DNA from: an uncultured Spirochaetaceae bacterium
GTDB taxonomy: Bacteria; Spirochaetota; Spirochaetia; Sphaerochaetales; Sphaerochaetaceae
Assembly (NCBI GenBank): GCA_900315435.1
Contig: OMYY01000010.1
Location: 1-64,000 of the forward strand
Length of the DNA: 64,000 nt
Direction of reading: 5' to 3'
This document shows positions 1 to 64,000 of the stretch, piece by piece. The position numbers and the translations under genes are program-made. Under the pieces are notes generated by a model. It worked only from the letters and a program-made list of their open reading frames with translations. It was not told the DNA's origin and ran no database searches. Every line of letters starts with the position of its first letter. The first letter of the stretch is position 1.

Positions 1-106
1 CGACAAGTTCCGCCTGGAGAAGGGGAAGACGATCCACCTCTTGGGCATCGCCTTCAGTTCCACGGGGCACACCGTCCAGGACTGGAAGGAAGAGGTGCTT
101 TGCTGA
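1..106 (+). CDS. C-terminal end of AAA-ATPase-like / PD-(D/E)XK protein (partial)
   Basis: Only the last 34 codons are present; the gene enters from the left edge and stops at the TGA at 104-106. The tail reads HLLGIAFSSTGHTVQDWKEE near its end. This matches from memory the closing beta-strand pattern (hxxGhxFSxxxRxhxDWxxE) of the abundant bacterial family with an N-terminal AAA-ATPase-like domain and a C-terminal PD-(D/E)XK nuclease-like domain, common in Bacteroidetes, clostridia and spirochaetes. No catalytic residue of either domain lies inside the window, so the assignment rests on this short motif. The function of that family is not established. Confidence 0.55.
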   Translation, partial: DKFRLEKGKTIHLLGIAFSSTGHTVQDWKEEVLC

Positions 107-143
107 CCAGAGGGCATGAATGCCCATGAACCCTCGATACCGT

Positions 144-1245
144 TTACATGTCGCCGGTGATGATGTCGAGGTAGACTGTATCGATGTAGGTGCCCACCGG
201 CAGTTCGTCCTGTTTCGTGAAGGATGCTGAGACCAGCTTTCTGATGGGCACGGTCGTTCCTTCAGGAATTTCCAAGGTGTTTGGCTGTTTCCTGTCCCGC
301 CACATCAAGTGTGACCGTGAATGCGTTGTGGTTGCTCTTGTCGTCATCCAGGTGCAGTTAGTAGTAACTGGATCCCGTACCGATTGGGTCGTTGTCATAC
401 ATGGCAATCTGCAGATGGTAATCCTTCTGGGGAAGATCCGAATTGTTCGTGCCGATCTCTAGCTTTGTCACTGGTTGTCCCGAGTATGTATACTTCGGAT
501 CAATCATCGCAGTGTTGCCCACGACAGACAAAAGAAGGGACTGTTTTTGTCCATGCCCGGAGTCGCCACGCCATGTCTCCTCAGTCGGGGAAAACTTTGG
601 CGCCACCCCAGTAGTCGAACGAATCGGCATTGTCAATCTGTACTATGGTGCGATTGACCTTTTTATCCTTCGTGCTGTTAATGAATTCTATTTGTCCTGG
701 CCGAAGGTCGACGTTCGAAAAGAAAATCGGCTTGTTGTTTGCTCCGATGAAGAACTCAATTTCGATAGTGGTGGGTTTCGTGTATTCCGTATTGTCATTA
801 TTTGCGCTGATTTTATGCCAGGTTCCGAGACTGTTGTTTGGAACAAGCATATTCTGTTCTGTGGAATCCGTGTTTACGACACCGTGTTCCCTCGGTGCAA
901 TCAAGAGTGAGATCTCACTGGTTTGCTGTCCACCCCAGGAAACCGTGGATGTGATCGTATTTGCCGGGATAGGAGAGCGAAGTATCAGCTCGTACACATG
1001 CACGTCGGGATCTTTGGCTGGATCGAACGCAAGCGTCAATTCCCCCAGATGGTACCACAGTCGGTTCTCATTGAGCTTTTGGGGAAAAATTCCTTGTATT
1101 GGGATGGAAGATTCAGGTACGTGTACCAGATGCCATGTTCAGCGGCTGGTGCCGGCTGATAGGTACCGGTAACCCTGGTCGCCGCCACTTGGGCGAGGAA
1201 TACAAGCAACAGGCCTGTGAAGAAAGGCAATCGTTTCCATTTCAT
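144..1245 (-). pseudogene. Decayed exported-protein gene (three frameshifts, one in-frame stop)
   Basis: Reading leftwards from 1245, the product starts with a clear signal peptide (MKWKRLPFFTGLLLVFLAQVAA). The frame breaks near 1080-1090, at a run of C, A and T bases, and resumes as LWYHLGELTLAFDPAKDPDV. It shifts again near 594 (DYWGGAKVF to PTEETWRGDS). It then meets an in-frame TAA at 358-360 between SSYY and LHLDDDKSNHNAFTV, and shifts once more near 260 into a tail ending VGTYIDTVYLDIITGDM. Spliced together this gives about 360 residues of beta-rich secreted protein. The last strand resembles the closing strand of spore-coat-U/fimbrial-type domains, but that is only an impression. Homopolymer runs at two breaks could be sequencing errors; the in-frame stop argues for real decay. 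Confidence 0.7.
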
Positions 1246-1278
1246 GCACTTTTTTCTAGTATACGAACTTTTATATTA

Positions 1279-1307
1279 GCAATACTCCCATGTGGTATAG
1301 TTGTCAA
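1279..1307 (-). promoter_or_regulatory. Candidate promoter of the decayed exported-protein gene
   Basis: On the minus strand TTGACA (1302-1307), a 17-base spacer and TATTGC (1279-1284) form a good -35 and a moderate -10. They lie 34-62 bases before the signal-peptide start codon. No other gene or strong signal was seen between 1246 and the MATE start at 1554. Confidence 0.4.
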
Positions 1308-1553
1308 TTGTGCAATATGAGAATGATTGATTATGAAAATAGAGTGATTTTCGCTTTTGATCTGGTGGAACATGGCGGTGCCCAATCATGGGGAAAACCG
1401 TTCGTGATACAGGGGCCCGCGTGTTCGATTGCCTGATGAAAGATGGTGGAGACGGGCACCAGCAACCAACTTGGGGTCAAGGACTTGCAGAAAAGGCCGG
1501 AAAGTACGATACAGAAAGTCATGCGTGTTCGAGAGAAGAAAGAGACCCAGAAT

Positions 1554-2891
1554 ATGACGCGCGGGCCGATTGCCCGCCAGTTGATTTCGTTCGCCATACC
1601 GTTGATGTTCGGCAACATTTTCCAGATGCTGTACAACACGGTGGATTCCATCGTCGTAGGCAACTTCGTGGGAACTGAAGCGCTTGCGGCCATCGGAGCG
1701 ACCACGATGGTGGTGAACTTGGCGGTCTTTTTCTTCAATGGGTTTTCTGTCGGAGCAGGAGTGGCCATCAGCAACGCCTTTGGCGCGGGCAATGCGAAAG
1801 ACCTCCATACGACCTTACAGACCGTCATGACGACGACCTTCATCGCATGCGTCCTGTTCACCGTCGTGGGGATGGCCGGAGTCAAGACGATGCTCAGGTT
1901 GATGGACACTCCTTCCGATGTGTTTGATGAGGCGACCACCTATCTGGTCATCTATTTCGCGGGAATCTCCGGCTTGCTGGTTTACAACATTGGCAGCGCC
2001 ATTCTTCGTGCCGTCGGAGATTCCCGAAGACCGTTGTTCTACCTGGTCATTACCAGCATCCTGAACATTTTCCTCGACCTGTTGTTCGTGCTGGTCTTCC
2101 ACCTCGGGATTGCCGGTGTCGCCTACGCCACCATCATCTCCCAGGCTTGCTCCGCCTGCATGATCATGTTCCTGCTTCTCCATACCGATGCGGTCTACCG
2201 CTTTACCTGGAAGGACATGCGCATCGATTCGGCTTCTTTCCGCAAGGTCATGCTGCTTGGCCTGCCTAATGGCATCCAGTCCGTGCTCACCGCCTTTTCC
2301 AATATTTTCGTGCAGGGCTATATCAACTATTTCGGTTCGGTCTGCATGGCCGGCTGGGGCTGCTACAACAAGGTGGACTCGTTCATCTTCCTGCCGGTCC
2401 AAAGCATGGCCATGGCCGCGACGACCTTCGTCGGACAGAATGACGGGGCAGGGAATACCGAACGGGTCAACAAAGGAACCTGGGCTGCCATGGGATTGTC
2501 CGTTTCCGTCGTTGCGGTCATCGCGACGCTGATCTGGGTGTTCGCCCCGTCTGCCGTACGGCTTTTCTCCCAGGACGAACAGGTCATCCGTTACGGCACG
2601 GCCTTCCTCAGGCTGAACAGCTTCTTTTTATTGTGCAACGACATCAACCACGTGCTCGCGGCAGCTCTCCGCGGCCGAGGGGATTCGCTTGGTCCCATGG
2701 TCATCATGCTGGTCGGTTTCGTGGCGATCCGGCAGACCTACCTGTTTCTCGTCACCCGGTTTGTCGCCAATACTCCGGCAATCGTCGGTTTCGGGTATCC
2801 TGTGGGGTGGATGGCGACCTGCGTGATTGAGGTGGTCTACTTTATCCGCAAGTGGTCGAAAAGCGGCAGGGATGTCGTTGTACAGGCCTGA
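1554..2891 (+). CDS. MATE family multidrug/Na+(H+) antiporter
   Basis: Twelve-helix efflux pump of about 445 residues, the normal length for MATE proteins, expected to export cationic drugs or metabolites against Na+ or H+. The N-terminus (MTRGPIARQLISFAIPLMFG, then NTVDSIVVGNFVG) is the typical start of the MepA/DinF-like bacterial branch. An ATG at 1521 and an open frame back to 1443 would add 11-37 residues. The 1554 start was chosen because AGAAGAAAGAG precedes it and family members begin there. It stands alone on the plus strand between two decayed genes. A second, distant MATE gene lies at 46336-47679. Confidence 0.88.
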   Translation: MTRGPIARQLISFAIPLMFGNIFQMLYNTVDSIVVGNFVGTEALAAIGATTMVVNLAVFFFNGFSVGAGVAISNAFGAGNAKDLHTTLQTVMTTTFIACVLFTVVGMAGVKTMLRLMDTPSDVFDEATTYLVIYFAGISGLLVYNIGSAILRAVGDSRRPLFYLVITSILNIFLDLLFVLVFHLGIAGVAYATIISQACSACMIMFLLLHTDAVYRFTWKDMRIDSASFRKVMLLGLPNGIQSVLTAFSNIFVQGYINYFGSVCMAGWGCYNKVDSFIFLPVQSMAMAATTFVGQNDGAGNTERVNKGTWAAMGLSVSVVAVIATLIWVFAPSAVRLFSQDEQVIRYGTAFLRLNSFFLLCNDINHVLAAALRGRGDSLGPMVIMLVGFVAIRQTYLFLVTRFVANTPAIVGFGYPVGWMATCVIEVVYFIRKWSKSGRDVVVQA

Positions 2892-3022
2892 GTCGACCAC
2901 CCGGAGGTATGCGGCCACGGACGGTTGCCTGTAAAGGGATACATCGAGACTCGGTGGATGATGGTTCCGATGTCACGGTGCCGGTACAGGCATGTTTCTT
3001 GTCCAACAGGTTTGACAGTTAG

Positions 3023-3322
3023 ATTGCTCTGTTGAACCGGCAAATGGCCAAGGTGGAGAACGCATATCTCCTCAATACTCCTCGATTGCAATGAGCCCCC
3101 TTGTCTGCTCGGTTCCGTCGGAGGATTGCCCAGAGCCAACTTGACGCCGCCCGCGTGATCGTCACCACCAGCCAGCGGGTTGTGGACCTGGCGCGCACCT
3201 CGGTGGAGAACGGGCTCGCGACCCAGATGGCCTTGGCCCAGGCGGAGGTCAACCTGGCAAGCGCCCGGTACGCCTGCGAAGCCGCACTCTATGATGGAGA
3301 GTTCGCAATGGGGTGTCGCTGA
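3023..3322 (+). pseudogene. Remnant of TolC-like outer-membrane efflux protein
   Basis: Two short out-of-frame pieces survive. Piece one (3023-3094) reads LLNRQMAKVENAYLLN and ends at a TGA. Piece two (3101-3322) contains QLDAARVIVTTSQRVVDLAR, then VENGLATQMALAQAEVNLAS. The heptad-like A/L pattern with a GLAT turn and AEVNLA repeat is characteristic of the coiled-coil barrel of TolC/outer-membrane efflux proteins. There is no signal peptide and no full barrel, so this is a fragment. The rest of 2892-3409 holds only a weak hairpin (GTCCCT at 3335-3340 with AGGGAC at 3363-3368) that might end the ABC operon on the opposite strand. Confidence 0.55.
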
Positions 3323-3409
3323 TGTATCCCATATGTCCCTCCGGCCGGATCATTCCTGCCGAAGGGACCCGGGGAGACGTTTGCGATGTATTCCGAACGA
3401 CCAATCGGG

Positions 3410-5164
3410 TCATTCCATCTCCTCATGGTTTGCAAGTGACCAGTTCTGTCCCTCTGTCTGCAGGCGTACCATATCGGCGAATAGACCCTGTCTTGCCATG
3501 AGCTCCTCCGGGGTTCCTTGCTCTGAGACATGCCCGTCTGACAGGACGACGATGGTGTCTGCCTTGGCGATCGTGCGCATGCGGTGGGCGATGACGATGA
3601 CGGTTTTCTTCTTGATGAGCCGGGTCAACGCGCTTTGTATCTCCGTCTCGTTCTCCACGTCGAGTGATGCCGTGGCTTCGTCCAGCAGGATGATTGGCGC
3701 ATCTTTCAGGAAAGCTCTCGCGATGGAAATACGTTGGCGTTCTCCTCCGGAAAGCTTGCAGCCATTCTCGCCGATTACCGTATCGTATCCGTCCGGAAGG
3801 CGTTGTACGAAGGTGTCGCAGCCAGCCAGTCGGGCCGCTTCCTCCACTTCCTTGTCCGTGGCATCCTTTTTGCCGATGCGGATGTTTTCCCTGACCGTGT
3901 TGTTGAAGAGCGTGACATCCTGAAAGACGATGGAGAAAGCGCCAAGCAGGGTCTCCGGATCAATCGTCCGTATGTCCACGCCTCCAATGGTGATGTTTCC
4001 CGTATCGGCGACCCAGAAGCGCGCTGCAAGCCTGCCGACCGTGGTCTTTCCTCCTCCGGATGGTCCGACCAATGCGGTCACCTTGCCTTGGCCCGCGGTA
4101 AAGGATACGTCGGAGAGCGCATGGTGTTCTTCTTCCCCATAGGAAAACCCGACATGGTCAAAGACAATCGTATAGCCTTTCGGAGAAAAGGCAGTGGTTC
4201 CTCCCTGCTCGGTGGAGTGGTTGATGGCCTGGATGCGGTCCACGTTGATTTGCAGGGCGTTGATTGCCGCCAGATTGACCAACGTCTCGCCCATCGGATC
4301 GTACAAGCGCGAAGCGACGAGGAGGAAACAGAAGAACTGCATGAGGGTCAGGGTGCCTCCTGTCAACATGGCGCCGCCTGCAAGCGCCACTGTCGCGATG
4401 CCGAACCTGAGCAATAGCTGGGCGCTGACTACGAAGATGGCGGTTCCCAGCTCATTGCCGATGGAACGGCGTTCCACCAGGTCGATTTCTGTTTCCAGCT
4501 CGTCAAGGTAGGCATGTTCCGCATTGTTGCACTTCAGGTCCCGCAGGGTCTCGATGTATTCCTGCACATGGTCGGCCAAATCGATTTTTGCTTGCTGCTG
4601 GGTGCGGGAGAAATGGTTTTGCACCCGTTTCGACGTCAGCACGATGAAGAGCGAGATGGGAATCGGCCATACGGCGGCCAACGCCATACGCCATTGGAAG
4701 AAGCAGAGCCCGATAGAGAGGATCATGGTCGAGATCATGCTGCCATAGAACTGGGGAATCATATGGGATCCGGCGTGTTCCATCGCCTCCGCGTCGGACA
4801 TGATGGTGCTTGTCAGGTCCGCGAGGTCTTTCTTGGCGAAGAAGGAAAGGGGGAGTTTGCGGAGTTTCTCCGCAAGAGAGATTCTTCGTGTGGCAGATTC
4901 CGTGTATGTGGCACGATAGGTGGTATCGTACTGCCATATGCTCGCCGCTGCAATCAATGCCAGGCATATTCCGATACCGCCGACGTACATCCCTATACGG
5001 GTGAAGAGCCTTATGCCTTGCAGGCAGTCTCCGGTGAACAGGTACAACAGCGATACCGGGGCCATCAAAGCCATGTTTTGCATCACCACCGCGGCGATGG
5101 CGGAGACCATGTCCTTGGCACCCTTGTCGGACAATGCGAATGTTTCCTTGAAATAGCGGGTCAT
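3410..5164 (-). CDS. ABC exporter half-transporter B (TMD-NBD)
   Basis: 584-residue half transporter with six predicted membrane segments in the first 300 residues, then an ATPase domain with Walker A GPSGGGKTT (about 364-372), signature LSGGERQR (about 469-476) and Walker B IILLDEAT (about 488-495). The start at 5164 was chosen because GGTAGGAGAAGCAGT precedes that ATG; an open frame 16 codons further upstream lacks a ribosome site. The gene overlaps the stop of the next exporter gene by four bases (ATGA), so the two are translationally coupled and almost certainly form a heterodimer. Substrate unknown; the family includes drug, lipid and peptide exporters. Confidence 0.88.
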   Translation of the reverse strand: MTRYFKETFALSDKGAKDMVSAIAAVVMQNMALMAPVSLLYLFTGDCLQGIRLFTRIGMYVGGIGICLALIAAASIWQYDTTYRATYTESATRRISLAEKLRKLPLSFFAKKDLADLTSTIMSDAEAMEHAGSHMIPQFYGSMISTMILSIGLCFFQWRMALAAVWPIPISLFIVLTSKRVQNHFSRTQQQAKIDLADHVQEYIETLRDLKCNNAEHAYLDELETEIDLVERRSIGNELGTAIFVVSAQLLLRFGIATVALAGGAMLTGGTLTLMQFFCFLLVASRLYDPMGETLVNLAAINALQINVDRIQAINHSTEQGGTTAFSPKGYTIVFDHVGFSYGEEEHHALSDVSFTAGQGKVTALVGPSGGGKTTVGRLAARFWVADTGNITIGGVDIRTIDPETLLGAFSIVFQDVTLFNNTVRENIRIGKKDATDKEVEEAARLAGCDTFVQRLPDGYDTVIGENGCKLSGGERQRISIARAFLKDAPIILLDEATASLDVENETEIQSALTRLIKKKTVIVIAHRMRTIAKADTIVVLSDGHVSEQGTPEELMARQGLFADMVRLQTEGQNWSLANHEEME

Positions 5165-6945
5165 ACTGCTTCTCCTACCTTCCAATCGACAGCTCTTTGA
5201 TATTCCATCCACATCGTGTGGTACAGGCCTTGTCGTTCGATCAGCTCGTCATGCGTGCCCGACTCCACCACCACGCCATGGTCAAGCACGTAGATTGCAT
5301 CCGCGTTCCGGGCTGTGGAGAGGCGGTGGGCGATCATGATGACCGTGCTGTGCCTTGCCAGTTCCGTAAGCGCTTTTTGGACAAGCACCTCGTTCTCCGG
5401 GTCGGCGAACGCCGTCGCTTCATCCAGGATGACCAGCGGGGCCTTTTTCACGATTGCTCTGGCGATGGCGATGCGTTGCCTTTCTCCTCCGGAAAGGTAT
5501 GTCCCCCTGGTCCCAAGTACGGTATGGATGCCATGCGGCAATCTGGCGATGATGTCGTCGCATTGGGCGGCATGCAGAGCTGCCTCCAGCTCCGTATCTG
5601 TGGCTTCTGGCCTGGCGACACGGAGGTTGTCCGCAATGGAGCGTTTGAGGAGCCTGCTGTCCTGGAACACGGCGGAGACCGTGCGCATCAGTTCGTCTTT
5701 CCCGATATTCCTGATGTCCACGCCGCCGATAGCCACGCTACCCTCGTCAGGGTCGAAAAAGCGGAGGATAAGGTTCGCCACCGTCGTCTTGCCGCTGCCG
5801 GACGGTCCCACCAGGGCGACTATCCGGTCTTTGTCCACGCGTATCGAAAGATGGCTTACCGCGGCTTCGGCCTCCTTCACATACCGGTATGTCACATCGC
5901 GGAGTTCCACCGAAACCATACGGGGTGGGACCTTTGCCGGGCCTTGGGGAAGCGGAGCTATGGCAAGGATCGTGCGTACCCGCATGACTGCATCGTTGAT
6001 TTTCATGCCGTTCTCCGCCAGGAACATCACCCGTTGCATCGTTGTGGAGAGGAGAGGGGAGAAGATGACGTAGAACAGGAAGTTCACGAGGATGGCGCCT
6101 GCCGCAACTTGACCTCGTGTCAAAGCCAGCATCAGCCCGATCAGGAAGGCGAACGCAGAATGGATGAACAGGGTGAACAGGATCATGGGAGTCCGGCAGG
6201 CGACGGTATAGTTCATGCAGAACTTCCCGTACTCGTCGATGGAATGCTTGAACCGGTGGAAGGAAAAGACGGTTTGCCCGAAGGTCTTCACTACCGGAAT
6301 TCCCCGTATGTACTCCACCGCCTCGTTGGACATGGATTCCAGCGCGTTTTGGTACGCCTGCATGTCCTTTGCCATCGACGGACCCGCCATGCGGAACATC
6401 ATGGCGAAGGCGGCGAAGATGGGCACGAGGCAGGCGACGCCGAACCGCCAGTCGTACAGAAACAGCATCACGACCAGCGCGATTGGGGTAGCGACGGCCT
6501 GCACCATGTCGGGCAGGTTGTGGGCGAGAAGCGCCTCCGTGGACGAAGTCGCCTCTGTCACGATACGGCGTACCTTCCCGGAACCCATCGAGTCGGCAAA
6601 TCCGACAGGAAGTTTGGCGATATGCCCGAGCAGATCCTTTTTCATCGCTCCGGCCACGTGGAAGGCCGCGATGTGGGAGCACATCAGCGCCCCGAAATAG
6701 ACCACGGTGGCGATGAGCGAGAACAAAAGAGCCGTCCATCCGTTGCGCGTGATATGGACTGCCCGGGAAAAGTCCGGATTGACCGCGATTACCTCGTCGA
6801 GAATCCTCCATAGGTAGACGAACGGCATGAGTGCCAGCACGCCTGCCGTGGCGGAAAGCAGGAGCGAAAGATAGGTGAGTGCCCTCGTCTTCCCCGCATA
6901 CTCCATCAGTACGGAGAAGGATGATGGTTGCTTCCGGCAGGTCAT
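5161..6945 (-). CDS. ABC exporter half-transporter A (TMD-NBD)
   Basis: 594 residues, first gene of the exporter pair. Membrane helices fill roughly residues 20-310. The ATPase domain carries GPSGSGKTT (about 378), LSGGERQR (about 483) and LVILDEAT (about 502), all intact, so both nucleotide sites of the predicted heterodimer should be catalytic. A TetR-family gene lies directly upstream on the same strand. An inverted repeat in the 92-base gap between them suggests that regulator represses the pair, the classic arrangement for inducible export. The start follows GGAGGCTCATTG. Confidence 0.88.
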   Translation of the reverse strand: MTCRKQPSSFSVLMEYAGKTRALTYLSLLLSATAGVLALMPFVYLWRILDEVIAVNPDFSRAVHITRNGWTALLFSLIATVVYFGALMCSHIAAFHVAGAMKKDLLGHIAKLPVGFADSMGSGKVRRIVTEATSSTEALLAHNLPDMVQAVATPIALVVMLFLYDWRFGVACLVPIFAAFAMMFRMAGPSMAKDMQAYQNALESMSNEAVEYIRGIPVVKTFGQTVFSFHRFKHSIDEYGKFCMNYTVACRTPMILFTLFIHSAFAFLIGLMLALTRGQVAAGAILVNFLFYVIFSPLLSTTMQRVMFLAENGMKINDAVMRVRTILAIAPLPQGPAKVPPRMVSVELRDVTYRYVKEAEAAVSHLSIRVDKDRIVALVGPSGSGKTTVANLILRFFDPDEGSVAIGGVDIRNIGKDELMRTVSAVFQDSRLLKRSIADNLRVARPEATDTELEAALHAAQCDDIIARLPHGIHTVLGTRGTYLSGGERQRIAIARAIVKKAPLVILDEATAFADPENEVLVQKALTELARHSTVIMIAHRLSTARNADAIYVLDHGVVVESGTHDELIERQGLYHTMWMEYQRAVDWKVGEAV

Positions 6946-6962
6946 ACAATGAGCCTCCTTTG

Positions 6963-6978
6963 GTTAGTTTATCCTAAC
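6963..6978. promoter_or_regulatory. Candidate TetR operator before the ABC exporter pair
   Basis: Inverted repeat GTTAG-(6 bases)-CTAAC lies 18-33 bases upstream of the exporter start codon, where it would cover the promoter or transcription start. It differs in sequence from the palindrome upstream of the tetR gene itself, so common regulation is not proven. Confidence 0.4.
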
Positions 6979-7037
6979 TTATAGGGGATATTTTATGGGG
7001 ACTCCCCGTCCCCTCGTTTGAATCGCCCAAATGGCTG

Positions 7038-7658
7038 TCAGATGCCCATAAGGGCCCTCCATCCTGCGCTATAGAACAAGTACAGCTGTCTGGCGCACCG
7101 CATTGCCGTCTCTTTGGGAATCGCATGGACGACAAACTCGCACAACGCCTCGAACATCCCGCTGATGATGCTGTGTTCAAGCTCCGGTTCGACCTTGTGG
7201 GGCATCGGGTGTCCTGTTTGCCGCAGGTGTTCGGCAAATTGCCGGTTGCTTGCAATCTCCCTCAACGTCAGTTCATGGATCAAATTTTCGTAAGGGGTGC
7301 CTGAAGCGGCGCAAAAGAGCAGCTTGCACGAGGTCTGATGCTGGTACATGTAGTCCACCATTGCGAGCATGCATTCACTTCCTATGTGTCCTATGTGCTT
7401 CTCCTGTTCTTGGCCGGTCTTGTTCCAAAATGATGCTAGCGCGTCGTCATACATCTGCAGCAGATGCTGGTACTCCTGTCCGACGAGAGCATCGAACAGC
7501 GCATCCTTGCTGGGAAAGTGCCAGTAGACGGATCCGGTGGTGACGCCTGCCTTCTTGGCAATGGCCCGCAACGAAGCGTCCCGGAATCCCTTTTCCTGGA
7601 ATTCTGAAGTCGCTGTCGCAAGAATCTGTTGCCTTGTGGAATACCCGTGCGTGTCCAT
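7038..7658 (-). CDS. TetR/AcrR family transcriptional repressor
   Basis: 206 residues. The N-terminal TetR helix-turn-helix is clear: RQQILATATSEFQEKGFRDA, SLRAIAKKAGVTTGSVYWHF, then SKDALFDALV. The variable C-terminal domain (residues 60-206) should bind an inducer and form the dimer. It lies 92 bases upstream of the ABC exporter pair on the same strand and probably senses a substrate of that pump. A perfect palindrome sits 13 bases before its start codon, consistent with autoregulation. Confidence 0.88.
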   Translation of the reverse strand: MDTHGYSTRQQILATATSEFQEKGFRDASLRAIAKKAGVTTGSVYWHFPSKDALFDALVGQEYQHLLQMYDDALASFWNKTGQEQEKHIGHIGSECMLAMVDYMYQHQTSCKLLFCAASGTPYENLIHELTLREIASNRQFAEHLRQTGHPMPHKVEPELEHSIISGMFEALCEFVVHAIPKETAMRCARQLYLFYSAGWRALMGI

Positions 7659-7670
7659 CTACTCTGTTCC

Positions 7671-7683
7671 ATAACAATGTTAT
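7671..7683. promoter_or_regulatory. Candidate TetR autoregulatory operator
   Basis: Perfect palindrome ATAACA-A-TGTTAT immediately upstream of the tetR start codon. It is short for a TetR operator (usually 14-20 bases), so the true site may be longer. The stretch from here to 7950 is AT-rich and shows no convincing gene. Confidence 0.4.
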
Positions 7684-7953
7684 AGATTAATATTACATTA
7701 TATAGTGATTGATTGTCCAGAAAATCTTTCTTGATTCTTGCCCGGAAGAAATTCTTTTGTTTTACGGAGGACTCACGCTTCTCCCAGCACAAACCCATGG
7801 TCTGTCTGGTGGAGTTGGAGATGGAAGCAGACTCCGTCGCCAAGCCAGAAGGTCTGGGAATACTCGATGGGCCTCAGAAGGTGCGCAAAGACAGAAATGA
7901 GAAATGATGTTTCCTTGGTATATACAAAAATAATTTGAAATAGTACAAAATCG

Positions 7954-8001
7954 TTGACAACACCCCTAACGCACCCTACCCTGAAAATAGGTTGTATACA
8001 G
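7954..8001 (+). promoter_or_regulatory. Candidate promoter and GntR operator
   Basis: TTGACA (7954-7959), a 17-base spacer and TACCCT (7977-7982) form a possible promoter. Just downstream, TTGTATACAG (7992-8001) has a GTATAC core, a pattern often bound by FadR-type GntR repressors. The arrangement suggests negative autoregulation of the GntR-PfkB operon. Confidence 0.4.
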
Positions 8002-8048
8002 TAAGGAGGCGGCGCCGGAACAGAGCGTGTGCAAGAGGTGTAGACGGG

Positions 8049-8756
8049 ATGGAACGAGAAGAGTTGATGCCGGATACCTTGGTGGGTGATGCATACCGGA
8101 AGATGCTGGATGGCATCTGGGCCTACCGTTACGCACCGGGTTCTTCGCTTTCTGATTTCACTCTCTCGAAGGAGCTCGGCATCAGCCGGACTCCTATCCG
8201 TGAAGCGTTGTTCCTCCTGATTGATGATGGGTTGGTGAGAAAGAAAGGGGCAGGTGGATTTGAGGTGACGGATATCACCAAGGAAGAAATCGAGGACCTG
8301 TACGATGCGCGGAGCGAACTTGAGGTCGCCATGTTGCATCTGACCTTCCAGAAAGGCGTCCCTGTCGGGTTGGTGGATACGCTCCGCTACCTGAACGGAA
8401 ACCTGTTGTCCTGCTTGAAGCGTGGCGAGATTCTTCCAACCTTGGATTTCGACGCGCGGATCCACCATACCTTGGCTTTGTCTTCGGGAAACAGGCGTTT
8501 GCTTGCCTATTTCGAGCGGATCGAGAAACAGGTCAAGCGCATCCAGCTCTTTTCGGTAATCCACGGCCACCAGGAAACGATGGACGAGCATCGGAGGATC
8601 ATCGACGCGCTTGAGCAGAACGATTTCCGTTCTTGCGAACGGGCGCTCCGGATCAACATCGACAATGCCAAGCGGCAACATCAGGCAGCGCTGGAGAACG
8701 GATTGGGCGAACGATGGTGGATGATTGCCACCTCCATCCAGAATGCACGTCATTGA
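8049..8756 (+). CDS. GntR family regulator, FadR/FCD subfamily
   Basis: 235 residues. The winged helix reads LSDFTLSKELGISRTPIREA, followed by LFLLIDDGLVRKKGAGGFEV. The rest is an all-helical FCD ligand domain with an RSELE segment and conserved histidines (IHHTLA, GHQETMDEHRRII) that usually bind a metal and a carboxylate or sugar-acid effector. The start at 8049 follows GAGGTG; translation from 7992 is possible but lacks a ribosome site. The PfkB kinase follows after 30 bases, so the effector is probably that kinase's substrate or product. Confidence 0.85.
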   Translation: MEREELMPDTLVGDAYRKMLDGIWAYRYAPGSSLSDFTLSKELGISRTPIREALFLLIDDGLVRKKGAGGFEVTDITKEEIEDLYDARSELEVAMLHLTFQKGVPVGLVDTLRYLNGNLLSCLKRGEILPTLDFDARIHHTLALSSGNRRLLAYFERIEKQVKRIQLFSVIHGHQETMDEHRRIIDALEQNDFRSCERALRINIDNAKRQHQAALENGLGERWWMIATSIQNARH

Positions 8757-8786
8757 ATGGTCGGTCTCGAGAAAGGAAGGAGAAGC

Positions 8787-9950
8787 ATGAAAAAGGTAGT
8801 GGTCGCTGGTTCGCTTGTGCTGGACATTGAGCCGATTCCTGTCCCTGGCGGGGATTTCTCTTTTCTGCCGGGACGGAAGACAGGCGTTTCTTCCATTGTC
8901 TTCAATCTTGGCGGTGTCGTGGGCAACACCGGCGTGGCTCTCGCGCGGCTCGGCATGCCGACTTTCCTGCTGGGCAAGGTGGGTGAGGACGTCGGGGGAC
9001 GAATCGTCAGCGATTTGCTCGGTCGGCTGAATGTCCCGAATAGGCTGGAAAAGGTCTCCACGCTTCCGACGTCCACTTCGATTGTCCTGCCCGGACCGAA
9101 CGGGGAGCGGATGATTCTCCAAAGCAAAGGAGCCGGACAATCCTTCATTCCCGAAGACATAGCTCCTCAGCTGCTTTCTGGTGTTTCCCTGCTCCATTTT
9201 GGCAATCCGCCATCGATGAGGACGCTGTGGAGCGAGCGTGGAAAGGGGTTGGTGAAACTGCTGGGCAAAGTGAGGGACTGCGACGTCGCGACCAGTCTCG
9301 GCATCTGCATGCCGGATATTGAGGGCGAGGCTGGCAAACAGAACTGGAAGGCGATTCTTGCCAGGAGCCTGCCGTTGGTCGACCTGTTCCTCCCCGACAT
9401 CGAGGATCTGCTTTTCATGCTGGAGAGACCACTTTTCGACCGGCTGCGACAGGAAGCAAGTGCCATTGACGCCTTGGATCTTCCCTTGATTCCCATTCTG
9501 GCGGACGAGCTTATCGCCATGGGAACAGGCGTGGTCTGCATCAAGATCGGCAAATACGGCCTCTATCTTCGTACCGCGGGGAAAGAGCGGATTTCCCGTA
9601 TCTGCAGCCTGTTCGACACACCCAGCATGGTCTCGGCATGGAGCGACCAGTCGCTCTGGATTCCGCCCTGTCATGTGCCGCATATCATCTCGACCAAAGG
9701 GGCGAGGGATACCGCCACTGCCGGGTTCCTTGCCGCAGTATTGAGCGGGCATGGACCGATGGAAGCGCTCGTGCTCGCATCCCAGACTGCCGCCCGGTGC
9801 CTCATGGGGGTGGATGCCACGAGCAATATTCCCAGCCTGTCCGAACTGGAAAAGGAACAATCGGTGCGCTTCGAGCATTTCGCCATCGCTTCCGGCTGGC
9901 GGAAGCAAGGGTTTGTCTATTTCCGGGAGACGGAAGAGGGAAAAGCCTAG
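8787..9950 (+). CDS. PfkB/ribokinase family carbohydrate kinase, variant active site
   Basis: 387 residues, longer than the usual 300-330 of ribokinase-type kinases. The N-terminus (VVVAGSLVLDIEPIPVPGGD) and GGVVGNTGVALARLGMPTFL are typical substrate-side motifs. The C-terminal anion-hole/catalytic motif, normally GAGD, reads STKGARDTATAGFLAAVL. The catalytic Asp is kept, but the preceding Gly is Arg. The start is set by GGAAGGAGAAGC at 8787. It is co-transcribed with the GntR regulator. Substrate unknown; the Arg may alter phosphate-site specificity. Confidence 0.8.
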   Translation: MKKVVVAGSLVLDIEPIPVPGGDFSFLPGRKTGVSSIVFNLGGVVGNTGVALARLGMPTFLLGKVGEDVGGRIVSDLLGRLNVPNRLEKVSTLPTSTSIVLPGPNGERMILQSKGAGQSFIPEDIAPQLLSGVSLLHFGNPPSMRTLWSERGKGLVKLLGKVRDCDVATSLGICMPDIEGEAGKQNWKAILARSLPLVDLFLPDIEDLLFMLERPLFDRLRQEASAIDALDLPLIPILADELIAMGTGVVCIKIGKYGLYLRTAGKERISRICSLFDTPSMVSAWSDQSLWIPPCHVPHIISTKGARDTATAGFLAAVLSGHGPMEALVLASQTAARCLMGVDATSNIPSLSELEKEQSVRFEHFAIASGWRKQGFVYFRETEEGKA

Positions 9951-10014
9951 GGCGATGCGCTTGCCGTCTTGTCTCCCAAAAGCCATACTAAGGGGAACGG
10001 GGAGCGTAGAGGCA

Positions 10015-10530
10015 ATGGCAGAAACTGTGGTGGTCCGTCGGGCGAGGGGGGATGATGCGGGGGCGCTGATCGATCATACCAAGATTGTCGGCGGCGAATC
10101 CGACAACCTTACTTTCGGTAGCGAGGGCATCCAGAAAACCGTGGAGCAGGAGCGGGAGCTGATCGAGTCCCTTGTGGACTCTTCTTCGTCCATCTTCCTT
10201 GTTGCCGTCATGGAGGGACAGATTGTCGGGACTTGCAACTTCAACGCTTTTGTCCGGCACAAGCGCATCTCCCACCGTGGCGAGTTCGGTATCGCCGTCC
10301 AGAAACGGGCTTGGGGAAAGGGTGTCGGCACCATGCTGATGGCCAGGATGCTGGACTTCGCAAAGCGCACCGCCCATGTGGAGGTGGTCTCCTGCGAAGT
10401 GCGTAGCGACAATCTTCGCGCCATCGCCTTGTACCGGAAGTTCGGTTTCGGGAAGGTCGGTACCTTCCATAAGTTCTTCAAGATTGGCGACACTTACGCC
10501 GATTGCGATTTGATGAATCTCTATGTGTGA
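10015..10530 (+). CDS. GNAT family N-acetyltransferase
   Basis: 171 residues covering a full GNAT fold. The acetyl-CoA pyrophosphate loop reads QKRAWGKGVGTMLMARMLDF (Q/R-x-x-G-x-G/A pattern), and the C-terminal motif B region is DNLRAIALYRKFGFGKVGTF, as in RimI/RimJ-like and YhhY-like acetyltransferases. The ATG at 10015 was preferred over the longer open frame, which overlaps the kinase gene. It follows the kinase by 64 bases and may be read through from it. Substrate cannot be inferred. Confidence 0.82.
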   Translation: MAETVVVRRARGDDAGALIDHTKIVGGESDNLTFGSEGIQKTVEQERELIESLVDSSSSIFLVAVMEGQIVGTCNFNAFVRHKRISHRGEFGIAVQKRAWGKGVGTMLMARMLDFAKRTAHVEVVSCEVRSDNLRAIALYRKFGFGKVGTFHKFFKIGDTYADCDLMNLYV

Positions 10531-10617
10531 TATGTCCAAAGGTCCGGATGCCTTGGAATGAAATGCTTGCTTGCAGGTTGACCCGCAAGCCGCAATACGA
10601 GAAGGAGTGTGTCGAGC

Positions 10618-11058
10618 ATGTTGCAGGAAGGTTCTCAGGCACCACAGTTCAGGTTGCCTGACCAGGAAGGAAACGTCCATAGCTTGGACGAATACCGGGG
10701 GCAGAAGGTCATCCTCTATTTCTACCCGAAGGATATGACATCGGGATGCACCAAGCAGGCCTGCGGCTTTGCCGAGCGCTATCCCCAGTTCAGGGAGAAG
10801 GGCGCTGTCATCCTCGGGGTAAGCAAGGACAGTATCGCTTCCCACAAGAAGTTCGGGGAGAAATACCATCTGCCGTTCACGTTGCTGGCAGACCCGGAAA
10901 TGCAGACGCACAAGGCCTATGACGTGCTGGAGGTGAAAGAGGGAAAAGCCAAAACCATCCGCACGACCTACCTGATTGATGAGAAGGGAACCATCGTCAA
11001 GGCGATGGGAAAGGTGAAGGCGGCAGAAAATCCGGGAGAGCTGCTTGCCTTGGTGTGA
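10618..11058 (+). CDS. bcp: Thioredoxin-dependent peroxiredoxin, Bcp/PrxQ type
   Basis: 146 residues, normal for Bcp. It reduces hydroperoxides with thioredoxin in the cytoplasm. The peroxidatic Cys44 sits in YPKDMTSGCTKQACGF, with a resolving Cys49 five residues on, the atypical 2-Cys arrangement of PrxQ. A GTG at 10609 is in frame, but the ATG at 10618 has AAGGAG at better spacing. It suits an anaerobe that must survive brief oxygen exposure. Confidence 0.93.
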   Translation: MLQEGSQAPQFRLPDQEGNVHSLDEYRGQKVILYFYPKDMTSGCTKQACGFAERYPQFREKGAVILGVSKDSIASHKKFGEKYHLPFTLLADPEMQTHKAYDVLEVKEGKAKTIRTTYLIDEKGTIVKAMGKVKAAENPGELLALV

Positions 11059-11148
11059 TGTCCTGTTGGCCTTGGTCGGAATTTCAGGAAACCATGGAGT
11101 TCCCTATCCGATAATATATTGACTACGAGGGTCGTGGGGGAGAAACAG

Positions 11149-11331
11149 ATGAGCGAAAAAGAACAAATTCTGGATGTGATGAGAAAGGCTGGCCAGCCGT
11201 TGAATGCAGGCAAGGTCGCTGAACTGACCGGGCTGGACCGGAAGGTCGTGGACAAGGCGTTTGCGGAGATGAAGAAAGCGGGAGAGATCGTATCTCCGGT
11301 ACGGTGCAAGTGGGAACCGGCAGTCAAATAA
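11149..11331 (+). CDS. Small winged-helix DNA-binding protein
   Basis: 60 residues. EKEQILDVMRKAGQPLNAGK, then VAELTGLDRKVVDKAFAEMK and a wing-like GEIVSPVRCKWEP make a minimal winged helix of the MarR/ArsR-like kind without any dimerisation or ligand domain. GGGGGAGAAACAG precedes the ATG at 11149. It lies alone between bcp and the pectinase-like gene. A regulator or nucleic-acid-binding role is likely from the fold only. Confidence 0.7.
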   Translation: MSEKEQILDVMRKAGQPLNAGKVAELTGLDRKVVDKAFAEMKKAGEIVSPVRCKWEPAVK

Positions 11332-11407
11332 GAGGGATTCCTGTGCGAAGACTATCCTTCTTGTGTAAGAGGAACGGGGGCCAGGGCTGACTTCCCAAGG
11401 GTATGCG

Positions 11408-12730
11408 ATGATACACCATATCTCTGTGCAGCAGCCCAGTTTCCCGGACCGTTTTCTTTCCCTTTTGGATCTTGACCATGCCAAGGATGAGTTTTCTTTC
11501 AAGGCGGGGAGAACCAATGGTCGCTCAATCCAGAAGGGAATCGACTCGCTTTCCGCCCAAGGGGGCGGAACGTTGGGCATACCCGCCGGATTCTGGGCGT
11601 GCTCTCCAATCGTCCTGAAGTCGGGTGTACAGCTTCGTCTGGAACGGGGAGCCCTGCTCAAATTCATCAAGCACAAGGAAGATTACCCTCTGGTTGTTAC
11701 CGACTATGAAGGCCAGAGCGCCATCCGTACCGTCTCTCCGATTTCCAGCGAGGGCGCGGTCAATATCGCCATCACGGGCGCCGGAATGATTGACGGCAGC
11801 GGTGATCTTTGGCGCCCTGTCAAGCGGTTCAAGGTCACCGATTCCCAGTGGAACACGCTCCTCGATAAGGGTGGCAAAGTGCTTGCAGGCAAGGAACTGG
11901 TCTGGTTCCCGACCGAGACCAGCTATCTGGGAGCCCTACGGTTGGCGGCCGGGAAAGGGGAGGACGATCTTCAAAGCGCCCAGTCCTCTTGGGATTTCTA
12001 TCGTCCGGTGCTGGTCGATTTGAAGCATTCCAGGCAGGTGTTGCTTCAAGGGGTCACCTTCACCGATTCCCCGGCATGGTGCATCCACACCTATTTCTGC
12101 GAGGATGTGACCGTTGACGGAATCCAGGTCAAGAATGCTTACTGGGCCCAGAATGGTGACGGGATCGACGTGGAGTCATGCCGGAACGTCGAGATCAAGG
12201 ATAGTGTTTTCGAAACGGGGGACGACGCCATCTGCCTGAAAAGCGGGAAGAACGCCCAAGCCCGGAAAACTCCGGGGCCGTGCGAACTGGTGTGGATTCA
12301 TGATTGTACCGTCTTTCAGGGCCATGGGGGATTCGTCATCGGGAGCGAGATGTCGCGTGGGGTCAGAGACATTCTTGTCCAGCGTTGCCTTTTCCTTGCC
12401 ACTGATGTTGGGGTGCGCGTTAAGAGCGCCCTCGGGCGGGGCGGCGTGGTCGAGGATATCGACATCCAGGATATCCGGATGGTCGGCATCAAGCACGAAT
12501 CCATCATCCTTACCATGGGATATGCGCTGAACTCGATAACCATGGACGAGCAACCCGTCCAGGAGAGCGAGGAGGACATCCCCCTTTTCCGGGATATCCA
12601 CATGGATGGAATGTGTTTCCTTGGCCAACAGGCAAAACTCCGGATTGTTCCGCTACCGGGCAGGGATGATGCAATCCAGAGAATCACAGTCAATGGTACT
12701 CTCTATAATGGGGCGGTACTTGTTGATTGA
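11408..12730 (+). CDS. Glycoside hydrolase family 28 (polygalacturonase-like)
   Basis: 440 residues folding as a right-handed beta-helix. The GH28 catalytic motifs are visible: NGDGIDVESC (about 250), TGDDAICLKSG (about 270), GHGG (about 305) and RVKS (about 336, the usual RIK). The expected product cleaves alpha-1,4-galacturonides or related rhamnogalacturonan fragments. There is no signal peptide, so it probably acts in the cytoplasm on imported oligogalacturonides, usually as an exo-enzyme. A small membrane protein gene follows after 29 bases. Confidence 0.88.
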   Translation: MIHHISVQQPSFPDRFLSLLDLDHAKDEFSFKAGRTNGRSIQKGIDSLSAQGGGTLGIPAGFWACSPIVLKSGVQLRLERGALLKFIKHKEDYPLVVTDYEGQSAIRTVSPISSEGAVNIAITGAGMIDGSGDLWRPVKRFKVTDSQWNTLLDKGGKVLAGKELVWFPTETSYLGALRLAAGKGEDDLQSAQSSWDFYRPVLVDLKHSRQVLLQGVTFTDSPAWCIHTYFCEDVTVDGIQVKNAYWAQNGDGIDVESCRNVEIKDSVFETGDDAICLKSGKNAQARKTPGPCELVWIHDCTVFQGHGGFVIGSEMSRGVRDILVQRCLFLATDVGVRVKSALGRGGVVEDIDIQDIRMVGIKHESIILTMGYALNSITMDEQPVQESEEDIPLFRDIHMDGMCFLGQQAKLRIVPLPGRDDAIQRITVNGTLYNGAVLVD

Positions 12731-12759
12731 ACGAGTTGACAAAAGCAAGAGGAGGCTTC

Positions 12760-13116
12760 ATGTCCGTAATCACTATCATTCTGGCGGCCCTGACCGCTGT
12801 GGAGTGTTTCTTCATCTTCTACTTGGAGACAATCGCCACTACCTCACAGAAGACTTCCAGGGTTTTTGGAATGAGCATCGACGAGCTGAACCGGAAATCG
12901 GTGGATGTGCTCTTCAAGAACCAAGGCGTATATAATGGCCTGATTGGCGTGCTGATCCTGCTTTCGCTCTTTGTGTTTGCCAGCAAGATGGCGGTCATTT
13001 GCCTGATGGGGTACATCGTGGCGGTAGCCATATACGGCAGCTTCACCAGTAATCCCAAAATCATCCTGATGCAGGGAGGGTTGCCAATCCTTACGTTGGT
13101 TTCCTGTTTGTTCTGA
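12760..13116 (+). CDS. DUF1304 family small membrane protein
   Basis: 118 residues with four predicted transmembrane helices (about 4-25, 47-70, 74-95 and 98-116) and the FGMSIDELNRKSVDVLFKNQGVYNG loop region between helices one and two, characteristic of DUF1304. The start at 12760 follows AGAGGAGGCTTC. Function is unknown. It probably shares a transcript with the GH28 gene. Confidence 0.78.
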   Translation: MSVITIILAALTAVECFFIFYLETIATTSQKTSRVFGMSIDELNRKSVDVLFKNQGVYNGLIGVLILLSLFVFASKMAVICLMGYIVAVAIYGSFTSNPKIILMQGGLPILTLVSCLF

Positions 13117-13207
13117 TACCGACACAGGCTAAAAGCCGAGGTTCCCGCATCGGGAAAGAGTGTCTGTACCGTTGTGACTGGACGGCAGGTTCCTCGCAGA
13201 AGAAGTT

Positions 13208-13240
13208 GCGGAATCTCCCTGTCGGAAGGGAAGATTCCGC
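13208..13240. terminator. Strong hairpin between convergent genes
   Basis: GCGGAATCT pairs with AGATTCCGC, and an inner CCCT pairs with AGGG around a six-base loop. It lies between the ends of the DUF1304 gene (+) and the aldolase gene (-). Neither side has a clear T-run, so it may be a bidirectional 3' stabiliser rather than an efficient intrinsic terminator. Confidence 0.45.
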
Positions 13241-13259
13241 CTGGGAAGGAATGGCTTGG

Positions 13260-14177
13260 TTATTCAGTCTGTCCGATGGCGCATTTGCTGGTCAGCAGCC
13301 CGATTTTGTTGACCGGCTTGAACAGCGAAGCCTTGCCAGCGCTACCCGTGAGGTCAATCCAATGCTCCAGCGCCTTCTTTACCGCATTCTCTTCTTCCAT
13401 CATCAGCTGGATGTAATCCATTTTGGGATTTGCCTTGAGCTGGCTGATCAGCTCGTTCCTGCAAGCGGAGAACATGTCTGTGACCACGTTGACCTTGTTG
13501 ATGCCAGCCTCGACGGCTTTCATGATGTTCTCGTCTCCGCTTCCGCTCCCGCCATGCAAGGCGATCGGCATGCCTCCGGTGCTATCCTTGCAGGCCTTGA
13601 TGCAGTCGAAGTTGATATGGGGGATGATGCCGGCAGGATAGTCTCCATGGGCGGTACCGACGGCGATGGCGATGCAATCCACACCGGTCCGCCTGACAAA
13701 GTTTGCGGCGTCCTTCGGATCGGTATAGATCCCTTTCTTGTCGTCACCGTTCATGGCGATGCCGACATGCCCGAGCTCGCCCTCGATGCCCATGCCAAAC
13801 TGGTGGCATAGATCGGCGTAGGCCTTGGTCTTTGCGATGTTCTCCTCCATGGGAAGCAGGGAGCCATCATACATGATGGAGGTGAATCCATTTCGGAACG
13901 CATACATGACCCGTTCGTCGTCATTGCCGTGGTCGAGGCAGGTGGCGATAGGGACGGTCGCGTACTCGGCGAGCTTCTTGATCATAGGAATCAAGAGTTC
14001 CGCTTTTGCATGGCGGCGCATCATGTTTTGCCCGAACAGGAAAATGACCGGCGCGTTTTTTTCAGATGCCGCAAGCACCATGCCCCGTGCCATTTCAAGA
14101 TTGATGGGACTGGTTGCGATAACTGCGTAGTGATTCGCCGCAGCGTTCGCAAGAATTGTTTTCATGTCTGTATACAT
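13260..14177 (-). CDS. Class II ketose-bisphosphate aldolase (first of three)
   Basis: 305 residues. A zinc-dependent aldolase expected to split fructose-1,6- or tagatose-1,6-bisphosphate, or a related ketose phosphate, into DHAP and an aldehyde. Zinc and catalytic residues are visible: LDHGND, EGELGHVG, VGTAHGDY and ALHGGSGSGD, then NKVNVVTD for phosphate binding. The start at 14177 follows AAGGAG. It is transcribed divergently from the sugar-importer operon beginning at 14382, and the shared 204-base region suggests joint control. It is closer to the GatY/KbaY style than to glycolytic FbaA, but exact substrate is unproven. Confidence 0.87.
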   Translation of the reverse strand: MYTDMKTILANAAANHYAVIATSPINLEMARGMVLAASEKNAPVIFLFGQNMMRRHAKAELLIPMIKKLAEYATVPIATCLDHGNDDERVMYAFRNGFTSIMYDGSLLPMEENIAKTKAYADLCHQFGMGIEGELGHVGIAMNGDDKKGIYTDPKDAANFVRRTGVDCIAIAVGTAHGDYPAGIIPHINFDCIKACKDSTGGMPIALHGGSGSGDENIMKAVEAGINKVNVVTDMFSACRNELISQLKANPKMDYIQLMMEEENAVKKALEHWIDLTGSAGKASLFKPVNKIGLLTSKCAIGQTE

Positions 14178-14264
14178 AAGAGTTTTTCTCCTTCTTTTGA
14201 TATGTTGATTTACCAATCCACAATAGCTTGGAAGCTTCTTCCATACAAGTACCAGTATGTGTTC

Positions 14265-14336
14265 TGTCAAAATGTTTCCAAAAGGTTTGACAACTTCTAA
14301 AAGAGGGTGTTAACTGAGACATGGTTACAAATGTAA
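14265..14336. promoter_or_regulatory. Divergent promoter region with candidate operator
   Basis: A minus-strand TTGACA (complement of 14265-14270) points towards the aldolase, and a plus-strand TTGACA (14287-14292) with a weak TTAACT 17 bases on points towards the importer operon. Downstream, TTACA-AA-TGTAA (14325-14336) is a perfect inverted repeat. It is a candidate site for the SorC regulator encoded in the operon. Confidence 0.4.
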
Positions 14337-14381
14337 TTAATGTTGGTTAGAATTGTAACTTGTAAAAAGGAAGGTATCATC

Positions 14382-15653
14382 ATGAAGAAAAGTGTGTTGC
14401 TGGCAGGTGTGGCCCTTTTGATGGGAACCATGCTCTTCGCGCAAGGGTCCTCGGAGTCCTCCCCGAAATCAGCGGGAGGCACAGGTGCAAAAACAAAAGT
14501 CCGTGTGATGGTCTGGACATCTTCTTATGACCAGAAACTGGGTCCGAACAACATCGAACAACGCTTCGAAGAGGCATATCCCCAATACGACTTGGAATTT
14601 GATAAAATCGAATACGATTCGCTGGATAAACAGACCCTGCTCTCCCATAACACAGGAAACGATTACGACGTGATCATGGTTAACCATTCATCGCTTCCGA
14701 TGTTCGTCTCGGGCAATGTCGTCGCCCCTATGGACGATATCGTTTCGAATCTCGATATGCAGTATTATTCGAGGAAAGCGGTGGATGCGAGTAAGTTCGA
14801 TGGGCATTGGTATGGTATTCCGTTCGATCCCGATTGCCGCATCCTCGCCTACAATGCAAAAATCATTAAGGAATTGGGCTTCGAGCCTCCAAAAACAACG
14901 GATGACGTCTTGAAGATTGCTAAGGCTGGGTTTGAAAAAGGTTACTATGCAATGGCCGGCGGATTGAACCGTTCGACATTCTGCGTCTATGACCTCGGGG
15001 GATTCATGCTTTGCTGGGGTATCAACGTGTACAAGCAGGATGCGAATGGCAAGTATGTGTGCCAGCTCAATACGCCGGAAGCTGTTGATTATATGCATTG
15101 GGCACAGGAAATGTACGCCTGTATGCCACATGACGGGAACCTTGACAACTCCACGGCTCGTTCTTGGTTCGCACAGGGCAAGGTTCTGATGCTGTGGTGG
15201 ACGCCGAGCCAGATTGCAAGCGTGCTTCCGAAATTCGAGCATCGCGAGGATTGCCAGTTCTCAGAAATGCCGCTTGGTCCGACGGGAGTGAATGGCTCTG
15301 CCATGGGTGGCTATATGTGGTCTATCGGTTCCGGGGCCAAGAACCCAGAAGGAGCGAAAGCGTTTGTTTCGTGGGCTTTGCAGCCAGATATGCAGGGGCA
15401 GATTTGCCGCGGACTTCCTGCAGACTCACGAGCGTACGACTATCCGCCATACAATATCCCTGAGTATGACATGTTCCGCACCCAGATTGCCAAGGCTGAG
15501 TATCCCTGCCCGCTTACCAGCGTGCTACCTCAGGTCTTCGATACTTGGAACAGGACCTATGCCCGTTGCATGATGGGAGAGATTACTCCGGAAGAAGCCT
15601 GTCAGATCGGATATAAGGAAGTCCAGGCAGTGCTGGATACCATCAACAAATAA
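14382..15653 (+). CDS. Sugar ABC importer solute-binding protein (CUT1 type)
   Basis: 423 residues beginning with a signal peptide (MKKSVLLAGVALLMGTMLFA, then QGSSES). It should capture a mono- or oligosaccharide in the periplasm and deliver it to the two permeases that follow. The family 1 binding-protein layout is seen in VMVWTSSYDQKLGPNNIEQR, YDVIMVNHSSLP and GHWYGIPFDPDCRILAYNAK. The start at 14382 follows AAAAAGGAAGG. It is the first gene of an operon with permeases, SorC regulator, kinases and an aldolase, so the ligand is probably a sugar degraded through a ketose bisphosphate. Confidence 0.88.
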   Translation: MKKSVLLAGVALLMGTMLFAQGSSESSPKSAGGTGAKTKVRVMVWTSSYDQKLGPNNIEQRFEEAYPQYDLEFDKIEYDSLDKQTLLSHNTGNDYDVIMVNHSSLPMFVSGNVVAPMDDIVSNLDMQYYSRKAVDASKFDGHWYGIPFDPDCRILAYNAKIIKELGFEPPKTTDDVLKIAKAGFEKGYYAMAGGLNRSTFCVYDLGGFMLCWGINVYKQDANGKYVCQLNTPEAVDYMHWAQEMYACMPHDGNLDNSTARSWFAQGKVLMLWWTPSQIASVLPKFEHREDCQFSEMPLGPTGVNGSAMGGYMWSIGSGAKNPEGAKAFVSWALQPDMQGQICRGLPADSRAYDYPPYNIPEYDMFRTQIAKAEYPCPLTSVLPQVFDTWNRTYARCMMGEITPEEACQIGYKEVQAVLDTINK

Positions 15654-15666
15654 GTACGCAATGCGT

Positions 15667-15696
15667 AATCCTGCCAGCCTTCGGGCAGGCAGGATT
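15667..15696 (+). promoter_or_regulatory. UUCG hairpin between binding-protein and permease genes
   Basis: AATCCTGCC-A-GCC, loop TTCG, GGC-A-GGCAGGATT: twelve base pairs, one A/A mismatch and a very stable UUCG tetraloop. It ends 14 bases before the permease start. There is no T-run. Position and form suggest mRNA 3'-end stabilisation or partial attenuation, giving more binding protein than permease. Confidence 0.6.
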
Positions 15697-15710
15697 GCAA
15701 AAGGATTCCT

Positions 15711-16598
15711 ATGAAGAAATCGCCAGCCCAAAAACTGTTGCCCTATCTGTTGATTGCCCCGGCATTCATCATGATAGGAGTATTTCTGCTCTATCCTATG
15801 GTAGATAACTTGGTTCTGAGTTTCTACAACTATAGCCTTGCCTCAGTCAACCGTCCATTCGTTGGCTTCCAGAACTATAGCAAGATGGCCCACGAGGCAC
15901 GAATGTGGCAGGCAGTGGGGAGAACCGGGGTGTGGACAGCGACCAACCTGGTGCTGGCGATTATCCTTGGAGTAGGTACTGCGTTGTTGCTTTTTTCTGG
16001 TTTTCATGGGAGCGGAGTCTTGAAGTCGTTCGTCCTGATTCCGTGGATTCTTCCCTCTGTTGTTACTGGCTATATCTTTTCGTTGATGATGAACGAGAAG
16101 GCAGGCATCATTACCTGGCTGTTGCGCTCGTCCTGCTTGGTAGATCAGAATTTCTCCTTCTTCAACAACGGGCCTCTTTCCATGCTGGCGGCAATCCTTG
16201 CCAATGTCTGGCGGGCATTTCCGTTTTTCACGCTGATGATTTATGCGAAGCTGTGTACCATCCCAACCGATCAGGTGGAGGCGGCAAAGCTTGAAGGAGC
16301 AAATGGTGCCAAGTTGTTCTGGTATGTGCTTCTTCCATTCATCCGCGAGGTGCTCTTCTCTTGTGTTTTCCTCTGCTTCATCTGGACATTCAACGCCTAC
16401 GATATCATGAAGGTCATGACCAACGGCGGACCCGCCGACATGACGACGACCATGTCCATCCTCATCCAGAGGGAAGCGTTCTCGTATTTTTCGCTGAGCA
16501 ATGCATCGACCATGAGCGTCTATGCGTTCCTCATCATGATCTTTGTCATCTGTATCGGCAAAATTCTGGGAATGTGCTGGAGGAAATACCATGAGTAA
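15711..16598 (+). CDS. Sugar ABC importer permease 1 (MalF-like)
   Basis: 295 residues with six predicted helices. The coupling loop that docks the ATPase is EAAKLEGANGAKLFWYVLLP (EAA-x3-G-x9-I-x-LP pattern). It pairs with the next gene to form the membrane channel. Its 3' end overlaps the start of that gene by eight bases. No ATPase gene is found in the operon, so a shared MsmK/UgpC-like ATPase elsewhere is expected. Confidence 0.9.
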   Translation: MKKSPAQKLLPYLLIAPAFIMIGVFLLYPMVDNLVLSFYNYSLASVNRPFVGFQNYSKMAHEARMWQAVGRTGVWTATNLVLAIILGVGTALLLFSGFHGSGVLKSFVLIPWILPSVVTGYIFSLMMNEKAGIITWLLRSSCLVDQNFSFFNNGPLSMLAAILANVWRAFPFFTLMIYAKLCTIPTDQVEAAKLEGANGAKLFWYVLLPFIREVLFSCVFLCFIWTFNAYDIMKVMTNGGPADMTTTMSILIQREAFSYFSLSNASTMSVYAFLIMIFVICIGKILGMCWRKYHE

Positions 16599-17439
16599 TC
16601 AGCATCGGGCCATGAAACGTTCCACCGGAACGAACATCTTGATCTACCTGCTGGCAGTGGTGATGTTCCTTATCATTATTTTTCCGTTTTATTGGATTGT
16701 CTGCACCTCGTTCAAAGAGACTCTTGATATCTACGTGGTGCCTCCCGAGCTATTTCCCCGGCATTTTAACCTGACCAATTACCTCCTGGCCTTTTCGCGC
16801 TACGGTGTGCTACGTTATTTCCTCAACAGTTTGAAGGTCACGCTTACTACAGTAGTGGTTACCACGTTCATTGCCAACCTTGCCGCATTTGCCATGACCC
16901 GGATGGATTTTGTCGGGGCAAAGATGTTGCGGAAATTCCTTGGTCTGACGCAGATGTTCCCCGTCGTTGTCTTGCTGGTGCCTCTTTTTGTCTTCTGCAC
17001 GCGGGTACACCTGTACAACACGCTGCAATCGCTCATTCTTCCCTATATCGCGCTTCAACTGCCGGTCTCGATTATCCTGCAGTCGGGATACTACAAGGAC
17101 GTTCCTGATGCATTGGAAGAAGCCTCGCGGCTTGACGGATGCTCATCCCTGCAGGTTCTTTTTTACATTTTCCTACCATTGGTGGTGCCCGGAATCGTTG
17201 CTACCGGCGTATACACGTTCATCCAGGTCTGGCAGGAATTCCTTATCGCTTCCTCGTTGATTACGGACAGCAGTGCCTTTACTCTGACGGTTGGACTCAC
17301 TACCTTCAAGGGAGATGAGATGACAGACTGGGGTGCGTTGATGGCGACAAGCGTCATCATCGCCATTCCCGCGTTGATTCTGTTCAACCTGTCCCAGGAG
17401 TTCTTCATCAACCGTATCGCAGGGAGCGTCAAAGAATGA
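16591..17439 (+). CDS. Sugar ABC importer permease 2 (MalG-like)
   Basis: 282 residues with six predicted helices and the EAA loop EEASRLDGCSSLQVLFYIFL. The start ATG at 16591 follows GGAGG and lies inside the last codons of permease 1. Its own stop overlaps the start of the SorC regulator (ATGA). It forms a heterodimer with permease 1. The characteristic MalG-like N-terminus places an early helix (LLAVVMFLIIIFPFYWIVCT) before the periplasmic loop. Confidence 0.9.
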   Translation: MSNQHRAMKRSTGTNILIYLLAVVMFLIIIFPFYWIVCTSFKETLDIYVVPPELFPRHFNLTNYLLAFSRYGVLRYFLNSLKVTLTTVVVTTFIANLAAFAMTRMDFVGAKMLRKFLGLTQMFPVVVLLVPLFVFCTRVHLYNTLQSLILPYIALQLPVSIILQSGYYKDVPDALEEASRLDGCSSLQVLFYIFLPLVVPGIVATGVYTFIQVWQEFLIASSLITDSSAFTLTVGLTTFKGDEMTDWGALMATSVIIAIPALILFNLSQEFFINRIAGSVKE

Positions 17440-18371
17440 TTTCGGATGAACGGCTTTTTGAAGTCGCAGTCGCGTATTACATCCAGAAAAAGACACAGGT
17501 CCAGATTGCCAAGGATCTGGGAGTTTCCCATGTGCAAGTTGGCAAATATCTGAAAGAGGCTCTGAAACGGGACATTGTGTCGATTACCGTGAACCTTCCG
17601 GTTTCCAAAGACGAAGAAGGCCGGATGCGTTCTCTGTTCAAGGAAATCTTCGGCTTGAAGCATCTGGTTCTTGTTCAAGGAAGCGAGAATTCGGACAAGT
17701 CGCTGGAACGGGTCGTTTCCAAAGCAACCTCCTATCTGCTTGATGCCTATCCGGATGTCCCCACTCGGGTAGGATACGGTTGGGGAAGAACTATGCAGGC
17801 ATTATCTCTGAACTCATCCGAGCTGGCTCGGAAGACCCACTGGACCTATATCCCTGCATGCATCTTGGCAAAAGGTACGGACAACTCGTATTACGATACC
17901 ATCCGGTTGACCAGAAACCTTGCCGAGCAGTGGGGTGGCAGGGTCGACGAGGAAATGGTGGAGAAGCTTGAATTGGCACGAAAGACCCAATCCGAGGAAC
18001 TGATGGCTGACTGCCGAAGGTCTTGGCAGAATCTCTCTTTTCTTATTTGTGGCCTGGGGTGCGCGACTAACCGATATCCTAAACAGCGGGAAGGACTGTT
18101 TTCCGAGCAGGTGTTCAGGGAAGTCAACATGAAATCCCTTGTAGGAGATATCCTTCACAACTTCTACGATATTGATGGGAATGTGTTCCCAGGGCAGGGT
18201 AAGGATTTGATGATTCCTCTCGAGGATATGCACAAGATCCCCACCGTGATTGCCGTTGCGAGTGGATTCCCCAAAGTAGAAAGCATCATCGGTGGGCTTC
18301 GCAGTGGTCTAGTCGACACTTTGGTCACCGACGTGCAGACCGCACGTCATGTGATTGAGTATCTCAAGTAG
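17436..18371 (+). CDS. SorC/DeoR-type sugar-binding transcriptional regulator
   Basis: 311 residues. The N-terminal helix-turn-helix is QVQIAKDLGVSHVQVGKYLK. The rest is a SorC sugar-phosphate-binding domain, with VGYGWGRTMQ and a C-terminal segment VAVASGFPKVESIIGGLRSG that recalls the glucosamine-6-phosphate isomerase-like fold. It lies inside the importer operon, overlaps the permease stop by four bases and is followed 9 bases later by the PfkB kinase. The likely effector is the phosphorylated form of the imported sugar. Confidence 0.85.
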   Translation: MISDERLFEVAVAYYIQKKTQVQIAKDLGVSHVQVGKYLKEALKRDIVSITVNLPVSKDEEGRMRSLFKEIFGLKHLVLVQGSENSDKSLERVVSKATSYLLDAYPDVPTRVGYGWGRTMQALSLNSSELARKTHWTYIPACILAKGTDNSYYDTIRLTRNLAEQWGGRVDEEMVEKLELARKTQSEELMADCRRSWQNLSFLICGLGCATNRYPKQREGLFSEQVFREVNMKSLVGDILHNFYDIDGNVFPGQGKDLMIPLEDMHKIPTVIAVASGFPKVESIIGGLRSGLVDTLVTDVQTARHVIEYLK

Positions 18372-18380
18372 GGGGATGGA

Positions 18381-19322
18381 ATGATTGGAACCGTGACGCT
18401 GAATCCCTGTGTAGACAGAACCTGCCATCTTGGTGGCTTTTCCTATGGCGGCATGAACCGCATCATCGATGACCGGCGGGATTATTCGGGCAAGGGAATC
18501 AACGTCTCTCTTGCTCTGTTGCAGAACGGGTCGGCAGTACGGACCGGAGGGTTTCTCTTCCAGGAAGGAGGGGCAGCCTTTCAGGAAGGGCTCCTCCGGC
18601 AGGGCATTTCCTACAAAAGCATCAAAGTCCCTGGAAGACTACGGGAGAACATCAAGCTTTGGAACAGTGAGGATGGAGTCACGACCGAGGTCAATCAGAG
18701 TGGGGCGTTTGTCTCCATGGAGAAATGGAAAGAATTCAAGGATTTTTTCTCTGAGTTCCTTGAAGGGCTTTCCCTTGTCGTGCTTACCGGAAGTGTCCCA
18801 AAGGGGATACCGCATGACGCCTACCGCCAGTTGATCGAGATTGCATATGTCCATCATGTTCCGGTCATCCTTGACGCAGAAGGGGATTTGCTTTCCGAGG
18901 GACTTCAAGGCAGACCCTTGGCTATCAAGCCTAACGCGTTCGAATTTGCAAAAACGTTCGGGGTGCCAGAACATGCCCCCTTGGGCGTGTTGGCAGGGAA
19001 GGCGCGGCAACTCATCGGGGCAGGTATGGTTTCCATCGTCTGTATTACCTTGGGAAGCGAGGGGGCGATGATCATTGACAAAAACGGTGGGTGGAGAACA
19101 ATTCCCATCCCATTGGAGGTGAAGGCAACCCAGGGCGCAGGAGATAGCGTGGTGGCAGGCATGTGCATGGCATGGGAAGCTCACTTGGCAACTTCTGACA
19201 TGCTTCGCTATGGCGTGGCCATGGCCGACGGAACTATTACTCGGGAAGGGACGTTGATGTGCCGGAAAGAAGATTTCCAACGGTTCCTGCCACTCGTGCG
19301 GGTGGAGGCTCTCTCTCTATGA
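18381..19322 (+). CDS. PfkB kinase of the 1-phosphofructokinase/tagatose-6-P kinase type
   Basis: 313 residues. VTLNPCVDRT at the start, SGKGINVSLAL and the C-terminal QGAGDSVVAG (catalytic Asp) identify the FruK/LacC/PfkB branch, which phosphorylates hexose phosphates to 1,6-bisphosphates. In this operon it probably supplies the bisphosphate cleaved by the aldolase at 19894. It overlaps the next gene by four bases. A second kinase of the same branch lies at 20815. Confidence 0.86.
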   Translation: MIGTVTLNPCVDRTCHLGGFSYGGMNRIIDDRRDYSGKGINVSLALLQNGSAVRTGGFLFQEGGAAFQEGLLRQGISYKSIKVPGRLRENIKLWNSEDGVTTEVNQSGAFVSMEKWKEFKDFFSEFLEGLSLVVLTGSVPKGIPHDAYRQLIEIAYVHHVPVILDAEGDLLSEGLQGRPLAIKPNAFEFAKTFGVPEHAPLGVLAGKARQLIGAGMVSIVCITLGSEGAMIIDKNGGWRTIPIPLEVKATQGAGDSVVAGMCMAWEAHLATSDMLRYGVAMADGTITREGTLMCRKEDFQRFLPLVRVEALSL

Positions 19323-19897
19323 AGAAACCGCTCCTAGTCATGTTTTCGGGAAAGGGGGGGTCAGGAAAGACCACGATGGCTCGTACTATTGCCGGAGAGT
19401 TCCACATGCCATACCTCGACTATGACACACTCGTACAGCCTTTCCTTGGTGCCATCGAGTCTGCCTATGGACTCGGTGATGGGGACCGGTATGCCTTCTA
19501 CCGTGTCTGGAGGGAACCTTGTTATCAGACCTTGTTGGCACCTACGCTGGAAAATCTGGGGCTGGGCAACGACATGGTGGTTTCTGCACCTTTTTCTTCG
19601 GAAGTCCGGAACCGGGATTTCCCTGCACGGCTTCAGGAACTTTCGCCTAGGCCCTTTACCATGTTGCTCTGCCACATGGCGCCTCCCGATGATCAACATT
19701 TCCAAATGCTGGAAGAGCGCAATTCTCGGCGGGACGAGGATTTCCTGCACGACAAGAATCGGTTCCTGCAGGTCTATCGGACAGAAAGACCTGCATGGGA
19801 TGATTCGTTGATACTGATACTGGATTCCGGAAATTTTGACCGGAATAAGCATATCATAGAGGAGCGAATACTATCGCTCAGGAGGAATTCTGTATGA
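19319..19897 (+). CDS. Small P-loop kinase in the sugar operon (AAA_33/zeta-like fold)
   Basis: 192 residues. It begins MKKPLLVMFSGKGGSGKTTM, with Walker A at residues 11-18, and has DYDTLVQPFL, LLCHMAPPDDQHFQMLEERN and RRDEDFLHDK, as expected of small P-loop kinases with a lid region and an acid near strand two. Its start overlaps the upstream kinase stop (ATGA) and its stop overlaps the aldolase start (ATGA). This coupling suggests a catalytic step of the same pathway, most simply the first phosphorylation of the imported sugar, but no substrate-specific motif was recognised. A comparable gene follows another importer at 32446. Confidence 0.7.
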   Translation: MKKPLLVMFSGKGGSGKTTMARTIAGEFHMPYLDYDTLVQPFLGAIESAYGLGDGDRYAFYRVWREPCYQTLLAPTLENLGLGNDMVVSAPFSSEVRNRDFPARLQELSPRPFTMLLCHMAPPDDQHFQMLEERNSRRDEDFLHDKNRFLQVYRTERPAWDDSLILILDSGNFDRNKHIIEERILSLRRNSV

Positions 19898-20760
19898 GTT
19901 TGGTGACGATGAAGTACGAGATGGCACGAGCTGAAAAAGGTGGTTATGCTGTTCCCGCATTCAATTTCTTCAGTTTCGACAACCTGGTAGGCATCGCGAA
20001 GGGTGCTGCCGAAAAGAAGAGCCCGGTGATTGCCATGGCCACGATGGGTGGCATCAAGGTAATGGGGGAGAAAGCCGTGGTGAAAATGTGCGAGGGTGTG
20101 GCTGCGGATTATGGCATCAACATGGTTCTCCACCTTGACCATTGCACCGATATCGAGCTTCTGAAGCGGTGTGTGGATAATGGCTTTACTTCCGTAATGA
20201 TTGATTCCTCCAAGAAGGAGTTCGCCGAAAACGTCGAGGATACGGCCAAGACGGTTGAGTATGCCTCCAGATATGGTGTCACGGTAGAGAGCGAACTGGG
20301 ACATGTCGGTGGAAAGGAAGACGATATCGTGGTTGACGACATGAGCGTCCTGTTTACCGAGCCGGAGAAAGCCTTGGAATTCGTGAACCTGACTGGTATC
20401 GACTGCCTGGCTGTCGCCGTCGGTACGGTCCATGGTTTCTACAAGGCCAAGCCAAAACTTGACTTTCCCCGCATCAGCAAGATCCATGAACTGCTTCCTA
20501 AGTGTCCGCTCGTCTTGCATGGTGGCACCGGGGTACCCTATGACGATTTCCGCGAAGCCATCAAGCGTGGAGTCCGGAAAATCAATATCGGAACTGAGTT
20601 GAAGGTGCATGGAGTCTTTGACACGAGCAAGGCCGGTTATATGGATCCGAACGCCAAGGACGATCCACGCTATGTAAGCAAACTTGTCATCGCAAAGGTT
20701 TCCTCGATTGTAGAGGAGCTGATTGGTGTCATGGGAAGCGAGAACAAGGCTTCTTGCTGA
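19894..20760 (+). CDS. Class II ketose-bisphosphate aldolase (second of three)
   Basis: 288 residues. Active-site elements are visible: HLDHCTD (catalytic Asp and zinc His), VESELGHVGG, VGTVHGFY, VLHGGTGVPYDD and RKINIGTEL. It is translationally coupled to the P-loop kinase and shares an operon with the importer, so it should act on the bisphosphate of that sugar. It is clearly a different paralogue from those at 13260 and 21994. Confidence 0.89.
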   Translation: MSLVTMKYEMARAEKGGYAVPAFNFFSFDNLVGIAKGAAEKKSPVIAMATMGGIKVMGEKAVVKMCEGVAADYGINMVLHLDHCTDIELLKRCVDNGFTSVMIDSSKKEFAENVEDTAKTVEYASRYGVTVESELGHVGGKEDDIVVDDMSVLFTEPEKALEFVNLTGIDCLAVAVGTVHGFYKAKPKLDFPRISKIHELLPKCPLVLHGGTGVPYDDFREAIKRGVRKINIGTELKVHGVFDTSKAGYMDPNAKDDPRYVSKLVIAKVSSIVEELIGVMGSENKASC

Positions 20761-20771
20761 CGTATTTTGCG

Positions 20772-20797
20772 GTGGAGGTCGTGTTTGCGGCCTCCAC
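20772..20797 (+). promoter_or_regulatory. Intercistronic hairpin before the last kinase gene
   Basis: GTGGAGG (20772-20778) pairs with CCTCCAC (20791-20797), with an inner CG/CG pair. It lies 11 bases after the aldolase stop and is followed by TTT only. It could stabilise the upstream mRNA or reduce expression of the PfkB gene at 20815. Confidence 0.5.
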
Positions 20798-20814
20798 TTT
20801 CTGATGGAGCATGC

Positions 20815-21741
20815 ATGTCTGTCCAGAAATCGGTGCTAGTGGTGTGTCTGAATCCGACGTTTCAAATGACGATGGTATATCCGACCATCCGGAAGAATGA
20901 AGTCAATCGGACCGCAAACTATTTTATCAGTCCTTCCGGGAAAGGGGTCAATGTCGCACGTGTCCTGACCCAACTGGGGCGAAGAGCAAAGGTGCTGACC
21001 CATGTGGGGGGAAACCGGATTGAGGAATTTCGGATTATGTGTGCTGCCGAACACATAGCGCTCTGCGATTTCCTGGAAGTCAGTCCGATTCGGACTTGCA
21101 CCACTTTGGTGGATGAGGGAGACCATACCAGTACGGAAATGGTGGAAGAGCCGAAACCGGTTTCTTCGCTTGCCAGTGGCAAGGCGATGGATTTGTTTCG
21201 TAAGGAAATTCCCAACCACCAGGCGCTGGTCATCACAGGTACCAAAGCAAAAGGATATGACGAAGAGCTTTACCCCATGATGGTCGCGGAAGCCCGCAAA
21301 CAAGGGAAGTTGATTGTTCTTGACTTAAAAGGCGAAGATCTGAAACGTGCTTTGCCATACCAGCCGACAGTCATCAAACCTAATCTGTCAGAGCTGGTTT
21401 CCACCTTCTCAGAGGGATTGTTTGTTTCCGAGCAGAAAGAAAATCGGAATTTTCTTCCGTTCGTCGAAGAGAAGAGCAAAGAGTTCTTCGCCCGCTATCG
21501 GACATGTCTGGTTGTCAGTCGTGGAAAGTATCCTTCGTGGGTTTTTAATGGAGAGAAACTAGTGGAGATTCCTGGAGATAAAATCATGCGGCCAGTCGTT
21601 AATACCATCGGCTGCGGAGATGCTCTGACAGCAGGCATGACCCACCGACTTCTCGATGGGGACACGCTGGAGGATTCAGTCCGATATGGCATGCACTGCG
21701 CGTTGAAAAATGCTATGTCGTTTCGTCATGGACTTGGGTAA
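20815..21741 (+). CDS. PfkB kinase of the 1-phosphofructokinase type (GCGD variant)
   Basis: 308 residues. VVCLNPTFQMTM, SGKGVNVARVLTQLGR and NTIGCGDALTAGMTHR mark the FruK/LacC branch. The usual GAGD is GCGD, with the catalytic Asp retained. The ATG at 20815 was chosen because the family N-terminus begins just after it; an open frame reaches back to 20767. It ends the importer operon and may act on a second substrate or add the second phosphate in the pathway. Confidence 0.84.
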   Translation: MSVQKSVLVVCLNPTFQMTMVYPTIRKNEVNRTANYFISPSGKGVNVARVLTQLGRRAKVLTHVGGNRIEEFRIMCAAEHIALCDFLEVSPIRTCTTLVDEGDHTSTEMVEEPKPVSSLASGKAMDLFRKEIPNHQALVITGTKAKGYDEELYPMMVAEARKQGKLIVLDLKGEDLKRALPYQPTVIKPNLSELVSTFSEGLFVSEQKENRNFLPFVEEKSKEFFARYRTCLVVSRGKYPSWVFNGEKLVEIPGDKIMRPVVNTIGCGDALTAGMTHRLLDGDTLEDSVRYGMHCALKNAMSFRHGLG

Positions 21742-21797
21742 TGCGATCTTCCCGTACACATGATTCTCCTGCAGGCAATAGCATGGTTTGCAAAAAA

Positions 21798-21921
21798 ATG
21801 CTTGTTTTTGCCTGATTCGGAGGGGGAGAATGCTTGTTACGGAAAAAAATGAGCAAAATGGTTTTTATTTCACTATTATTGCGCAGAATTATGCAATATA
21901 GCATGGGCTTTTGAGCAAAAT
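21798..21921 (+). promoter_or_regulatory. Two pairs of direct repeats upstream of the third aldolase operon
   Basis: AATGCTTGTT occurs at 21798-21807 and 21830-21839, and GAGCAAAAT at 21851-21859 and 21913-21921. Spacings are 32 and 62 bases, close to three and six helical turns. The AT-rich 252-base gap holds no gene and must contain the promoter of the operon starting at 21994. The repeats are candidate regulator sites. Confidence 0.35.
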
Positions 21922-21993
21922 CTTGATGAGTTTCCCCTTTACAGGCGCAAAAAGTGAGAGTAAGGTGGGAATGAGAGAGGAGACAACATTCAT

Positions 21994-22860
21994 ATGTATT
22001 TGGTATCAGCGAAAGAAATGCTTCAAGATGCCGAGCATGGACACTATGCGGTCGGGCATTTCAATCTGAACAATATGGAGAGCGTTAGGGCTTTTCTGCT
22101 TGCTGCACAGGAAAATGCCAGTCCGATTATTCTCGGCGTGAGTGGTGGCACGGCAAAGTACATGGGAGGATATCGGACTATTGCTGATATGGTGACGGAT
22201 TTCATGGATTTCCTCAAGATTAACGTGCCGGTGGCGCTTCATGTCGACCATGGCAAGTATCAGGAAGCTCTGGCTGCTATTGATGCAGGTTTCAGTTCAG
22301 TAATGTTTGATGGATCGTCATTTCCCATTGAGGAAAATTTGGAGAAGACCAAGGAAGTGGTCCGCTTGGCCCATGCCAAAGGCATTTCGGTCGAGGCCGA
22401 GGTAGGCGGTATTGGTGGAGAAGAGGACGGAAAAATCAGCATGGGCGAGTGTGCTAGCCCTGCTCAATGCGAGATGATGGCATCGCTTGGTATTGATTTC
22501 TTGGCTGCTGGTATCGGGAATATTCATGGAAAATATCCTGCCGATTGGAAGGGGTTGAACTTCCCGCTCCTCAAGGAGATCAAAGAAAGGGTGGGAAACA
22601 TGCCATTGGTGCTCCATGGTGGTTCCTGCATTCCTGGCGACCAGATTCGCAAGGCAATTGAACTCGGTGTCGCGAAGATTAACGTCAATACCGAGTGCCA
22701 GATGGCGTTCACTGCCGCAGTTCGGAAGTATTTCGAGCAACGGAAAGACGAGGAAAGCAAGGGGTTTGCTCCTCGGACAGTGCTTGCCGGTGGGCTGGAT
22801 GCAACGAAAGCGATGTGCGTCCAAAAAATGGAATTGTTCGGTTCGATTGGAAAGGCATGA
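21994..22860 (+). CDS. Class II aldolase (third of three), heads an AfuABC-like operon
   Basis: 288 residues. ALHVDHGKY, VEAEVGGIGGEEDGKISMGE, AAGIGNIHGKYP, VLHGGSCIPGDQ and AKINVNTEC supply the catalytic Asp, zinc ligands and phosphate site. It is more like true fructose-bisphosphate aldolases around the GGIGGEEDG segment than the other two. GAGAGGAGACAAC precedes the start. It is followed after 66 bases by an AfuA-like binding protein, linking aldol cleavage with uptake by the following transporter. Confidence 0.88.
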   Translation: MYLVSAKEMLQDAEHGHYAVGHFNLNNMESVRAFLLAAQENASPIILGVSGGTAKYMGGYRTIADMVTDFMDFLKINVPVALHVDHGKYQEALAAIDAGFSSVMFDGSSFPIEENLEKTKEVVRLAHAKGISVEAEVGGIGGEEDGKISMGECASPAQCEMMASLGIDFLAAGIGNIHGKYPADWKGLNFPLLKEIKERVGNMPLVLHGGSCIPGDQIRKAIELGVAKINVNTECQMAFTAAVRKYFEQRKDEESKGFAPRTVLAGGLDATKAMCVQKMELFGSIGKA

Positions 22861-22926
22861 GCATTCATCAATACAAAAGCATATAGTATTATAAATAAGT
22901 TAAATACGTTTATTTAGGAGGAAACA

Positions 22927-24054
22927 ATGAAGAAAATGTTTGTTACGCTGCTGGCTTTGTCCATGGCAGCGGGAGTATTTGCGAATGGGTCAAAAGAAAC
23001 GGCACCCGCGCAGGCCGCGGAAGAGAAGCCGATGACACAGGAGGAAATTATTGCCGCAGCCAAGCAAGAGGGTGATTTGACAATCTACACACCGTCGAGC
23101 CGGCATTCTCAGATGGGCGAGCAATTTGGTGCCCAGTATGGCCTGAAGGTCACTACGACCCAACTCAAGGATATCGAGATGGTCGAAAAGGTCTCTCAGG
23201 AGGCAAAGGCGAATTTGGATGGAGCGGATGTCGTGTTTGCCCAGGATGGAGCTCGAGTTTACCCCGAGCTGATTGCCACAGGCTATGTCACCTCATACAC
23301 CCCTGACGACCTGAAGTCGAAGATTCCTGCGATGTATCAGAATCCGCAAGTCTGGGATTTGTGCGTGAAGGCCTTTGTCTACAACAACGAGACTGCGGGG
23401 CAGCCGATCACGAACGTCTGGCAACTTACCGAGCCTGAATGGTCTGGCCGTGTCCAGATGAAGGATGCCTATTCCGAAGCAGTGAACATGAACTTCTTCA
23501 CCATGATTACCCGCGACGATTGGGCCAAAAAGATTTCTGATGCTTATAAGCATCTGTATGGGAAGGACCTTGTGCTTGACAAGGACAGCCCGAATGCCGG
23601 CTATCAGTGGATTAAGGCCATGTACAAGAACGGCATGGTGCTTGGCAAGTCGGATACCACGATTGCGGAGAACATCGGTGCAAAGGGTCAGGCGACCCAA
23701 TTGGTCGGACTGTTCACCACGAACAAGCTCCGCAATGCCGCAAGCAAGAATCTCGCGCTGGCTCCATGTTACAAAGTCGAGCCGTTCTCGGGATTCTACT
23801 ATCCGATTTACTGCTTCATTCCGTCCAACAGCCGGAGCGTCAATGCGGCCAAGTTGTTCATCCAGTATAATTTGGGCCCGGAGGGCTGGAAGGCCTTCAA
23901 CAAGGGTATCGGCGATTATTCCCCGAACCCGGATAACGTGAACCAGTTTGATCCGGTCTCCTTGGAAGAGTGGGGCAACATGCTGGTCTTTGAGGATCCT
24001 GCCTGGTGTGCCGAGCATCGTCCTGAGGTTGAGGAGTTTATCTCGAAGCTGTAA
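22927..24054 (+). CDS. AfuA/FbpA-like ABC importer binding protein 1
   Basis: 375 residues with a signal peptide (MKKMFVTLLALSMAAGVFAN). The mature part begins TQEEIIAAAKQEGDLTIYTP and has ADVVFAQDGARVYPELIATG and NPQVWDLCVKAFVYNNE, as in the family often labelled iron(III)-binding. Members of this family (AfuA) bind hexose and heptulose phosphates. No Tyr-Tyr ferric site was recognised, and the operon begins with an aldolase. A sugar-phosphate ligand is therefore preferred here, as inference. GGAGG lies just before the start. Confidence 0.8.
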   Translation: MKKMFVTLLALSMAAGVFANGSKETAPAQAAEEKPMTQEEIIAAAKQEGDLTIYTPSSRHSQMGEQFGAQYGLKVTTTQLKDIEMVEKVSQEAKANLDGADVVFAQDGARVYPELIATGYVTSYTPDDLKSKIPAMYQNPQVWDLCVKAFVYNNETAGQPITNVWQLTEPEWSGRVQMKDAYSEAVNMNFFTMITRDDWAKKISDAYKHLYGKDLVLDKDSPNAGYQWIKAMYKNGMVLGKSDTTIAENIGAKGQATQLVGLFTTNKLRNAASKNLALAPCYKVEPFSGFYYPIYCFIPSNSRSVNAAKLFIQYNLGPEGWKAFNKGIGDYSPNPDNVNQFDPVSLEEWGNMLVFEDPAWCAEHRPEVEEFISKL

Positions 24055-24066
24055 TGCAAGCGGTTT

Positions 24067-24095
24067 CGGACCCAGGCGGAGATTGTCTGGGTCCG
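24067..24095 (+). promoter_or_regulatory. Hairpin between binding-protein and permease genes
   Basis: CGGACCCAG (24067-24075) and CTGGGTCCG (24087-24095) form a perfect nine-pair stem with an 11-base loop, followed by TTGTCTTTTC. It may act as a partial terminator or mRNA stabiliser between the afuA-like gene and its permease. Confidence 0.6.
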
Positions 24096-24127
24096 TTGTC
24101 TTTTCTTGATTCTCTGCAAAGGTTCCA

Positions 24128-25912
24128 ATGAAACAATTTACTTACCGCGTGAAGCGGTTTTTTTCCAAGCCGTACAACATCATCCTTTCGATGATGCTTG
24201 TATTGCTTACGTTCCTGACGTTGGTCCCGTTGCTCTCGATGGTACGCGACTCATTTGTCGTCCATGCTGCCGAGACGATGAGACTGAAGAAACCATTGGA
24301 CTCGTTCACGTTGAACCACTGGTTCAAGGTATTGTTCGATGCCAACAGCATCAACGTGTTCTATCGTCCATTCCTGAATTCGTTGATTACCAGCCTTGGT
24401 TCCTGTCTGGTCTCTCTGTTTTTCGGAGGCTTTTTTGCCTGGTTGGTAACTCGAACCAACATGCGTTGGAAGAAGCTCCTTTCCGCGCTCTTCATCTTTC
24501 CGTACGTCATGCCAAGCTGGACGCTTGCGCTTGCTTGGTACAATATTTTCAAGAACACAGTTGTGGGTGGTGTCCCTGGATTTTTCATGGCGATGACAGG
24601 AATCGAACCTGCAAACTGGTTCTCCTATGGTGCATTTCCGATTGCCGTGGTCACCGGGCTCCATTATTCCCCATTCGCATATATCATGATTGGCGGTATC
24701 CTCCGGAACATGGATGCCAACTTGGAAGAGGCCGCGATGATGTTGCATGCCTCACAAGGCAGGATTATGCGGAAGATTACCATTCCCATGGTGCTTCCGG
24801 CCATTCTTTCCACCTTCTTGCTCGTGTTCTCTTCTGCAATGAGTTCTTTCGCCGTTCCTCAGTTTCTCGGACTGCCGGTTCGCTACCAAGTGCTGACAAC
24901 CCAGCTGTATCGTACCCTGAACGGGGTGAATAAAGGCCAGGGGTATGCGATTGCCATGGTGATGATTCTGCTTGGGGTGGCAATTCTCGCATTCAACCAG
25001 CGACTTACCGGTGTACGGAAAAACTATACGACAGTGACCGGAAAGAGCAGCAACATCAGTTTGGTCAACCTGCGTGGTGCGCGGAACCTGATTTCCGTCA
25101 TCGTACTGGTTCTTGTGCTGATGGTCTCTCTGGTTCCTTTGTTCAGTTTCGCTTTGGAGTCTTTGTTGCTTAGGCCAGGCGACTATTCGTTGTCCAACCT
25201 GACTTTGCAGTTCTGGATTGGCACTGCCCAGCAGAACTCGATTGCCAACAGCGAGCCGGGTATGCTTCGCAATCCGACGATGTGGCGTGCGTTGTGGAAC
25301 AGTTTGAGGCTTTCGTTCATCTGCTCGCTCACCGCTGGAACACTTGGCTTCCTTGCCGGATATGCGATTGTCCGCGGCCGCGGAACCAAGTTGGCGACAG
25401 TGGTGGACAACTTGGCGTTCTTCCCATATCTGATGCCGTCTATGGCTTTCTCTGTCATCTTCTTGTCTATGGCCTCCACCATCGTTAAGCCCCTGTACGG
25501 GACCACATTGCTGCTGGTGCTCATTGGCATGGTCAAGTATTTGCCCTTCGCAAGCCGTAGTGGTATCAACGCGATGATGCAGCTTTCAACGCAGATTGAA
25601 GAGGCGGGCGAGATTATCGGAGTTCCCTGGAACAAGCGGATGCGCAAGCTGGTCATTCCCATTCAGAAGGCTAGCTTTATTTCCGGATATCTGCTTCCCT
25701 TCATCAGCTGCATGCGAGAGCTTTCTCTGTTTGTTCTGTTGGTGACGCCATCGAACCGTGTGCTCACCACGTTGTTGTTCTACTACAACGAGAAAGGATG
25801 GGACCAGTATTCCAATGGAATCAACTTGATGATTGTCATCATCGTCCTGATTATCAACTGGATCGTGAACAAAGCGACCGGTGCATCCATCGATAAAGGT
25901 ATTGGAGGTTGA
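24128..25912 (+). CDS. AfuB/FbpB-like fused ABC permease 1
   Basis: 594 residues containing two tandem permease halves, the usual arrangement for this class. The first half has the EAA loop EEAAMMLHASQGRIMRKITI, the second EEAGEIIGVPWNKRMRKLVI, each followed by PMV/PIQ. About twelve membrane helices are expected. It should form the whole transmembrane pore, driven by the ATPase that starts six bases after its stop. Confidence 0.88.
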   Translation: MKQFTYRVKRFFSKPYNIILSMMLVLLTFLTLVPLLSMVRDSFVVHAAETMRLKKPLDSFTLNHWFKVLFDANSINVFYRPFLNSLITSLGSCLVSLFFGGFFAWLVTRTNMRWKKLLSALFIFPYVMPSWTLALAWYNIFKNTVVGGVPGFFMAMTGIEPANWFSYGAFPIAVVTGLHYSPFAYIMIGGILRNMDANLEEAAMMLHASQGRIMRKITIPMVLPAILSTFLLVFSSAMSSFAVPQFLGLPVRYQVLTTQLYRTLNGVNKGQGYAIAMVMILLGVAILAFNQRLTGVRKNYTTVTGKSSNISLVNLRGARNLISVIVLVLVLMVSLVPLFSFALESLLLRPGDYSLSNLTLQFWIGTAQQNSIANSEPGMLRNPTMWRALWNSLRLSFICSLTAGTLGFLAGYAIVRGRGTKLATVVDNLAFFPYLMPSMAFSVIFLSMASTIVKPLYGTTLLLVLIGMVKYLPFASRSGINAMMQLSTQIEEAGEIIGVPWNKRMRKLVIPIQKASFISGYLLPFISCMRELSLFVLLVTPSNRVLTTLLFYYNEKGWDQYSNGINLMIVIIVLIINWIVNKATGASIDKGIGG

Positions 25913-25917
25913 ATAGT

Positions 25918-27033
25918 ATGCCGAAAATCGAATTGAAACATATCACCAAGAAATTCAATAATACGTTCACAGCAGTGGATGATCTTTCTATCACGATAGA
26001 GGACGGTGATTTCATCACGTTGCTGGGTCCTTCAGGATGCGGCAAAACCACGACGCTCCGCCAGATTGCTGGATTGGAAACCCCCACCAGTGGAGAGATC
26101 TTGATTGACGGAAAAGTAATGTTTTCGTCCGAGAAACTCATTGATGTAGCCCCAAGTCAGCGTGACGTCGGGTTCCTGTTCCAGAACTACGCGTTGTGGC
26201 CCCATATGACGGTCTTCCAGAACATTGCGTTCGGCTTGGAAAACCTGAAATGGCCGAAGGACAAGATTGATGCTCGGGTGAAGGAACTGCTGAAATTGCT
26301 GAAGATTGAGGAGTTCCCCAATCGGTATCCGGCCGAGCTTTCCGGCGGGCAGCAGCAACGTGTGGCAATCGCTCGCACCTTGGCTACCAACCCACGAATC
26401 CTGCTGATGGATGAGCCGCTTTCGAATCTGGATGCGAAGCTGAGAATGGAGATGCGCGCCGAGTTGAAGCGTCTGCACCATGAGACAGGAGCCACCTTTG
26501 TCTACGTGACGCATGACCAGTTGGAAGCCATGACGCTTGCCACCAAGATTTGTCTGTTGGATAAAGGAGTGCTCCAGCAATATGCTCCGCCACTCATGGT
26601 CTATGCCCATCCGGCAAATACATTTGTAGCTGATTTCGTCGGAAGTCCTTCAATCAATTTGGTTGATGGGATGATCAAGACTGTTCAGGGGGGGACAGTC
26701 TCTCTTGATGTTGACGGTTTTACTGCCACAATGGAGATGGGCGATGGATTCAAGGGCGTGGATATTGTTCCAGCGAAGATTGGTATTCGTCCCGAGTATA
26801 TTTCTTTGAGCGAGGAGGGGGTTCCTGCAAGAGTTATTTCTTCTTTGCCAAGCGGCATGGAAACGATCGTTCATCTTGAAGTGAGGAAAGGATTGCCTTT
26901 GACGAGCGTTATTTTCGGACAAAACGATTTCGCAGTGGGAAGCACACTGCATGTCACGTTCCCCACTGACCGGTGTATGCTCTTTGATGACAAGGGTAAC
27001 CTTGTTGGTCTTGGTAAACTCACCTTGCGCTAA
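25918..27033 (+). CDS. AfuC/FbpC-like ABC importer ATPase 1
   Basis: 371 residues. Walker A GPSGCGKTT is near residue 36, signature LSGGQQQRVAIARTL near 139, Walker B ILLMDEPLSNLDAKLRMEMR, and a C-terminal TOBE-like domain from about 240. The ATG at 25918 lies nine bases after GGAGG; an in-frame TTG at 25909 is less likely. With the genes at 22927 and 24128 it completes one importer. An intrinsic terminator follows at 27095-27137. Confidence 0.9.
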   Translation: MPKIELKHITKKFNNTFTAVDDLSITIEDGDFITLLGPSGCGKTTTLRQIAGLETPTSGEILIDGKVMFSSEKLIDVAPSQRDVGFLFQNYALWPHMTVFQNIAFGLENLKWPKDKIDARVKELLKLLKIEEFPNRYPAELSGGQQQRVAIARTLATNPRILLMDEPLSNLDAKLRMEMRAELKRLHHETGATFVYVTHDQLEAMTLATKICLLDKGVLQQYAPPLMVYAHPANTFVADFVGSPSINLVDGMIKTVQGGTVSLDVDGFTATMEMGDGFKGVDIVPAKIGIRPEYISLSEEGVPARVISSLPSGMETIVHLEVRKGLPLTSVIFGQNDFAVGSTLHVTFPTDRCMLFDDKGNLVGLGKLTLR

Positions 27034-27094
27034 GATACGATACGAATTTCGAGGTTTGCGCGGAGAAATCAACGTCAACCGTGTAAGATTGAGA

Positions 27095-27137
27095 GGGGAA
27101 GATGATCGGAGTAGTCACGGTCATCTTCCTCCTTTTT
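27095..27137 (+). terminator. Intrinsic terminator of the first AfuABC-like operon
   Basis: GGAAGATGA (27097-27105) pairs with TCATCTTCC (27121-27129), extended by a G/T pair, and is followed by CTCC and five T residues. It lies 60 bases after the ATPase stop and just beyond the end of the convergent ROK gene. Confidence 0.75.
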
Positions 27138-27149
27138 GTTGCAACAGGT

Positions 27150-28364
27150 TCAGTCCCACCCCATCTGGGGATTGAAATTTCGCTCTAGTACGAGTGTTGC
27201 GGCACCAATCGCACCAATAGTGCTGTCAAAAGGGGATGGTTGTATGGTCAAGTGCTCCATAATGGAAGGTACGCATGTTTTTGCAGTCCATTCTTTCAAT
27301 GGTATGAAGAACAAGTCTGCTGCTTTGGCCAAAGAGCCAGACACAATGATTCGTTGGGGTGCAAAGAGATTGGCTGCTTCGGCAAGAGCTTTGCCCAGAT
27401 ACCGGGCAGATGTTTGGATTAATGCTATGGAATCAGCGTCTTCTCCTAAAGCTGCATCAACGAGATTTTGTATTGAGGGAAGAGCGGTTCCTGCATATGC
27501 CTTGACGCCTGGAAATTTCCCCTCTTTCAATCCATGTTCCAATACTTTCTCGAGATACGGATCGGCTATCTCCGTGTTCAAGCATCCGTATTGGCCACAG
27601 TCGCAGAGCTTTTGATGCTCGCTAACTTTGAGATGCCCGAGTTCTCCTGAATTACAGATCTTCCCAAAATATGGCTGGTTTGAAAGAAAGGGAATGCATC
27701 GTACGCCTGTGCGAATGGAGACGAGGAGAAAATCATCCTTGATGTGGTAACGGGGAATCCATTTGAACACAAGACCCATTACCCCGACATTGTTGCCAAC
27801 TTCGGTCGGAATCTGAAAGGTTTTGTTCATCATCTCTTTGATCGGGAGATTTTTCCAAGTGGGAAGAGAGGGTAAGGAAAGCGCAACTCCTTGAACAATA
27901 TCCAAGTACCCGGGAATTCCCAATCCGATTCCGATGACTCGGTTCCTCCGTGGCCCTAGCCATTGGAGGCAACGTCGAGTCGCCTCATAGATAGCCTCCA
28001 GAAGGACGTCTTTGGTTATTTTTTCATGAAATCCCTCACTGCCGTGGAAAAGGATCTGGGTCGTCCAGTCCAGTACGGCAAAGCGGATTCCTTGGACATT
28101 ACACTCGATCCCGATAAGATAGCCTCCTTCGGGATTTAAGGAAAGAAGGGTCGGTTTTCGTCCCATGCGGTTTTCTTCGGGAACCCCTTGTTCGACGATG
28201 AGACGCTCTCTGAGCAACTCTTCTATGATGGTGCTCACAGTGGAGACGCTGTATCCGGTTAACCGGCGTACGTCTGCACGTGAAAGATTATGCCGGCTCT
28301 CTCGTAAGAGAGATAACACATGGTTTCGTTTTACTTGCTTGCGGGTCTCGACAAGCCTTGGCAT
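27150..28364 (-). CDS. ROK family transcriptional repressor (NagC/XylR-like)
   Basis: 404 residues. The N-terminal winged helix reads SRADVRRLTGYSVSTVSTII; the sugar-kinase-like ROK domain has GIGLGIPGYLD, SGELGHLKV and the zinc motif CDCGQYGCLN. The usual DxGxT ATP site is IGIECNVQGI, so it is a regulator rather than a kinase. It is transcribed away from the AfuABC-like operon at 28580, whose promoter region holds a palindrome, and probably represses it. The start at 28364 fits the domain; an open frame runs on to 28508 without signal. Confidence 0.86.
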   Translation of the reverse strand: MPRLVETRKQVKRNHVLSLLRESRHNLSRADVRRLTGYSVSTVSTIIEELLRERLIVEQGVPEENRMGRKPTLLSLNPEGGYLIGIECNVQGIRFAVLDWTTQILFHGSEGFHEKITKDVLLEAIYEATRRCLQWLGPRRNRVIGIGLGIPGYLDIVQGVALSLPSLPTWKNLPIKEMMNKTFQIPTEVGNNVGVMGLVFKWIPRYHIKDDFLLVSIRTGVRCIPFLSNQPYFGKICNSGELGHLKVSEHQKLCDCGQYGCLNTEIADPYLEKVLEHGLKEGKFPGVKAYAGTALPSIQNLVDAALGEDADSIALIQTSARYLGKALAEAANLFAPQRIIVSGSLAKAADLFFIPLKEWTAKTCVPSIMEHLTIQPSPFDSTIGAIGAATLVLERNFNPQMGWD

Positions 28365-28480
28365 GTGTATAAAATACTTCCTCTTCAAAATGTTTGCAAG
28401 AAAAGTCAACGCCCTTCTGCCATGAACTCTGGAAACTGCGGGAAAGGGACAACAAAAGGCTTGTTGATTTTCAATTTTTA

Positions 28481-28532
28481 TTGACAGCCATACAAATCGG
28501 CGGTTCAATTAAATCGAAATCGAATTAATTCG
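28481..28532 (+). promoter_or_regulatory. Promoter and candidate ROK operator for the second AfuABC-like operon
   Basis: TTGACA (28481-28486), a 17-base spacer and TTCAAT (28504-28509) form a promoter. CGAATTAATTCG (28521-28532) is a perfect 12-base palindrome at or just after the expected transcription start, and AATCGAAATCGAATT next to it repeats the half site. It sits between the divergent ROK gene and the binding-protein gene, as expected for a repressor operator. Confidence 0.5.
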
Positions 28533-28579
28533 GAAATTGGTGTTTATGCTGATCTGGATGATTCGAAAAGGAGGAGTTC

Positions 28580-29620
28580 GTGAAAAAGGTTCTTGGTATT
28601 TTGGTTTCCATGCTCATAGCGAGTACTATGGTATTCGCCCAAGGGAAGAAAGAGGAAACGGGAAGCGTTGCGCCAGCTGAGGGGCCGAAGCATCTGACTA
28701 TTTACTCTGCCGTTTATGATGACGAAACTCATGCGATTTGCCAGAAGTTCCAAGAGAAGACTGGCATTAAGACGGATTGTGTCGTGCTTGGTGGTGGAGA
28801 AATTCTTGCACGTGTGAGAGCGGAAAAAGACAATGCAACCGCATCCGTTTGGTACGGTGGTCCCTGTGATCCTTTCATTACGGCTGCGAACCAGGGGTTG
28901 CTCGCACAATATCATTCGCCTAATGCAGAATCCATTGACGCAAAATACAAGGATTCTAATGGATATTGGACTGGCATTTACATTGGTTACGTAGGATTTG
29001 TATGCAACACTAAACGGCTGCAGGAACTTGGCGTTGACGCTCCGAAGTCATGGGCCGACTTGTTGAATCCGAAACTCAAGGGTGAAATCATGATGGCTTC
29101 TCCAGCGGCATCTTCGACAGGATATGTCATTCTGGCATCGGTGCTCCAGTTGATGGGAGAAGATGCCGGCTTCAAATACATGACTGATTTGAATAACAAC
29201 ATCTTGCAGTACACCGAGCGTGGCGGTGGGTGTATCTCCTCTGTTGTCTCCGGCGAGGTTGCTGTTGGTATCTGCTTCGCTCATGATGCTATTACCCGGC
29301 AGCAGAACGGCTACCAGGATTTGCTCGTGGTGAATACACCGAGTGAGGGAACGGGTTACGAAACGGGAGCCATTGCCATTATCAAAGATGGTCCGGACCA
29401 GGAAGCTGCTCGTATGTTCTATGACTGGGCACTCACTGGGGAATGCCAGGACATGTATCAGCAATATGGCGCGCTCCAGTTCCTGACAGCCAAGGACGGG
29501 CACAATCCGGAAGCTACCAAAGCGTTGGCCGCGTCCAAGACCATCAACTACGATACTGCATGGGCTGGCGCACATAAAGCGGAATTCACTGCGAAGTGGG
29601 CACAGCTGACCGGTAACTGA
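28580..29620 (+). CDS. AfuA/FbpA-like ABC importer binding protein 2
   Basis: 346 residues with a signal peptide ending STMVFAQG. The mature protein has LTIYSAVYDDETHAICQKFQ, ATASVWYGGPCDPFITAANQ and SPAASSTGYVILASVLQLMG, typical of the extracellular iron/sugar-phosphate binding family. GGAGG precedes the start. Downstream partners are a fused permease, an ATPase, a P-loop kinase and a GmhA-like isomerase. An imported sugar phosphate, such as a heptulose phosphate, fits this context better than iron, but ligand residues cannot be confirmed by eye. Confidence 0.8.
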   Translation: MKKVLGILVSMLIASTMVFAQGKKEETGSVAPAEGPKHLTIYSAVYDDETHAICQKFQEKTGIKTDCVVLGGGEILARVRAEKDNATASVWYGGPCDPFITAANQGLLAQYHSPNAESIDAKYKDSNGYWTGIYIGYVGFVCNTKRLQELGVDAPKSWADLLNPKLKGEIMMASPAASSTGYVILASVLQLMGEDAGFKYMTDLNNNILQYTERGGGCISSVVSGEVAVGICFAHDAITRQQNGYQDLLVVNTPSEGTGYETGAIAIIKDGPDQEAARMFYDWALTGECQDMYQQYGALQFLTAKDGHNPEATKALAASKTINYDTAWAGAHKAEFTAKWAQLTGN

Positions 29621-29637
29621 TTTTTATTCGTTGCACA

Positions 29638-29664
29638 AGAGGGGTGGAATCCATCCACCCCTCT
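29638..29664 (+). promoter_or_regulatory. Hairpin between binding-protein and permease genes
   Basis: AGAGGGGTGGA and TCCACCCCTCT form a perfect 11-pair stem with a five-base loop. It lies 17 bases after the binding-protein stop and 22 before the permease start. There is no T-run. Confidence 0.6.
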
Positions 29665-29686
29665 GCAATAGAAGGTATTTCCTGTT

Positions 29687-31363
29687 ATGAAAAAGGTTTC
29701 TGAATACGAATCACCAAGAAGAATCCATAACCCAGCTTTGTCGTTTACAGTGACACTGGTCATTCTGGTTTTGCTTCTTTTTATTCTCATTCCTCTTTTC
29801 TCCATATTGAAGGGAAGCTTCTTTGGAGATGATGGTGTTTTTTCTTTTCGTGCTTACCGGCAGTTGTTCCATGATGCCAAATTCATAACTGCTTTCACCA
29901 ATACCATGAAATTGGGAATTGTTGTCGGCTTTACCAGCACCATTGTAGGTTTCCTTTTTGCATATGTGAAACAATGCGTAAGGAGCCCATTCAAGAAACT
30001 GTTTAGTGTTATTGAGATCATGCCGATTATCTCGCCTCCATTTGTTTTGTCCTTGTCTGCTATCACCTTGCTTGGACGACGTGGCCTGATTACTTATTCA
30101 TTGCTTCACATACAAAACTGGAACATCTATGGTTTTCCAGGTCTAGTGATTGTACAAACTTTGACCTTTTTCCCAATTGCAGCACTAACCCTTGACGGAT
30201 TGTTAGAGAACTTTGATGTTTCTATGGAAGAGGCAGCTCGCAATATGGGGGCCGGTCGGTGGAAAGTGTTTTACTCGGTTATGTTGCCGATGCTTGCGAG
30301 TGGTTTGGCGAATGTCTTCTTGCTTTCTTTTATTGAGTCTGTGACCGATTTCTCCAACCCGATGATCCTTGGTGGAGGATATAAGACCCTGGCAAGCCAG
30401 ATCTACATTCAAGCTATCGGAAACTACGATATGAAGCTAGGAACCACAATAGCGGTTACCCTTTTGCTAGTGACGCTTATCGTCTTTTGGATTCAGAAAA
30501 TGGTGCTTGACAATCGTAGCTACGTCACTTTGACAGGGAAGGCAAGCAGGGTACGTGAAATGATCGATGACAAAGGTATTGTCATCGTCACCAATGCCAT
30601 ATGCTTGGTGATCTCGTTCTGGGTCCTTCTCTTTTACCTTTTTGTCGTACTTGGGTCGTTCTTTAAAACGTGGGGTGCTGATTACCGGCTTGTTCTTGAC
30701 CAATACAAATATGTGTTCCGCTATAGTATGAAACCTGTGAAGGATACACTTCTTATTGCGTTGCTTGTAGCTCCGATATGCGGTGTCTTCTCCATGTTGG
30801 TTGCATTTCTTTTGGTGCGTAAGAAGTTTGTTGGCAAACGTTTTGTTGAATATGTTTCCATGCTGGGCATGGCGGTGCCAGGTACGGTGTTCGGACTGGG
30901 GTATATTCTTACATTTAACACAAAACCACTTGTATTGACGAATACTCTGTGGATTTTGGTAATCGTGCTTGTGATGACTCGGCTTCCTGTCGGGGTACGA
31001 AGCGGGATGTCTTCTTTACGGCAAATTGATCCCTCTATCGAGGAAGCTGCGATGGACTTGGGAGCCTCGACAAGCAAGGTGTTTTCTTCCATTACGCTTC
31101 CGCTTATCAAAAGCGCTTTCTTTACCGGGCTTGTGTTCAGTTTCATCAAGAGCATGACTGCGATTAGTGCTGTTATCTTTTTGGTGTCTGCAAAATATAA
31201 CTTGCTTACGGTCCGGGTGATGCAACATGTGGATAAAGGACAGTTCGGCTATGCGTCCGCACTCTCCGTCATTCTGATGATTATCGTGTTCGTCACGGTG
31301 GGCATCTTGAATGTGATTCTGCGGCATCTTGGCCAGAGTTCAGATAAAAACTTCCTTGCATAG
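29687..31363 (+). CDS. AfuB/FbpB-like fused ABC permease 2
   Basis: 558 residues with two permease halves. EAA loops are EEAARNMGAGRWKVFYSVML and EEAAMDLGASTSKVFSSITL. About twelve transmembrane helices are expected. Organisation matches the permease at 24128, but the sequences differ clearly, so the two importers are not a recent duplication. The ATPase gene starts 13 bases after its stop. Confidence 0.88.
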   Translation: MKKVSEYESPRRIHNPALSFTVTLVILVLLLFILIPLFSILKGSFFGDDGVFSFRAYRQLFHDAKFITAFTNTMKLGIVVGFTSTIVGFLFAYVKQCVRSPFKKLFSVIEIMPIISPPFVLSLSAITLLGRRGLITYSLLHIQNWNIYGFPGLVIVQTLTFFPIAALTLDGLLENFDVSMEEAARNMGAGRWKVFYSVMLPMLASGLANVFLLSFIESVTDFSNPMILGGGYKTLASQIYIQAIGNYDMKLGTTIAVTLLLVTLIVFWIQKMVLDNRSYVTLTGKASRVREMIDDKGIVIVTNAICLVISFWVLLFYLFVVLGSFFKTWGADYRLVLDQYKYVFRYSMKPVKDTLLIALLVAPICGVFSMLVAFLLVRKKFVGKRFVEYVSMLGMAVPGTVFGLGYILTFNTKPLVLTNTLWILVIVLVMTRLPVGVRSGMSSLRQIDPSIEEAAMDLGASTSKVFSSITLPLIKSAFFTGLVFSFIKSMTAISAVIFLVSAKYNLLTVRVMQHVDKGQFGYASALSVILMIIVFVTVGILNVILRHLGQSSDKNFLA

Positions 31364-31376
31364 GAGTGGTGTTGTT

Positions 31377-32456
31377 ATGGATCCCAAAGATCTACGAATT
31401 TTCCATCTTTCGAAAAAATATCCTAATAGAAAAAAAGGTGGTTCTCCTGTCGTCGCTGTCGATGATATTTCATTGGACATCAAACCTGGAGAGTTTGTCA
31501 CTCTTCTTGGCCCATCTGGTTGTGGTAAAACTACCACGCTTCGCATGATTGCTGGATTTGAAAGACCCACAAGCGGAGATATTCTTGTTGGTGGAAAAAG
31601 CATTTGCAGTCTTCCTCCAAACAAACGGGATACCTCTATGGTATTCCAGACCTACGCGTTGTTTCCGAATTTGAATGTCTATGACAATATTGCCTACGGA
31701 CTTCGGATAAAGAAACTGCCACCAGAGGTAATCAGCCAGAAAATCAAGGACATCATTCAACTGGTGGGACTTCTTGGTCTCGAAGACCGCCATACAAATG
31801 AACTTTCCGGCGGACAACAGCAGCGGGTCGCCCTAGCCCGTGCTCTTGTAATGGAACCTTCGGTATTGCTGTTTGATGAACCTCTTTCCAATCTCGATGC
31901 GAAACTTCGTATTCAGATGCGTACGGAGATTCGGAAGATTCAGAGGACAGTTGGAATTACCGCTGTCTATGTTACCCATGACCAAGCAGAAGCAATGAGC
32001 ATGAGTGACCGTATCATTGTCATGAATAATGGGAAAATCACCCAAGTCGGGACTCCTAAAGAAATTTACTATCATCCCGTGAATGAATTCACCGCAAACT
32101 TTATTGGAACTGCAAATGTCTTGCGGGGGACATTGCTCGCCCGACACGAAAATGGAGTGGTTGATGTTGAGGTAATGGGAAAGAGAATCAATGGGGTACA
32201 GGGTGTGCCTGCCTGCAAGGTTGGCGAGGAATGTTCGCTCGTCATCCGTCCCGAAGCATGTTCTGTAGGGGACAGTGGAATATTTGAGGGAGAGGTGCGT
32301 CTTTCTACCTTTATGGGAGAGTACCAGTTGTATGAAATCTATTTGGGAGGGAACACCTTTATCGTCCACGAAAATAATCCAAAGAACAAGATTATCAAGA
32401 ACATCGGGGACCGAGCATTTCTTTCCTTAGACATTCCTGATATCCATGCAATCTGA
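31377..32456 (+). CDS. AfuC/FbpC-like ABC importer ATPase 2
   Basis: 359 residues. GPSGCGKTT, LSGGQQQRVALARALV, VLLFDEPLSNLDAKLRIQMR and the H-loop VYVTHDQAEAM are intact, with a C-terminal TOBE-like region. The ATG at 31377 was chosen over an open frame back to 31329, which overlaps the permease. Its last 11 bases overlap the small P-loop kinase gene, a sign of coupling. Confidence 0.9.
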   Translation: MDPKDLRIFHLSKKYPNRKKGGSPVVAVDDISLDIKPGEFVTLLGPSGCGKTTTLRMIAGFERPTSGDILVGGKSICSLPPNKRDTSMVFQTYALFPNLNVYDNIAYGLRIKKLPPEVISQKIKDIIQLVGLLGLEDRHTNELSGGQQQRVALARALVMEPSVLLFDEPLSNLDAKLRIQMRTEIRKIQRTVGITAVYVTHDQAEAMSMSDRIIVMNNGKITQVGTPKEIYYHPVNEFTANFIGTANVLRGTLLARHENGVVDVEVMGKRINGVQGVPACKVGEECSLVIRPEACSVGDSGIFEGEVRLSTFMGEYQLYEIYLGGNTFIVHENNPKNKIIKNIGDRAFLSLDIPDIHAI

Positions 32457-33048
32457 TGTCCAACTGATTATTATTACAGGACCCCCGGGAAGCGGAAAAA
32501 GTCACTTCGCCCAGTTGGTGGTGGCTCGCTTTCCCGGTTTCCATCTCCTCGCATATGATACGGTGAAGGAGCGATACTTTGACTGTTATGGCTTCGACTC
32601 TCTCTCGGAGAGGGAGAAACTTAATGCCCGGAGCCTTGAAGCCTTCTATAAGGAGATGGACGCTGAAATGTCCCGAAAAACCCGGCTTGTTGTGGAATAT
32701 CCTTTTTGCAAGAAACACGAGCCGGAACTGAACAGGCTTGTGGTCCAGCATGGATATCATGCTTTGACTATTGAACTTGTGGGAAACCCCTACGTCCTCT
32801 GGCAACGGTCGATTGTCCGGGATGTCAATGCTTGTGACCGTCATCCAGGCCATCTGTGTGCAAAATATCATTTCGGAGTAATTCCAAAATCAGAGGATTA
32901 TATCCCAGAAATGAATTACGAAGAATTCGTGAGGCAAGGAGAACAAAAAAACTATCACATTACTGTTGGAAATCACTTGAATGTAGATGTGACGGACTTT
33001 GATGCTATCGATTATGAGTCAGTCTGGAACAAGATTCGTTCGACATAA
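32446..33048 (+). CDS. Small P-loop kinase coupled to the second AfuABC-like importer
   Basis: 200 residues with Walker A GPPGSGKS at 12-19 and LLAYDTVKERYFDCYGF, LVVEYPFCKKHEPELNRLVV and YVLWQRSIVRDVNACDRHPG, typical of AAA_33/zeta-like small kinases: an acid at the end of strand two and a lid with arginines. It overlaps the ATPase gene by 11 bases and lies 16 bases before the SIS isomerase. A metabolic kinase for the imported compound is likely; a toxin role is unlikely in this setting. Confidence 0.7.
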   Translation: MQSDVQLIIITGPPGSGKSHFAQLVVARFPGFHLLAYDTVKERYFDCYGFDSLSEREKLNARSLEAFYKEMDAEMSRKTRLVVEYPFCKKHEPELNRLVVQHGYHALTIELVGNPYVLWQRSIVRDVNACDRHPGHLCAKYHFGVIPKSEDYIPEMNYEEFVRQGEQKNYHITVGNHLNVDVTDFDAIDYESVWNKIRST

Positions 33049-33064
33049 GTCGTAAAGGAGCTAT

Positions 33065-33652
33065 ATGGACTATCGACCTGCAATTTATGCCTATTTCTCT
33101 CAACTCAAACATACAATCGACTTGATTGATGTTGATGAACTGCAAAAAGCTTGTGACTGCCTGCTGAAGGCACGTGACGAAAAACGTTTCGTTTACACAA
33201 TGGGAAATGGAGGTTCCGCTGCAACCGCGAGCCACTGGGCTGGCGATTTTAATAAGGGCATGAGTTTAGGAAGGAATAAACGGTATCGATTCATTGCCCT
33301 GAATGATAATCAACCCACCATGCTGAGTTTGGCGAACGACGTTTCCTATGAAGCCGTGTTTGTGGAACAGTTGAAAAACTTCCTTGAACCCGGAGACGTG
33401 GTGCTTGCTATTAGTGGTTCTGGGAATTCGGAGAATATCGTGAAAGCCTCCATTTATGGAAAAGCGCATGGGGCAACCATTGTTGCGCTTACGGGGTATG
33501 ATGGCGGTAAGTTAGACAAAATTGCAGATATTCACCTGCATGTACCCATAGACAACATGCAGGTTACAGAAGATTTACATATGGTTTTCGACCACCTGCT
33601 GATGACCGTATTGGGATATGGAAATCATCCCTCACCGCAAAGTTGCAAATAA
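33065..33652 (+). CDS. SIS-domain sugar-phosphate isomerase, GmhA/DiaA-like
   Basis: 195 residues, the length of GmhA (sedoheptulose-7-phosphate isomerase). MGNGGSAATASHWAGD (GNGGSA at 47-52), ANDVSYEAVFVEQLKNFLEP, ISGSGNSENI and LTGYDGGKL are the phosphate-binding signatures. The catalytic-region QE-x-H of GmhA appears as QVTEDLHMVFDH. It might isomerise an imported ketose phosphate. No LPS-heptose genes are nearby, so a catabolic role is more plausible than heptose synthesis. AAAGGAG precedes the start. Confidence 0.82.
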   Translation: MDYRPAIYAYFSQLKHTIDLIDVDELQKACDCLLKARDEKRFVYTMGNGGSAATASHWAGDFNKGMSLGRNKRYRFIALNDNQPTMLSLANDVSYEAVFVEQLKNFLEPGDVVLAISGSGNSENIVKASIYGKAHGATIVALTGYDGGKLDKIADIHLHVPIDNMQVTEDLHMVFDHLLMTVLGYGNHPSPQSCK

Positions 33653-34288
33653 AGTACAATGTTGGGTTTTGAAGTCTATCGTAGAGAACGTTGCTTCACC
33701 TCGCCATTTGATTGAAAGTCGAGGTGATGGATTTGATAACTGATCAATAACGATAGAAGTTAGACATGCGTATGTAATGCTCTGCATCTCTTTGGGAAGA
33801 GCAAAAGACAGATTGAATGCCCCAATTTGTTGGAAAAGTCGATAACTCAAGTGCGGAAAACATTGAATTGGAAAGGGAAAGGCGGGGATAACCACTATCG
33901 TTAGTGATAGGCATGTATCATCTCAAATAGGCAAAGTTACAGAATAAATCCATGTTGTCCATGCCGAAGTCGACATTGGCCGTCATTGTGATGTTCAGTC
34001 CCTCAGAGTAGTGGAATTCCTATTTCTGACCCTTGACCATGACCGAATTCGACTTTTAAGCGTCGTTTTGGGCAAGTTGCGGGGTATTGAGTTTGATGTC
34101 GATTGGACACTGCCATGGCAAGAACTGTTGTGTTTTTTGCAAACAGAAAAAAATTGAGATATTGTCTTAAATAGTGAGGCAAAAGCATGTAGGTTGACGA
34201 ATCCATGGTAGGAAACCATACCAAAATGGAGAACCGAGTAATCATGTTCCGGCGAGTGATAGTGGTTTTGTAAAAGAAGGTTAATGCA
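33653..34288. other. Gene-poor 636-base gap, possibly containing a decayed gene
   Basis: No intact gene was found. On the minus strand one frame (about 34120-33918) reads FLPWQCPIDIKLNTPQLAQN, a TAA, KSNSVMVKGQK, a TAG, then EFHYSEGLNITMTANVDFGM and onward to a TGA at 33918-33920. The segments look protein-like and share one frame interrupted by two stops, which suggests a remnant. The sequence is too short to identify and could be chance. Confidence 0.3.
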
Positions 34289-35746
34289 ATGGACATATAT
34301 ATTGGTATAGATATTGGGACGACCAACAGCAAAGCTCTCGTATATGACGGGGAAGGCAATTTGGTCAAAGATTTTTTCTGCCATACGGAATATAAAACAG
34401 TTGGTGGGCTCAAATTTTTTGATGTCAAGGCCATCGATGTTTTTGTCGATTCCATCGAGGAACAAGCAAGTAAAATCGGGACTGTGCGGTCCGTCGGATT
34501 TTCCTCGATTGGAGAGTCTACTATTCCCGTAGATGAAAAGGGACGTGTTTTGTTTAATGCTCCTTTGTGGAGTGAAGTTCCGATTACTGCGAACGAAGAA
34601 GAACGGCGGATTATCACTGCCAGCAATTCGTTCATGACGACAGGGATTTGCCAGAATGGCTTGCTTGCATTGGATAAGATCCTATGGATGCGTCGGAACT
34701 ATCCCGAAACGAGACGTGCAAAATGGTATCTCCCTTTTTCCAGTTACGAGGTCTTTAGAAAAACAGGATTGGCTGTATGGGATTATTCGCAGGCATTGCG
34801 GTCTAATGCTTTCCTTGTTCACAAACGTATTTGGAATACTGAGCTTTTAGACAAATTTGGGTTGCATGTGTTCGGCGCATTGGCTCCGATGGGCACGGCC
34901 TGCGGGGAGAAGCATGGAATTATCTACGGACTTGGGGGCCATGATCATATCACTGGCCTTTATAGCATCTATTCCATGTTACACGAGAACCATCCCTCTT
35001 TCTTTTACGAAAGTATGGGGACGAGCGCGGTACTGGCCTTGTTGATGGGTAATGGGGAGCAGAATTATCCGCAACTGGCAACCTATAATCCCATTGAAGG
35101 TTCTTTCTTGCCAGGATTCAGGGATAACGAGTTTGGATTGACACGATCATTCAGACGTTTCGGAGAACTCAATTCCTTTTGGATGCGGCTCGGAGGCAGA
35201 GAGGAAGACCATACCGCATATGCGGCACTTGCTGAAGAAATGGAAAGCCGGCCTTACAAACAACTTTCCTTGATGGTTGAATGCGACAGTGATTTCATCC
35301 GGGGTAATTCCCAGGATGGTGTACTAAATTTTTACCATGTCAATCCCTCTGCCGATGTTGTGGATTACATGCGTAGCATTTATCTATATTTGGCTGTGGG
35401 CGCTCATGCATTGGAAGATGTGCTCAGGAAAGTTGTCGGCATCTCCGAATCCATACCTTACGTCGCAGGTGGGGCGGTAACGCGCGATGCGTTGTTCATG
35501 ACATTACGTGCAACTGCGCTTGGTCACGATATCCAGTGTCTAAGGAACAAGGAAATCAGTGCGCTTGGTGGAGTATATGTCGGCATGCATGCAGCTGGGG
35601 CAACAAATGCGATAAAGGCCTTGTCTACCACACTTTTACGGGGCGGTGTTTCCTACCACCCGGATCCGAAGTATGAAAGCTGGATAGCGGATGCTAAAGA
35701 ACAGTACGAAGCGCTGAAAAGAAGCATCGATGGCCGGAGAATATAA
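34289..35746 (+). CDS. FGGY family carbohydrate kinase
   Basis: 485 residues. The N-terminal phosphate-1 motif is GIDIGTTNSKALVYD (6-20) and the catalytic Asp lies in GLGGHDHITGLYS (about 217-225). A C-terminal adenosine-site segment is SIPYVAGGAVTRDALFMTLR. The family includes xylulo-, glycero-, glucono- and erythritol kinases. GHDH, rather than a GDQ pattern, is known from several pentulose and sugar-acid kinases. It has its own start (AAGGTTAATGCA before the ATG) and no close partner; the nearest transporter is the AfuABC-like system upstream. Confidence 0.86.
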   Translation: MDIYIGIDIGTTNSKALVYDGEGNLVKDFFCHTEYKTVGGLKFFDVKAIDVFVDSIEEQASKIGTVRSVGFSSIGESTIPVDEKGRVLFNAPLWSEVPITANEEERRIITASNSFMTTGICQNGLLALDKILWMRRNYPETRRAKWYLPFSSYEVFRKTGLAVWDYSQALRSNAFLVHKRIWNTELLDKFGLHVFGALAPMGTACGEKHGIIYGLGGHDHITGLYSIYSMLHENHPSFFYESMGTSAVLALLMGNGEQNYPQLATYNPIEGSFLPGFRDNEFGLTRSFRRFGELNSFWMRLGGREEDHTAYAALAEEMESRPYKQLSLMVECDSDFIRGNSQDGVLNFYHVNPSADVVDYMRSIYLYLAVGAHALEDVLRKVVGISESIPYVAGGAVTRDALFMTLRATALGHDIQCLRNKEISALGGVYVGMHAAGATNAIKALSTTLLRGGVSYHPDPKYESWIADAKEQYEALKRSIDGRRI

Positions 35747-35988
35747 GAAAGAAGAATCGTCTTTTATTGTCAGGTGGCCACTGATGCGTTTACGGGTGGC
35801 TGCCCGGCGTAAAAATGGACAGGGTTAATCGACCGCTTTGCCTAATATTGTAATGTACCATTACCATCATTCAGAATGGAGTATGGATGATACCTCATCT
35901 CCCATCAGCATTGAGGGATATGTCTTAGATTTACGCTTCGAATAGATGATACATTTTTTGCCAACTCGGAAGCCATGGATAGGGGAGG

Positions 35989-36159
35989 ATGGCCGAATAC
36001 GTTATTTTTATGGAAACAAATGAACCGCAAGGAGTTCCTGTTATTCTTCCTGCAGATGTTAACGGGATGCCTTTGCCCAGATGGAATCTCCTATCTATGG
36101 CAAGATGATGCCCTTGGGGCTTCTGGAGTATTGCGCGCGAACATCCGGAAGCCGGATAG
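35989..36159 (+). pseudogene. Possible short gene remnant in a 485-base gap
   Basis: One frame reads MAEYVIFMETNEPQGVPVIL, then PADVNGMPLPRWNLLSMAR, a TGA at 36106-36108, then CPWGFWSIAREHPEAG and a TAG at 36157-36159. The same frame looks protein-like on both sides of the first stop. No family was recognised. The rest of 35747-36231 shows nothing supportable. Confidence 0.25.
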
Positions 36160-36231
36160 GGCAAACTGCTTCACGATCTTCCTCATCGACTCGACCACCG
36201 GATATTCCGTGGCCGGGCCGACGCCTGTGGT

Positions 36232-37377
36232 TCATCCTCGCATGCCATGCATGTCGGCGAAGTCCAAGATGAGATTCCAGTTGTACTCGTCAAGGTTGTG
36301 TTCGCCTGTCTTCATGTGGTATCCGATCATGCCCTTGTGCAGGGGCGTCTCCGGTTTGGGCATGGTCTTGCTCTCAAGACCTGTGAGCCCATATATCCTT
36401 TCATAGACCTCGCTGGCAAGGACCGCGCTGTCGAATTGTCCTTTCTGGTCCGCCCAGTTGTCGAAGGTCCTGCTTGTCGTATACAGGAGCCTCGGGGCAG
36501 CCAAGGCCAACAGCATGTGCTGGTCGAAGGGCATGCTGTTTTCGTTGTGGGCATACTGCCGGTAGTTTTTGCAGAACCAGTAGGGAAATCGGCCGGTAAT
36601 CTGGGCGATGGTCTCTCCCGTACTGCCACGGGCAAGCGCATCACCGGAATTTCCCGCGCAGCTGCTTGCCGCCATGAAAAACCTTTGGTCTTGCGCAAGG
36701 GTCCAGAGGGCCGTTTTTCCTCCTCGGGAATGTCCAACCACGCAGACATGGCGCGCATCGATGAGGGGATCGGTTTCGAGGTAGTCCATGATCCTGCTGC
36801 AGCCCCATGACCAGGCGCTGATGGCGCCCCATGCGTTTCCCGGCCGTTGTTCTCCTGTGTATTCCGGGAAAAGCTTATGGAAACGGGTGGTGAATCCCTC
36901 GTCGTAATCGGGAGCAAGGTCCTGCGTGAGCACTACGGCCGTGGCATACCCGCGGGAGACAATCATCTCCGCCGGCCAAAACGAGCTCATGAAATGTCTT
37001 GCGGGATCCGCGTTGGCAATCCCCCTGTTGCCAATCATGAGAAAGCAGGGGCTTGCCTTTTTCGCGCTTGCAGGGATGAACAGCACGAACGTGAAGGAGA
37101 AGTGGATTCCTTTCCGTTCCGTCTCGATTTCGACTGTCCTGCGGATTGCCTGTCCTCCCATGAAGGTGCCGTCGCAACGCGAGTCTGCGAGACGGATCAT
37201 GGTCTTGGCATCAGACATATCCGGAAGACAGCCATATTCCTGATTACGGAACATTTCCAGGATTTCAGGCCTCCGTTTCTTTTCCCACACTTCCTTCGAA
37301 GTGACAGGGGTGCCGTCGCTACAGGTAAACAGGTCGGGTACCGTTCTTCCCCGGTAATCAGGATTCATCAGCTTCAT
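36232..37377 (-). CDS. Alpha/beta hydrolase, CE15 glucuronoyl-esterase-like
   Basis: 381 residues. HVCVVGHSRGGKTALWTLAQ contains the nucleophile Ser in G-H-S-R-G-G-K, a pattern characteristic of bacterial CE15-type esterases and related acetyl-xylan esterases. The partner segment ALAAPRLLYTTSRTFDNWAD and a late His in MKTGEHNLDEYNW complete a plausible triad. There is no signal peptide, so it should act on imported oligosaccharides. The start at 37377 follows AAGGAG and overlaps the response-regulator gene by 20 bases. It ends a six-gene operon with a two-component system and sugar importer, suggesting use of glucuronoxylan-type or acetylated oligosaccharides. Confidence 0.75.
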   Translation of the reverse strand: MKLMNPDYRGRTVPDLFTCSDGTPVTSKEVWEKKRRPEILEMFRNQEYGCLPDMSDAKTMIRLADSRCDGTFMGGQAIRRTVEIETERKGIHFSFTFVLFIPASAKKASPCFLMIGNRGIANADPARHFMSSFWPAEMIVSRGYATAVVLTQDLAPDYDEGFTTRFHKLFPEYTGEQRPGNAWGAISAWSWGCSRIMDYLETDPLIDARHVCVVGHSRGGKTALWTLAQDQRFFMAASSCAGNSGDALARGSTGETIAQITGRFPYWFCKNYRQYAHNENSMPFDQHMLLALAAPRLLYTTSRTFDNWADQKGQFDSAVLASEVYERIYGLTGLESKTMPKPETPLHKGMIGYHMKTGEHNLDEYNWNLILDFADMHGMRG

Positions 37378-38167
37378 AGGGGTTTTTCTCCTTTTTGGGA
37401 TGATATTTGTTCTCTGTCGGCGCATGGCCGAACACTTTCTTGTAGACATGAAAGAAATACGAATAATCCTGGAATCCGAGATTCCGTGCGACTTCAGTAG
37501 CCTTGTTCTGGGGATTTTCCAGAAGGATCATTGCCTGGTTCATCTTCTTCAACGTCACATACCGGGAGAATCCGATACCGGTCTCCCGCTTGAAGAGCCG
37601 GGAAAAATACCACGGCGTGACATTGGCCCTTGTCGCGATATCCTGCTGGGAAATGTTCTTGGAGATGTTCTGGTCCAGGAAACGGATCGCATCCCGGACG
37701 ATGAGGGAATAGGTTTCCGCTTTCGAGTCGATTGCCTGCAGTTCTTCCTGGATGGGATTCCCACCCTTGGTCTCAGATGGTTTCTTCTCATGTTTCGCGA
37801 TGACCGAGGCAAGAGCGTTCTCAATGGCTTCTTTTGATACAGGCTTGAGCAGATAGTCTTCGACTCCAAGCTGCATTGCCGTACGGGCATACGCGAAATC
37901 ATCGTATCCGGAGATGATGACGACAATCACATCGTCATTCCGTTCCCGTATGAGACGAACCAACTGAAGACCATCATATCCGGGCATCCGTATATCCGTG
38001 ATGAGGATATCGGGAGCATGCTCCTTCACCAGATCAAGACCGGTGATGCCGTCGGTTGCCGTCCCGACGACACGGCAACGGAGTTTTTCCCAGTCCGTTG
38101 TCGTGGTGATTGCCTTTAATGCGATGCTGTTGTCGTCGATGATGACGACCGTGTACTTCCTATCCAT
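37358..38167 (-). CDS. AraC-type response regulator (YesN-like)
   Basis: 269 residues. The receiver domain has IIDDNS, phospho-acceptor Asp58 in ILITDIRMPG and Lys108 in YLLKPVS. The C-terminal AraC domain shows ISQQDIATRANVTPWYFSRL, FKRETGIGFSRYVTLKKMNQ and EVARNLGFQDYSYFFHVYKK. It overlaps the sensor kinase gene by eight bases and should activate the importer operon that contains it. Confidence 0.9.
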   Translation of the reverse strand: MDRKYTVVIIDDNSIALKAITTTTDWEKLRCRVVGTATDGITGLDLVKEHAPDILITDIRMPGYDGLQLVRLIRERNDDVIVVIISGYDDFAYARTAMQLGVEDYLLKPVSKEAIENALASVIAKHEKKPSETKGGNPIQEELQAIDSKAETYSLIVRDAIRFLDQNISKNISQQDIATRANVTPWYFSRLFKRETGIGFSRYVTLKKMNQAMILLENPQNKATEVARNLGFQDYSYFFHVYKKVFGHAPTENKYHPKKEKNPYEADES

Positions 38168-39830
38168 TCTGATCCTCGATCGTTATGATGACCTTCGTGC
38201 CTGTCCTGGGGGAAGATTGGATTTCGAGCGTAGCCCTGTTTCCATAGGCGAGATGGAGGCGTTCCTTGACATTCGCGATGCCCATCCGGTTCTTTTGGGG
38301 TTGGAAGGACGGCTGGAGAACTTCCTCGATTCTCTCTTGAGACATCCCTGTTCCGTTGTCGGCTAGGGTGAGGGAGAGGACGCCCTGCCTCTTCAGACAG
38401 GCGAGCTCGAGCCGGCATACACCTATTTTCCGGGCGAAACCATGGACGATGGAATTCTCCACGAGCGGTTGCAGGATGAGGGAAGGAACAGTCTGCCCTG
38501 CCGCATCATCGTCGACGCGGATGGTGATGGTGAAACGGTCCGGATAGATGGATTGGTACAGGCCGAGATAGTCTTCAATCAAGGATACCTCCTGGGAGAG
38601 CAGCCACTCCTTTCCGGAATAGCCGAACATCATCCGGTAGAACTCGGCCAGTTTGCAGATCATGTCGGAGGTGGCGTAATCGCCCGACAGCTGGGCTTGG
38701 GCATTGATGGACTCGAGGACGTTGTAGAGGAAATGTGGATTGATCTGGGCTTGGAGCATGCCGTACCGCGCCATCAGATACTGGTATTCCGTCTGCTGGC
38801 GTGCCATTTCCTTCGATGCGTTCTCCTCCATCAGCTTCTGGATCCTTTTCCCGGATTCCGCCAGGCCTTCGGAGAGGATGGAGAGCTCTTTGTGAAAACG
38901 TACCGGAGATGCTTTGGGAGAGAAGTCACCCCCGGAGATTTGTTCGGCCTGGCTGAGGATTACCGAGATTTCCTTGTGCAGTCTCCGGAACACGAAGAGA
39001 AGGATAAGGAGCATGAGGGAAACGAAGAGGCAGGTGAAGAGAAGCAGGACATTGAACGACCAGCGCAACGCGAAGTTCTGCGTCTTTGGGTTGACGGTCT
39101 GCAGCAATGTCAGGTGCCCGTACGACAGAGGCGCCTCGACGGAAAAGGAATCCTTGCTTTCCATTTGGCCTGTCCGGCCATACAGCGTGATTCCCTCCGC
39201 ATCCTTGATGGTGGAGACGTTGTCCGTTTTCCTGCCCAGTTCCTCGAAGAATCCGTCAAGTTTCCTTGTATCCATGGCGGCTACGAAGGTTCCGACGAAA
39301 CGGAATGAGCTGCCATCGAAGATCGAGCGCATGCAGAGGAATTCTCCGGAAGGTCCGTGCGTGCAGAGGACGGCCCCGGATGGATTGTGGAGTTCCTCTT
39401 CGTGTGCCGCGATGACACGGGAAATGGCGCCATCGTCCGGCGCCTCTCTGCCGTACCGGAAGACCTTGCCTTCGTCATCGATTACGGCAGACCAGAGCAG
39501 ATTGTTCCCCAGAGAGGCTTCCTGCTCTAGGGCTTTCGTGATGGAAATGAGCTTGATCTGGTCTGAAAGGTCTTCGCGTCCCAGAATCTCTCCGAATTGG
39601 CCCATGAGCAGTGGAGCGGAGAAACTCTGTCGTTCGATGTTCTCCAGTATCGCATCCACATTCCGCGCTACGGCGTCGACCGTGTTTCCTGCGGCCCTTT
39701 TCGTCTCTTCCAGAAAAACCCTTCTGTTGAAAAGCGTGAACACGGTGAAGAAAATGGCGAAAAGGGTGAAAAAGACCGCATAAAGTCCGGAAATTTCCCG
39801 GAAAAGCGACGGATTCCTTTTGCCCATCAT
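38160..39830 (-). CDS. Sensor histidine kinase (YesM/LytS-like)
   Basis: 556 residues. Helix one lies at about 14-36; an extracytoplasmic sensor region of some 230 residues follows; helix two and a HAMP-like linker are near 270-330. The His-kinase box is QINPHFLYNVLESINAQAQ, and the ATPase domain has LVENSIVHGF, LADNGTGMS and RMGIANVKERL. The start is placed at ATGATG (39830), overlapping the permease stop. A much longer reading frame exists upstream but runs antisense-like through the permease gene and has no kinase-related content. It probably senses the importer's sugar. Confidence 0.9.
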   Translation of the reverse strand: MMGKRNPSLFREISGLYAVFFTLFAIFFTVFTLFNRRVFLEETKRAAGNTVDAVARNVDAILENIERQSFSAPLLMGQFGEILGREDLSDQIKLISITKALEQEASLGNNLLWSAVIDDEGKVFRYGREAPDDGAISRVIAAHEEELHNPSGAVLCTHGPSGEFLCMRSIFDGSSFRFVGTFVAAMDTRKLDGFFEELGRKTDNVSTIKDAEGITLYGRTGQMESKDSFSVEAPLSYGHLTLLQTVNPKTQNFALRWSFNVLLLFTCLFVSLMLLILLFVFRRLHKEISVILSQAEQISGGDFSPKASPVRFHKELSILSEGLAESGKRIQKLMEENASKEMARQQTEYQYLMARYGMLQAQINPHFLYNVLESINAQAQLSGDYATSDMICKLAEFYRMMFGYSGKEWLLSQEVSLIEDYLGLYQSIYPDRFTITIRVDDDAAGQTVPSLILQPLVENSIVHGFARKIGVCRLELACLKRQGVLSLTLADNGTGMSQERIEEVLQPSFQPQKNRMGIANVKERLHLAYGNRATLEIQSSPRTGTKVIITIEDQNG

Positions 39831-40663
39831 CCTTTCACGCTGCCGGCGGTGATTCCGCTGATGATGTATTTCTGCAATGCGAAGTACAGGACAAGAACCG
39901 GAATCATGCTGATCATGAAAAGGGCGAAGGCAAGCCCCAGCTCGATATTGTTCTCTCCAAAGAAGAAATACTGCGTCAATGGGACGGTCCGCACTTCCTT
40001 TTTCTGGAGGAAGGTGAGCGATGTCTGGAAGTCGTTCCACACGTTGAGGGCATTGAGGACGATCGAGGTAAGAATGATCGGCTGCATGAGCGGCAGCACA
40101 ATCCTTGCGAACACCTGGTAGATATTGTATCCATCGATGGAGGCGGCCTCTTCCAGGTCCCGGGGAACCGTTTTCACGAATCCTGTCACCAACAAGACGG
40201 TGAACGCGATCTGGAAGCTGATTTTGATCAGCACGAATCCCAGCAGTGTGTTGAGCAGGCCCATCTGCTTCATCATCACGTACAACGGGGTCATGATGGA
40301 CTGGAATGGAATGATCATCGCCCCAAGGAAGACGTAATACAGGAAATTGTACAACCGGTTGTTCTTCCTGGCGATGATGTAGGCGGCCATCGAGCAGACG
40401 AGCGTGATGCATGCCACAGAAATGACGGTAGTGACCGCGCTGTTCTTCAAGGCGAGTCCGAAGTTGGAGACCCTGATGGCGGTCGTGAAATTCTCCCAGT
40501 GGATGGTTTTCGGCCAAGCCAGACGGTTGGTGACGAGTTCCGGTTTCGATTTGACCGAATAGATGATCGCGATATAGAAAGGCGCGAAGATGACCAGCGT
40601 GACGAAACAGCGGAGAAGATCCAAAAGACTCTTCTGGAGGGGATGGTTGGTTTTTTGCAGCAT
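39827..40663 (-). CDS. Sugar ABC importer permease (MalG-like)
   Basis: 278 residues with six predicted helices and the EAA loop EEAASIDGYNIYQVFARIVL, then PLMQP. GGAGG before the ATG at 40663 fixes the start, which overlaps the stop of the preceding permease. It pairs with the product of 40663-41520. There is no ATPase gene in this operon. Confidence 0.9.
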   Translation of the reverse strand: MLQKTNHPLQKSLLDLLRCFVTLVIFAPFYIAIIYSVKSKPELVTNRLAWPKTIHWENFTTAIRVSNFGLALKNSAVTTVISVACITLVCSMAAYIIARKNNRLYNFLYYVFLGAMIIPFQSIMTPLYVMMKQMGLLNTLLGFVLIKISFQIAFTVLLVTGFVKTVPRDLEEAASIDGYNIYQVFARIVLPLMQPIILTSIVLNALNVWNDFQTSLTFLQKKEVRTVPLTQYFFFGENNIELGLAFALFMISMIPVLVLYFALQKYIISGITAGSVKG

Positions 40664-41520
40664 CAGAGTTCGACCTCCCTTTTGCGGAGCGTCCGGGAAA
40701 GGCCTGTGCTGCAGACAAAGATCATTGCGGTGAAAATGACTGCGACAGCTTGTCCGTATCCCGCCTTGAAATAGACGAAAAGGTTGTTGTATATGAGCAT
40801 GGCAACGGTTTCCGATGCCCGGCCTGGGCCTCCTGCCGTGGCGGCCATAGGATAGTCGAACACCTTCATGCCCCACGCAAGCAACAACGTGAAATTGGAT
40901 GTGATTGCCGGTCCTATCATCGGAAGCGTGATGGAAAAGAACTGGCGCACCCGGGGACACCCCTCAATCTGGGCAGCCTCGTAGAAATGGGGGGAAATGC
41001 CTTGGATGGCCGCGATGTACACGACCATGCAGTAGCTGCAATCCCTCCAGATTGCGATGACCGCAAGGCCGAGCATGACCCATTCCGTGGATCCCAGTGG
41101 GCTTGGAATGCGGAACATCCCGTAAAAGACGTCGCTGTATACATAGCGCCAGATATAGGACGAAAGGACAAGGCTGAGACAATAGGGTACGAAAATGACG
41201 GTCCTGCATACGCTGTTGAACCGGGTGCTCCGGTGGAGCAGCAGGGCGAGAGACAGGCCTATGAGGTTCGAACAGACCATGGACAGGATGGTGAAGACCA
41301 GGGTGTTCTTTACGGCGTTTCCCACATTGCGGTCCTGAAAGAACCGGAGGTAATTATTGAGGCCGACGAAGGTCTTCTGCGGACTCATGCCATCCCATTT
41401 GTAGAAGGAAAGGGGGAATCCGCTGAAAAAGGGATAGACCACAAAAGCCAGAAAAAGAATCAGAGCCGGCATGACGAATGTGAATTCCTCAAAACGCCGG
41501 ATTGTTTTATGAGATAGCAT
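40663..41520 (-). CDS. Sugar ABC importer permease (MalF-like)
   Basis: 285 residues with six predicted helices and the EAA loop EAAQIEGCPRVRQFFSITLP. Two starts are possible (41529 and 41520). The latter has AGGA eight bases upstream and gives MLSHKTIRRFEE. It follows the binding-protein gene after a 66-base gap holding a strong hairpin, and its stop shares bases with the next permease start. Confidence 0.89.
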   Translation of the reverse strand: MLSHKTIRRFEEFTFVMPALILFLAFVVYPFFSGFPLSFYKWDGMSPQKTFVGLNNYLRFFQDRNVGNAVKNTLVFTILSMVCSNLIGLSLALLLHRSTRFNSVCRTVIFVPYCLSLVLSSYIWRYVYSDVFYGMFRIPSPLGSTEWVMLGLAVIAIWRDCSYCMVVYIAAIQGISPHFYEAAQIEGCPRVRQFFSITLPMIGPAITSNFTLLLAWGMKVFDYPMAATAGGPGRASETVAMLIYNNLFVYFKAGYGQAVAVIFTAMIFVCSTGLSRTLRKREVEL

Positions 41521-41552
41521 ATTTGGCATCCTGCAAACTGGAAACGGGAAAG

Positions 41553-41578
41553 CTCCCACGCCGCGCGTGGCGTGGGAG
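41553..41578 (-). promoter_or_regulatory. Hairpin between binding-protein and permease genes
   Basis: CTCCCACGCC and GGCGTGGGAG form a perfect ten-pair, GC-rich stem with a six-base loop. It lies between the binding-protein stop at 41587 and the permease start at 41520, with no T-run on the transcribed strand. Confidence 0.65.
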
Positions 41579-41586
41579 AAGGACTC

Positions 41587-42870
41587 TTACTGTCTGATGG
41601 AGGCGATTTCCTTGTCGACCTCTTTGAGGAACGTGTCGACATTGCGTTGGGAATCGTCAAGCGTCACGAAATACTGGAGCTGGGTCCTGAACGCGGTGGA
41701 GTACTCGCTGGTGTAATCGGGAACCAGGCTCTTGGAGACAATCTGGTTCGTGTCGAAATACCCTTTGATTGCCTGGATGAGTCCGTTTGCGTTCTCGGTG
41801 GAGACCTTCGTGTTGCTGCTCATCAGCTTCGCCGTGTCGAGCCAGATTTCGGATGATTCCTGACTGGCGAACGAGGCGAGCAGGTCGTGGACTTCCTGCG
41901 GGTGTTTCGTGGAAGCGGAAACGATGAAGCAGTCATCGATGCCGACCCACAGTTTGTTCTCCTTGGGATTGTTCGACCACGGCATCGGGAAGAGTCCGAA
42001 ATCGCCATCCGGTGCGGCGGCCATCACATCACCCATCAGCCAGCCACCGTTGATGTACATCGGCCTCTGGCCGGCAGCGAGATTCTGGATGCCCTGCGGC
42101 TGGTCGACAGCGGTGTCGCCGGGATCCTTGTAGGAAACCAGTTTGTTGAACTCCTCGAGCGCTTCGTGCATCATCCGGTTGTCGGAGAGATTGGCTTTCC
42201 CGCTCTGGGAGTCCATCCAGACCTGGCCGTTGCCAGTTGCCGCGGCTTCAGAGGTGAAGAACGCGTCGAGCTCATGGAACACGCCGTGGATGAAGTTGTA
42301 GGGATGGATCAGCGGATGGATGCCTTTCGCCTTGAAGGTGTCGCAGACCTGGAAGAATGCGTCTTTGGTGGTCGGAACCTGCACACCGGCATCCGCAAAC
42401 ATCTTCTTGTTGTAGAACACACCCTTGACTTGCGCGTCGATGGGGAATCCGTACACACCACCGTTGACCGTGCATTCGTCTTTCAGGATGGAGAGCACGT
42501 TCGTCATGTAGTCTTCATTGGCGAGATCCTTGAAGTATCCGGCTTTGACGAATTCGGTCAGGTTCTGCGGCTTTCCAAACAGGATGTCCGGCATGTCGCC
42601 TGCAGCGATATAATTCTTGTACGAGGCAAGATATGAGGAAGAATTAACGGTCTCGATGTCGACCTTCACGTTCGGATGATCTTTCTGATAGACCTCGATC
42701 ATCTTGGCAAGAGCGTCCCGCTTCGCCTGCTCTCCCATGTAATGGACAAGGCGGATGGTCACGGTTTCCGGTTGATTCGAACGTGTGTCCGCCGTTTTTT
42801 CTGCCGTTCCATTGGCAAAAACCTGAGAAGCCAGAGCGCACACAAGAAGAGAACAAATGATTTTCTTCAT
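41587..42870 (-). CDS. Sugar ABC importer solute-binding protein (CUT1 type)
   Basis: 427 residues with a signal peptide (MKKIICSLLVCALASQVFAN). The mature protein has VTIRLVHYMGEQAKRDALAK, YKNYIAAGDMPDILFG, GGVYGFPIDAQVKGVFYNKK and PMYINGGWLMGDV, typical of family 1 oligosaccharide binders. The start at 42870 follows GAGAGG. It heads the operon that also encodes the YesMN-like pair and the esterase, so the ligand is probably a xylan-type or other acylated oligosaccharide. Confidence 0.88.
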   Translation of the reverse strand: MKKIICSLLVCALASQVFANGTAEKTADTRSNQPETVTIRLVHYMGEQAKRDALAKMIEVYQKDHPNVKVDIETVNSSSYLASYKNYIAAGDMPDILFGKPQNLTEFVKAGYFKDLANEDYMTNVLSILKDECTVNGGVYGFPIDAQVKGVFYNKKMFADAGVQVPTTKDAFFQVCDTFKAKGIHPLIHPYNFIHGVFHELDAFFTSEAAATGNGQVWMDSQSGKANLSDNRMMHEALEEFNKLVSYKDPGDTAVDQPQGIQNLAAGQRPMYINGGWLMGDVMAAAPDGDFGLFPMPWSNNPKENKLWVGIDDCFIVSASTKHPQEVHDLLASFASQESSEIWLDTAKLMSSNTKVSTENANGLIQAIKGYFDTNQIVSKSLVPDYTSEYSTAFRTQLQYFVTLDDSQRNVDTFLKEVDKEIASIRQ

Positions 42871-43076
42871 AACAAAACCTCTCAATATGTTTCGTTTCAT
42901 TGTATTCTGGGACACCGAACTTCACAATGTGTGTATTCTTGTCTTAACATTGTGTTTTTTTGTTCTTTTGGACGGATAATCGGGATTGAGCCGTTTCTGG
43001 ATGCGGAAAGAGACTGGCGGACGGTGGATGTGCGAGCAACGGACCGGTATGCAAGAATCCCGTATCATCAAATGAC

Positions 43077-43404
43077 ATGATGCTATCGGCAAACAAGAAT
43101 TGCGTGTTGCTTGTTCCGGCAGGCTGTACCCACTCCTTGTCAGGATACCCGGATGATCAGGGATATCACGATTGTGAGTTTGCCCAGCATGAGGCGCGCA
43201 TCGGCCTCCGCCGGCTGGAGGAATATGGCATCCATGTGCGGTTTCCCAAGTATGCCCTGAGCGGGGTTTCCTATCCGCGTACCCGGCAAGAAAGCCGAAG
43301 ACCTGCTGGATGCACCGACATGGTTTTCTGCGCGACCTGAGGCGTTGATTCGTACGGATGCCGTGGTTGACGCGGACAAGCAGGAAATCGCCTTCGCTGG
43401 ATGA
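43077..43404 (+). pseudogene. Frameshifted fragment, possibly of an S66 LD-carboxypeptidase-like gene
   Basis: The first piece reads NCVLLVPAGCTHSLSGYPDD, then EARIGLRRLEEYGIHVRFPK. After a shift near 43280 the frame continues PGKKAEDLLDAPTWFSARPE to a TGA at about 43402. GLRRLEEYGIHV...PGKKAEDLLDA resembles the GL-x-L-x-x-x-G-h-x-V ... R-A-x-D-L start of S66 peptidases (LD-carboxypeptidase/MccF), but the rest of that enzyme is missing. The other parts of 42871-43485 hold only the promoter listed next. Confidence 0.35.
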
Positions 43405-43412
43405 AAGGAACC

Positions 43413-43462
43413 TTGACAAGGGAATCGTCTTGGTTATAAATTGCTAATAACAACAATTGCTA
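43413..43462 (+). promoter_or_regulatory. Promoter with candidate MarR operator repeats
   Basis: TTGACA (43413-43418), a 16-base spacer and TATAAA (43435-43440) form a strong promoter. Direct repeats AATTGCTA at 43439-43446 and 43455-43462 cover the -10 end and the expected start of transcription, with 16 bases between repeat starts. The MarR-type gene follows at once, so negative autoregulation is likely. Confidence 0.55.
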
Positions 43463-43485
43463 GTATCAAATATATGGAGCTGACC

Positions 43486-43854
43486 ATGATTGATTTCTGC
43501 GCCTTGCGTACATTGACCAGCGACTTGCAGCAAGTGGAAGAGGATCTTGTCGACGCATACGGGCTGACCATCCAGCAGGCGTCGGTGCTCTGCGCCGTAG
43601 AAAGCGGGTACGGGGAACCAGGCGCTCTGGCCTTCCAGATGCGCCTTTCCCCCTCCCGTCTGACCCGGCTGCTTGATGCGCTTGAGAAGCAGGGGCTGGT
43701 GGAACGTACCGCCTCGGCGCGCGACCGGCGGAGCGTATGCATAACGCTGACCGCCAAAGGGAAGGAGAAGCTGGACGTGATCCACCATGGTTCCGTCTCG
43801 CTTCCTTCTTACATCGAATCCATGATTTCAGCCCGCAAGGAGGAACGAGGATGA
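43486..43854 (+). CDS. MarR family transcriptional regulator
   Basis: 122 residues, slightly short for MarR. The winged helix reads QQASVLCAVESGYGEPGALA, FQMRLSPSRLTRLLDALEKQ, then GLVERTASARDRRSVCITLT with the wing arginine/aspartate motif DRR. The start at 43486 follows GGAG. It overlaps the reductase fusion gene by four bases and probably controls it in response to an oxidant, persulfide or disulfide signal. Two Cys residues near the N-terminus and one in the wing are candidate sensors, but this is inference. Confidence 0.86.
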   Translation: MIDFCALRTLTSDLQQVEEDLVDAYGLTIQQASVLCAVESGYGEPGALAFQMRLSPSRLTRLLDALEKQGLVERTASARDRRSVCITLTAKGKEKLDVIHHGSVSLPSYIESMISARKEERG

Positions 43855-46274
43855 GCAAGAAGACCTATGTCGTTGTCGGTGGAGTGGCCGGAGGAGCAGG
43901 TGTCGCCGCCCGGATCAGGCGGCGTGACGAAGAGGGAACCATCATCCTGTTTGAGCAAGGCCCGTATGTGAGTTTTGCCAATTGCGGACTGCCGTACTAT
44001 GCCGGAGGGGTCATCCAGGACCGGAAGAACCTGCTGGTCACCCCTATCGAGACGCTCAGGGACGTGTTCCGCATCGATGTCCATACCCAAAGCAAGGTGA
44101 CCCGTATCGATCCCAAGCGCAAACTGGTCACGGTCGTCTCCGATGGAGCCGAGTCGTCCTATCCCTATGACGAGCTGGTGCTCAGCCCGGGAGCCAAACC
44201 GTTTGTCCCTCCCATCGCCGGAGTGGAGGACGAAGCAGTCCTGACGGTCCGCTCCATCCCTGACATAGACAAGGTCGTCGGGCATATCGCGGGGGCGAGG
44301 CGTGCCACGGTGGTCGGGGGTGGCTTCATCGGCATCGAGATGGCGGAGAATCTGGTCCGGAAGGGCCTTTCGGTCAGTCTTGTGGAGGCTGCGGACCAGT
44401 GCATGACGACCCTCGATCCGGAAATGGCGGCATCGGTGCATCGCGAGCTCTCTAACGGGGGTGTCGAGCTGCATCTTGCTTCCTCCGTCCAAGCCATCAT
44501 CCGTCAGGGAAGCGTGGTAACCGTCAGGACGAGCAAGGGCGATGTGGAAGGCAACGACTTCGTCATCCTCGCTATCGGCGTGCGCCCTGATAGCACGCTG
44601 GCGAAGGATGCCGGTCTCGCGCTCGATGGCCGTGGGTATATCCTGGTCAACGAACGGTTCCAGAGCAGCGACCCGCACATCTATGCGATCGGGGATGCCA
44701 TCGCCTATCCCTCTCCATTTGATGGCAAGCCGATTGCGGTGGCGCTTGCCGGACCGGCCAACAAGATGGCGCGGCTGTGTGCCGACAGCATGGTAAGCGG
44801 TACGTGCACGCCCTATCCCGGAACCTATGGCGCCTCGATAGCCAAGGTATTCGACCTCGAGGCAGGCAGTGTCGGGCTCAATGAGCGGCAGGCCGGGACG
44901 ATGGGATATGCGTATGCCGTCGCCGTCACCCATGGCATGGACCATGCCTCCTACTATCCCGGCGCGAAACCGCTGTCGGGGAAAATCATCTATGAGAGAC
45001 AGAGCGGCCGGCTTCTCGGCGGCCAGATGGTCGGCTACGGCGGGGTAGTGGCCCATGTGGATGTGCTCTCCGCCCTGATCGCCAAAGGCGGGACGGTCTA
45101 CGACCTCGCGGCATTCGAGCAGGCCTATGCTCCTCCGTTCGGTTCGGCGAAGGATATCCTCAACATGCTCGGTTTCATCGCCACCAACTGTCTGGAAGGA
45201 CTCGACCAGGTGGTGACATGGAATGAAGCCGACCGGATGGTGCGGGACGACCACGCCCTCGTCGTGGACGTGCGGACTCCTGACGAGGTCGTCCTCGGCT
45301 CCTATCCAGGCGCTCTCCCTATTCCCCATCGCGAGATCCGGGACCGTATGGAAGAGATTCCGACCGACCGTCCGGTCATCCTGATGTGCGCCATCGGGCT
45401 GAGGGGCCACATCGCTCTCCGCATTCTCCGCCAACATGGCTATACGCAGGTGTGGAACATGACCGGTGGCTACAAGACATGGAGCGCGATGCACGAAACC
45501 GTTCTGCGGAACGCAGGACCGACGGGCCACAGGGAACACGCGGCTCCTTCTCGCCTGGTCCTTGACGCCTGCGGGCTATCCTGTCCCGGTCCCATCGTGG
45601 CCCTGAAGGGGAAGATGGACATGTTGAAGGAAGGGGATGTGCTCGAGGTGCACGCGACCGATCCCGGTTTTGCCAATGACGTGGTCTCCTGGTGCTCCAT
45701 GACGGGCAACACGTTGCTTGATTCCGCCCGGTCCGCCGGCATGACCATCGTCCATATCCGCAAAGGTGCGCGACCCGTGGCAGGAAGCAACGGGCCCTCT
45801 CTGGCGAAAGGAGCGTCGATCATCGTTTTCTCCAACGACTTCGACAAGGTCTTTGCCGCCTTCGTGCTTGCGAACGGCGCTGCGGCAAGCGGCAAGCCTG
45901 CGGTGATGTTCTTCACCTTCTGGGGCCTTTCCGTACTGAGGAAGCAGCCAGGAAAGAACATCCATAAGAGTGCGGTGGAAAAGATGTTCGGCGCCATGCT
46001 TCCCAAGGACATGGACCATCTGGGACTTTCGAAAATGCGGATGGGAGGCATGGGCAAACGGATGATGCGAAAGCGCATGCGCGCGAAGCAGGTCGCCCAG
46101 CTGAGGGCCATGTACGAGGACGCGAAGCGTCAGGGAGTGCGTTTCATTGCCTGCCAGATGTCGATGGACGTCATGGGACTGACCAAAGAAGAGTTGCTTG
46201 ACGGCGTCGAGGTTGGCGGGGTGGGCACCTACATGCAGGCGGCTAGCTCCAGCGACGTGAACCTGTTCATCTGA
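43851..46274 (+). CDS. CoA-disulfide reductase-like / rhodanese / TusA / DsrE fusion
   Basis: 807 residues with four modules. Residues 1-450 are an FAD/NAD(P)H disulfide reductase with VVVGGVAGGAGVAAR and the single redox Cys45 in SFANCGLPYY, the CoA-disulfide/persulfide reductase type. Residues about 455-550 form a rhodanese domain with Cys513 in MCAIGLRGH. Residues about 568-640 are TusA-like with Cys578 in CGLSCPGP. Residues about 650-807 are DsrE-like, with KMFGAMLPKDMDHLGLSKMR. All catalytic Cys residues are present. The protein should move persulfide sulfur and reduce it with NAD(P)H in the cytoplasm. It is coupled to a MarR regulator. Confidence 0.9.
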   Translation: MSKKTYVVVGGVAGGAGVAARIRRRDEEGTIILFEQGPYVSFANCGLPYYAGGVIQDRKNLLVTPIETLRDVFRIDVHTQSKVTRIDPKRKLVTVVSDGAESSYPYDELVLSPGAKPFVPPIAGVEDEAVLTVRSIPDIDKVVGHIAGARRATVVGGGFIGIEMAENLVRKGLSVSLVEAADQCMTTLDPEMAASVHRELSNGGVELHLASSVQAIIRQGSVVTVRTSKGDVEGNDFVILAIGVRPDSTLAKDAGLALDGRGYILVNERFQSSDPHIYAIGDAIAYPSPFDGKPIAVALAGPANKMARLCADSMVSGTCTPYPGTYGASIAKVFDLEAGSVGLNERQAGTMGYAYAVAVTHGMDHASYYPGAKPLSGKIIYERQSGRLLGGQMVGYGGVVAHVDVLSALIAKGGTVYDLAAFEQAYAPPFGSAKDILNMLGFIATNCLEGLDQVVTWNEADRMVRDDHALVVDVRTPDEVVLGSYPGALPIPHREIRDRMEEIPTDRPVILMCAIGLRGHIALRILRQHGYTQVWNMTGGYKTWSAMHETVLRNAGPTGHREHAAPSRLVLDACGLSCPGPIVALKGKMDMLKEGDVLEVHATDPGFANDVVSWCSMTGNTLLDSARSAGMTIVHIRKGARPVAGSNGPSLAKGASIIVFSNDFDKVFAAFVLANGAAASGKPAVMFFTFWGLSVLRKQPGKNIHKSAVEKMFGAMLPKDMDHLGLSKMRMGGMGKRMMRKRMRAKQVAQLRAMYEDAKRQGVRFIACQMSMDVMGLTKEELLDGVEVGGVGTYMQAASSSDVNLFI

Positions 46275-46335
46275 CAGGCCCAGACGCGCACCTGGTGGAC
46301 ATCCGGGTGCGGACGGGAAGGGCCAGACAAGGATG

Positions 46336-47679
46336 TCAGGAGGATAGGTGCCTGTCGCGTTTCTTCAGATGAAGGAAAAACCCTGCGCACAGGATGATCT
46401 GGAGGATTGTCGAGCAGGGGATGGCGAGACCGATGGAAAACAGGCTTCCTATCGCGCGGCTCATGCCATACGAGACAGGAATCCGTACCAGGAAGGCGCT
46501 TATGACCCCCTGCACCATGACAAAACCCGTATGTCCGATTCCGTTGTAGAAGCCGACCAGACAGAACAGGAAGCAGGTGAACAGGCAGTCGATGCCGTAG
46601 GCTTTCAGATATTCGGCAGCGGCATTGGTGACCGCCATGTCCGAAGAGAAGATGGAGCAAAGGATGTCCCCATGGAAAAACGCAAGATAGAACATGCCAA
46701 TGCCGATGAGGGTCGAGAGCGCGATCGCATACTTCGTCCCGGTGACAGCCCGGTCCATTTTCCCGGCTCCCTTGTTCTGTGCGACGAACGATGACATCGA
46801 CTGCATGAATGCCGACGGCACGAGCATGATGAATGCGCAGACCTTTTCCGCGACGCCGACAGCCGCGGATGCCGTGACGCCGAGCGTGTTCACGATGGCA
46901 AGGATCACCAGAAATGAAATGCTGACCAAGAAATCCTGCAGGGCAATCGGTGCCCCGAAACGGACGATCTTTGACGCGATGGATTGCTGCAGACGGATCC
47001 TGCCGGGGCCGAACGTAAAGGGAAGAGGCCGTTTCCGTATGAGGAAGAACGAAACGATGACGCTGATCGCCTGGGAAACGACAGTCGCGAGCGCCGCACC
47101 GGCACTACCCATGCCCAATCCGCTGACCAGAAGGAGGTCGCCGAAGATGTTGGCCACGGCGGCAATCATGACGGTCATGAGTGGAGTGGTGGAATCTCCG
47201 ATGCCCCGGAAAACGGCTCCCAGCACGTTGTAGGCGACAATCATGATGGTGCCGGCACCACAAATCTGGATGTAGCGCATCGTCTGCGGGAACGATTCCT
47301 CCGGAGCGTGCATGAGCCTGGCGAGGTTTCCGGAGGCAAGAGGCACGACGATGGTCAGGATGACGCCGATTCCAAAGAAGAGGATGATGCTTGTGCCGAT
47401 GATGTCGCCACCGGACTCCTTGTCGCCTTCACCGATCTTCTGTCCGAGGTAGACGGTCGTCCCCATGGCAAAGCTGACAATCAGGTTCGTCATGGTTGCC
47501 ATCAGCTGGGAGCCGATGGCGACTCCTGAAACATCCGCGCTTGTCCCGAAATGTCCTACGACGAGCAGGTCGACGGCCCCATAGAGCGCCTGCAGGAACA
47601 TGGCGAGAAGCACGGGTCCTGCAAAACGGACGAGCGGTCCTACGATCTTTCCTTTGGTAAAATCCATTGTGCGAGCCAT
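46336..47679 (-). CDS. MATE family efflux transporter with attenuator-like leader
   Basis: 447 residues and twelve predicted helices. GPLVRFAGPVLLAMFLQALY, GAVDLLVVGHFGTSADVSG and YIQICGAGTIMIVAYNVLGA are MATE signatures of the NorM/MepA-like branch. The start at 47679 lies 12 bases after GGAGG; a reading frame to 47769 runs through the terminator hairpin and is not coding. Only 38 bases separate the start codon from an intrinsic terminator at 47711-47764, so expression probably depends on read-through of that leader. Confidence 0.88.
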   Translation of the reverse strand: MARTMDFTKGKIVGPLVRFAGPVLLAMFLQALYGAVDLLVVGHFGTSADVSGVAIGSQLMATMTNLIVSFAMGTTVYLGQKIGEGDKESGGDIIGTSIILFFGIGVILTIVVPLASGNLARLMHAPEESFPQTMRYIQICGAGTIMIVAYNVLGAVFRGIGDSTTPLMTVMIAAVANIFGDLLLVSGLGMGSAGAALATVVSQAISVIVSFFLIRKRPLPFTFGPGRIRLQQSIASKIVRFGAPIALQDFLVSISFLVILAIVNTLGVTASAAVGVAEKVCAFIMLVPSAFMQSMSSFVAQNKGAGKMDRAVTGTKYAIALSTLIGIGMFYLAFFHGDILCSIFSSDMAVTNAAAEYLKAYGIDCLFTCFLFCLVGFYNGIGHTGFVMVQGVISAFLVRIPVSYGMSRAIGSLFSIGLAIPCSTILQIILCAGFFLHLKKRDRHLSS

Positions 47680-47710
47680 GACGGCACCTCCGATGCTTTG
47701 TCCTGGAAAC

Positions 47711-47764
47711 AACAAAAAAGCCGGATAAGACACGGGCATCGCAGCCTGTTGCCTTATCCGGCTT
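47711..47764 (-). terminator. Intrinsic terminator in the leader of the MATE gene
   Basis: On the minus strand AAGCCGGATAAG pairs with CTTATCCGGCTT (12 pairs, plus strand 47718-47729 and 47753-47764), followed by TTTTT and TGTTG. The 23-base loop is itself GC-rich. It could end transcription from the MORN-like gene 200 bases upstream, but its placement directly before the MATE ribosome site, with further inverted repeats upstream, fits an attenuator or riboswitch expression platform. Confidence 0.7.
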
Positions 47765-47851
47765 GTCATTTACGTCGTATCAAGAAGGAGACGAATGACT
47801 TGCCTCCGTGCAAGCAGTCCGTACGTTACTGCACACACGTGTAAAAGTCAA
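47765..47851 (-). promoter_or_regulatory. Structured upstream leader or promoter region of the MATE gene
   Basis: The minus strand has TTGACT (complement of 47846-47851) with TAACGT 17 bases on, overlapped by the palindrome ACACGTGT. Downstream, GTGCAGT pairs with ACTGC..GCAC, and GGAG (in GGAGGCAAG) with CTCC (in CGTCTCC). These are candidate leader stems ahead of the terminator. No known riboswitch consensus was recognised. Confidence 0.35.
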
Positions 47852-47966
47852 TGGCGCATATCTGAAGCTTTCGAAGATGCAGAGAGGATTGCCGGGCAAA
47901 GGACGATGGAACAGAGGCCTGACAATCAGGTTCGTCCTGGCCGCCATCACTTGAAAGTGGATGCTT

Positions 47967-48320
47967 TCATTCGAAAGTAGTGAAGCCGTCACCGTTTTCG
48001 TAGGAGCGCGAGACCGTTTCATCCGGACCATAGGTGTCGTATCCATAGCCGTTGTCGTAGGAATGCGATATTGTTCCGTTCGGACCGTAGGTGGTAAAGC
48101 CGCCTATGCCGTCGGGGTAGCATACCTTCTTGCTTCCGTCCGGATAGTAGGCGGTGTAGCAATACCCGTCGAAGGTGGTGCGTGTCTTCGTGCCATCCCG
48201 ATGGAAGGTCACATAGCCTTCCTCTCCGTCCTCATAGCTTTCCACCTTGCCTTTTTGCGGTACCGCACAGAGATTCTGACAGCAGAGGACTGCCAGAAAT
48301 ACAATGACATATGCGCTCAT
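47967..48320 (-). CDS. Exported MORN-like repeat protein
   Basis: 117 residues. An N-terminal hydrophobic segment (MSAYVIVFLAVLCCQNLCAV) looks like a signal peptide. The remainder is four to five repeats of about 20 residues: GYCYTAYYPDGSKKVCYPDG, GGFTTYGPNGTISHSYDNG and GYDTYGPDETVSRSYENG. The YPDG/YGPNG turns recall MORN or beta-hairpin repeat proteins. The start at 48320 has GGAG at suitable spacing. Function unknown; a cell-surface or periplasmic structural role is plausible. Confidence 0.65.
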   Translation of the reverse strand: MSAYVIVFLAVLCCQNLCAVPQKGKVESYEDGEEGYVTFHRDGTKTRTTFDGYCYTAYYPDGSKKVCYPDGIGGFTTYGPNGTISHSYDNGYGYDTYGPDETVSRSYENGDGFTTFE

Positions 48321-48524
48321 GGTCATGCTCCATCGACATGATATGGCAATTGCGGACACTTGTGAATTGCTCGTAGTGTGATTTCCTCCTCTTTCGCCCC
48401 AGGAACGGGATTTTCCTGAGACGGCTTCGTGCTATGCAAGATTGCATGTCGGCGACTATGATGGATGTCAGGACGAAAGACTCTTCCTCCATCGTTGCCC
48501 CGGAAGGGAAAGGCAGGAGCATCT

Positions 48525-50750
48525 ATGCGGTTTTCAAAAGTGGCAAGCGTGCCTCTCGTGCTTCACGACCCGTATTTCAGCATTTGGTCATCCTACGACC
48601 ATCTCAACGATGGCGAGACGACCCATTGGAGCGGGAACCCATACCATCTTCGAGGGTATGTCGATGTCGGTGGAAAGCGTTTCTGCTTTCTCGGGAATCC
48701 GGGGCTTGCGACGCCGCTGCCCCAGGTGTCGCTCGACATCTCTGCGACAAGGACAGTATGCGGGTTCGAGAACGGGACGATGGCTTTTACCACCAGTTTT
48801 CTTTCGCCTCTTGTCCTTTCCGACCTTGCGCTTGCTTCCCGGCCGGTCAGCTACCTTTCCGTTTCCTTCTCCCGCATGCCCGATGAGCCGGTGGAAGTCG
48901 TCTTCCAGGTTGATGGAACGGTGGTCTGCCATGACGATGATGCGGTCGACGGATATGTGACGGAGGACAAGCGCTTCTGTTGGGGAAGCATGGGAAAGGC
49001 GAACCAGTCGCCCCTGTCCGAGAGCGGGGATAAGGTGACCGTGGACTGGGGTTGGGTGTTCTTCGGGGGGGAGCGTGGCCATGCCCGGATTGCCTTTGAC
49101 CGGTTGGAGCGGACGTTGGAGATTGCATTGCGCCCGGATTCTTGCGGGGAAGCCCATTGTGTCCTCGCCTATGACCAAGGCTACGTGGTTGATTATTTCG
49201 GGACTTTGCTCCGCGGTTATTGGCGGACCAGGTGGTCGACGATGGAAGAGGCGATTGGAGACGCGTTGGCAAGCCGCCAGGAGGTGGAATCGCTGTGTGC
49301 CTCGATTGACGCGAAGGTCGAGCGCGAGGCAGAGGCGGCCATCAACGCCGATTATGCCCGTCTCTGCGCGGTGAGCTGGAGGGTTGCGGTCGCCGCCCAT
49401 CAGATTGCCGTTGGTCCGGAGGGCGAAGTGCTCTTCCTTTCCAAGGAAAACAGCTCCAACGGCTGTATCGCCACCGTAGATGTCTCCTATCCCTCGGTGC
49501 CTCTCTTCCTATTGGAAGGAAAGGATTGCATCATGGGGATGCTTGAGCCGGTCTTCACCTTTGCCCGCAAGCCTGTCTGGAACAAGCCATACGCTCCCCA
49601 TGATGTGGGCCGGTTCCCCTATGCGACCGGGCAGGTCTATGGGCGGAATCCCCAGTGGAGCACGGAAAAGCGGTCCGATGCGGCCACTCTTGTCAATCCT
49701 CCCTACGCCCGTTATCCGGCGTCGGCTGACGTGTACGATGGAGAGATGCAGATGCCGGTGGAGGAATGCGGGAACATGCTCATCCTCTGTGCCGCGTTGA
49801 TGCTCCGTTATGGAAAGACTCCTCTGGTCTCGCACCATCTCGATTTGCTCAAACAGTGGGCCGACTATCTGGTTTCCTATGGTCTCGATCCCGGTTCCCA
49901 GTTGTGCACCGATGATTTCGCCGGACACCTGGCACACAACGCGAATCTCGCCGTCAAGGCGATTTTCGGCATCGAATCCTACTCGTTGCTGGTCGGGGGG
50001 ACGGAAGGGGCGGCGTACCACGCCATCGCCAAGGACTACGCCGCCCGTTGGGAGCGTATGGCCTTTACGGGAGACCACACGGTGCTTGCCTATGGCATGA
50101 AGGAAAGCTGGTCTCTGCTCTACAACATGGTCTGGAACCGGATCTTCCCAAGGCCGCTTTTCTCCGAGACGGTCACCAAGGCCGTGAGCGCGTTTTACAA
50201 AGGAAAACTCAACGAGTGGGGGATTCCCTTGGACAGTCGCAAGGACTACACCAAGAGCGACTGGACGATGTGGGTGGCGGCCCTTTCCCTGGATGGGGAA
50301 CTACGGCAAGCGCTTGCCGGGCGGCTGTGCCACTTCCTCATCGATAGTCCGTCCCGCATTCCCTTCAGCGACTGGTACGACACCAAGACCGGCCGATTCG
50401 TGAGTTTCATCGCGCGGAGCGTCCAGGGAGGCATCTTCATGCCGCTTTTGGTACGGCATTGGAATCAAAAGGGGAATAGGCGATGGGGTTCTCTTCTGAT
50501 GCATGAGGAAGCGTCGCATCACAAAGGTGGCTTGATTGTCTCGTGCCAGGAGCTGGACGACGAGCCGTTGCATAGCTCGTTCATCATGGGCCGCATGGTC
50601 CTTGCCGCCTTGGGCCATGCCAACACGCTCGAGAAAGGGATGGAAAACAACGAGATAGTGGGCGTCGGGTGCGAGATTGTCGCTTTGGACGCTACCGACC
50701 GGCCCCATTTCTACGGGATATCGGTGGATGAACTATTGCAAGAGCAATAA
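48525..50750 (+). CDS. DUF4965/DUF5127/DUF1793 glutaminase-like protein
   Basis: 741 residues. The N-terminal part (VASVPLVLHDPYFSIWSSYD, HLRGYVDVGG) and the C-terminal (alpha/alpha)6-like part (FPYATGQVYGRNPQ, MPVEECGNMLILCAALMLRY, DYTKSDWTMWVAAL) are typical of the large family related to fungal glutaminase A and widespread in gut and soil bacteria. There is no signal peptide, whereas fungal members are secreted. The bacterial family is often found with glycan-degradation genes, and its true substrate is uncertain. The start at 48525 follows GGCAGGAG. Confidence 0.82.
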   Translation: MRFSKVASVPLVLHDPYFSIWSSYDHLNDGETTHWSGNPYHLRGYVDVGGKRFCFLGNPGLATPLPQVSLDISATRTVCGFENGTMAFTTSFLSPLVLSDLALASRPVSYLSVSFSRMPDEPVEVVFQVDGTVVCHDDDAVDGYVTEDKRFCWGSMGKANQSPLSESGDKVTVDWGWVFFGGERGHARIAFDRLERTLEIALRPDSCGEAHCVLAYDQGYVVDYFGTLLRGYWRTRWSTMEEAIGDALASRQEVESLCASIDAKVEREAEAAINADYARLCAVSWRVAVAAHQIAVGPEGEVLFLSKENSSNGCIATVDVSYPSVPLFLLEGKDCIMGMLEPVFTFARKPVWNKPYAPHDVGRFPYATGQVYGRNPQWSTEKRSDAATLVNPPYARYPASADVYDGEMQMPVEECGNMLILCAALMLRYGKTPLVSHHLDLLKQWADYLVSYGLDPGSQLCTDDFAGHLAHNANLAVKAIFGIESYSLLVGGTEGAAYHAIAKDYAARWERMAFTGDHTVLAYGMKESWSLLYNMVWNRIFPRPLFSETVTKAVSAFYKGKLNEWGIPLDSRKDYTKSDWTMWVAALSLDGELRQALAGRLCHFLIDSPSRIPFSDWYDTKTGRFVSFIARSVQGGIFMPLLVRHWNQKGNRRWGSLLMHEEASHHKGGLIVSCQELDDEPLHSSFIMGRMVLAALGHANTLEKGMENNEIVGVGCEIVALDATDRPHFYGISVDELLQEQ

Positions 50751-51011
50751 GTATCCCTATCCAGCCCTTCATGGCGGATTGCGCTGCATATGAGGAATGC
50801 ATGCACGCCGAGATTTCGCAGGACCACGATGCATGCCTAAACGGCAGCTACCAAAAGAGTGTCGATTCCTGATCTCGACCTGTTTCGCATGCAGGAAGCA
50901 GGCGTGTGCATTCCCTTCTCTTCACCCCTGCGCTTTTGCAATAATGCCAGCAAGCGCAATACGGACGTTCCTGCACCAATATTCTTCTCAAGCCGGAGGC
51001 GTGGTCCATTC

Positions 51012-51809
51012 CTATTGCCATGATGCAATGCAACCGGAGGAGTGCGAGACAAGGAACTCTCTTAGGATTCCACTGTTGTCTACCTGTCTCTGCAGGCCGA
51101 AGACACAGGCCAGCACCACATAGATGACGGTTGTGAAATACCGGTAGACTACGTTTGCCGAAGTGCGGCCGTTGTATCTGTTGACCATCTCGACCACCTC
51201 CGCCGGATGGTTCATGACATTGTCGTCATGGAAGTCCCGACAGTTCTGATCAAGAAAAAAGACGGCAAGAGCCTCAAAGTTGTTGGCAATATAGTCCTCC
51301 ACACTGCATCCAAGGCGCATCGTATCATTGATGTATATGTTTCTTTCCTTCTTGTATGTCCGCAGATGGTCGACTGCAAGCTCTTTCCTTCGTCCAGGAT
51401 CCGACATCACTTCAATGCATGGGGAACTAAGCAAAAGCAGTCCGGTATCCGTCTCGTCCTGATGCAGGCGGAATATCTCCTCTAGGTCCTTGTTTGAGGT
51501 GTAATCCACATCAAAAATGAGAAATATGAAGTTGAAAGGGGACTCTCTTTTCCCGAATCTGAAACTGAGTTCAAAGTCTTCCTCGCCATAAAGCTTCAAC
51601 AGTTCTCCCAGCCGGTTTTTTGGTGCCTGTACGATGAGGACATGATCATCTCCCCGGTGGAGTTCCGTTTCGGCGAGCTCCAGCTCGCCCAGTTCCGCAT
51701 AGGTCGAGATACGGCCCTGCACATCGACAACCATCCCGTAACGTTCCAAGACACGCTGGAATATATGTTTTTCCGTCCTTTCGCCTTCCACGATGAGGAG
51801 GTATCTCAT
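51012..51809 (-). CDS. TOPRIM/RloB-like protein of a two-gene candidate defence module
   Basis: 265 residues. MRYLLIVEGERTEKHIFQRV carries the acidic EGE motif near the N-terminus (8-10), and FLIFDVDYTS has a DxD pair (Asp100, Asp102). Both are as in TOPRIM-like and RloB-type nucleases. The gene overlaps the upstream AAA ATPase gene by four bases (ATGA). ATPase plus TOPRIM partners are known in the PARIS (AriA/AriB) and RloA/RloB-type arrangements, where the TOPRIM protein is the effector. The 260 bases between this stop and the DUF4965 gene show no other feature. Confidence 0.65.
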   Translation of the reverse strand: MRYLLIVEGERTEKHIFQRVLERYGMVVDVQGRISTYAELGELELAETELHRGDDHVLIVQAPKNRLGELLKLYGEEDFELSFRFGKRESPFNFIFLIFDVDYTSNKDLEEIFRLHQDETDTGLLLLSSPCIEVMSDPGRRKELAVDHLRTYKKERNIYINDTMRLGCSVEDYIANNFEALAVFFLDQNCRDFHDDNVMNHPAEVVEMVNRYNGRTSANVVYRYFTTVIYVVLACVFGLQRQVDNSGILREFLVSHSSGCIASWQ

Positions 51810-52903
51810 TCCGTTCGACCTTTGATGAGTGCATCGAAGGTCGAAGAGAGATACATCTTCTCTATGTTGTTGACCTCACGGATGTTCGGGTATATGTCGG
51901 AAAGCCTTTTGTAGGTACTGAAGCCTGCATGCCAGTCTGCAAACACGATGTTGTCCGGTCTGAGTCTGGAGAGTACATTCGTGTTATGCCCGGAGAAGAT
52001 GAGTTGCACACCCTTTTCCACGGCCACATTGATGAAGTCCATCAGCGTCAGAGGATGCAATGCCCGGTCTATCTCGTCAACCACAAGGACTCCGTTCTTC
52101 GGAAGACTTGAAAGGATACTCAGAAGCATACTTTGATTTATCATGCCGTCAGAAATCATTGACACAGGAAGGGTAAGTTGGCCATCTCCAATGTCCAGTC
52201 TGGCTGTATATCGTTTCTTTTCGGTAATGTCGGGAAATGAAACGATGTCGTAGGACGGGAAGGCCCTGTATTGGTTCAACAGTCTTCTGACTTCTTGGGA
52301 TTTTTCCGCCATCACATCCAACAGTGCCTTATCCCTGAAGGCTTTTACCTTGTATTCGTTTGTATTGAACCTCACATAAGCTATGTTGGACAGATACCCA
52401 AAAGCCTCGGATGCCACGCTGTCCGCAATGCCTTTTGCTACCACATCCCTGAGGGCGGGGTAGAGTCGTGATTCGATGCGGTGGGTTCCATCTCGATAGG
52501 TATACTTGTCTCTGTTCCGGACCAATACCTCCACGTGGTCCACAACAAGACCTTCCCTGGCAATGCCATCGTTGTCTTCAAACAGGTAGTATCGATAGTG
52601 CTTGTCCGCAAGGATGAATTCCAGTTCAGCTCCATACTCGGTAGTGATGTCCTTGGTTTGCGCCAGGATATTTGGAACGAATCCAGAAATTTTATCTGGT
52701 TCGTCGTCCAGCAATCCAACGAGAGAAGTAAAAGCGCCAAGAAACGAACTTTTGCCGCTCCCATTGCAACCATAGATTGCAATGGGATTGGACACCTTGT
52801 CCGCAAGCACATATTGCTCAAGATATCTGTAGCCAGCTTTCTCCAATGTGACACTGGCAAAGCCAACGGACCCGACGTTCCGAACCTTCACTGATGTGAG
52901 CAT
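51806..52903 (-). CDS. AAA (ABC-like, OLD/RloA-type) ATPase of a candidate defence module
   Basis: 365 residues. Walker A GCNGSGKSS at 45-53, an SDGMINQSMLLSIL signature-like helix, Walker B GVLVVDEIDRALHP (about 270-283) and the sensor His in FSGHNTNVLS. The layout is that of AAA_15/AAA_21 SMC-like ATPases without a long coiled coil, the sensing partners in several phage-defence pairs. It is the first gene of the pair and is coupled to the TOPRIM-like gene. An inverted repeat lies 53 bases upstream of its start. Confidence 0.75.
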   Translation of the reverse strand: MLTSVKVRNVGSVGFASVTLEKAGYRYLEQYVLADKVSNPIAIYGCNGSGKSSFLGAFTSLVGLLDDEPDKISGFVPNILAQTKDITTEYGAELEFILADKHYRYYLFEDNDGIAREGLVVDHVEVLVRNRDKYTYRDGTHRIESRLYPALRDVVAKGIADSVASEAFGYLSNIAYVRFNTNEYKVKAFRDKALLDVMAEKSQEVRRLLNQYRAFPSYDIVSFPDITEKKRYTARLDIGDGQLTLPVSMISDGMINQSMLLSILSSLPKNGVLVVDEIDRALHPLTLMDFINVAVEKGVQLIFSGHNTNVLSRLRPDNIVFADWHAGFSTYKRLSDIYPNIREVNNIEKMYLSSTFDALIKGRTE

Positions 52904-52955
52904 TTCCTATCCTCTCTGCTGCCCTCAGTCTTCAAATTACCATAGATTTTCATTT

Positions 52956-52976
52956 TAGTGTATAAAAAATACACTA
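52956..52976. promoter_or_regulatory. Inverted repeat upstream of the ATPase/TOPRIM pair
   Basis: TAGTGTAT-AAAAA-ATACACTA is a perfect inverted repeat with eight-base arms. On the minus strand it includes TATACA/TACACT sequences that could be a -10 element. It is a candidate operator controlling the candidate defence genes. No regulator gene is adjacent, so autoregulation by the ATPase or TOPRIM protein is possible. Confidence 0.45.
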
Positions 52977-52987
52977 CTTTACCACCA

Positions 52988-53113
52988 TCAATCCGTCATC
53001 TGATGCAAGTACTCACCCTTCGGAGTGTACCACCCGTTGTCCACAACACCGATTGAGACACTGCCATTATGTTTGCAATAGCCTTTGTCATCGGAAGTAT
53101 CCTCGATTGTCAT
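52988..53113 (-). pseudogene. Short ORF or 3' remnant of a lost gene
   Basis: The frame reads MTIEDTSDDKGYCKHNGSVS, then IGVVDNGWYTPKGEYLHQMTD and a TGA at 52988-52990. It stays open upstream as VDYPLSREQ before the ATG, so it looks like the end of a longer gene whose 5' part is gone. GGGAG lies only three bases before the ATG, too close for efficient initiation. No family was recognised. The rest of 52904-53317 holds the inverted repeat and the Fur-type box described separately. Confidence 0.35.
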
Positions 53114-53245
53114 TTGCTCCCGACTCAGGGGGTAATCGACGGACGGGGTGCACGGTTGTCTGTGAAATCATTGGCAGCAAGGGTACTGCGTCTTTGAGGA
53201 CACTTCGGAGCGCTGTCCGGATAATCAATCTCAATCTGAATAATT

Positions 53246-53268
53246 TGAAAATCATTTTCATATTGACA
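53246..53268 (+). promoter_or_regulatory. Fur/Zur box with adjoining -35 element
   Basis: TGAAAAT-C-ATTTTCA (53246-53260) is a perfect 7-1-7 palindrome of the Fur/Zur/PerR class. TTGACA follows at 53263-53268, so a bound repressor would block RNA polymerase. It lies 58 bases before the Fur-family gene and should govern the regulator and the znu operon together. Confidence 0.75.
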
Positions 53269-53317
53269 AACTCCGCGGTTTCCTCCAAGATACGGGTCCC
53301 AGAGGGGCAGGATAGGT

Positions 53318-53746
53318 ATGGCAGCAAGGAAATCCGAGTATCAGACCAGACAGAGAAGCGAGATTCTCGCGGTGCTAAGAGCCCATGCGGGGCAGCACTT
53401 TTCGGTTGCCACGCTTGCGAAGGAGCTGAAGCGGTCGGGCTTGTCGGTGGGAACGACCACCATCTACCGCCAGTTGGAGAAGCTGACCGGAGAGGGGCTG
53501 GTCGCCAAGTTCCTGACGGGCATCGGCTCCCCTGCGTGTTTTGCCTATCTCCAGGATGGAGCCGACGAGGATGTCCATTGCCGTTGCGTCAAGTGCGGGA
53601 CGCTGTTCCATATCCACTGTGACGAAATGACGCACATGGAACGGCACCTGTTGGAGAAACACCACTACCAGATTGACCTCCATCGTACCGTCCTGTACGG
53701 TCTCTGCGAGAAATGCCTGGAAGAAGGGGAGGAAGAAACGCGGTGA
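53318..53746 (+). CDS. Fur family metal-dependent regulator (Zur-like)
   Basis: 142 residues. The winged helix (RQRSEILAVLRAHAGQHFSV and SVGTTTIYRQLEKLTGEGLV) is followed by a metal domain with C90-x2-C93 and C130-x2-C133, the structural zinc site, and DVHCRC, HIHCDE and HLLEKHHYQIDLHRT as sensory-site candidates. It sits in front of znuACB with a Fur-type box upstream, so zinc-responsive repression is the simplest reading. The stop overlaps the next GTG start by four bases (GTGA). Confidence 0.88.
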   Translation: MAARKSEYQTRQRSEILAVLRAHAGQHFSVATLAKELKRSGLSVGTTTIYRQLEKLTGEGLVAKFLTGIGSPACFAYLQDGADEDVHCRCVKCGTLFHIHCDEMTHMERHLLEKHHYQIDLHRTVLYGLCEKCLEEGEEETR

Positions 53747-54057
53747 GGACCCGAGGCTTGCATCATCGATCACTGGTCTTGGGCCGGCTGTGCCTGCTGT
53801 TCCTGTTGCTTTCCCTCCTCGGGGCAACGCTCTTTCTTGCCATGGAGGCCGGCCATCCATGCAACGGAGACCATTGTCAGATCTGCCTGGTCATGGAGCA
53901 ATGCGGGCAGACGCTTCGTTTGGTTGGCGGGGGCACGTCTCCATGTACCGCTCCATTCGCTTTTCCCTTGTTGCTTGCCGCAGTTCCTCTGCCGCTTTGC
54001 TGGCAGACACCGGGCCGGGCGACGCTCATTTCTGAGAAGGTACGCTTGAACGACTGA
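53743..54057 (+). CDS. Small membrane protein with His/Cys cluster in the zinc operon
   Basis: 104 residues starting at GTG. A strongly hydrophobic segment (LCLLFLLLSLLGATLFLAME) is followed by AGHPCNGDHCQICLVMEQCG and a second hydrophobic stretch (FAFPLLLAAVPLPLCW). The G-H-x-C-x-G-x-x-C-x-I-C cluster would lie outside the membrane and could bind zinc. It is coupled to the Zur-like gene and lies 40 bases before znuA. Small proteins with this kind of motif are seen beside zinc uptake genes in other anaerobes, to my recollection; the function is unknown. Confidence 0.6.
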   Translation: MRTRGLHHRSLVLGRLCLLFLLLSLLGATLFLAMEAGHPCNGDHCQICLVMEQCGQTLRLVGGGTSPCTAPFAFPLLLAAVPLPLCWQTPGRATLISEKVRLND

Positions 54058-54097
54058 GACTCCTGGCTTTTCCCATCTCACAACCAAGGAGTCAACT

Positions 54098-55063
54098 ATG
54101 CGTAAACCTGTACTGGCCACCCTTTGCGTGGTCCTTGCGTCGGCTCTTGCCCTTTCCGCATGTATGAAAGGCAAGTCGTCTCGTTCTCCGGAAACCCGTG
54201 CCGGCTCGCCACGGAAACTTTCCATCGTTTGTACCAATTTTCCCTGTTATGACTTCGCCCGCCAGGTGGCCGGGCAGGAAGCGGAGGTCCGCATGCTGCT
54301 CAAGCCGGGAGCGGAAAGCCACAGCTATGAACCCTCACCGAGCGACATCATCGCCATTCAGGACTGCGATATGTTTGTCTTTGTCGGGGGAGATTCCGAC
54401 GAGTGGGTCGACGACATCCTCGCCTCGATGGACCAGTCCCATATGACGCTTTTCAAGCTGATGGACCAAGTCCAGACCGTCGAGGAGGAGGTGCCGGAAG
54501 GCATGGAGGATGATGGCGATGACGAGGCGGAGGTGGAGATGGACGAGCATGTCTGGACTTCACCTGCCAACGCCATGACGATGGTGAAGAACCTTGCCGA
54601 CATGGTCGTTTCCTTGGACCCGGAGCATGCCCAGACGTACCAGCGGAATGCCGCTTCCTATATCGCCCGGATCCAGAAGGTGGATGACGACCTCCGCAAA
54701 GTCGTCGCCGAGGGCAAGCGCAAGGAGATTGTCGTTGCCGACCGGTTCCCGCTGCGCTACTTCTGCGACGAGTTCGGACTGGCCTATCACGCCGCGTTTC
54801 CGGGCTGTTCCACCAAAGTCCAGCCATCGGCGAAGACGGTGGTCTTCCTGACCAGAAAGGTAGTGGAAGACAAGATTCCCGTCGTCTTCCATATCGAGCT
54901 GTCCAACGAGCAGATGGCTGACTCGATTGCCGGATCGACCGGAGCCAAGCCGATGCTGCTGCATGCGGTCCACAACGTGAGCGACAGCGATTTCCAAAGC
55001 GGGGCCAGCTATGTGAGCCTGATGGAAGGGAATGTCGTCGCGTTGCGTGAGGCGCTCAACTGA
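54098..55063 (+). CDS. znuA: ZnuA-like metal-binding lipoprotein, variant ligand set
   Basis: 321 residues. The lipobox ALSAC places Cys22 as the lipid anchor. Metal ligands His75 (GAESHSYEPSPSD) and His151 (DEHVWTSP) are present. The third His of classical ZnuA is missing: the segment reads VVADRFPLRYFCDEFGL. The usual His-rich loop is replaced by an acidic stretch (EEEVPEGMEDDGDDEAEVEM, about 129-148). A late acid occurs in FHIELSNEQMAD. It belongs to a cluster A-I subfamily seen in anaerobes. Operon context favours zinc, but manganese or another divalent metal is possible. Confidence 0.85.
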   Translation: MRKPVLATLCVVLASALALSACMKGKSSRSPETRAGSPRKLSIVCTNFPCYDFARQVAGQEAEVRMLLKPGAESHSYEPSPSDIIAIQDCDMFVFVGGDSDEWVDDILASMDQSHMTLFKLMDQVQTVEEEVPEGMEDDGDDEAEVEMDEHVWTSPANAMTMVKNLADMVVSLDPEHAQTYQRNAASYIARIQKVDDDLRKVVAEGKRKEIVVADRFPLRYFCDEFGLAYHAAFPGCSTKVQPSAKTVVFLTRKVVEDKIPVVFHIELSNEQMADSIAGSTGAKPMLLHAVHNVSDSDFQSGASYVSLMEGNVVALREALN

Positions 55064-55770
55064 TGAGCCTGATTGCCTGTGACCACCTTTCCTTCGCCTA
55101 TGAGGGATTGACTGTGGTGGATGACGTGTCGTTCCACGTGGATGCCGGCTGGTACCTTTCCATCGTAGGCGAGAACGGTGCCGGCAAGAGCACGCTCGTC
55201 CGGGGGCTTTTGCATCTGAAAACTCCCTCCCGGGGGACAATCCGTTTCGATGAGGGGCTTCGGGAAGATGAGATCGGCTACCTTCCCCAGCAGACGGTGG
55301 TGCAACGGAACTTTCCCGCCAGCGTGGAAGAGGTGGTGCTGTCCGGTTGCCTGAACCACCTGGGATGGCGGGTCTGGTACTCGAAGGAACAGCGACGGAG
55401 GGCGGAGGAGCGGATGGACCTGCTTGGCATCACTTCTCTCCGGGACCGTTGTTATCGCGAGCTCTCCGGGGGCCAGCAGCAACGGGTGCTTCTGGCCCGG
55501 GCTCTCTGCGCCGCACGCAAGGTCTTGCTGCTGGACGAGCCGGTGACCGGGCTCGACCCGATCGCCACCAGGACTCTGTATCAGGCCATCCGCATGTTGC
55601 ATGAGGAGCGGCACATGACCATCCTGATGGTCTCGCACGATATCCAAAGCGCGGTCTCCGAATCCGACCACATCCTCCACCTCGCCCGGAAGGGAAGGTT
55701 TTTCGGCAGCACCCGGGAGTATCTGACCTCGCCGCTGGGGAAGGCGTATCTCGAGGGGGGGCAGGCATGA
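55063..55770 (+). CDS. znuC: Zinc ABC importer ATPase (ZnuC-like)
   Basis: 235 residues. Walker A GENGAGKST, the Q-loop YLPQQTVV, signature LSGGQQQRVLLARAL, Walker B VLLLDEPVTGLDP and the H-loop MVSHDIQSA are all intact. It lacks a His-rich tail. The start overlaps the znuA stop by one base (TGATG), and its stop overlaps the permease start. Confidence 0.92.
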   Translation: MSLIACDHLSFAYEGLTVVDDVSFHVDAGWYLSIVGENGAGKSTLVRGLLHLKTPSRGTIRFDEGLREDEIGYLPQQTVVQRNFPASVEEVVLSGCLNHLGWRVWYSKEQRRRAEERMDLLGITSLRDRCYRELSGGQQQRVLLARALCAARKVLLLDEPVTGLDPIATRTLYQAIRMLHEERHMTILMVSHDIQSAVSESDHILHLARKGRFFGSTREYLTSPLGKAYLEGGQA

Positions 55771-56714
55771 GCGTGTTCTGGGAGATGCTCTCCTATCCCT
55801 TCCTGGTCCGTGCCTTCGTCGTCGGCATCTTGGTATCCCTCTGCGCTTCGCTTCTCGGTTCCTGCCTGGTGCTCAAGCGCTACGCCATGATCGGGGACGG
55901 CCTTTCCCATGTCGGGTTTGCCGCCCTCGCCATCGCGTATCCGTTGGGAATCGCCCCTCTTTCGCTCGCTATCCCGGTTTGTGTCCTGACCGCTTTCGTC
56001 CTTTTGCAGGTCAAGGAGAACGCGGCAATCAAGGGGGACGCTGTTCTGGCGATGGTCTGTAGCGGTTCCCTTGCGGTCGGCGTGATGGTGGTGTCGCTTA
56101 CCAGAGGCATGAACACAGAGCTTGATACCTATCTCTTTGGCAGTATCCTGGCGATGAAGAGAAGCGACATGTGGATTTCCCTTGCGCTCGCGCTTTCGGT
56201 GCTGCTTCTGTATGTGCTTTTCTACCACCGGATTTTTGCGGTCACCTTTGACGAACAGTTTGCCCGGGCGGTCGGGGTCGACGTGAAGCGGTATGAGATG
56301 GTGCTTGCCGTGCTTGCGGCGGTGACCGTGGTGCTCGGCATGCGGATGATGGGGTCCTTGTTGATTTCCTGTCTGATCGTCTTTCCCGCGCTTTCCGCCA
56401 TGCGGGTGACAAGGCGGTTCCGGACTACCGTCCTGCTTGCAGGGGGAATCGGGGTGGCGGGGTTCCTGATAGGGCTTGTCTTCTCCTACCTGCACGCAGT
56501 GCCCACCGGCGCCTGCATTGTCGTCACCGACATCCTGCTGTTCTTTCTTTTCTGGGGAATGGGCGCCTGTCGTGGAAAGCTGCCCTTCAGGGCACCAGCA
56601 GCTGCCTGCATTCCCGCTCCACCAGCTCGCCCATCCTGTCCGCGAGCTGGTCGCGGGGAATCGTCTTGCCGTTGCGGAACCATTCGAGGTAGACGGCGAT
56701 CACCCCGCCGGTGA
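55767..56714 (+). CDS. znuB: Zinc ABC importer permease (ZnuB-like) with antisense-encoded tail
   Basis: 315 residues of ABC-3 type. SLLGSCLVLKRYAMIGDGLS, HVGFAALAIAYPLG and GVDVKRYEMVLAVLAAVTVV are family signatures, with eight or nine helices expected. The family domain ends near residue 270 (FFLFWGMGACRG). The last 40 or so residues (about 56590-56714) are Arg/Pro/Cys-rich, of low complexity, and encoded opposite the tetR gene on the other strand. This suggests that the ancestral stop codon was lost and the gene now reads into its neighbour. Confidence 0.88.
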   Translation: MSVFWEMLSYPFLVRAFVVGILVSLCASLLGSCLVLKRYAMIGDGLSHVGFAALAIAYPLGIAPLSLAIPVCVLTAFVLLQVKENAAIKGDAVLAMVCSGSLAVGVMVVSLTRGMNTELDTYLFGSILAMKRSDMWISLALALSVLLLYVLFYHRIFAVTFDEQFARAVGVDVKRYEMVLAVLAAVTVVLGMRMMGSLLISCLIVFPALSAMRVTRRFRTTVLLAGGIGVAGFLIGLVFSYLHAVPTGACIVVTDILLFFLFWGMGACRGKLPFRAPAAACIPAPPARPSCPRAGRGESSCRCGTIRGRRRSPRR

Positions 56715-57144
56715 TATACCTGGCCCTGACGGTGAAGGTGACAGGGTCAAGCTTGGTCTCGGCAAGGAACCGGTCTTTGAGGAGGTCGATCATGGTAAGG
56801 CCGAGGTGCAGGCTGAACTGCTCGGCGGCGGACTTGGTGAGAAGCACCTCGGGAAAAAGGACTCCCGTCTCCAGACATTGGAGCAACTGTTTGAAGAGGA
56901 GGGGGATGTCCAGTGGCTTTGTCGCCTGGTCGAAGACTTTCTGGATATCGGAGATGACCTGGCGCTCGACTTCCTCGGGAATATCGGAGATCGTCTTGTA
57001 ATGGTGGTAGAAGGTCTTCCGGTCGACACCGGCCGCCTTGCAGAGTTCGGTCACCGTGATTTCGTTGAGTTCCTTCCGGGAAAGGAGTCTCATGCAAGCT
57101 CCCTGCAGCGCTTTTCTTGTGCGGATTACTCTACTGTCTTCCAT
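56587..57144 (-). CDS. TetR family regulator (DhaS/AcrR-like)
   Basis: 185 residues. The helix-turn-helix reads RTRKALQGACMRLLSRKELN, EITVTELCKAAGVDRKTFYH, then HYKTISDIPEEVE, the arrangement of TetR proteins with a C-terminal TetR_C-type domain (FTVRARYITGGVIAVYLEWF). Its 3' end overlaps the end of znuB for 128 bases in convergent orientation. Upstream lies the flavoprotein gene on the same strand, separated by a terminator, so the target is not obvious. Confidence 0.84.
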   Translation of the reverse strand: MEDSRVIRTRKALQGACMRLLSRKELNEITVTELCKAAGVDRKTFYHHYKTISDIPEEVERQVISDIQKVFDQATKPLDIPLLFKQLLQCLETGVLFPEVLLTKSAAEQFSLHLGLTMIDLLKDRFLAETKLDPVTFTVRARYITGGVIAVYLEWFRNGKTIPRDQLADRMGELVERECRQLLVP

Positions 57145-57226
57145 GTGGCCTTCCTCTTGGTTTCGGTGGTCACCAGTATAGCGTGATTTGCACGGGAAGC
57201 CAAATATGCTTGCTGGGAGGACAAAG

Positions 57227-57254
57227 AGAGTCGGGCCATGAAAAGCCCGACTCT
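57227..57254 (-). terminator. Hairpin terminator after the flavoprotein gene
   Basis: AGAGTCGGGC and GCCCGACTCT form a perfect ten-pair stem with an eight-base loop, 29 bases past the flavoprotein stop. On the minus strand it is followed by CTTTGTCC, a weak T-rich tail. Confidence 0.6.
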
Positions 57255-57282
57255 CCTGTCGTATCTATTCTATCTGGCAAGG

Positions 57283-59055
57283 TTACCGCAGGGAAGCAAG
57301 GGCGCTTTCCGCCGCAATCGTGCCATAGACGACGAAGTCGCAGACAGCGTTGCCGCCGATGCGGTTTCCGCCATGGATTCCACCGGTAACCTCGCCGGCG
57401 GCGAAGAAGCCGGGAATCACCGTGCCGTCGCTTGTCTCGACTTGGGCATGCTCGTTGATCTTGACGCCGCCCATAGTGTGGTGGATGCCCGGGGCGACCT
57501 TGATGGCGTAGTACGGGGCCTTGACCAAGGCGATCGGCATGCCGGTGGTGCGTCCGAACGTGTCCTGCTTCTTGCCGTCAACCACGTCGTTCCAGTCATC
57601 GAGTGTGGCCTTCAGGGTAGCCGGATCCATTCCGAGCTTCTGGGCGAGGCCCTCGATCGTGTCGGCTTGGACCGTCAGATTTCGGGTGACGTACTTCTCG
57701 ATGGCCTTTCGTCCCTCGCGGATAGCCTGGTCGAAGATGACGTAGGAGTACTGTCCGTCCTGTTTCAGCTCTTCGGCGGAAACGGCGTCGCGGGTACCCA
57801 TCTCGTTGGTGAAGCGCTTGCCCTGCGCGTTGACCATGATGCCGCCATCGCCACGCACACCTTCGGTAATCAGGGCCGCGGTGCTCTGCTCGACGGTCGG
57901 GTGAAGCTGGATCTGCTCCATGTCGACCAAGCCGGCGCCGACAGCCTGCGCCATGACGATACCGTCACCGGTAATGCCAGGGGCGTTGGTGGAGATAGTG
58001 CCGACCAGGTCGGGGCGATACTTGGCGATCATGTCGAGGTTGGCGCCGAAGCCACCGGTGGTCAGGATGACCGCCTTCGCATTGATCGTGTAATCGGCGT
58101 CTTTGCCCTCGGCCTTGACGCCGACGACCTTGCCGCCGTCCGTCAGCAGGCTGGTGGCGGCAGTCTCGTACATGATGTTGACGTTCTTCGCCTCCAGCTG
58201 TTCCAGGAACTTGGAAACCAGGTAGCTGCCGACTGCGGACCCATCCGCAGGTGCGTGGGTGCGGGGCTTGGACTGTCCGCCCGTGGTGGAGATCTTCGCC
58301 AGCGGGGCTCCGATGGAATCCAGCCAGTCGATGCCAGCGGCGCTTTTTTCGGCCAGGGTGCGGACGAGAGCGGGGACGCCAAGGTTGTGTCCGCCCTTCA
58401 TGGTATCCTCGTAGAACAGCTCGACACTGTCCTCGATGCCCTGTTCTTTCTGGTAATGGGTTTCGGCGGCGTTCATGCCCGCGGTGGCCAGGTTGGAGTT
58501 GCCGCCGGCAATCGCACGCTTCTCAAGCAGGATGACCGACTTCCCTGCGTCGACGATGTGGAGTGCTGCGGTCATTCCTGCGCCACCGGCACCGATGACG
58601 ACCACGTCAGTGGTCAGCGTTTCGCTCTTACGCTGGGCTGGAGCGGTACTCTGCGCCTGCGGGGCAGGAGCAGGAGCCTGTCCTTCCATGCCTGCCTGGA
58701 CAAGAGCCGCGACAGCGGCGGCGCGGACCGCGTTCGAGGTGACGGTAGCTCCGCTGATGCCGTCCACATAGGGACTCTGTGCCTTCATGATGGCGGGTCC
58801 GAGACGCTTGATCGCGGCGCCTCCGACAGTCGGAGTCTCGCTGTCTCCCTTGATGTCGACCGCGGTGATCTTGCTCGAACCGACCGTCACGGTGACGGTG
58901 ACATCGCCCCCGAATCCTTTCTCGGTAGCGGTGTAGGTGCCAGGTTTCAAACCTCCGTCCAGTTTCTGCGGACGATTGTTGAAGTAGCCAAGCACTGCCG
59001 CGACGACGACAAGCAACGCCACGACGATGCCGATGATAATGGTTTTTTTCTTCAT
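57283..59055 (-). CDS. Membrane-anchored FMN/FAD reductase (fumarate/urocanate reductase-like)
   Basis: 590 residues. An N-terminal membrane anchor (IIIGIVVALLVVVAAVLGYF) is followed by an FMN_bind domain with the flavinylation motif DGISGAT (Thr104) and an Ala/Pro/Gln-rich linker (about 124-143). The FAD-dependent reductase domain starts with DVVVIGAGGAGMTAALHIVD and includes HAPADGSAVGSYLV, the active-site Arg in GGVRGDGGIM-like context (EGVRGDGGIMVN) and GGIHGGNRIGGNAV. Such proteins use extracytoplasmic electron donors to reduce fumarate, urocanate or other enoates, with FMN attached by ApbE. It is a single-gene unit ended by a hairpin. Confidence 0.88.
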   Translation of the reverse strand: MKKKTIIIGIVVALLVVVAAVLGYFNNRPQKLDGGLKPGTYTATEKGFGGDVTVTVTVGSSKITAVDIKGDSETPTVGGAAIKRLGPAIMKAQSPYVDGISGATVTSNAVRAAAVAALVQAGMEGQAPAPAPQAQSTAPAQRKSETLTTDVVVIGAGGAGMTAALHIVDAGKSVILLEKRAIAGGNSNLATAGMNAAETHYQKEQGIEDSVELFYEDTMKGGHNLGVPALVRTLAEKSAAGIDWLDSIGAPLAKISTTGGQSKPRTHAPADGSAVGSYLVSKFLEQLEAKNVNIMYETAATSLLTDGGKVVGVKAEGKDADYTINAKAVILTTGGFGANLDMIAKYRPDLVGTISTNAPGITGDGIVMAQAVGAGLVDMEQIQLHPTVEQSTAALITEGVRGDGGIMVNAQGKRFTNEMGTRDAVSAEELKQDGQYSYVIFDQAIREGRKAIEKYVTRNLTVQADTIEGLAQKLGMDPATLKATLDDWNDVVDGKKQDTFGRTTGMPIALVKAPYYAIKVAPGIHHTMGGVKINEHAQVETSDGTVIPGFFAAGEVTGGIHGGNRIGGNAVCDFVVYGTIAAESALASLR

Positions 59056-59193
59056 GTGTGCTCCCTTAGCATTGCGCTATCGTGCAGAAAATCCATATGT
59101 TCTCTCCACGCGGAGACAAGTGTATACGGCAACTCTACGGATACGCAAGATGGCAACCCGCCAGTCCCTCTTCCAATCAGGTTGTCAATCCCG

Positions 59194-60372
59194 TCATTCG
59201 CAAACCGGCAGGTCGCTTTGCCTTCTGCTGAGTTCCGGATGGGCTTGGTAGAAGGCCTTTTTGAAACCGTACATCGAAGCATCCAGCTTCTTGATGAACT
59301 GGTCCATGCTCATGCCCGTCTCGTAGAGGCCCATGCCATAGGACAGGGAGAGCATGTAAGGTCGGGAGTTGCTGGCATTGAATTGCTCGACGCCCCGGCC
59401 AATGGCTTCGATCTGGCGCTCGAGCTCCTCCTTGCTGGCGTTGGCGGTCAGCAGGATGAACTCGTCCCCCGCATATCGGATGACGATGGTGCCGACCTTC
59501 ATGGTCGAGCGAAAGATGTTCGCCAGGTCGACAAGGGCGGAGTCTCCCGCCACATGGCCGAAGGAATCGTTGATGTTCTTGAACATGTTGACGTCGACCA
59601 TCAGCCCCCCGATCCGGGTACGTTTGCCTTTCTTCACCAGCAGGTCCTCGAGACAATCCAGATACGTGCGGTTGTACAACCCTGTCAGGTCATCGGTGAA
59701 GGAGAGTTCGTTCTGCAGGCAGAGGGCGATGCCGGCGATGCCAATGGCGGTACCTGCCCATCCCACGGACAGTCCGGGCACGATGATATGGACCAAATAG
59801 CCGAGGATGATGGGAAAGAGGAACACGGAGACCGGGAAGAACTCCAGATGGCCGTTCTCCTTGAGAAACCGATGGTAGACGACAATGCTATAGGCCAAGC
59901 CGTAGGCGGCAACTAGGTGATAGAGCGGGAAGACCGGGCCGTAGTGGAACCATCCCTGCCCGTCGATGGAGAAAAGGAAAGAAAAACGCAGATTAAGGAG
60001 CGTGAGGATGCAGACGGTACCGGCGGGAATCAAAACGGGAAGCGTTTTCCGGATGATGGTTGCCTGGTCGTTTCGATAGAGATGGGCGCAGAGGAAGGCA
60101 TTCCACAGCACGACAACCGCCAGGAACAGGATGTATATGACGGTGTCCAATGCGAGAGCGATGGCCCGGACAGGCACGGACGGATTGCCGTCGATGCTCC
60201 AGACGGCCAAGTCTCCTAGGCAGGCGACGGCACACAGCAGGGTGCTGTATGTGAAGATCCTATTTTTCAACGTGTGGTTGGCCAGTCTTGTGCGCAGGCA
60301 AACAAAAACAAGCATGAGCAATATGCAGCCCATGATGTCGGCGGCACAAATGGCATACAGGTGCAACTGCAT
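59194..60372 (-). CDS. Membrane diguanylate cyclase with AGDEF active site
   Basis: 392 residues. About seven hydrophobic segments (residues 1-220) form a 7TM-like membrane sensor of unknown ligand. The C-terminal GGDEF domain has FTDDLTGLYNRTYLD, NMFKNINDSFGHVAGDSAL and, in place of GGDEF, RYAGDEF (about 297-303). AGDEF variants have been reported as active cyclases. The usual RxxD inhibitory site upstream is absent (KVGT occupies its place). The start at 60372 follows GAGGGGGAAAAGG. Confidence 0.85.
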   Translation of the reverse strand: MQLHLYAICAADIMGCILLMLVFVCLRTRLANHTLKNRIFTYSTLLCAVACLGDLAVWSIDGNPSVPVRAIALALDTVIYILFLAVVVLWNAFLCAHLYRNDQATIIRKTLPVLIPAGTVCILTLLNLRFSFLFSIDGQGWFHYGPVFPLYHLVAAYGLAYSIVVYHRFLKENGHLEFFPVSVFLFPIILGYLVHIIVPGLSVGWAGTAIGIAGIALCLQNELSFTDDLTGLYNRTYLDCLEDLLVKKGKRTRIGGLMVDVNMFKNINDSFGHVAGDSALVDLANIFRSTMKVGTIVIRYAGDEFILLTANASKEELERQIEAIGRGVEQFNASNSRPYMLSLSYGMGLYETGMSMDQFIKKLDASMYGFKKAFYQAHPELSRRQSDLPVCE

Positions 60373-60566
60373 GTCCTTTTCCCCCTCAGATATTGTGGTT
60401 TCATTATACAAAGAGAATGGATGGGTGTCACCATGCAAAACACATTTCTGGAACCGAAAAATGCCAAGTCGTGGAAATGGCGTAGGAGACAGGTTGTCCT
60501 GGCGGAAAAATGGGCTGGACCATACGATATGTCTGGGTATGGTTCGGTTCTTCTTGCCAGAGTGCT

Positions 60567-60586
60567 TATAATATGATAAGTATCAT
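60567..60586 (+). promoter_or_regulatory. Promoter -10 and inverted repeat before the TerB-type operon
   Basis: TATAAT (60567-60572) is a consensus -10 without a clear -35. ATGATA-AG-TATCAT (60573-60586) is a perfect inverted repeat directly downstream of it, where a bound regulator would block initiation. No regulator gene lies next to it on this side; one may lie beyond the window, or a protein of the operon may bind it. Confidence 0.5.
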
Positions 60587-60603
60587 ACACGGGAGCTGGT
60601 GCC

Positions 60604-62352
60604 ATGATGCGGTTGGCTGATGTAGAACGTTACGCGGAGTATACCTATCATGCGCATGTGCTGCACAGGGGGGCCCAGTGGCCCGGCTTCTCCGTCATCA
60701 CCGCTCCCGGATCTGGCGAGTGGGTGGCGGTCCTGATACGCAAGCGAGATCCTGCGACCGACGAGCTGACGGAATGCTGCGACATCAAGTGCGGGAACGC
60801 GCCGCTTGCCGCCTCGCACGAAGATTGCTTGGGTTTGCCGCATCACATGCACGGGTTTCCATGGATCGGGGTGAGATTGGGCACGGACTGCGAGCCATCG
60901 GTCGTCCGTTCGCTTCTGTCCCGCGCGATGCAGCAGGCCAGCCAGCATGGTGCGGTGGTGACGCTTGTCCAGCCCGCGCTTTTCACCGAGACCCCCATTC
61001 CCCGGCAGGAGGATATTCCCCACCGGATACGGAGCATGTACCAGATCTACTTCCGGGGTGACGGATCCCCTTATCAACATTGGAAGAACTTCTATCTGAT
61101 GGCGCTCTGCATGAAAGACTACGAGGACGACGTCCCGTGGGATACTGCCCCGACGATTCCGTACCCCACCTACTATGACCTCAGCCCGAAGGCCGCCAGA
61201 GGATATTTTTCCTGGCGTGCCAAGGTGCGTAACGGGCAATATCCGACCGCGCCCATCACGTTCCAACGGATCTACCAGTACGAGCTCCTCAATGGAATCG
61301 GGTCCACGACCGCAGAAGGATGCCTCGAGCTGATGCGACGCTTTGACGAGGGTTATTACCAAATCCGCCCGGATGAAGGACAAGCAAGGAACACGCTTCG
61401 ATGGTGGATGTTCGGCTACGCGGTCATGCACAAGCTGCCTGCGGAACCCTACCAGGACGTCCAGCTCAAGAAGTGGGACCAGACGCTGATGGCGCTTTCC
61501 GACGGGAACGACCACGAAATCTGCCAGGCGCTCGCCTTCCTCGGAAACGAGTCACTCCTCCGATCCCCTGTGATTGCCGGAGGGGTAGAGGAGGGCGAGC
61601 ATCTGTTCGCCGAGGCATGGAGGAAGATGAACGCGGAACTGCGGCTTTTCCCCAAGTGTTTCGGAAAACCGAAACACTCGTTCTGGTTCCCGCTAGGCGG
61701 GGCGCTGGTCAACGAGAAGGAGACATTCGATGCGGAGAGCTATCAGCTGAACCCCTTCCGAAGCTATCAGTACAAGCACGGCAAATGGATCCAGACCGCC
61801 TACAACCGGATGGATGCGGATTTGCAGCCGATCCGCTCCTTGGCGCACGCTGCCGACCGGATGTTCCGTTCCTATCTGAAACGGGGACGGGCGCTGAAGA
61901 TGAAGGAGGATGATGGCTGGGCATGCTCCTGCATCCAGGAGGTCATCGACCAGGACCGCAAGGAGAAACTTGCGGCATCGAGACCCTGCATCACCATCGA
62001 CCTGTCCGGGCTCAGCCAGATCCGCAGCGATTCCTACGAGACCCGGGACAGCCTGTTGACCGAGTCGGAACTGGAGGATGTAACGGATGCGCCTGTCCCC
62101 GCCGCAGGTTCCAGCGGGACGGCACTGGATGCACCCTACCTGCAGGTGCTTGCCACCTTGCTGGCGGGTAAGGATCCGGGCGAGTTGCTGAGGAACCACC
62201 ACCTGAAACCCAGCATGGTGGCGGATGTGGTCAACGAGGCGTTTCTGGACCGCGTCGGAGATACCGTGGTCACCTGTGAAGAGGACCGGCTGGTCCTGAT
62301 GGAAGATTACCGGGAGGACCTCAGGGCCATCCTGAGGAACGATAGAGCATGA
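60604..62352 (+). CDS. TerB_N / TerB_C domain protein, first gene of a candidate stress or defence operon
   Basis: 582 residues. The region from about 140 to 300 has SPYQHWKNFYLMALCMKDYE, PTYYDLSPKAARGYFSWRAK, QYELLNGIGSTTAEGCLELM and NTLRWWMFGYAVMHKLP, which match the TerB_N domain. The C-terminal VVNEAFLDRVGDTVVTCEED, then LVLMEDYREDLRAIL, matches TerB_C. No central TerB metal domain with clear acidic motifs was recognised. GGGAG precedes ATGATG. The stop overlaps the next gene (ATGA). TerB-related domains occur in tellurite-type and phage-defence-linked clusters; biochemical role unknown. Confidence 0.75.
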   Translation: MMRLADVERYAEYTYHAHVLHRGAQWPGFSVITAPGSGEWVAVLIRKRDPATDELTECCDIKCGNAPLAASHEDCLGLPHHMHGFPWIGVRLGTDCEPSVVRSLLSRAMQQASQHGAVVTLVQPALFTETPIPRQEDIPHRIRSMYQIYFRGDGSPYQHWKNFYLMALCMKDYEDDVPWDTAPTIPYPTYYDLSPKAARGYFSWRAKVRNGQYPTAPITFQRIYQYELLNGIGSTTAEGCLELMRRFDEGYYQIRPDEGQARNTLRWWMFGYAVMHKLPAEPYQDVQLKKWDQTLMALSDGNDHEICQALAFLGNESLLRSPVIAGGVEEGEHLFAEAWRKMNAELRLFPKCFGKPKHSFWFPLGGALVNEKETFDAESYQLNPFRSYQYKHGKWIQTAYNRMDADLQPIRSLAHAADRMFRSYLKRGRALKMKEDDGWACSCIQEVIDQDRKEKLAASRPCITIDLSGLSQIRSDSYETRDSLLTESELEDVTDAPVPAAGSSGTALDAPYLQVLATLLAGKDPGELLRNHHLKPSMVADVVNEAFLDRVGDTVVTCEEDRLVLMEDYREDLRAILRNDRA

Positions 62353-63680
62353 GTGAACAGAAGAAGGCGGTACCCAGACGTATCGCGCAGACGGTTGTCA
62401 ATTCCCTGAAGGGAGGAGTGGTGCCCCGTATCGGGCTCCCCTACATCACGGTCGGAAGGAAACTGGAGATCCAGGCGTTGCTGCATGATGTGGATAGCAT
62501 CTCTGCTGGCGGGTCCTCGTTCCGTTTCATCGTCGGACGCTATGGGGCTGGCAAGAGTTTTCTGCTGCAGACCCTCAGGAACTATGCGATGGACAAAGGC
62601 TTCATCGTCATGGACGCGGACCTTTCACCGGAGCGCAAGCTTCACGGCTCTTCCGGACAAGGGCTTGCCACCTACCGGGAGTTGGTTGCCAACCTTTCGA
62701 CCAAGACCAAGCCGGAGGGGGGCGCGCTCACCTTGATTCTCGACCGCTGGATCAGCGCCGCGGAAACCAAAGCGGCCACGGAGAACGGGCTTCCGATGGA
62801 CGATCCCGCCTTCTCCCAGGCGGTGGACAAAGAGATTCTCGCAGTCACCTCCTCCCTCGGGGAGATGGTCCACGGTTTTGATTTCGCCCGTCTGCTTTCG
62901 TCGTACTACCATGCCTATCTGGAGGGGAACGACGAGAAGAAGGATGCCGTGGTCCGTTGGTTCCGGGGCGAGTACGAGACCAAAAGGGAGGCCCGGCAGG
63001 AACTTGGGGTGAACATCATCATCACCGATGACGACTGGTACGACTATCTGAAACTCTTCGCCCTTTTCTTCCGCCTTGCCGGTTACCAGGGAATGCTGGT
63101 CATGGTCGACGAGCTGATCAACATCGCCAAGATTCCCAACTCACAGAGCAGACAGTACAACTACGAGAAGCTTCTGGCCATGTACAATGACGCATTGCAG
63201 GGCAAGGCACGGTATATCGGATTCCTGATGGGAGCGACTCCTGAGACCTTGGAGGACCGCCGGCGGGGTATCTACAGCTATGAGGCGCTCCGCTCGCGTC
63301 TGACCGAAGGCCGCTTCTCCCAACCGGGAGCGCGGGACCTTCTGGCTCCGGTAATCCGTCTCGACCCCCTTTCTCCTGAGGAGATGGTGGTGCTCTGTGG
63401 CAAACTGGCAGATATCCACAGCGGTCTGTACGGCTACCAGAGCCACATCGGCGACAAGGAAATCGCCGCTTTCATCAAGCTTGAGTACGAGCGTATCGGC
63501 AGCGACCAGCACATCACTCCACGTGAGGTCATCCGCGACTTCATCGAGTTGCTCGATCTGCTGTACCAGCATCCGGATATGCGGATGGAGAGCCTGCTCA
63601 AGTCCGAAGATTTCACCTTTGCCAAATCCGGGGCTGTCGACGACGAGGCGTCCGGGGACTACAAGACCTTCTCGGTCTGA
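62349..63680 (+). CDS. DUF2791 / BrxD-like P-loop ATPase
   Basis: 443 residues. The N-terminus (RRIAQTVVNSLKGGVVPRIG, then YITVGRKLEIQALLHDVD) and Walker A GRYGAGKSF (63-71) are hallmarks of the DUF2791 family that includes BrxD of BREX systems. Walker B is GMLVMVDELINI (about 248-259), followed by YNYEKLLAMYNDALQGKARY, FLMGATPETLEDRRRGIYSY and an arginine-rich SRLTEGRFS. The first gene's stop overlaps its start by four bases, and the helicase starts eight bases after its stop. This ATPase and an Lhr-like helicase (BrxHI) are known as accessory partners; here they occur with a TerB-type protein and no BREX core in view. Confidence 0.82.
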   Translation: MSEQKKAVPRRIAQTVVNSLKGGVVPRIGLPYITVGRKLEIQALLHDVDSISAGGSSFRFIVGRYGAGKSFLLQTLRNYAMDKGFIVMDADLSPERKLHGSSGQGLATYRELVANLSTKTKPEGGALTLILDRWISAAETKAATENGLPMDDPAFSQAVDKEILAVTSSLGEMVHGFDFARLLSSYYHAYLEGNDEKKDAVVRWFRGEYETKREARQELGVNIIITDDDWYDYLKLFALFFRLAGYQGMLVMVDELINIAKIPNSQSRQYNYEKLLAMYNDALQGKARYIGFLMGATPETLEDRRRGIYSYEALRSRLTEGRFSQPGARDLLAPVIRLDPLSPEEMVVLCGKLADIHSGLYGYQSHIGDKEIAAFIKLEYERIGSDQHITPREVIRDFIELLDLLYQHPDMRMESLLKSEDFTFAKSGAVDDEASGDYKTFSV

Positions 63681-63688
63681 GGTAGAAG

Positions 63689-64000
63689 ATGGACGTTTTT
63701 TCCCGCTATGCCCCCTTCATCCAGGACGCTATCTACAAAAGCGGGTGGAATGCTCTCAGGGCGGTGCAGAATGCCGCTGGCGAGGTGCTGTTTGGCAGCG
63801 ACGACAACCTGCTGTTGACGGCCTCGACCGCCAGCGGCAAGACCGAAGCGGTCTTCTTCCCGATTCTCACGTTGCTTGAGGAAGACCCTTCTTCCACCAT
63901 CGGCGTGCTCTATATCGCCCCATTGAAGGCCTTGATCAACGACCAGTTCGAGCGGCTTGGCGAGCTTTGCGAGAATCATGGCATCCCGGTGACCCGTTGG
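63689..64000 (+). CDS. DEAD/DEAH superfamily 2 helicase, N-terminal part (cut by window end)
   Basis: The first 104 residues are present and the gene runs off the window. Motif I is LLLTASTASGKTEAVFFPIL and motif Ia VLYIAPLKALINDQFERLGE, the pattern of Lhr-like and BrxHI-like helicases. It starts eight bases after the ATPase gene, so the three genes form one operon. The usual length of this helicase type (700-1600 residues) means that 2-5 kb of the operon lies outside the window, possibly with further partners such as nucleases. Confidence 0.82.
   Translation, partial: MDVFSRYAPFIQDAIYKSGWNALRAVQNAAGEVLFGSDDNLLLTASTASGKTEAVFFPILTLLEEDPSSTIGVLYIAPLKALINDQFERLGELCENHGIPVTRW

Follow-up and report, generated by a model that had tools for sequence, protein, structure and literature searches.

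The window, that is, the whole 64,000-nucleotide stretch of spirochaete DNA analysed here, carries on its minus strand, between a MORN-like open reading frame (ORF) and a gene for a MATE family efflux transporter, a hairpin that resembles an intrinsic terminator. This raises the question of whether the hairpin belongs to a leader that controls the pump gene, as a riboswitch or an attenuator possibly of a new class, which a preliminary description of the locus had proposed, or whether it marks the end of another transcript. The 12-pair stem and its T-run can both be read directly on the minus strand, and the spacing of 38 nt between the stem and the ATG of the MATE gene is as described; the stem had also been called GC-rich, which is half right, with six G-C pairs and six A-T pairs. 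The promoter-like TTGACT is present as well. Two further inverted repeats fared less well: GTGCAGT sits between the two promoter boxes, before the point where the transcript is predicted to start, and the CTCC of GGAG/CTCC falls in a loop that is not conserved across the family described below. A simple terminator scan missed the hairpin because its loop exceeds the length allowed by the scan. The fold of the 300-nt leader is more stable than that of 200 of 200 dinucleotide shuffles (z = -2.94). The features of the locus are collected in Table 1.

Table 1. Features of the MATE leader and its surroundings in the window
Feature	Position	Strand	Basis or remark
MATE family efflux transporter gene	46336..47679	-	447 aa; matches to Pfam MatE and TIGR00797
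MATE start codon ATG	47679-47677	-	sequence
Whole element, ~112 nt	47713..47824	-	match to covariance models R1 and R2
Terminator U-run (T-run in DNA)	47714-47719	-	sequence
Intrinsic terminator hairpin, 12 pairs	47718..47764	-	sequence and covariation
Terminator 3' arm CTTATCCGGCTT	47718-47729	-	sequence
Top hairpin CAGGC...GCCCGUG within terminator loop	47731..47748	-	family covariation; imperfect in the window
3' pseudoknot strand GCAA, top of terminator stem	47749..47752	-	covariation
Terminator 5' arm AAGCCGGATAAG	47753-47764	-	sequence
Hairpin 1 (GUCAUUCGUC...GACGUAAAUGAC)	47765..47799	-	outer pairs covary; loop length varies across the family
CGGAGG, best-conserved unpaired segment towards the 5' end	47803..47808	-	family conservation
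5' pseudoknot strand UUGC	47810..47813	-	covariation; close to the predicted transcript start
-10 box TAACGT	47823..47828	-	spacer to the -35 box 17 nt; distance to the pseudoknot strand 9 nt
-35 box TTGACT	47846..47851	-	sequence; family-wide promoter at fixed distance
MORN-like ORF, upstream context, outside the element	47967..48359	-	ORF list

An 8,000-base locus of Treponema ruminis strain RU1 matches the window with 99.2% identity over 8,015 aligned bases, which assigns the window to this species or to a very close one. It should be noted that the 112 nt that separate the MORN stop codon from the promoter (47855-47966) are missing from the sister species, and that this stretch contains, at 47919-47949, a 31-bp copy (90%) of a segment within the MATE gene (47474-47504), which would fit an upstream duplication of a piece of the pump gene. 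At E <= 0.001, the MATE protein of the window has 28 matches in its own genome (G000) and 29 in the sister species, but a search of the coding strand found only one copy of the RNA in G000.

The comparison of leaders from relatives, which had been suggested in the preliminary description, was informative both within the genus and far beyond it. A second species of the genus has the same leader between MORN and MATE genes, with about 100 bp almost unchanged, and its genome carries an extra copy ahead of a cytidylate-kinase-like gene; this copy, too, has promoter-like boxes of its own, and two pairs at the foot of its terminator stem have changed in a compensatory way. An 18-mer from the terminator loop was found as 40 exact stretches in a collection of 84,980 species, set against a chance expectation of about 7.5 by our own arithmetic (257 billion bases, two strands). 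A covariance model built from three treponeme sequences (R1) confirmed 34 of these stretches, most of them from Lachnospiraceae, Oscillospiraceae and other Clostridia, and gave no confirmation for the other six. A second model (R2), made from 34 sequences, had strong matches (>= 57 bits) in nine of 391 Clostridia genomes; this count includes G170, the centre of the search, which was positive beforehand, and the unbiased rate at the same threshold is 8/390. In Spirochaetota, R2 matched 10 of 325 genomes at E <= 0.001, spread over three families, and on a plasmid of Treponema saccharophilum the element precedes a gene annotated as a MATE family efflux transporter. In one search set of 30 genomes, all 30 match by construction. 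Judged by these comparisons, the element belongs to an RNA family and is more than a chance terminator.

The family layout consists of a 5' strand (mostly UUGC), CGGAGG(G), hairpin 1 (NUCAUUC, an extendable loop and GAAAUGAN) and the 12-pair terminator with GCAA and a small top hairpin in its loop. Covariation was assessed in an alignment of 45 distinct sequences from Spirochaetota and Clostridia; alignment A3 omits four duplicate loci (L069, L074, L087 and L088), and L215 is apparently the same sequence as L154. Each of the helices shows covariation. Over all of them, 97.2% of 1243 cells are paired and 13 of the 28 pairs have changed on both sides, with 52 two-sided cells in comparison to 9.2 in shuffles, a number that was reached by none of 500 shuffles. 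Helix 4 has 98.7% of its cells paired in the family and is imperfect in the window.

The 5' strand has two possible partners, the GCAA that adjoins CGGAGG and the GCAA in the terminator loop. A local UUGC/GCAA hairpin around CGGAGG was modelled at first, and is still included in R1 and R2, but it has since been dropped because covariation favours the pseudoknot. The four pairs of the pseudoknot alone have 11 two-sided cells versus 1.4 in shuffles (0 of 500 shuffles), variation of the 3' strand stemming mainly from the 12 rows other than the 33 of 45 that contain the exact search 18-mer or come from the seeds, whereas the competing local pairing has three versus 1.1, a value that 52 of 500 shuffles reach. 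The 5' strand deviates from UUGC in nine of 44 rows; five of these pair at four of four positions with the terminator loop and none of the nine does so locally, with compensated variants such as UCAC/GUGA, CCAC/GUGG and UAGC/GCUA, while the other four (L054, L127, L128 and L154) pair incompletely in the register tested.

The element has, in addition, a promoter of its own. The best upstream promoter-like pair agrees at no fewer than 9 of 12 positions in 38 of 44 members (shuffles: mean 6.2, maximum 12), and 8-9 nt separate the -10 box from the 5' pseudoknot strand in 36 of 44, so that the transcript should begin within a few nucleotides of that strand. The promoter of the window, TTGACT-17-TAACGT, is weak, with 8 of 12 matches overall and a poor -10 box, yet it lies at the same position.

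The nearest downstream ORF encodes a MATE protein in 35 of 43 members, two of the 45 rows (L054 and L080) having no ORF to classify, and the distance from element to MATE gene is often only tens of nucleotides. The other eight comprise three cytidylate-kinase-like genes, one fragment assigned by eye to such a gene, a response regulator, a citrate-type transporter, a hydrolase and a weak match to a histidine kinase. Among the later finds of R2 in Spirochaetota, eight of nine precede MATE genes, several being congeners and hence not all independent. The MATE proteins encoded downstream fall into groups with identities down to about 20% with that of the window; therefore, the RNA tracks a function and not a single gene lineage. 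Taken together, the element, its helices, the pseudoknot, the position of the promoter and the association with MATE genes are established by sequence comparison.

In the general sense of the term, a riboswitch is a structured and conserved 5' leader with an expression platform, located before functionally related genes, and this describes the element; as far as can be deduced from the alignment, the anatomy of the leader is that of a terminator-embedded riboswitch. The idea of a riboswitch or attenuator, perhaps of a new class, has thereby gained support, in that a conserved, terminator-containing leader with a putative promoter of its own precedes MATE genes in two phyla. We assign a probability of about two-thirds to the reading that the leader is a cis-acting, terminator-embedded RNA switch of the MATE pump, in which a 5'-end pseudoknot opposes the terminator and a signal turns expression on. 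Transcription would start a few nucleotides before the UUGC strand, and if the signal is absent, the terminator hairpin would form and stop transcription about 100 nt into the leader. If the signal is present, the UUGC at the 5' end would pair with the GCAA of the terminator loop, CGGAGG as a conserved stretch would dock near the pseudoknot, the terminator could not be completed, and the pump would be made. The opposition of pseudoknot and termination, and with it the ON direction, is inferred by analogy with guanidine-IV riboswitches as described in the accessible text (PMC7736828, PMC11611296, PMC12186494), in which case the ligand would favour pseudoknot formation. By the same kind of analogy, the signal would most likely be a small toxic molecule that is exported by the pump and bound directly by the RNA. 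The eight of 43 members that precede non-MATE genes and the poor -10 box of the window speak against this reading, as do the four rows with incomplete pseudoknot pairing and the narrow source of variation at the 3' pseudoknot strand.

The alternative that survives best is that the element is the published guanidine-IV class or its variant Gd4v, and is already contained in the published alignments. We regard this as unlikely. According to the text of the papers that was available, guanidine-IV and Gd4v share a plan of two hairpins, a pseudoknot and a 3' hairpin that is an intrinsic terminator, which is also the general plan of the element, and they have MATE genes among their targets and Spirochaetes and Firmicutes among their hosts. 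In guanidine-IV (the GGAM-1 or mepA motif), which is described as an ON-switch acting through transcription termination (PMC7736828), conserved nucleotides of the terminator hairpin loop form a pseudoknot with an upstream part, as in the element; Gd4v, introduced as a variant extremely similar to guanidine-IV with an unknown ligand (PMC9788692), resembles the element in occurring mostly in gut bacteria and before some MATE genes.

As no recognisable guanidine-IV was found in the leaders of small-multidrug-resistance genes of Clostridia, Spirochaetota and plasmids, the comparison rests on the text of the papers. Both pseudoknot strands of guanidine-IV are described as lying in hairpin loops (two distant loops, or kissing hairpins; PMC12186494, PMC7736828), whereas the 5' strand of the element is located at the 5' end of the RNA, ahead of hairpin 1 and 8-9 nt downstream of the -10 box, and is one arm of the only possible local hairpin there, which covariation disfavours. 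In the second loop of guanidine-IV, G66, U67 and G72 (L. lactis numbering) are reported to be 97% conserved (PMC7736828), but this GU...G is absent among the conserved positions of the element, which carries the conserved CGGAGG. Guanidine-IV is said to be located most often upstream of sugE (PMC7736828), and over half of the Gd4v RNAs upstream of a PRK07324 transaminase (PMC9788692), whereas neither small multidrug resistance proteins nor transaminases are encoded by any of 61 classified ORFs; and of 35 loci from searches with small-multidrug-resistance genes, none matched R2 and one matched R3, the model of a shorter form described below, at E 0.2. Because the second-loop nucleotides, the position of the 5' strand and the gene partners do not agree, the element was not filed under guanidine-IV or Gd4v and, by their text descriptions, appears to stand outside both, though it may work like them.

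Four Clostridia loci with small-multidrug-resistance genes carry guanidine-I, and the Paraclostridium one resembles guanidine-I by eye. Two leaders of another spirochaete genus (L188 and L189), before small multidrug resistance genes, have a promoter and, after it, two hairpins whose loops are complementary; the downstream hairpin is an intrinsic terminator 19 nt before the gene. They have no Rfam match, and this leader looks closer to the described guanidine-IV plan than the element of the window does. The HMP-PP riboswitch (thiS motif), also among the closest known systems, is associated with genes that differ from those of the element.

In line with the preliminary description, in which no established riboswitch had been recognised, nothing credible in Rfam 15 matched the element, whether at gathering or at permissive thresholds; guanidine-IV may not be among the Rfam 15 families. 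Matches to MicC in the window (E 2.4, 19 of 90 bits) and to snoRNA, sRNA and miRNA families in L131 and L122 (E 0.095-1.3, far below the gathering scores) are at chance level. A MATE-leader RNA of this type was not found described in the accessible text of the open literature on guanidine-IV, the mepA motif, Gd4v, riboswitches and MATE, cytidylate kinase and attenuation, including the passages of Stav 2019, Brewer 2021 and Narunsky 2024 in which MATE, multidrug or similar terms would occur.

A ribosome-mediated attenuator, in which the almost invariant GGAGG near the 5' end would be the Shine-Dalgarno motif of a short ORF in the leader, and a drug that inhibits translation would stall the ribosome and thus block the terminator, seems improbable to us. 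Drug-induced attenuators of the vmlR type, as the available text presents them (PMC9226507), provide a precedent in resistance genes and share with the element a terminator in the leader, but they have leader ORFs, whereas the element has no conserved one: ATG, GTG or TTG follows the site at 4-12 nt in only 18 of 53 leaders, with ATG in only four, and the varying length of the hairpin 1 loop does not keep the frame. A leader ORF that begins at AUU or at a normal start codon was considered and dropped on the same grounds.

That the hairpin merely terminates the MORN-like transcript, or a small trans-acting RNA of about 100 nt as promoter and terminator of the element would yield, with no control of MATE, is very improbable, given the frequent position shortly before MATE genes and the occurrence of the MORN-like gene in two of 61 genomes, the RNA being far more widespread. 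A transcript start downstream of the terminator would likewise have separated the hairpin from the pump, but the sequence puts the predicted promoter upstream in nearly all members.

The terminator-embedded switch proposed here might not be the only one of its kind. A shorter form, UUCAUCGGAGGG and GGAUAAGAUG with a CAUC/GAUG pairing, occurs before MATE genes in Clostridia, and the same pairing is found in four genomes of one spirochaete genus outside the class of the window (L217-L220). The model of this form (R3) was built from only four sequences, with hairpin 1 left out, and several of the matches that it gave at E > 0.001 appear to be chance hits. Two Clostridia loci before ABC and MFS exporters (L169 and L170) are possible distant relatives, classed as the shorter form by eye and with poor pseudoknot pairing. 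A third form, UCAUCGGAGG and AAGAUGUC, is located downstream of the first in tandem at six loci. A tandem leader consisting of GUCAUCGGAGGAUC, a hairpin, AAAGAUGUCGRGUGCGC and a terminator lies just downstream of the element in L005, L053, L061, L064, L082 and L091; this second leader precedes MATE or cytidylate-kinase-like genes, and it stands alone in L072 and L175. We consider the chances evenly balanced that these RNAs form an undescribed riboswitch superfamily of gut Clostridia and spirochaetes that senses a toxic, MATE-exported compound via a pseudoknot between 5' end and terminator loop, and that comprises at least three forms, the window type, the shorter form before MATE genes, to which leaders of ABC and MFS exporters may belong as outliers, and the third in tandem after the first before MATE or cytidylate-kinase-like genes, some leaders perhaps integrating two signals.

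MATE pumps export drugs and toxins, but to our knowledge few of the compounds that naturally induce them in gut anaerobes have been identified. A switch formed by the 5'-end pseudoknot, if confirmed, would be very compact in design, with aptamer and terminator within about 100 nt, and the tandem arrangements suggest that signals are integrated. An RNA that precedes several unrelated MATE subfamilies would moreover offer a direct assay, since a compound that relieves the terminator would reveal the purpose of the pump.
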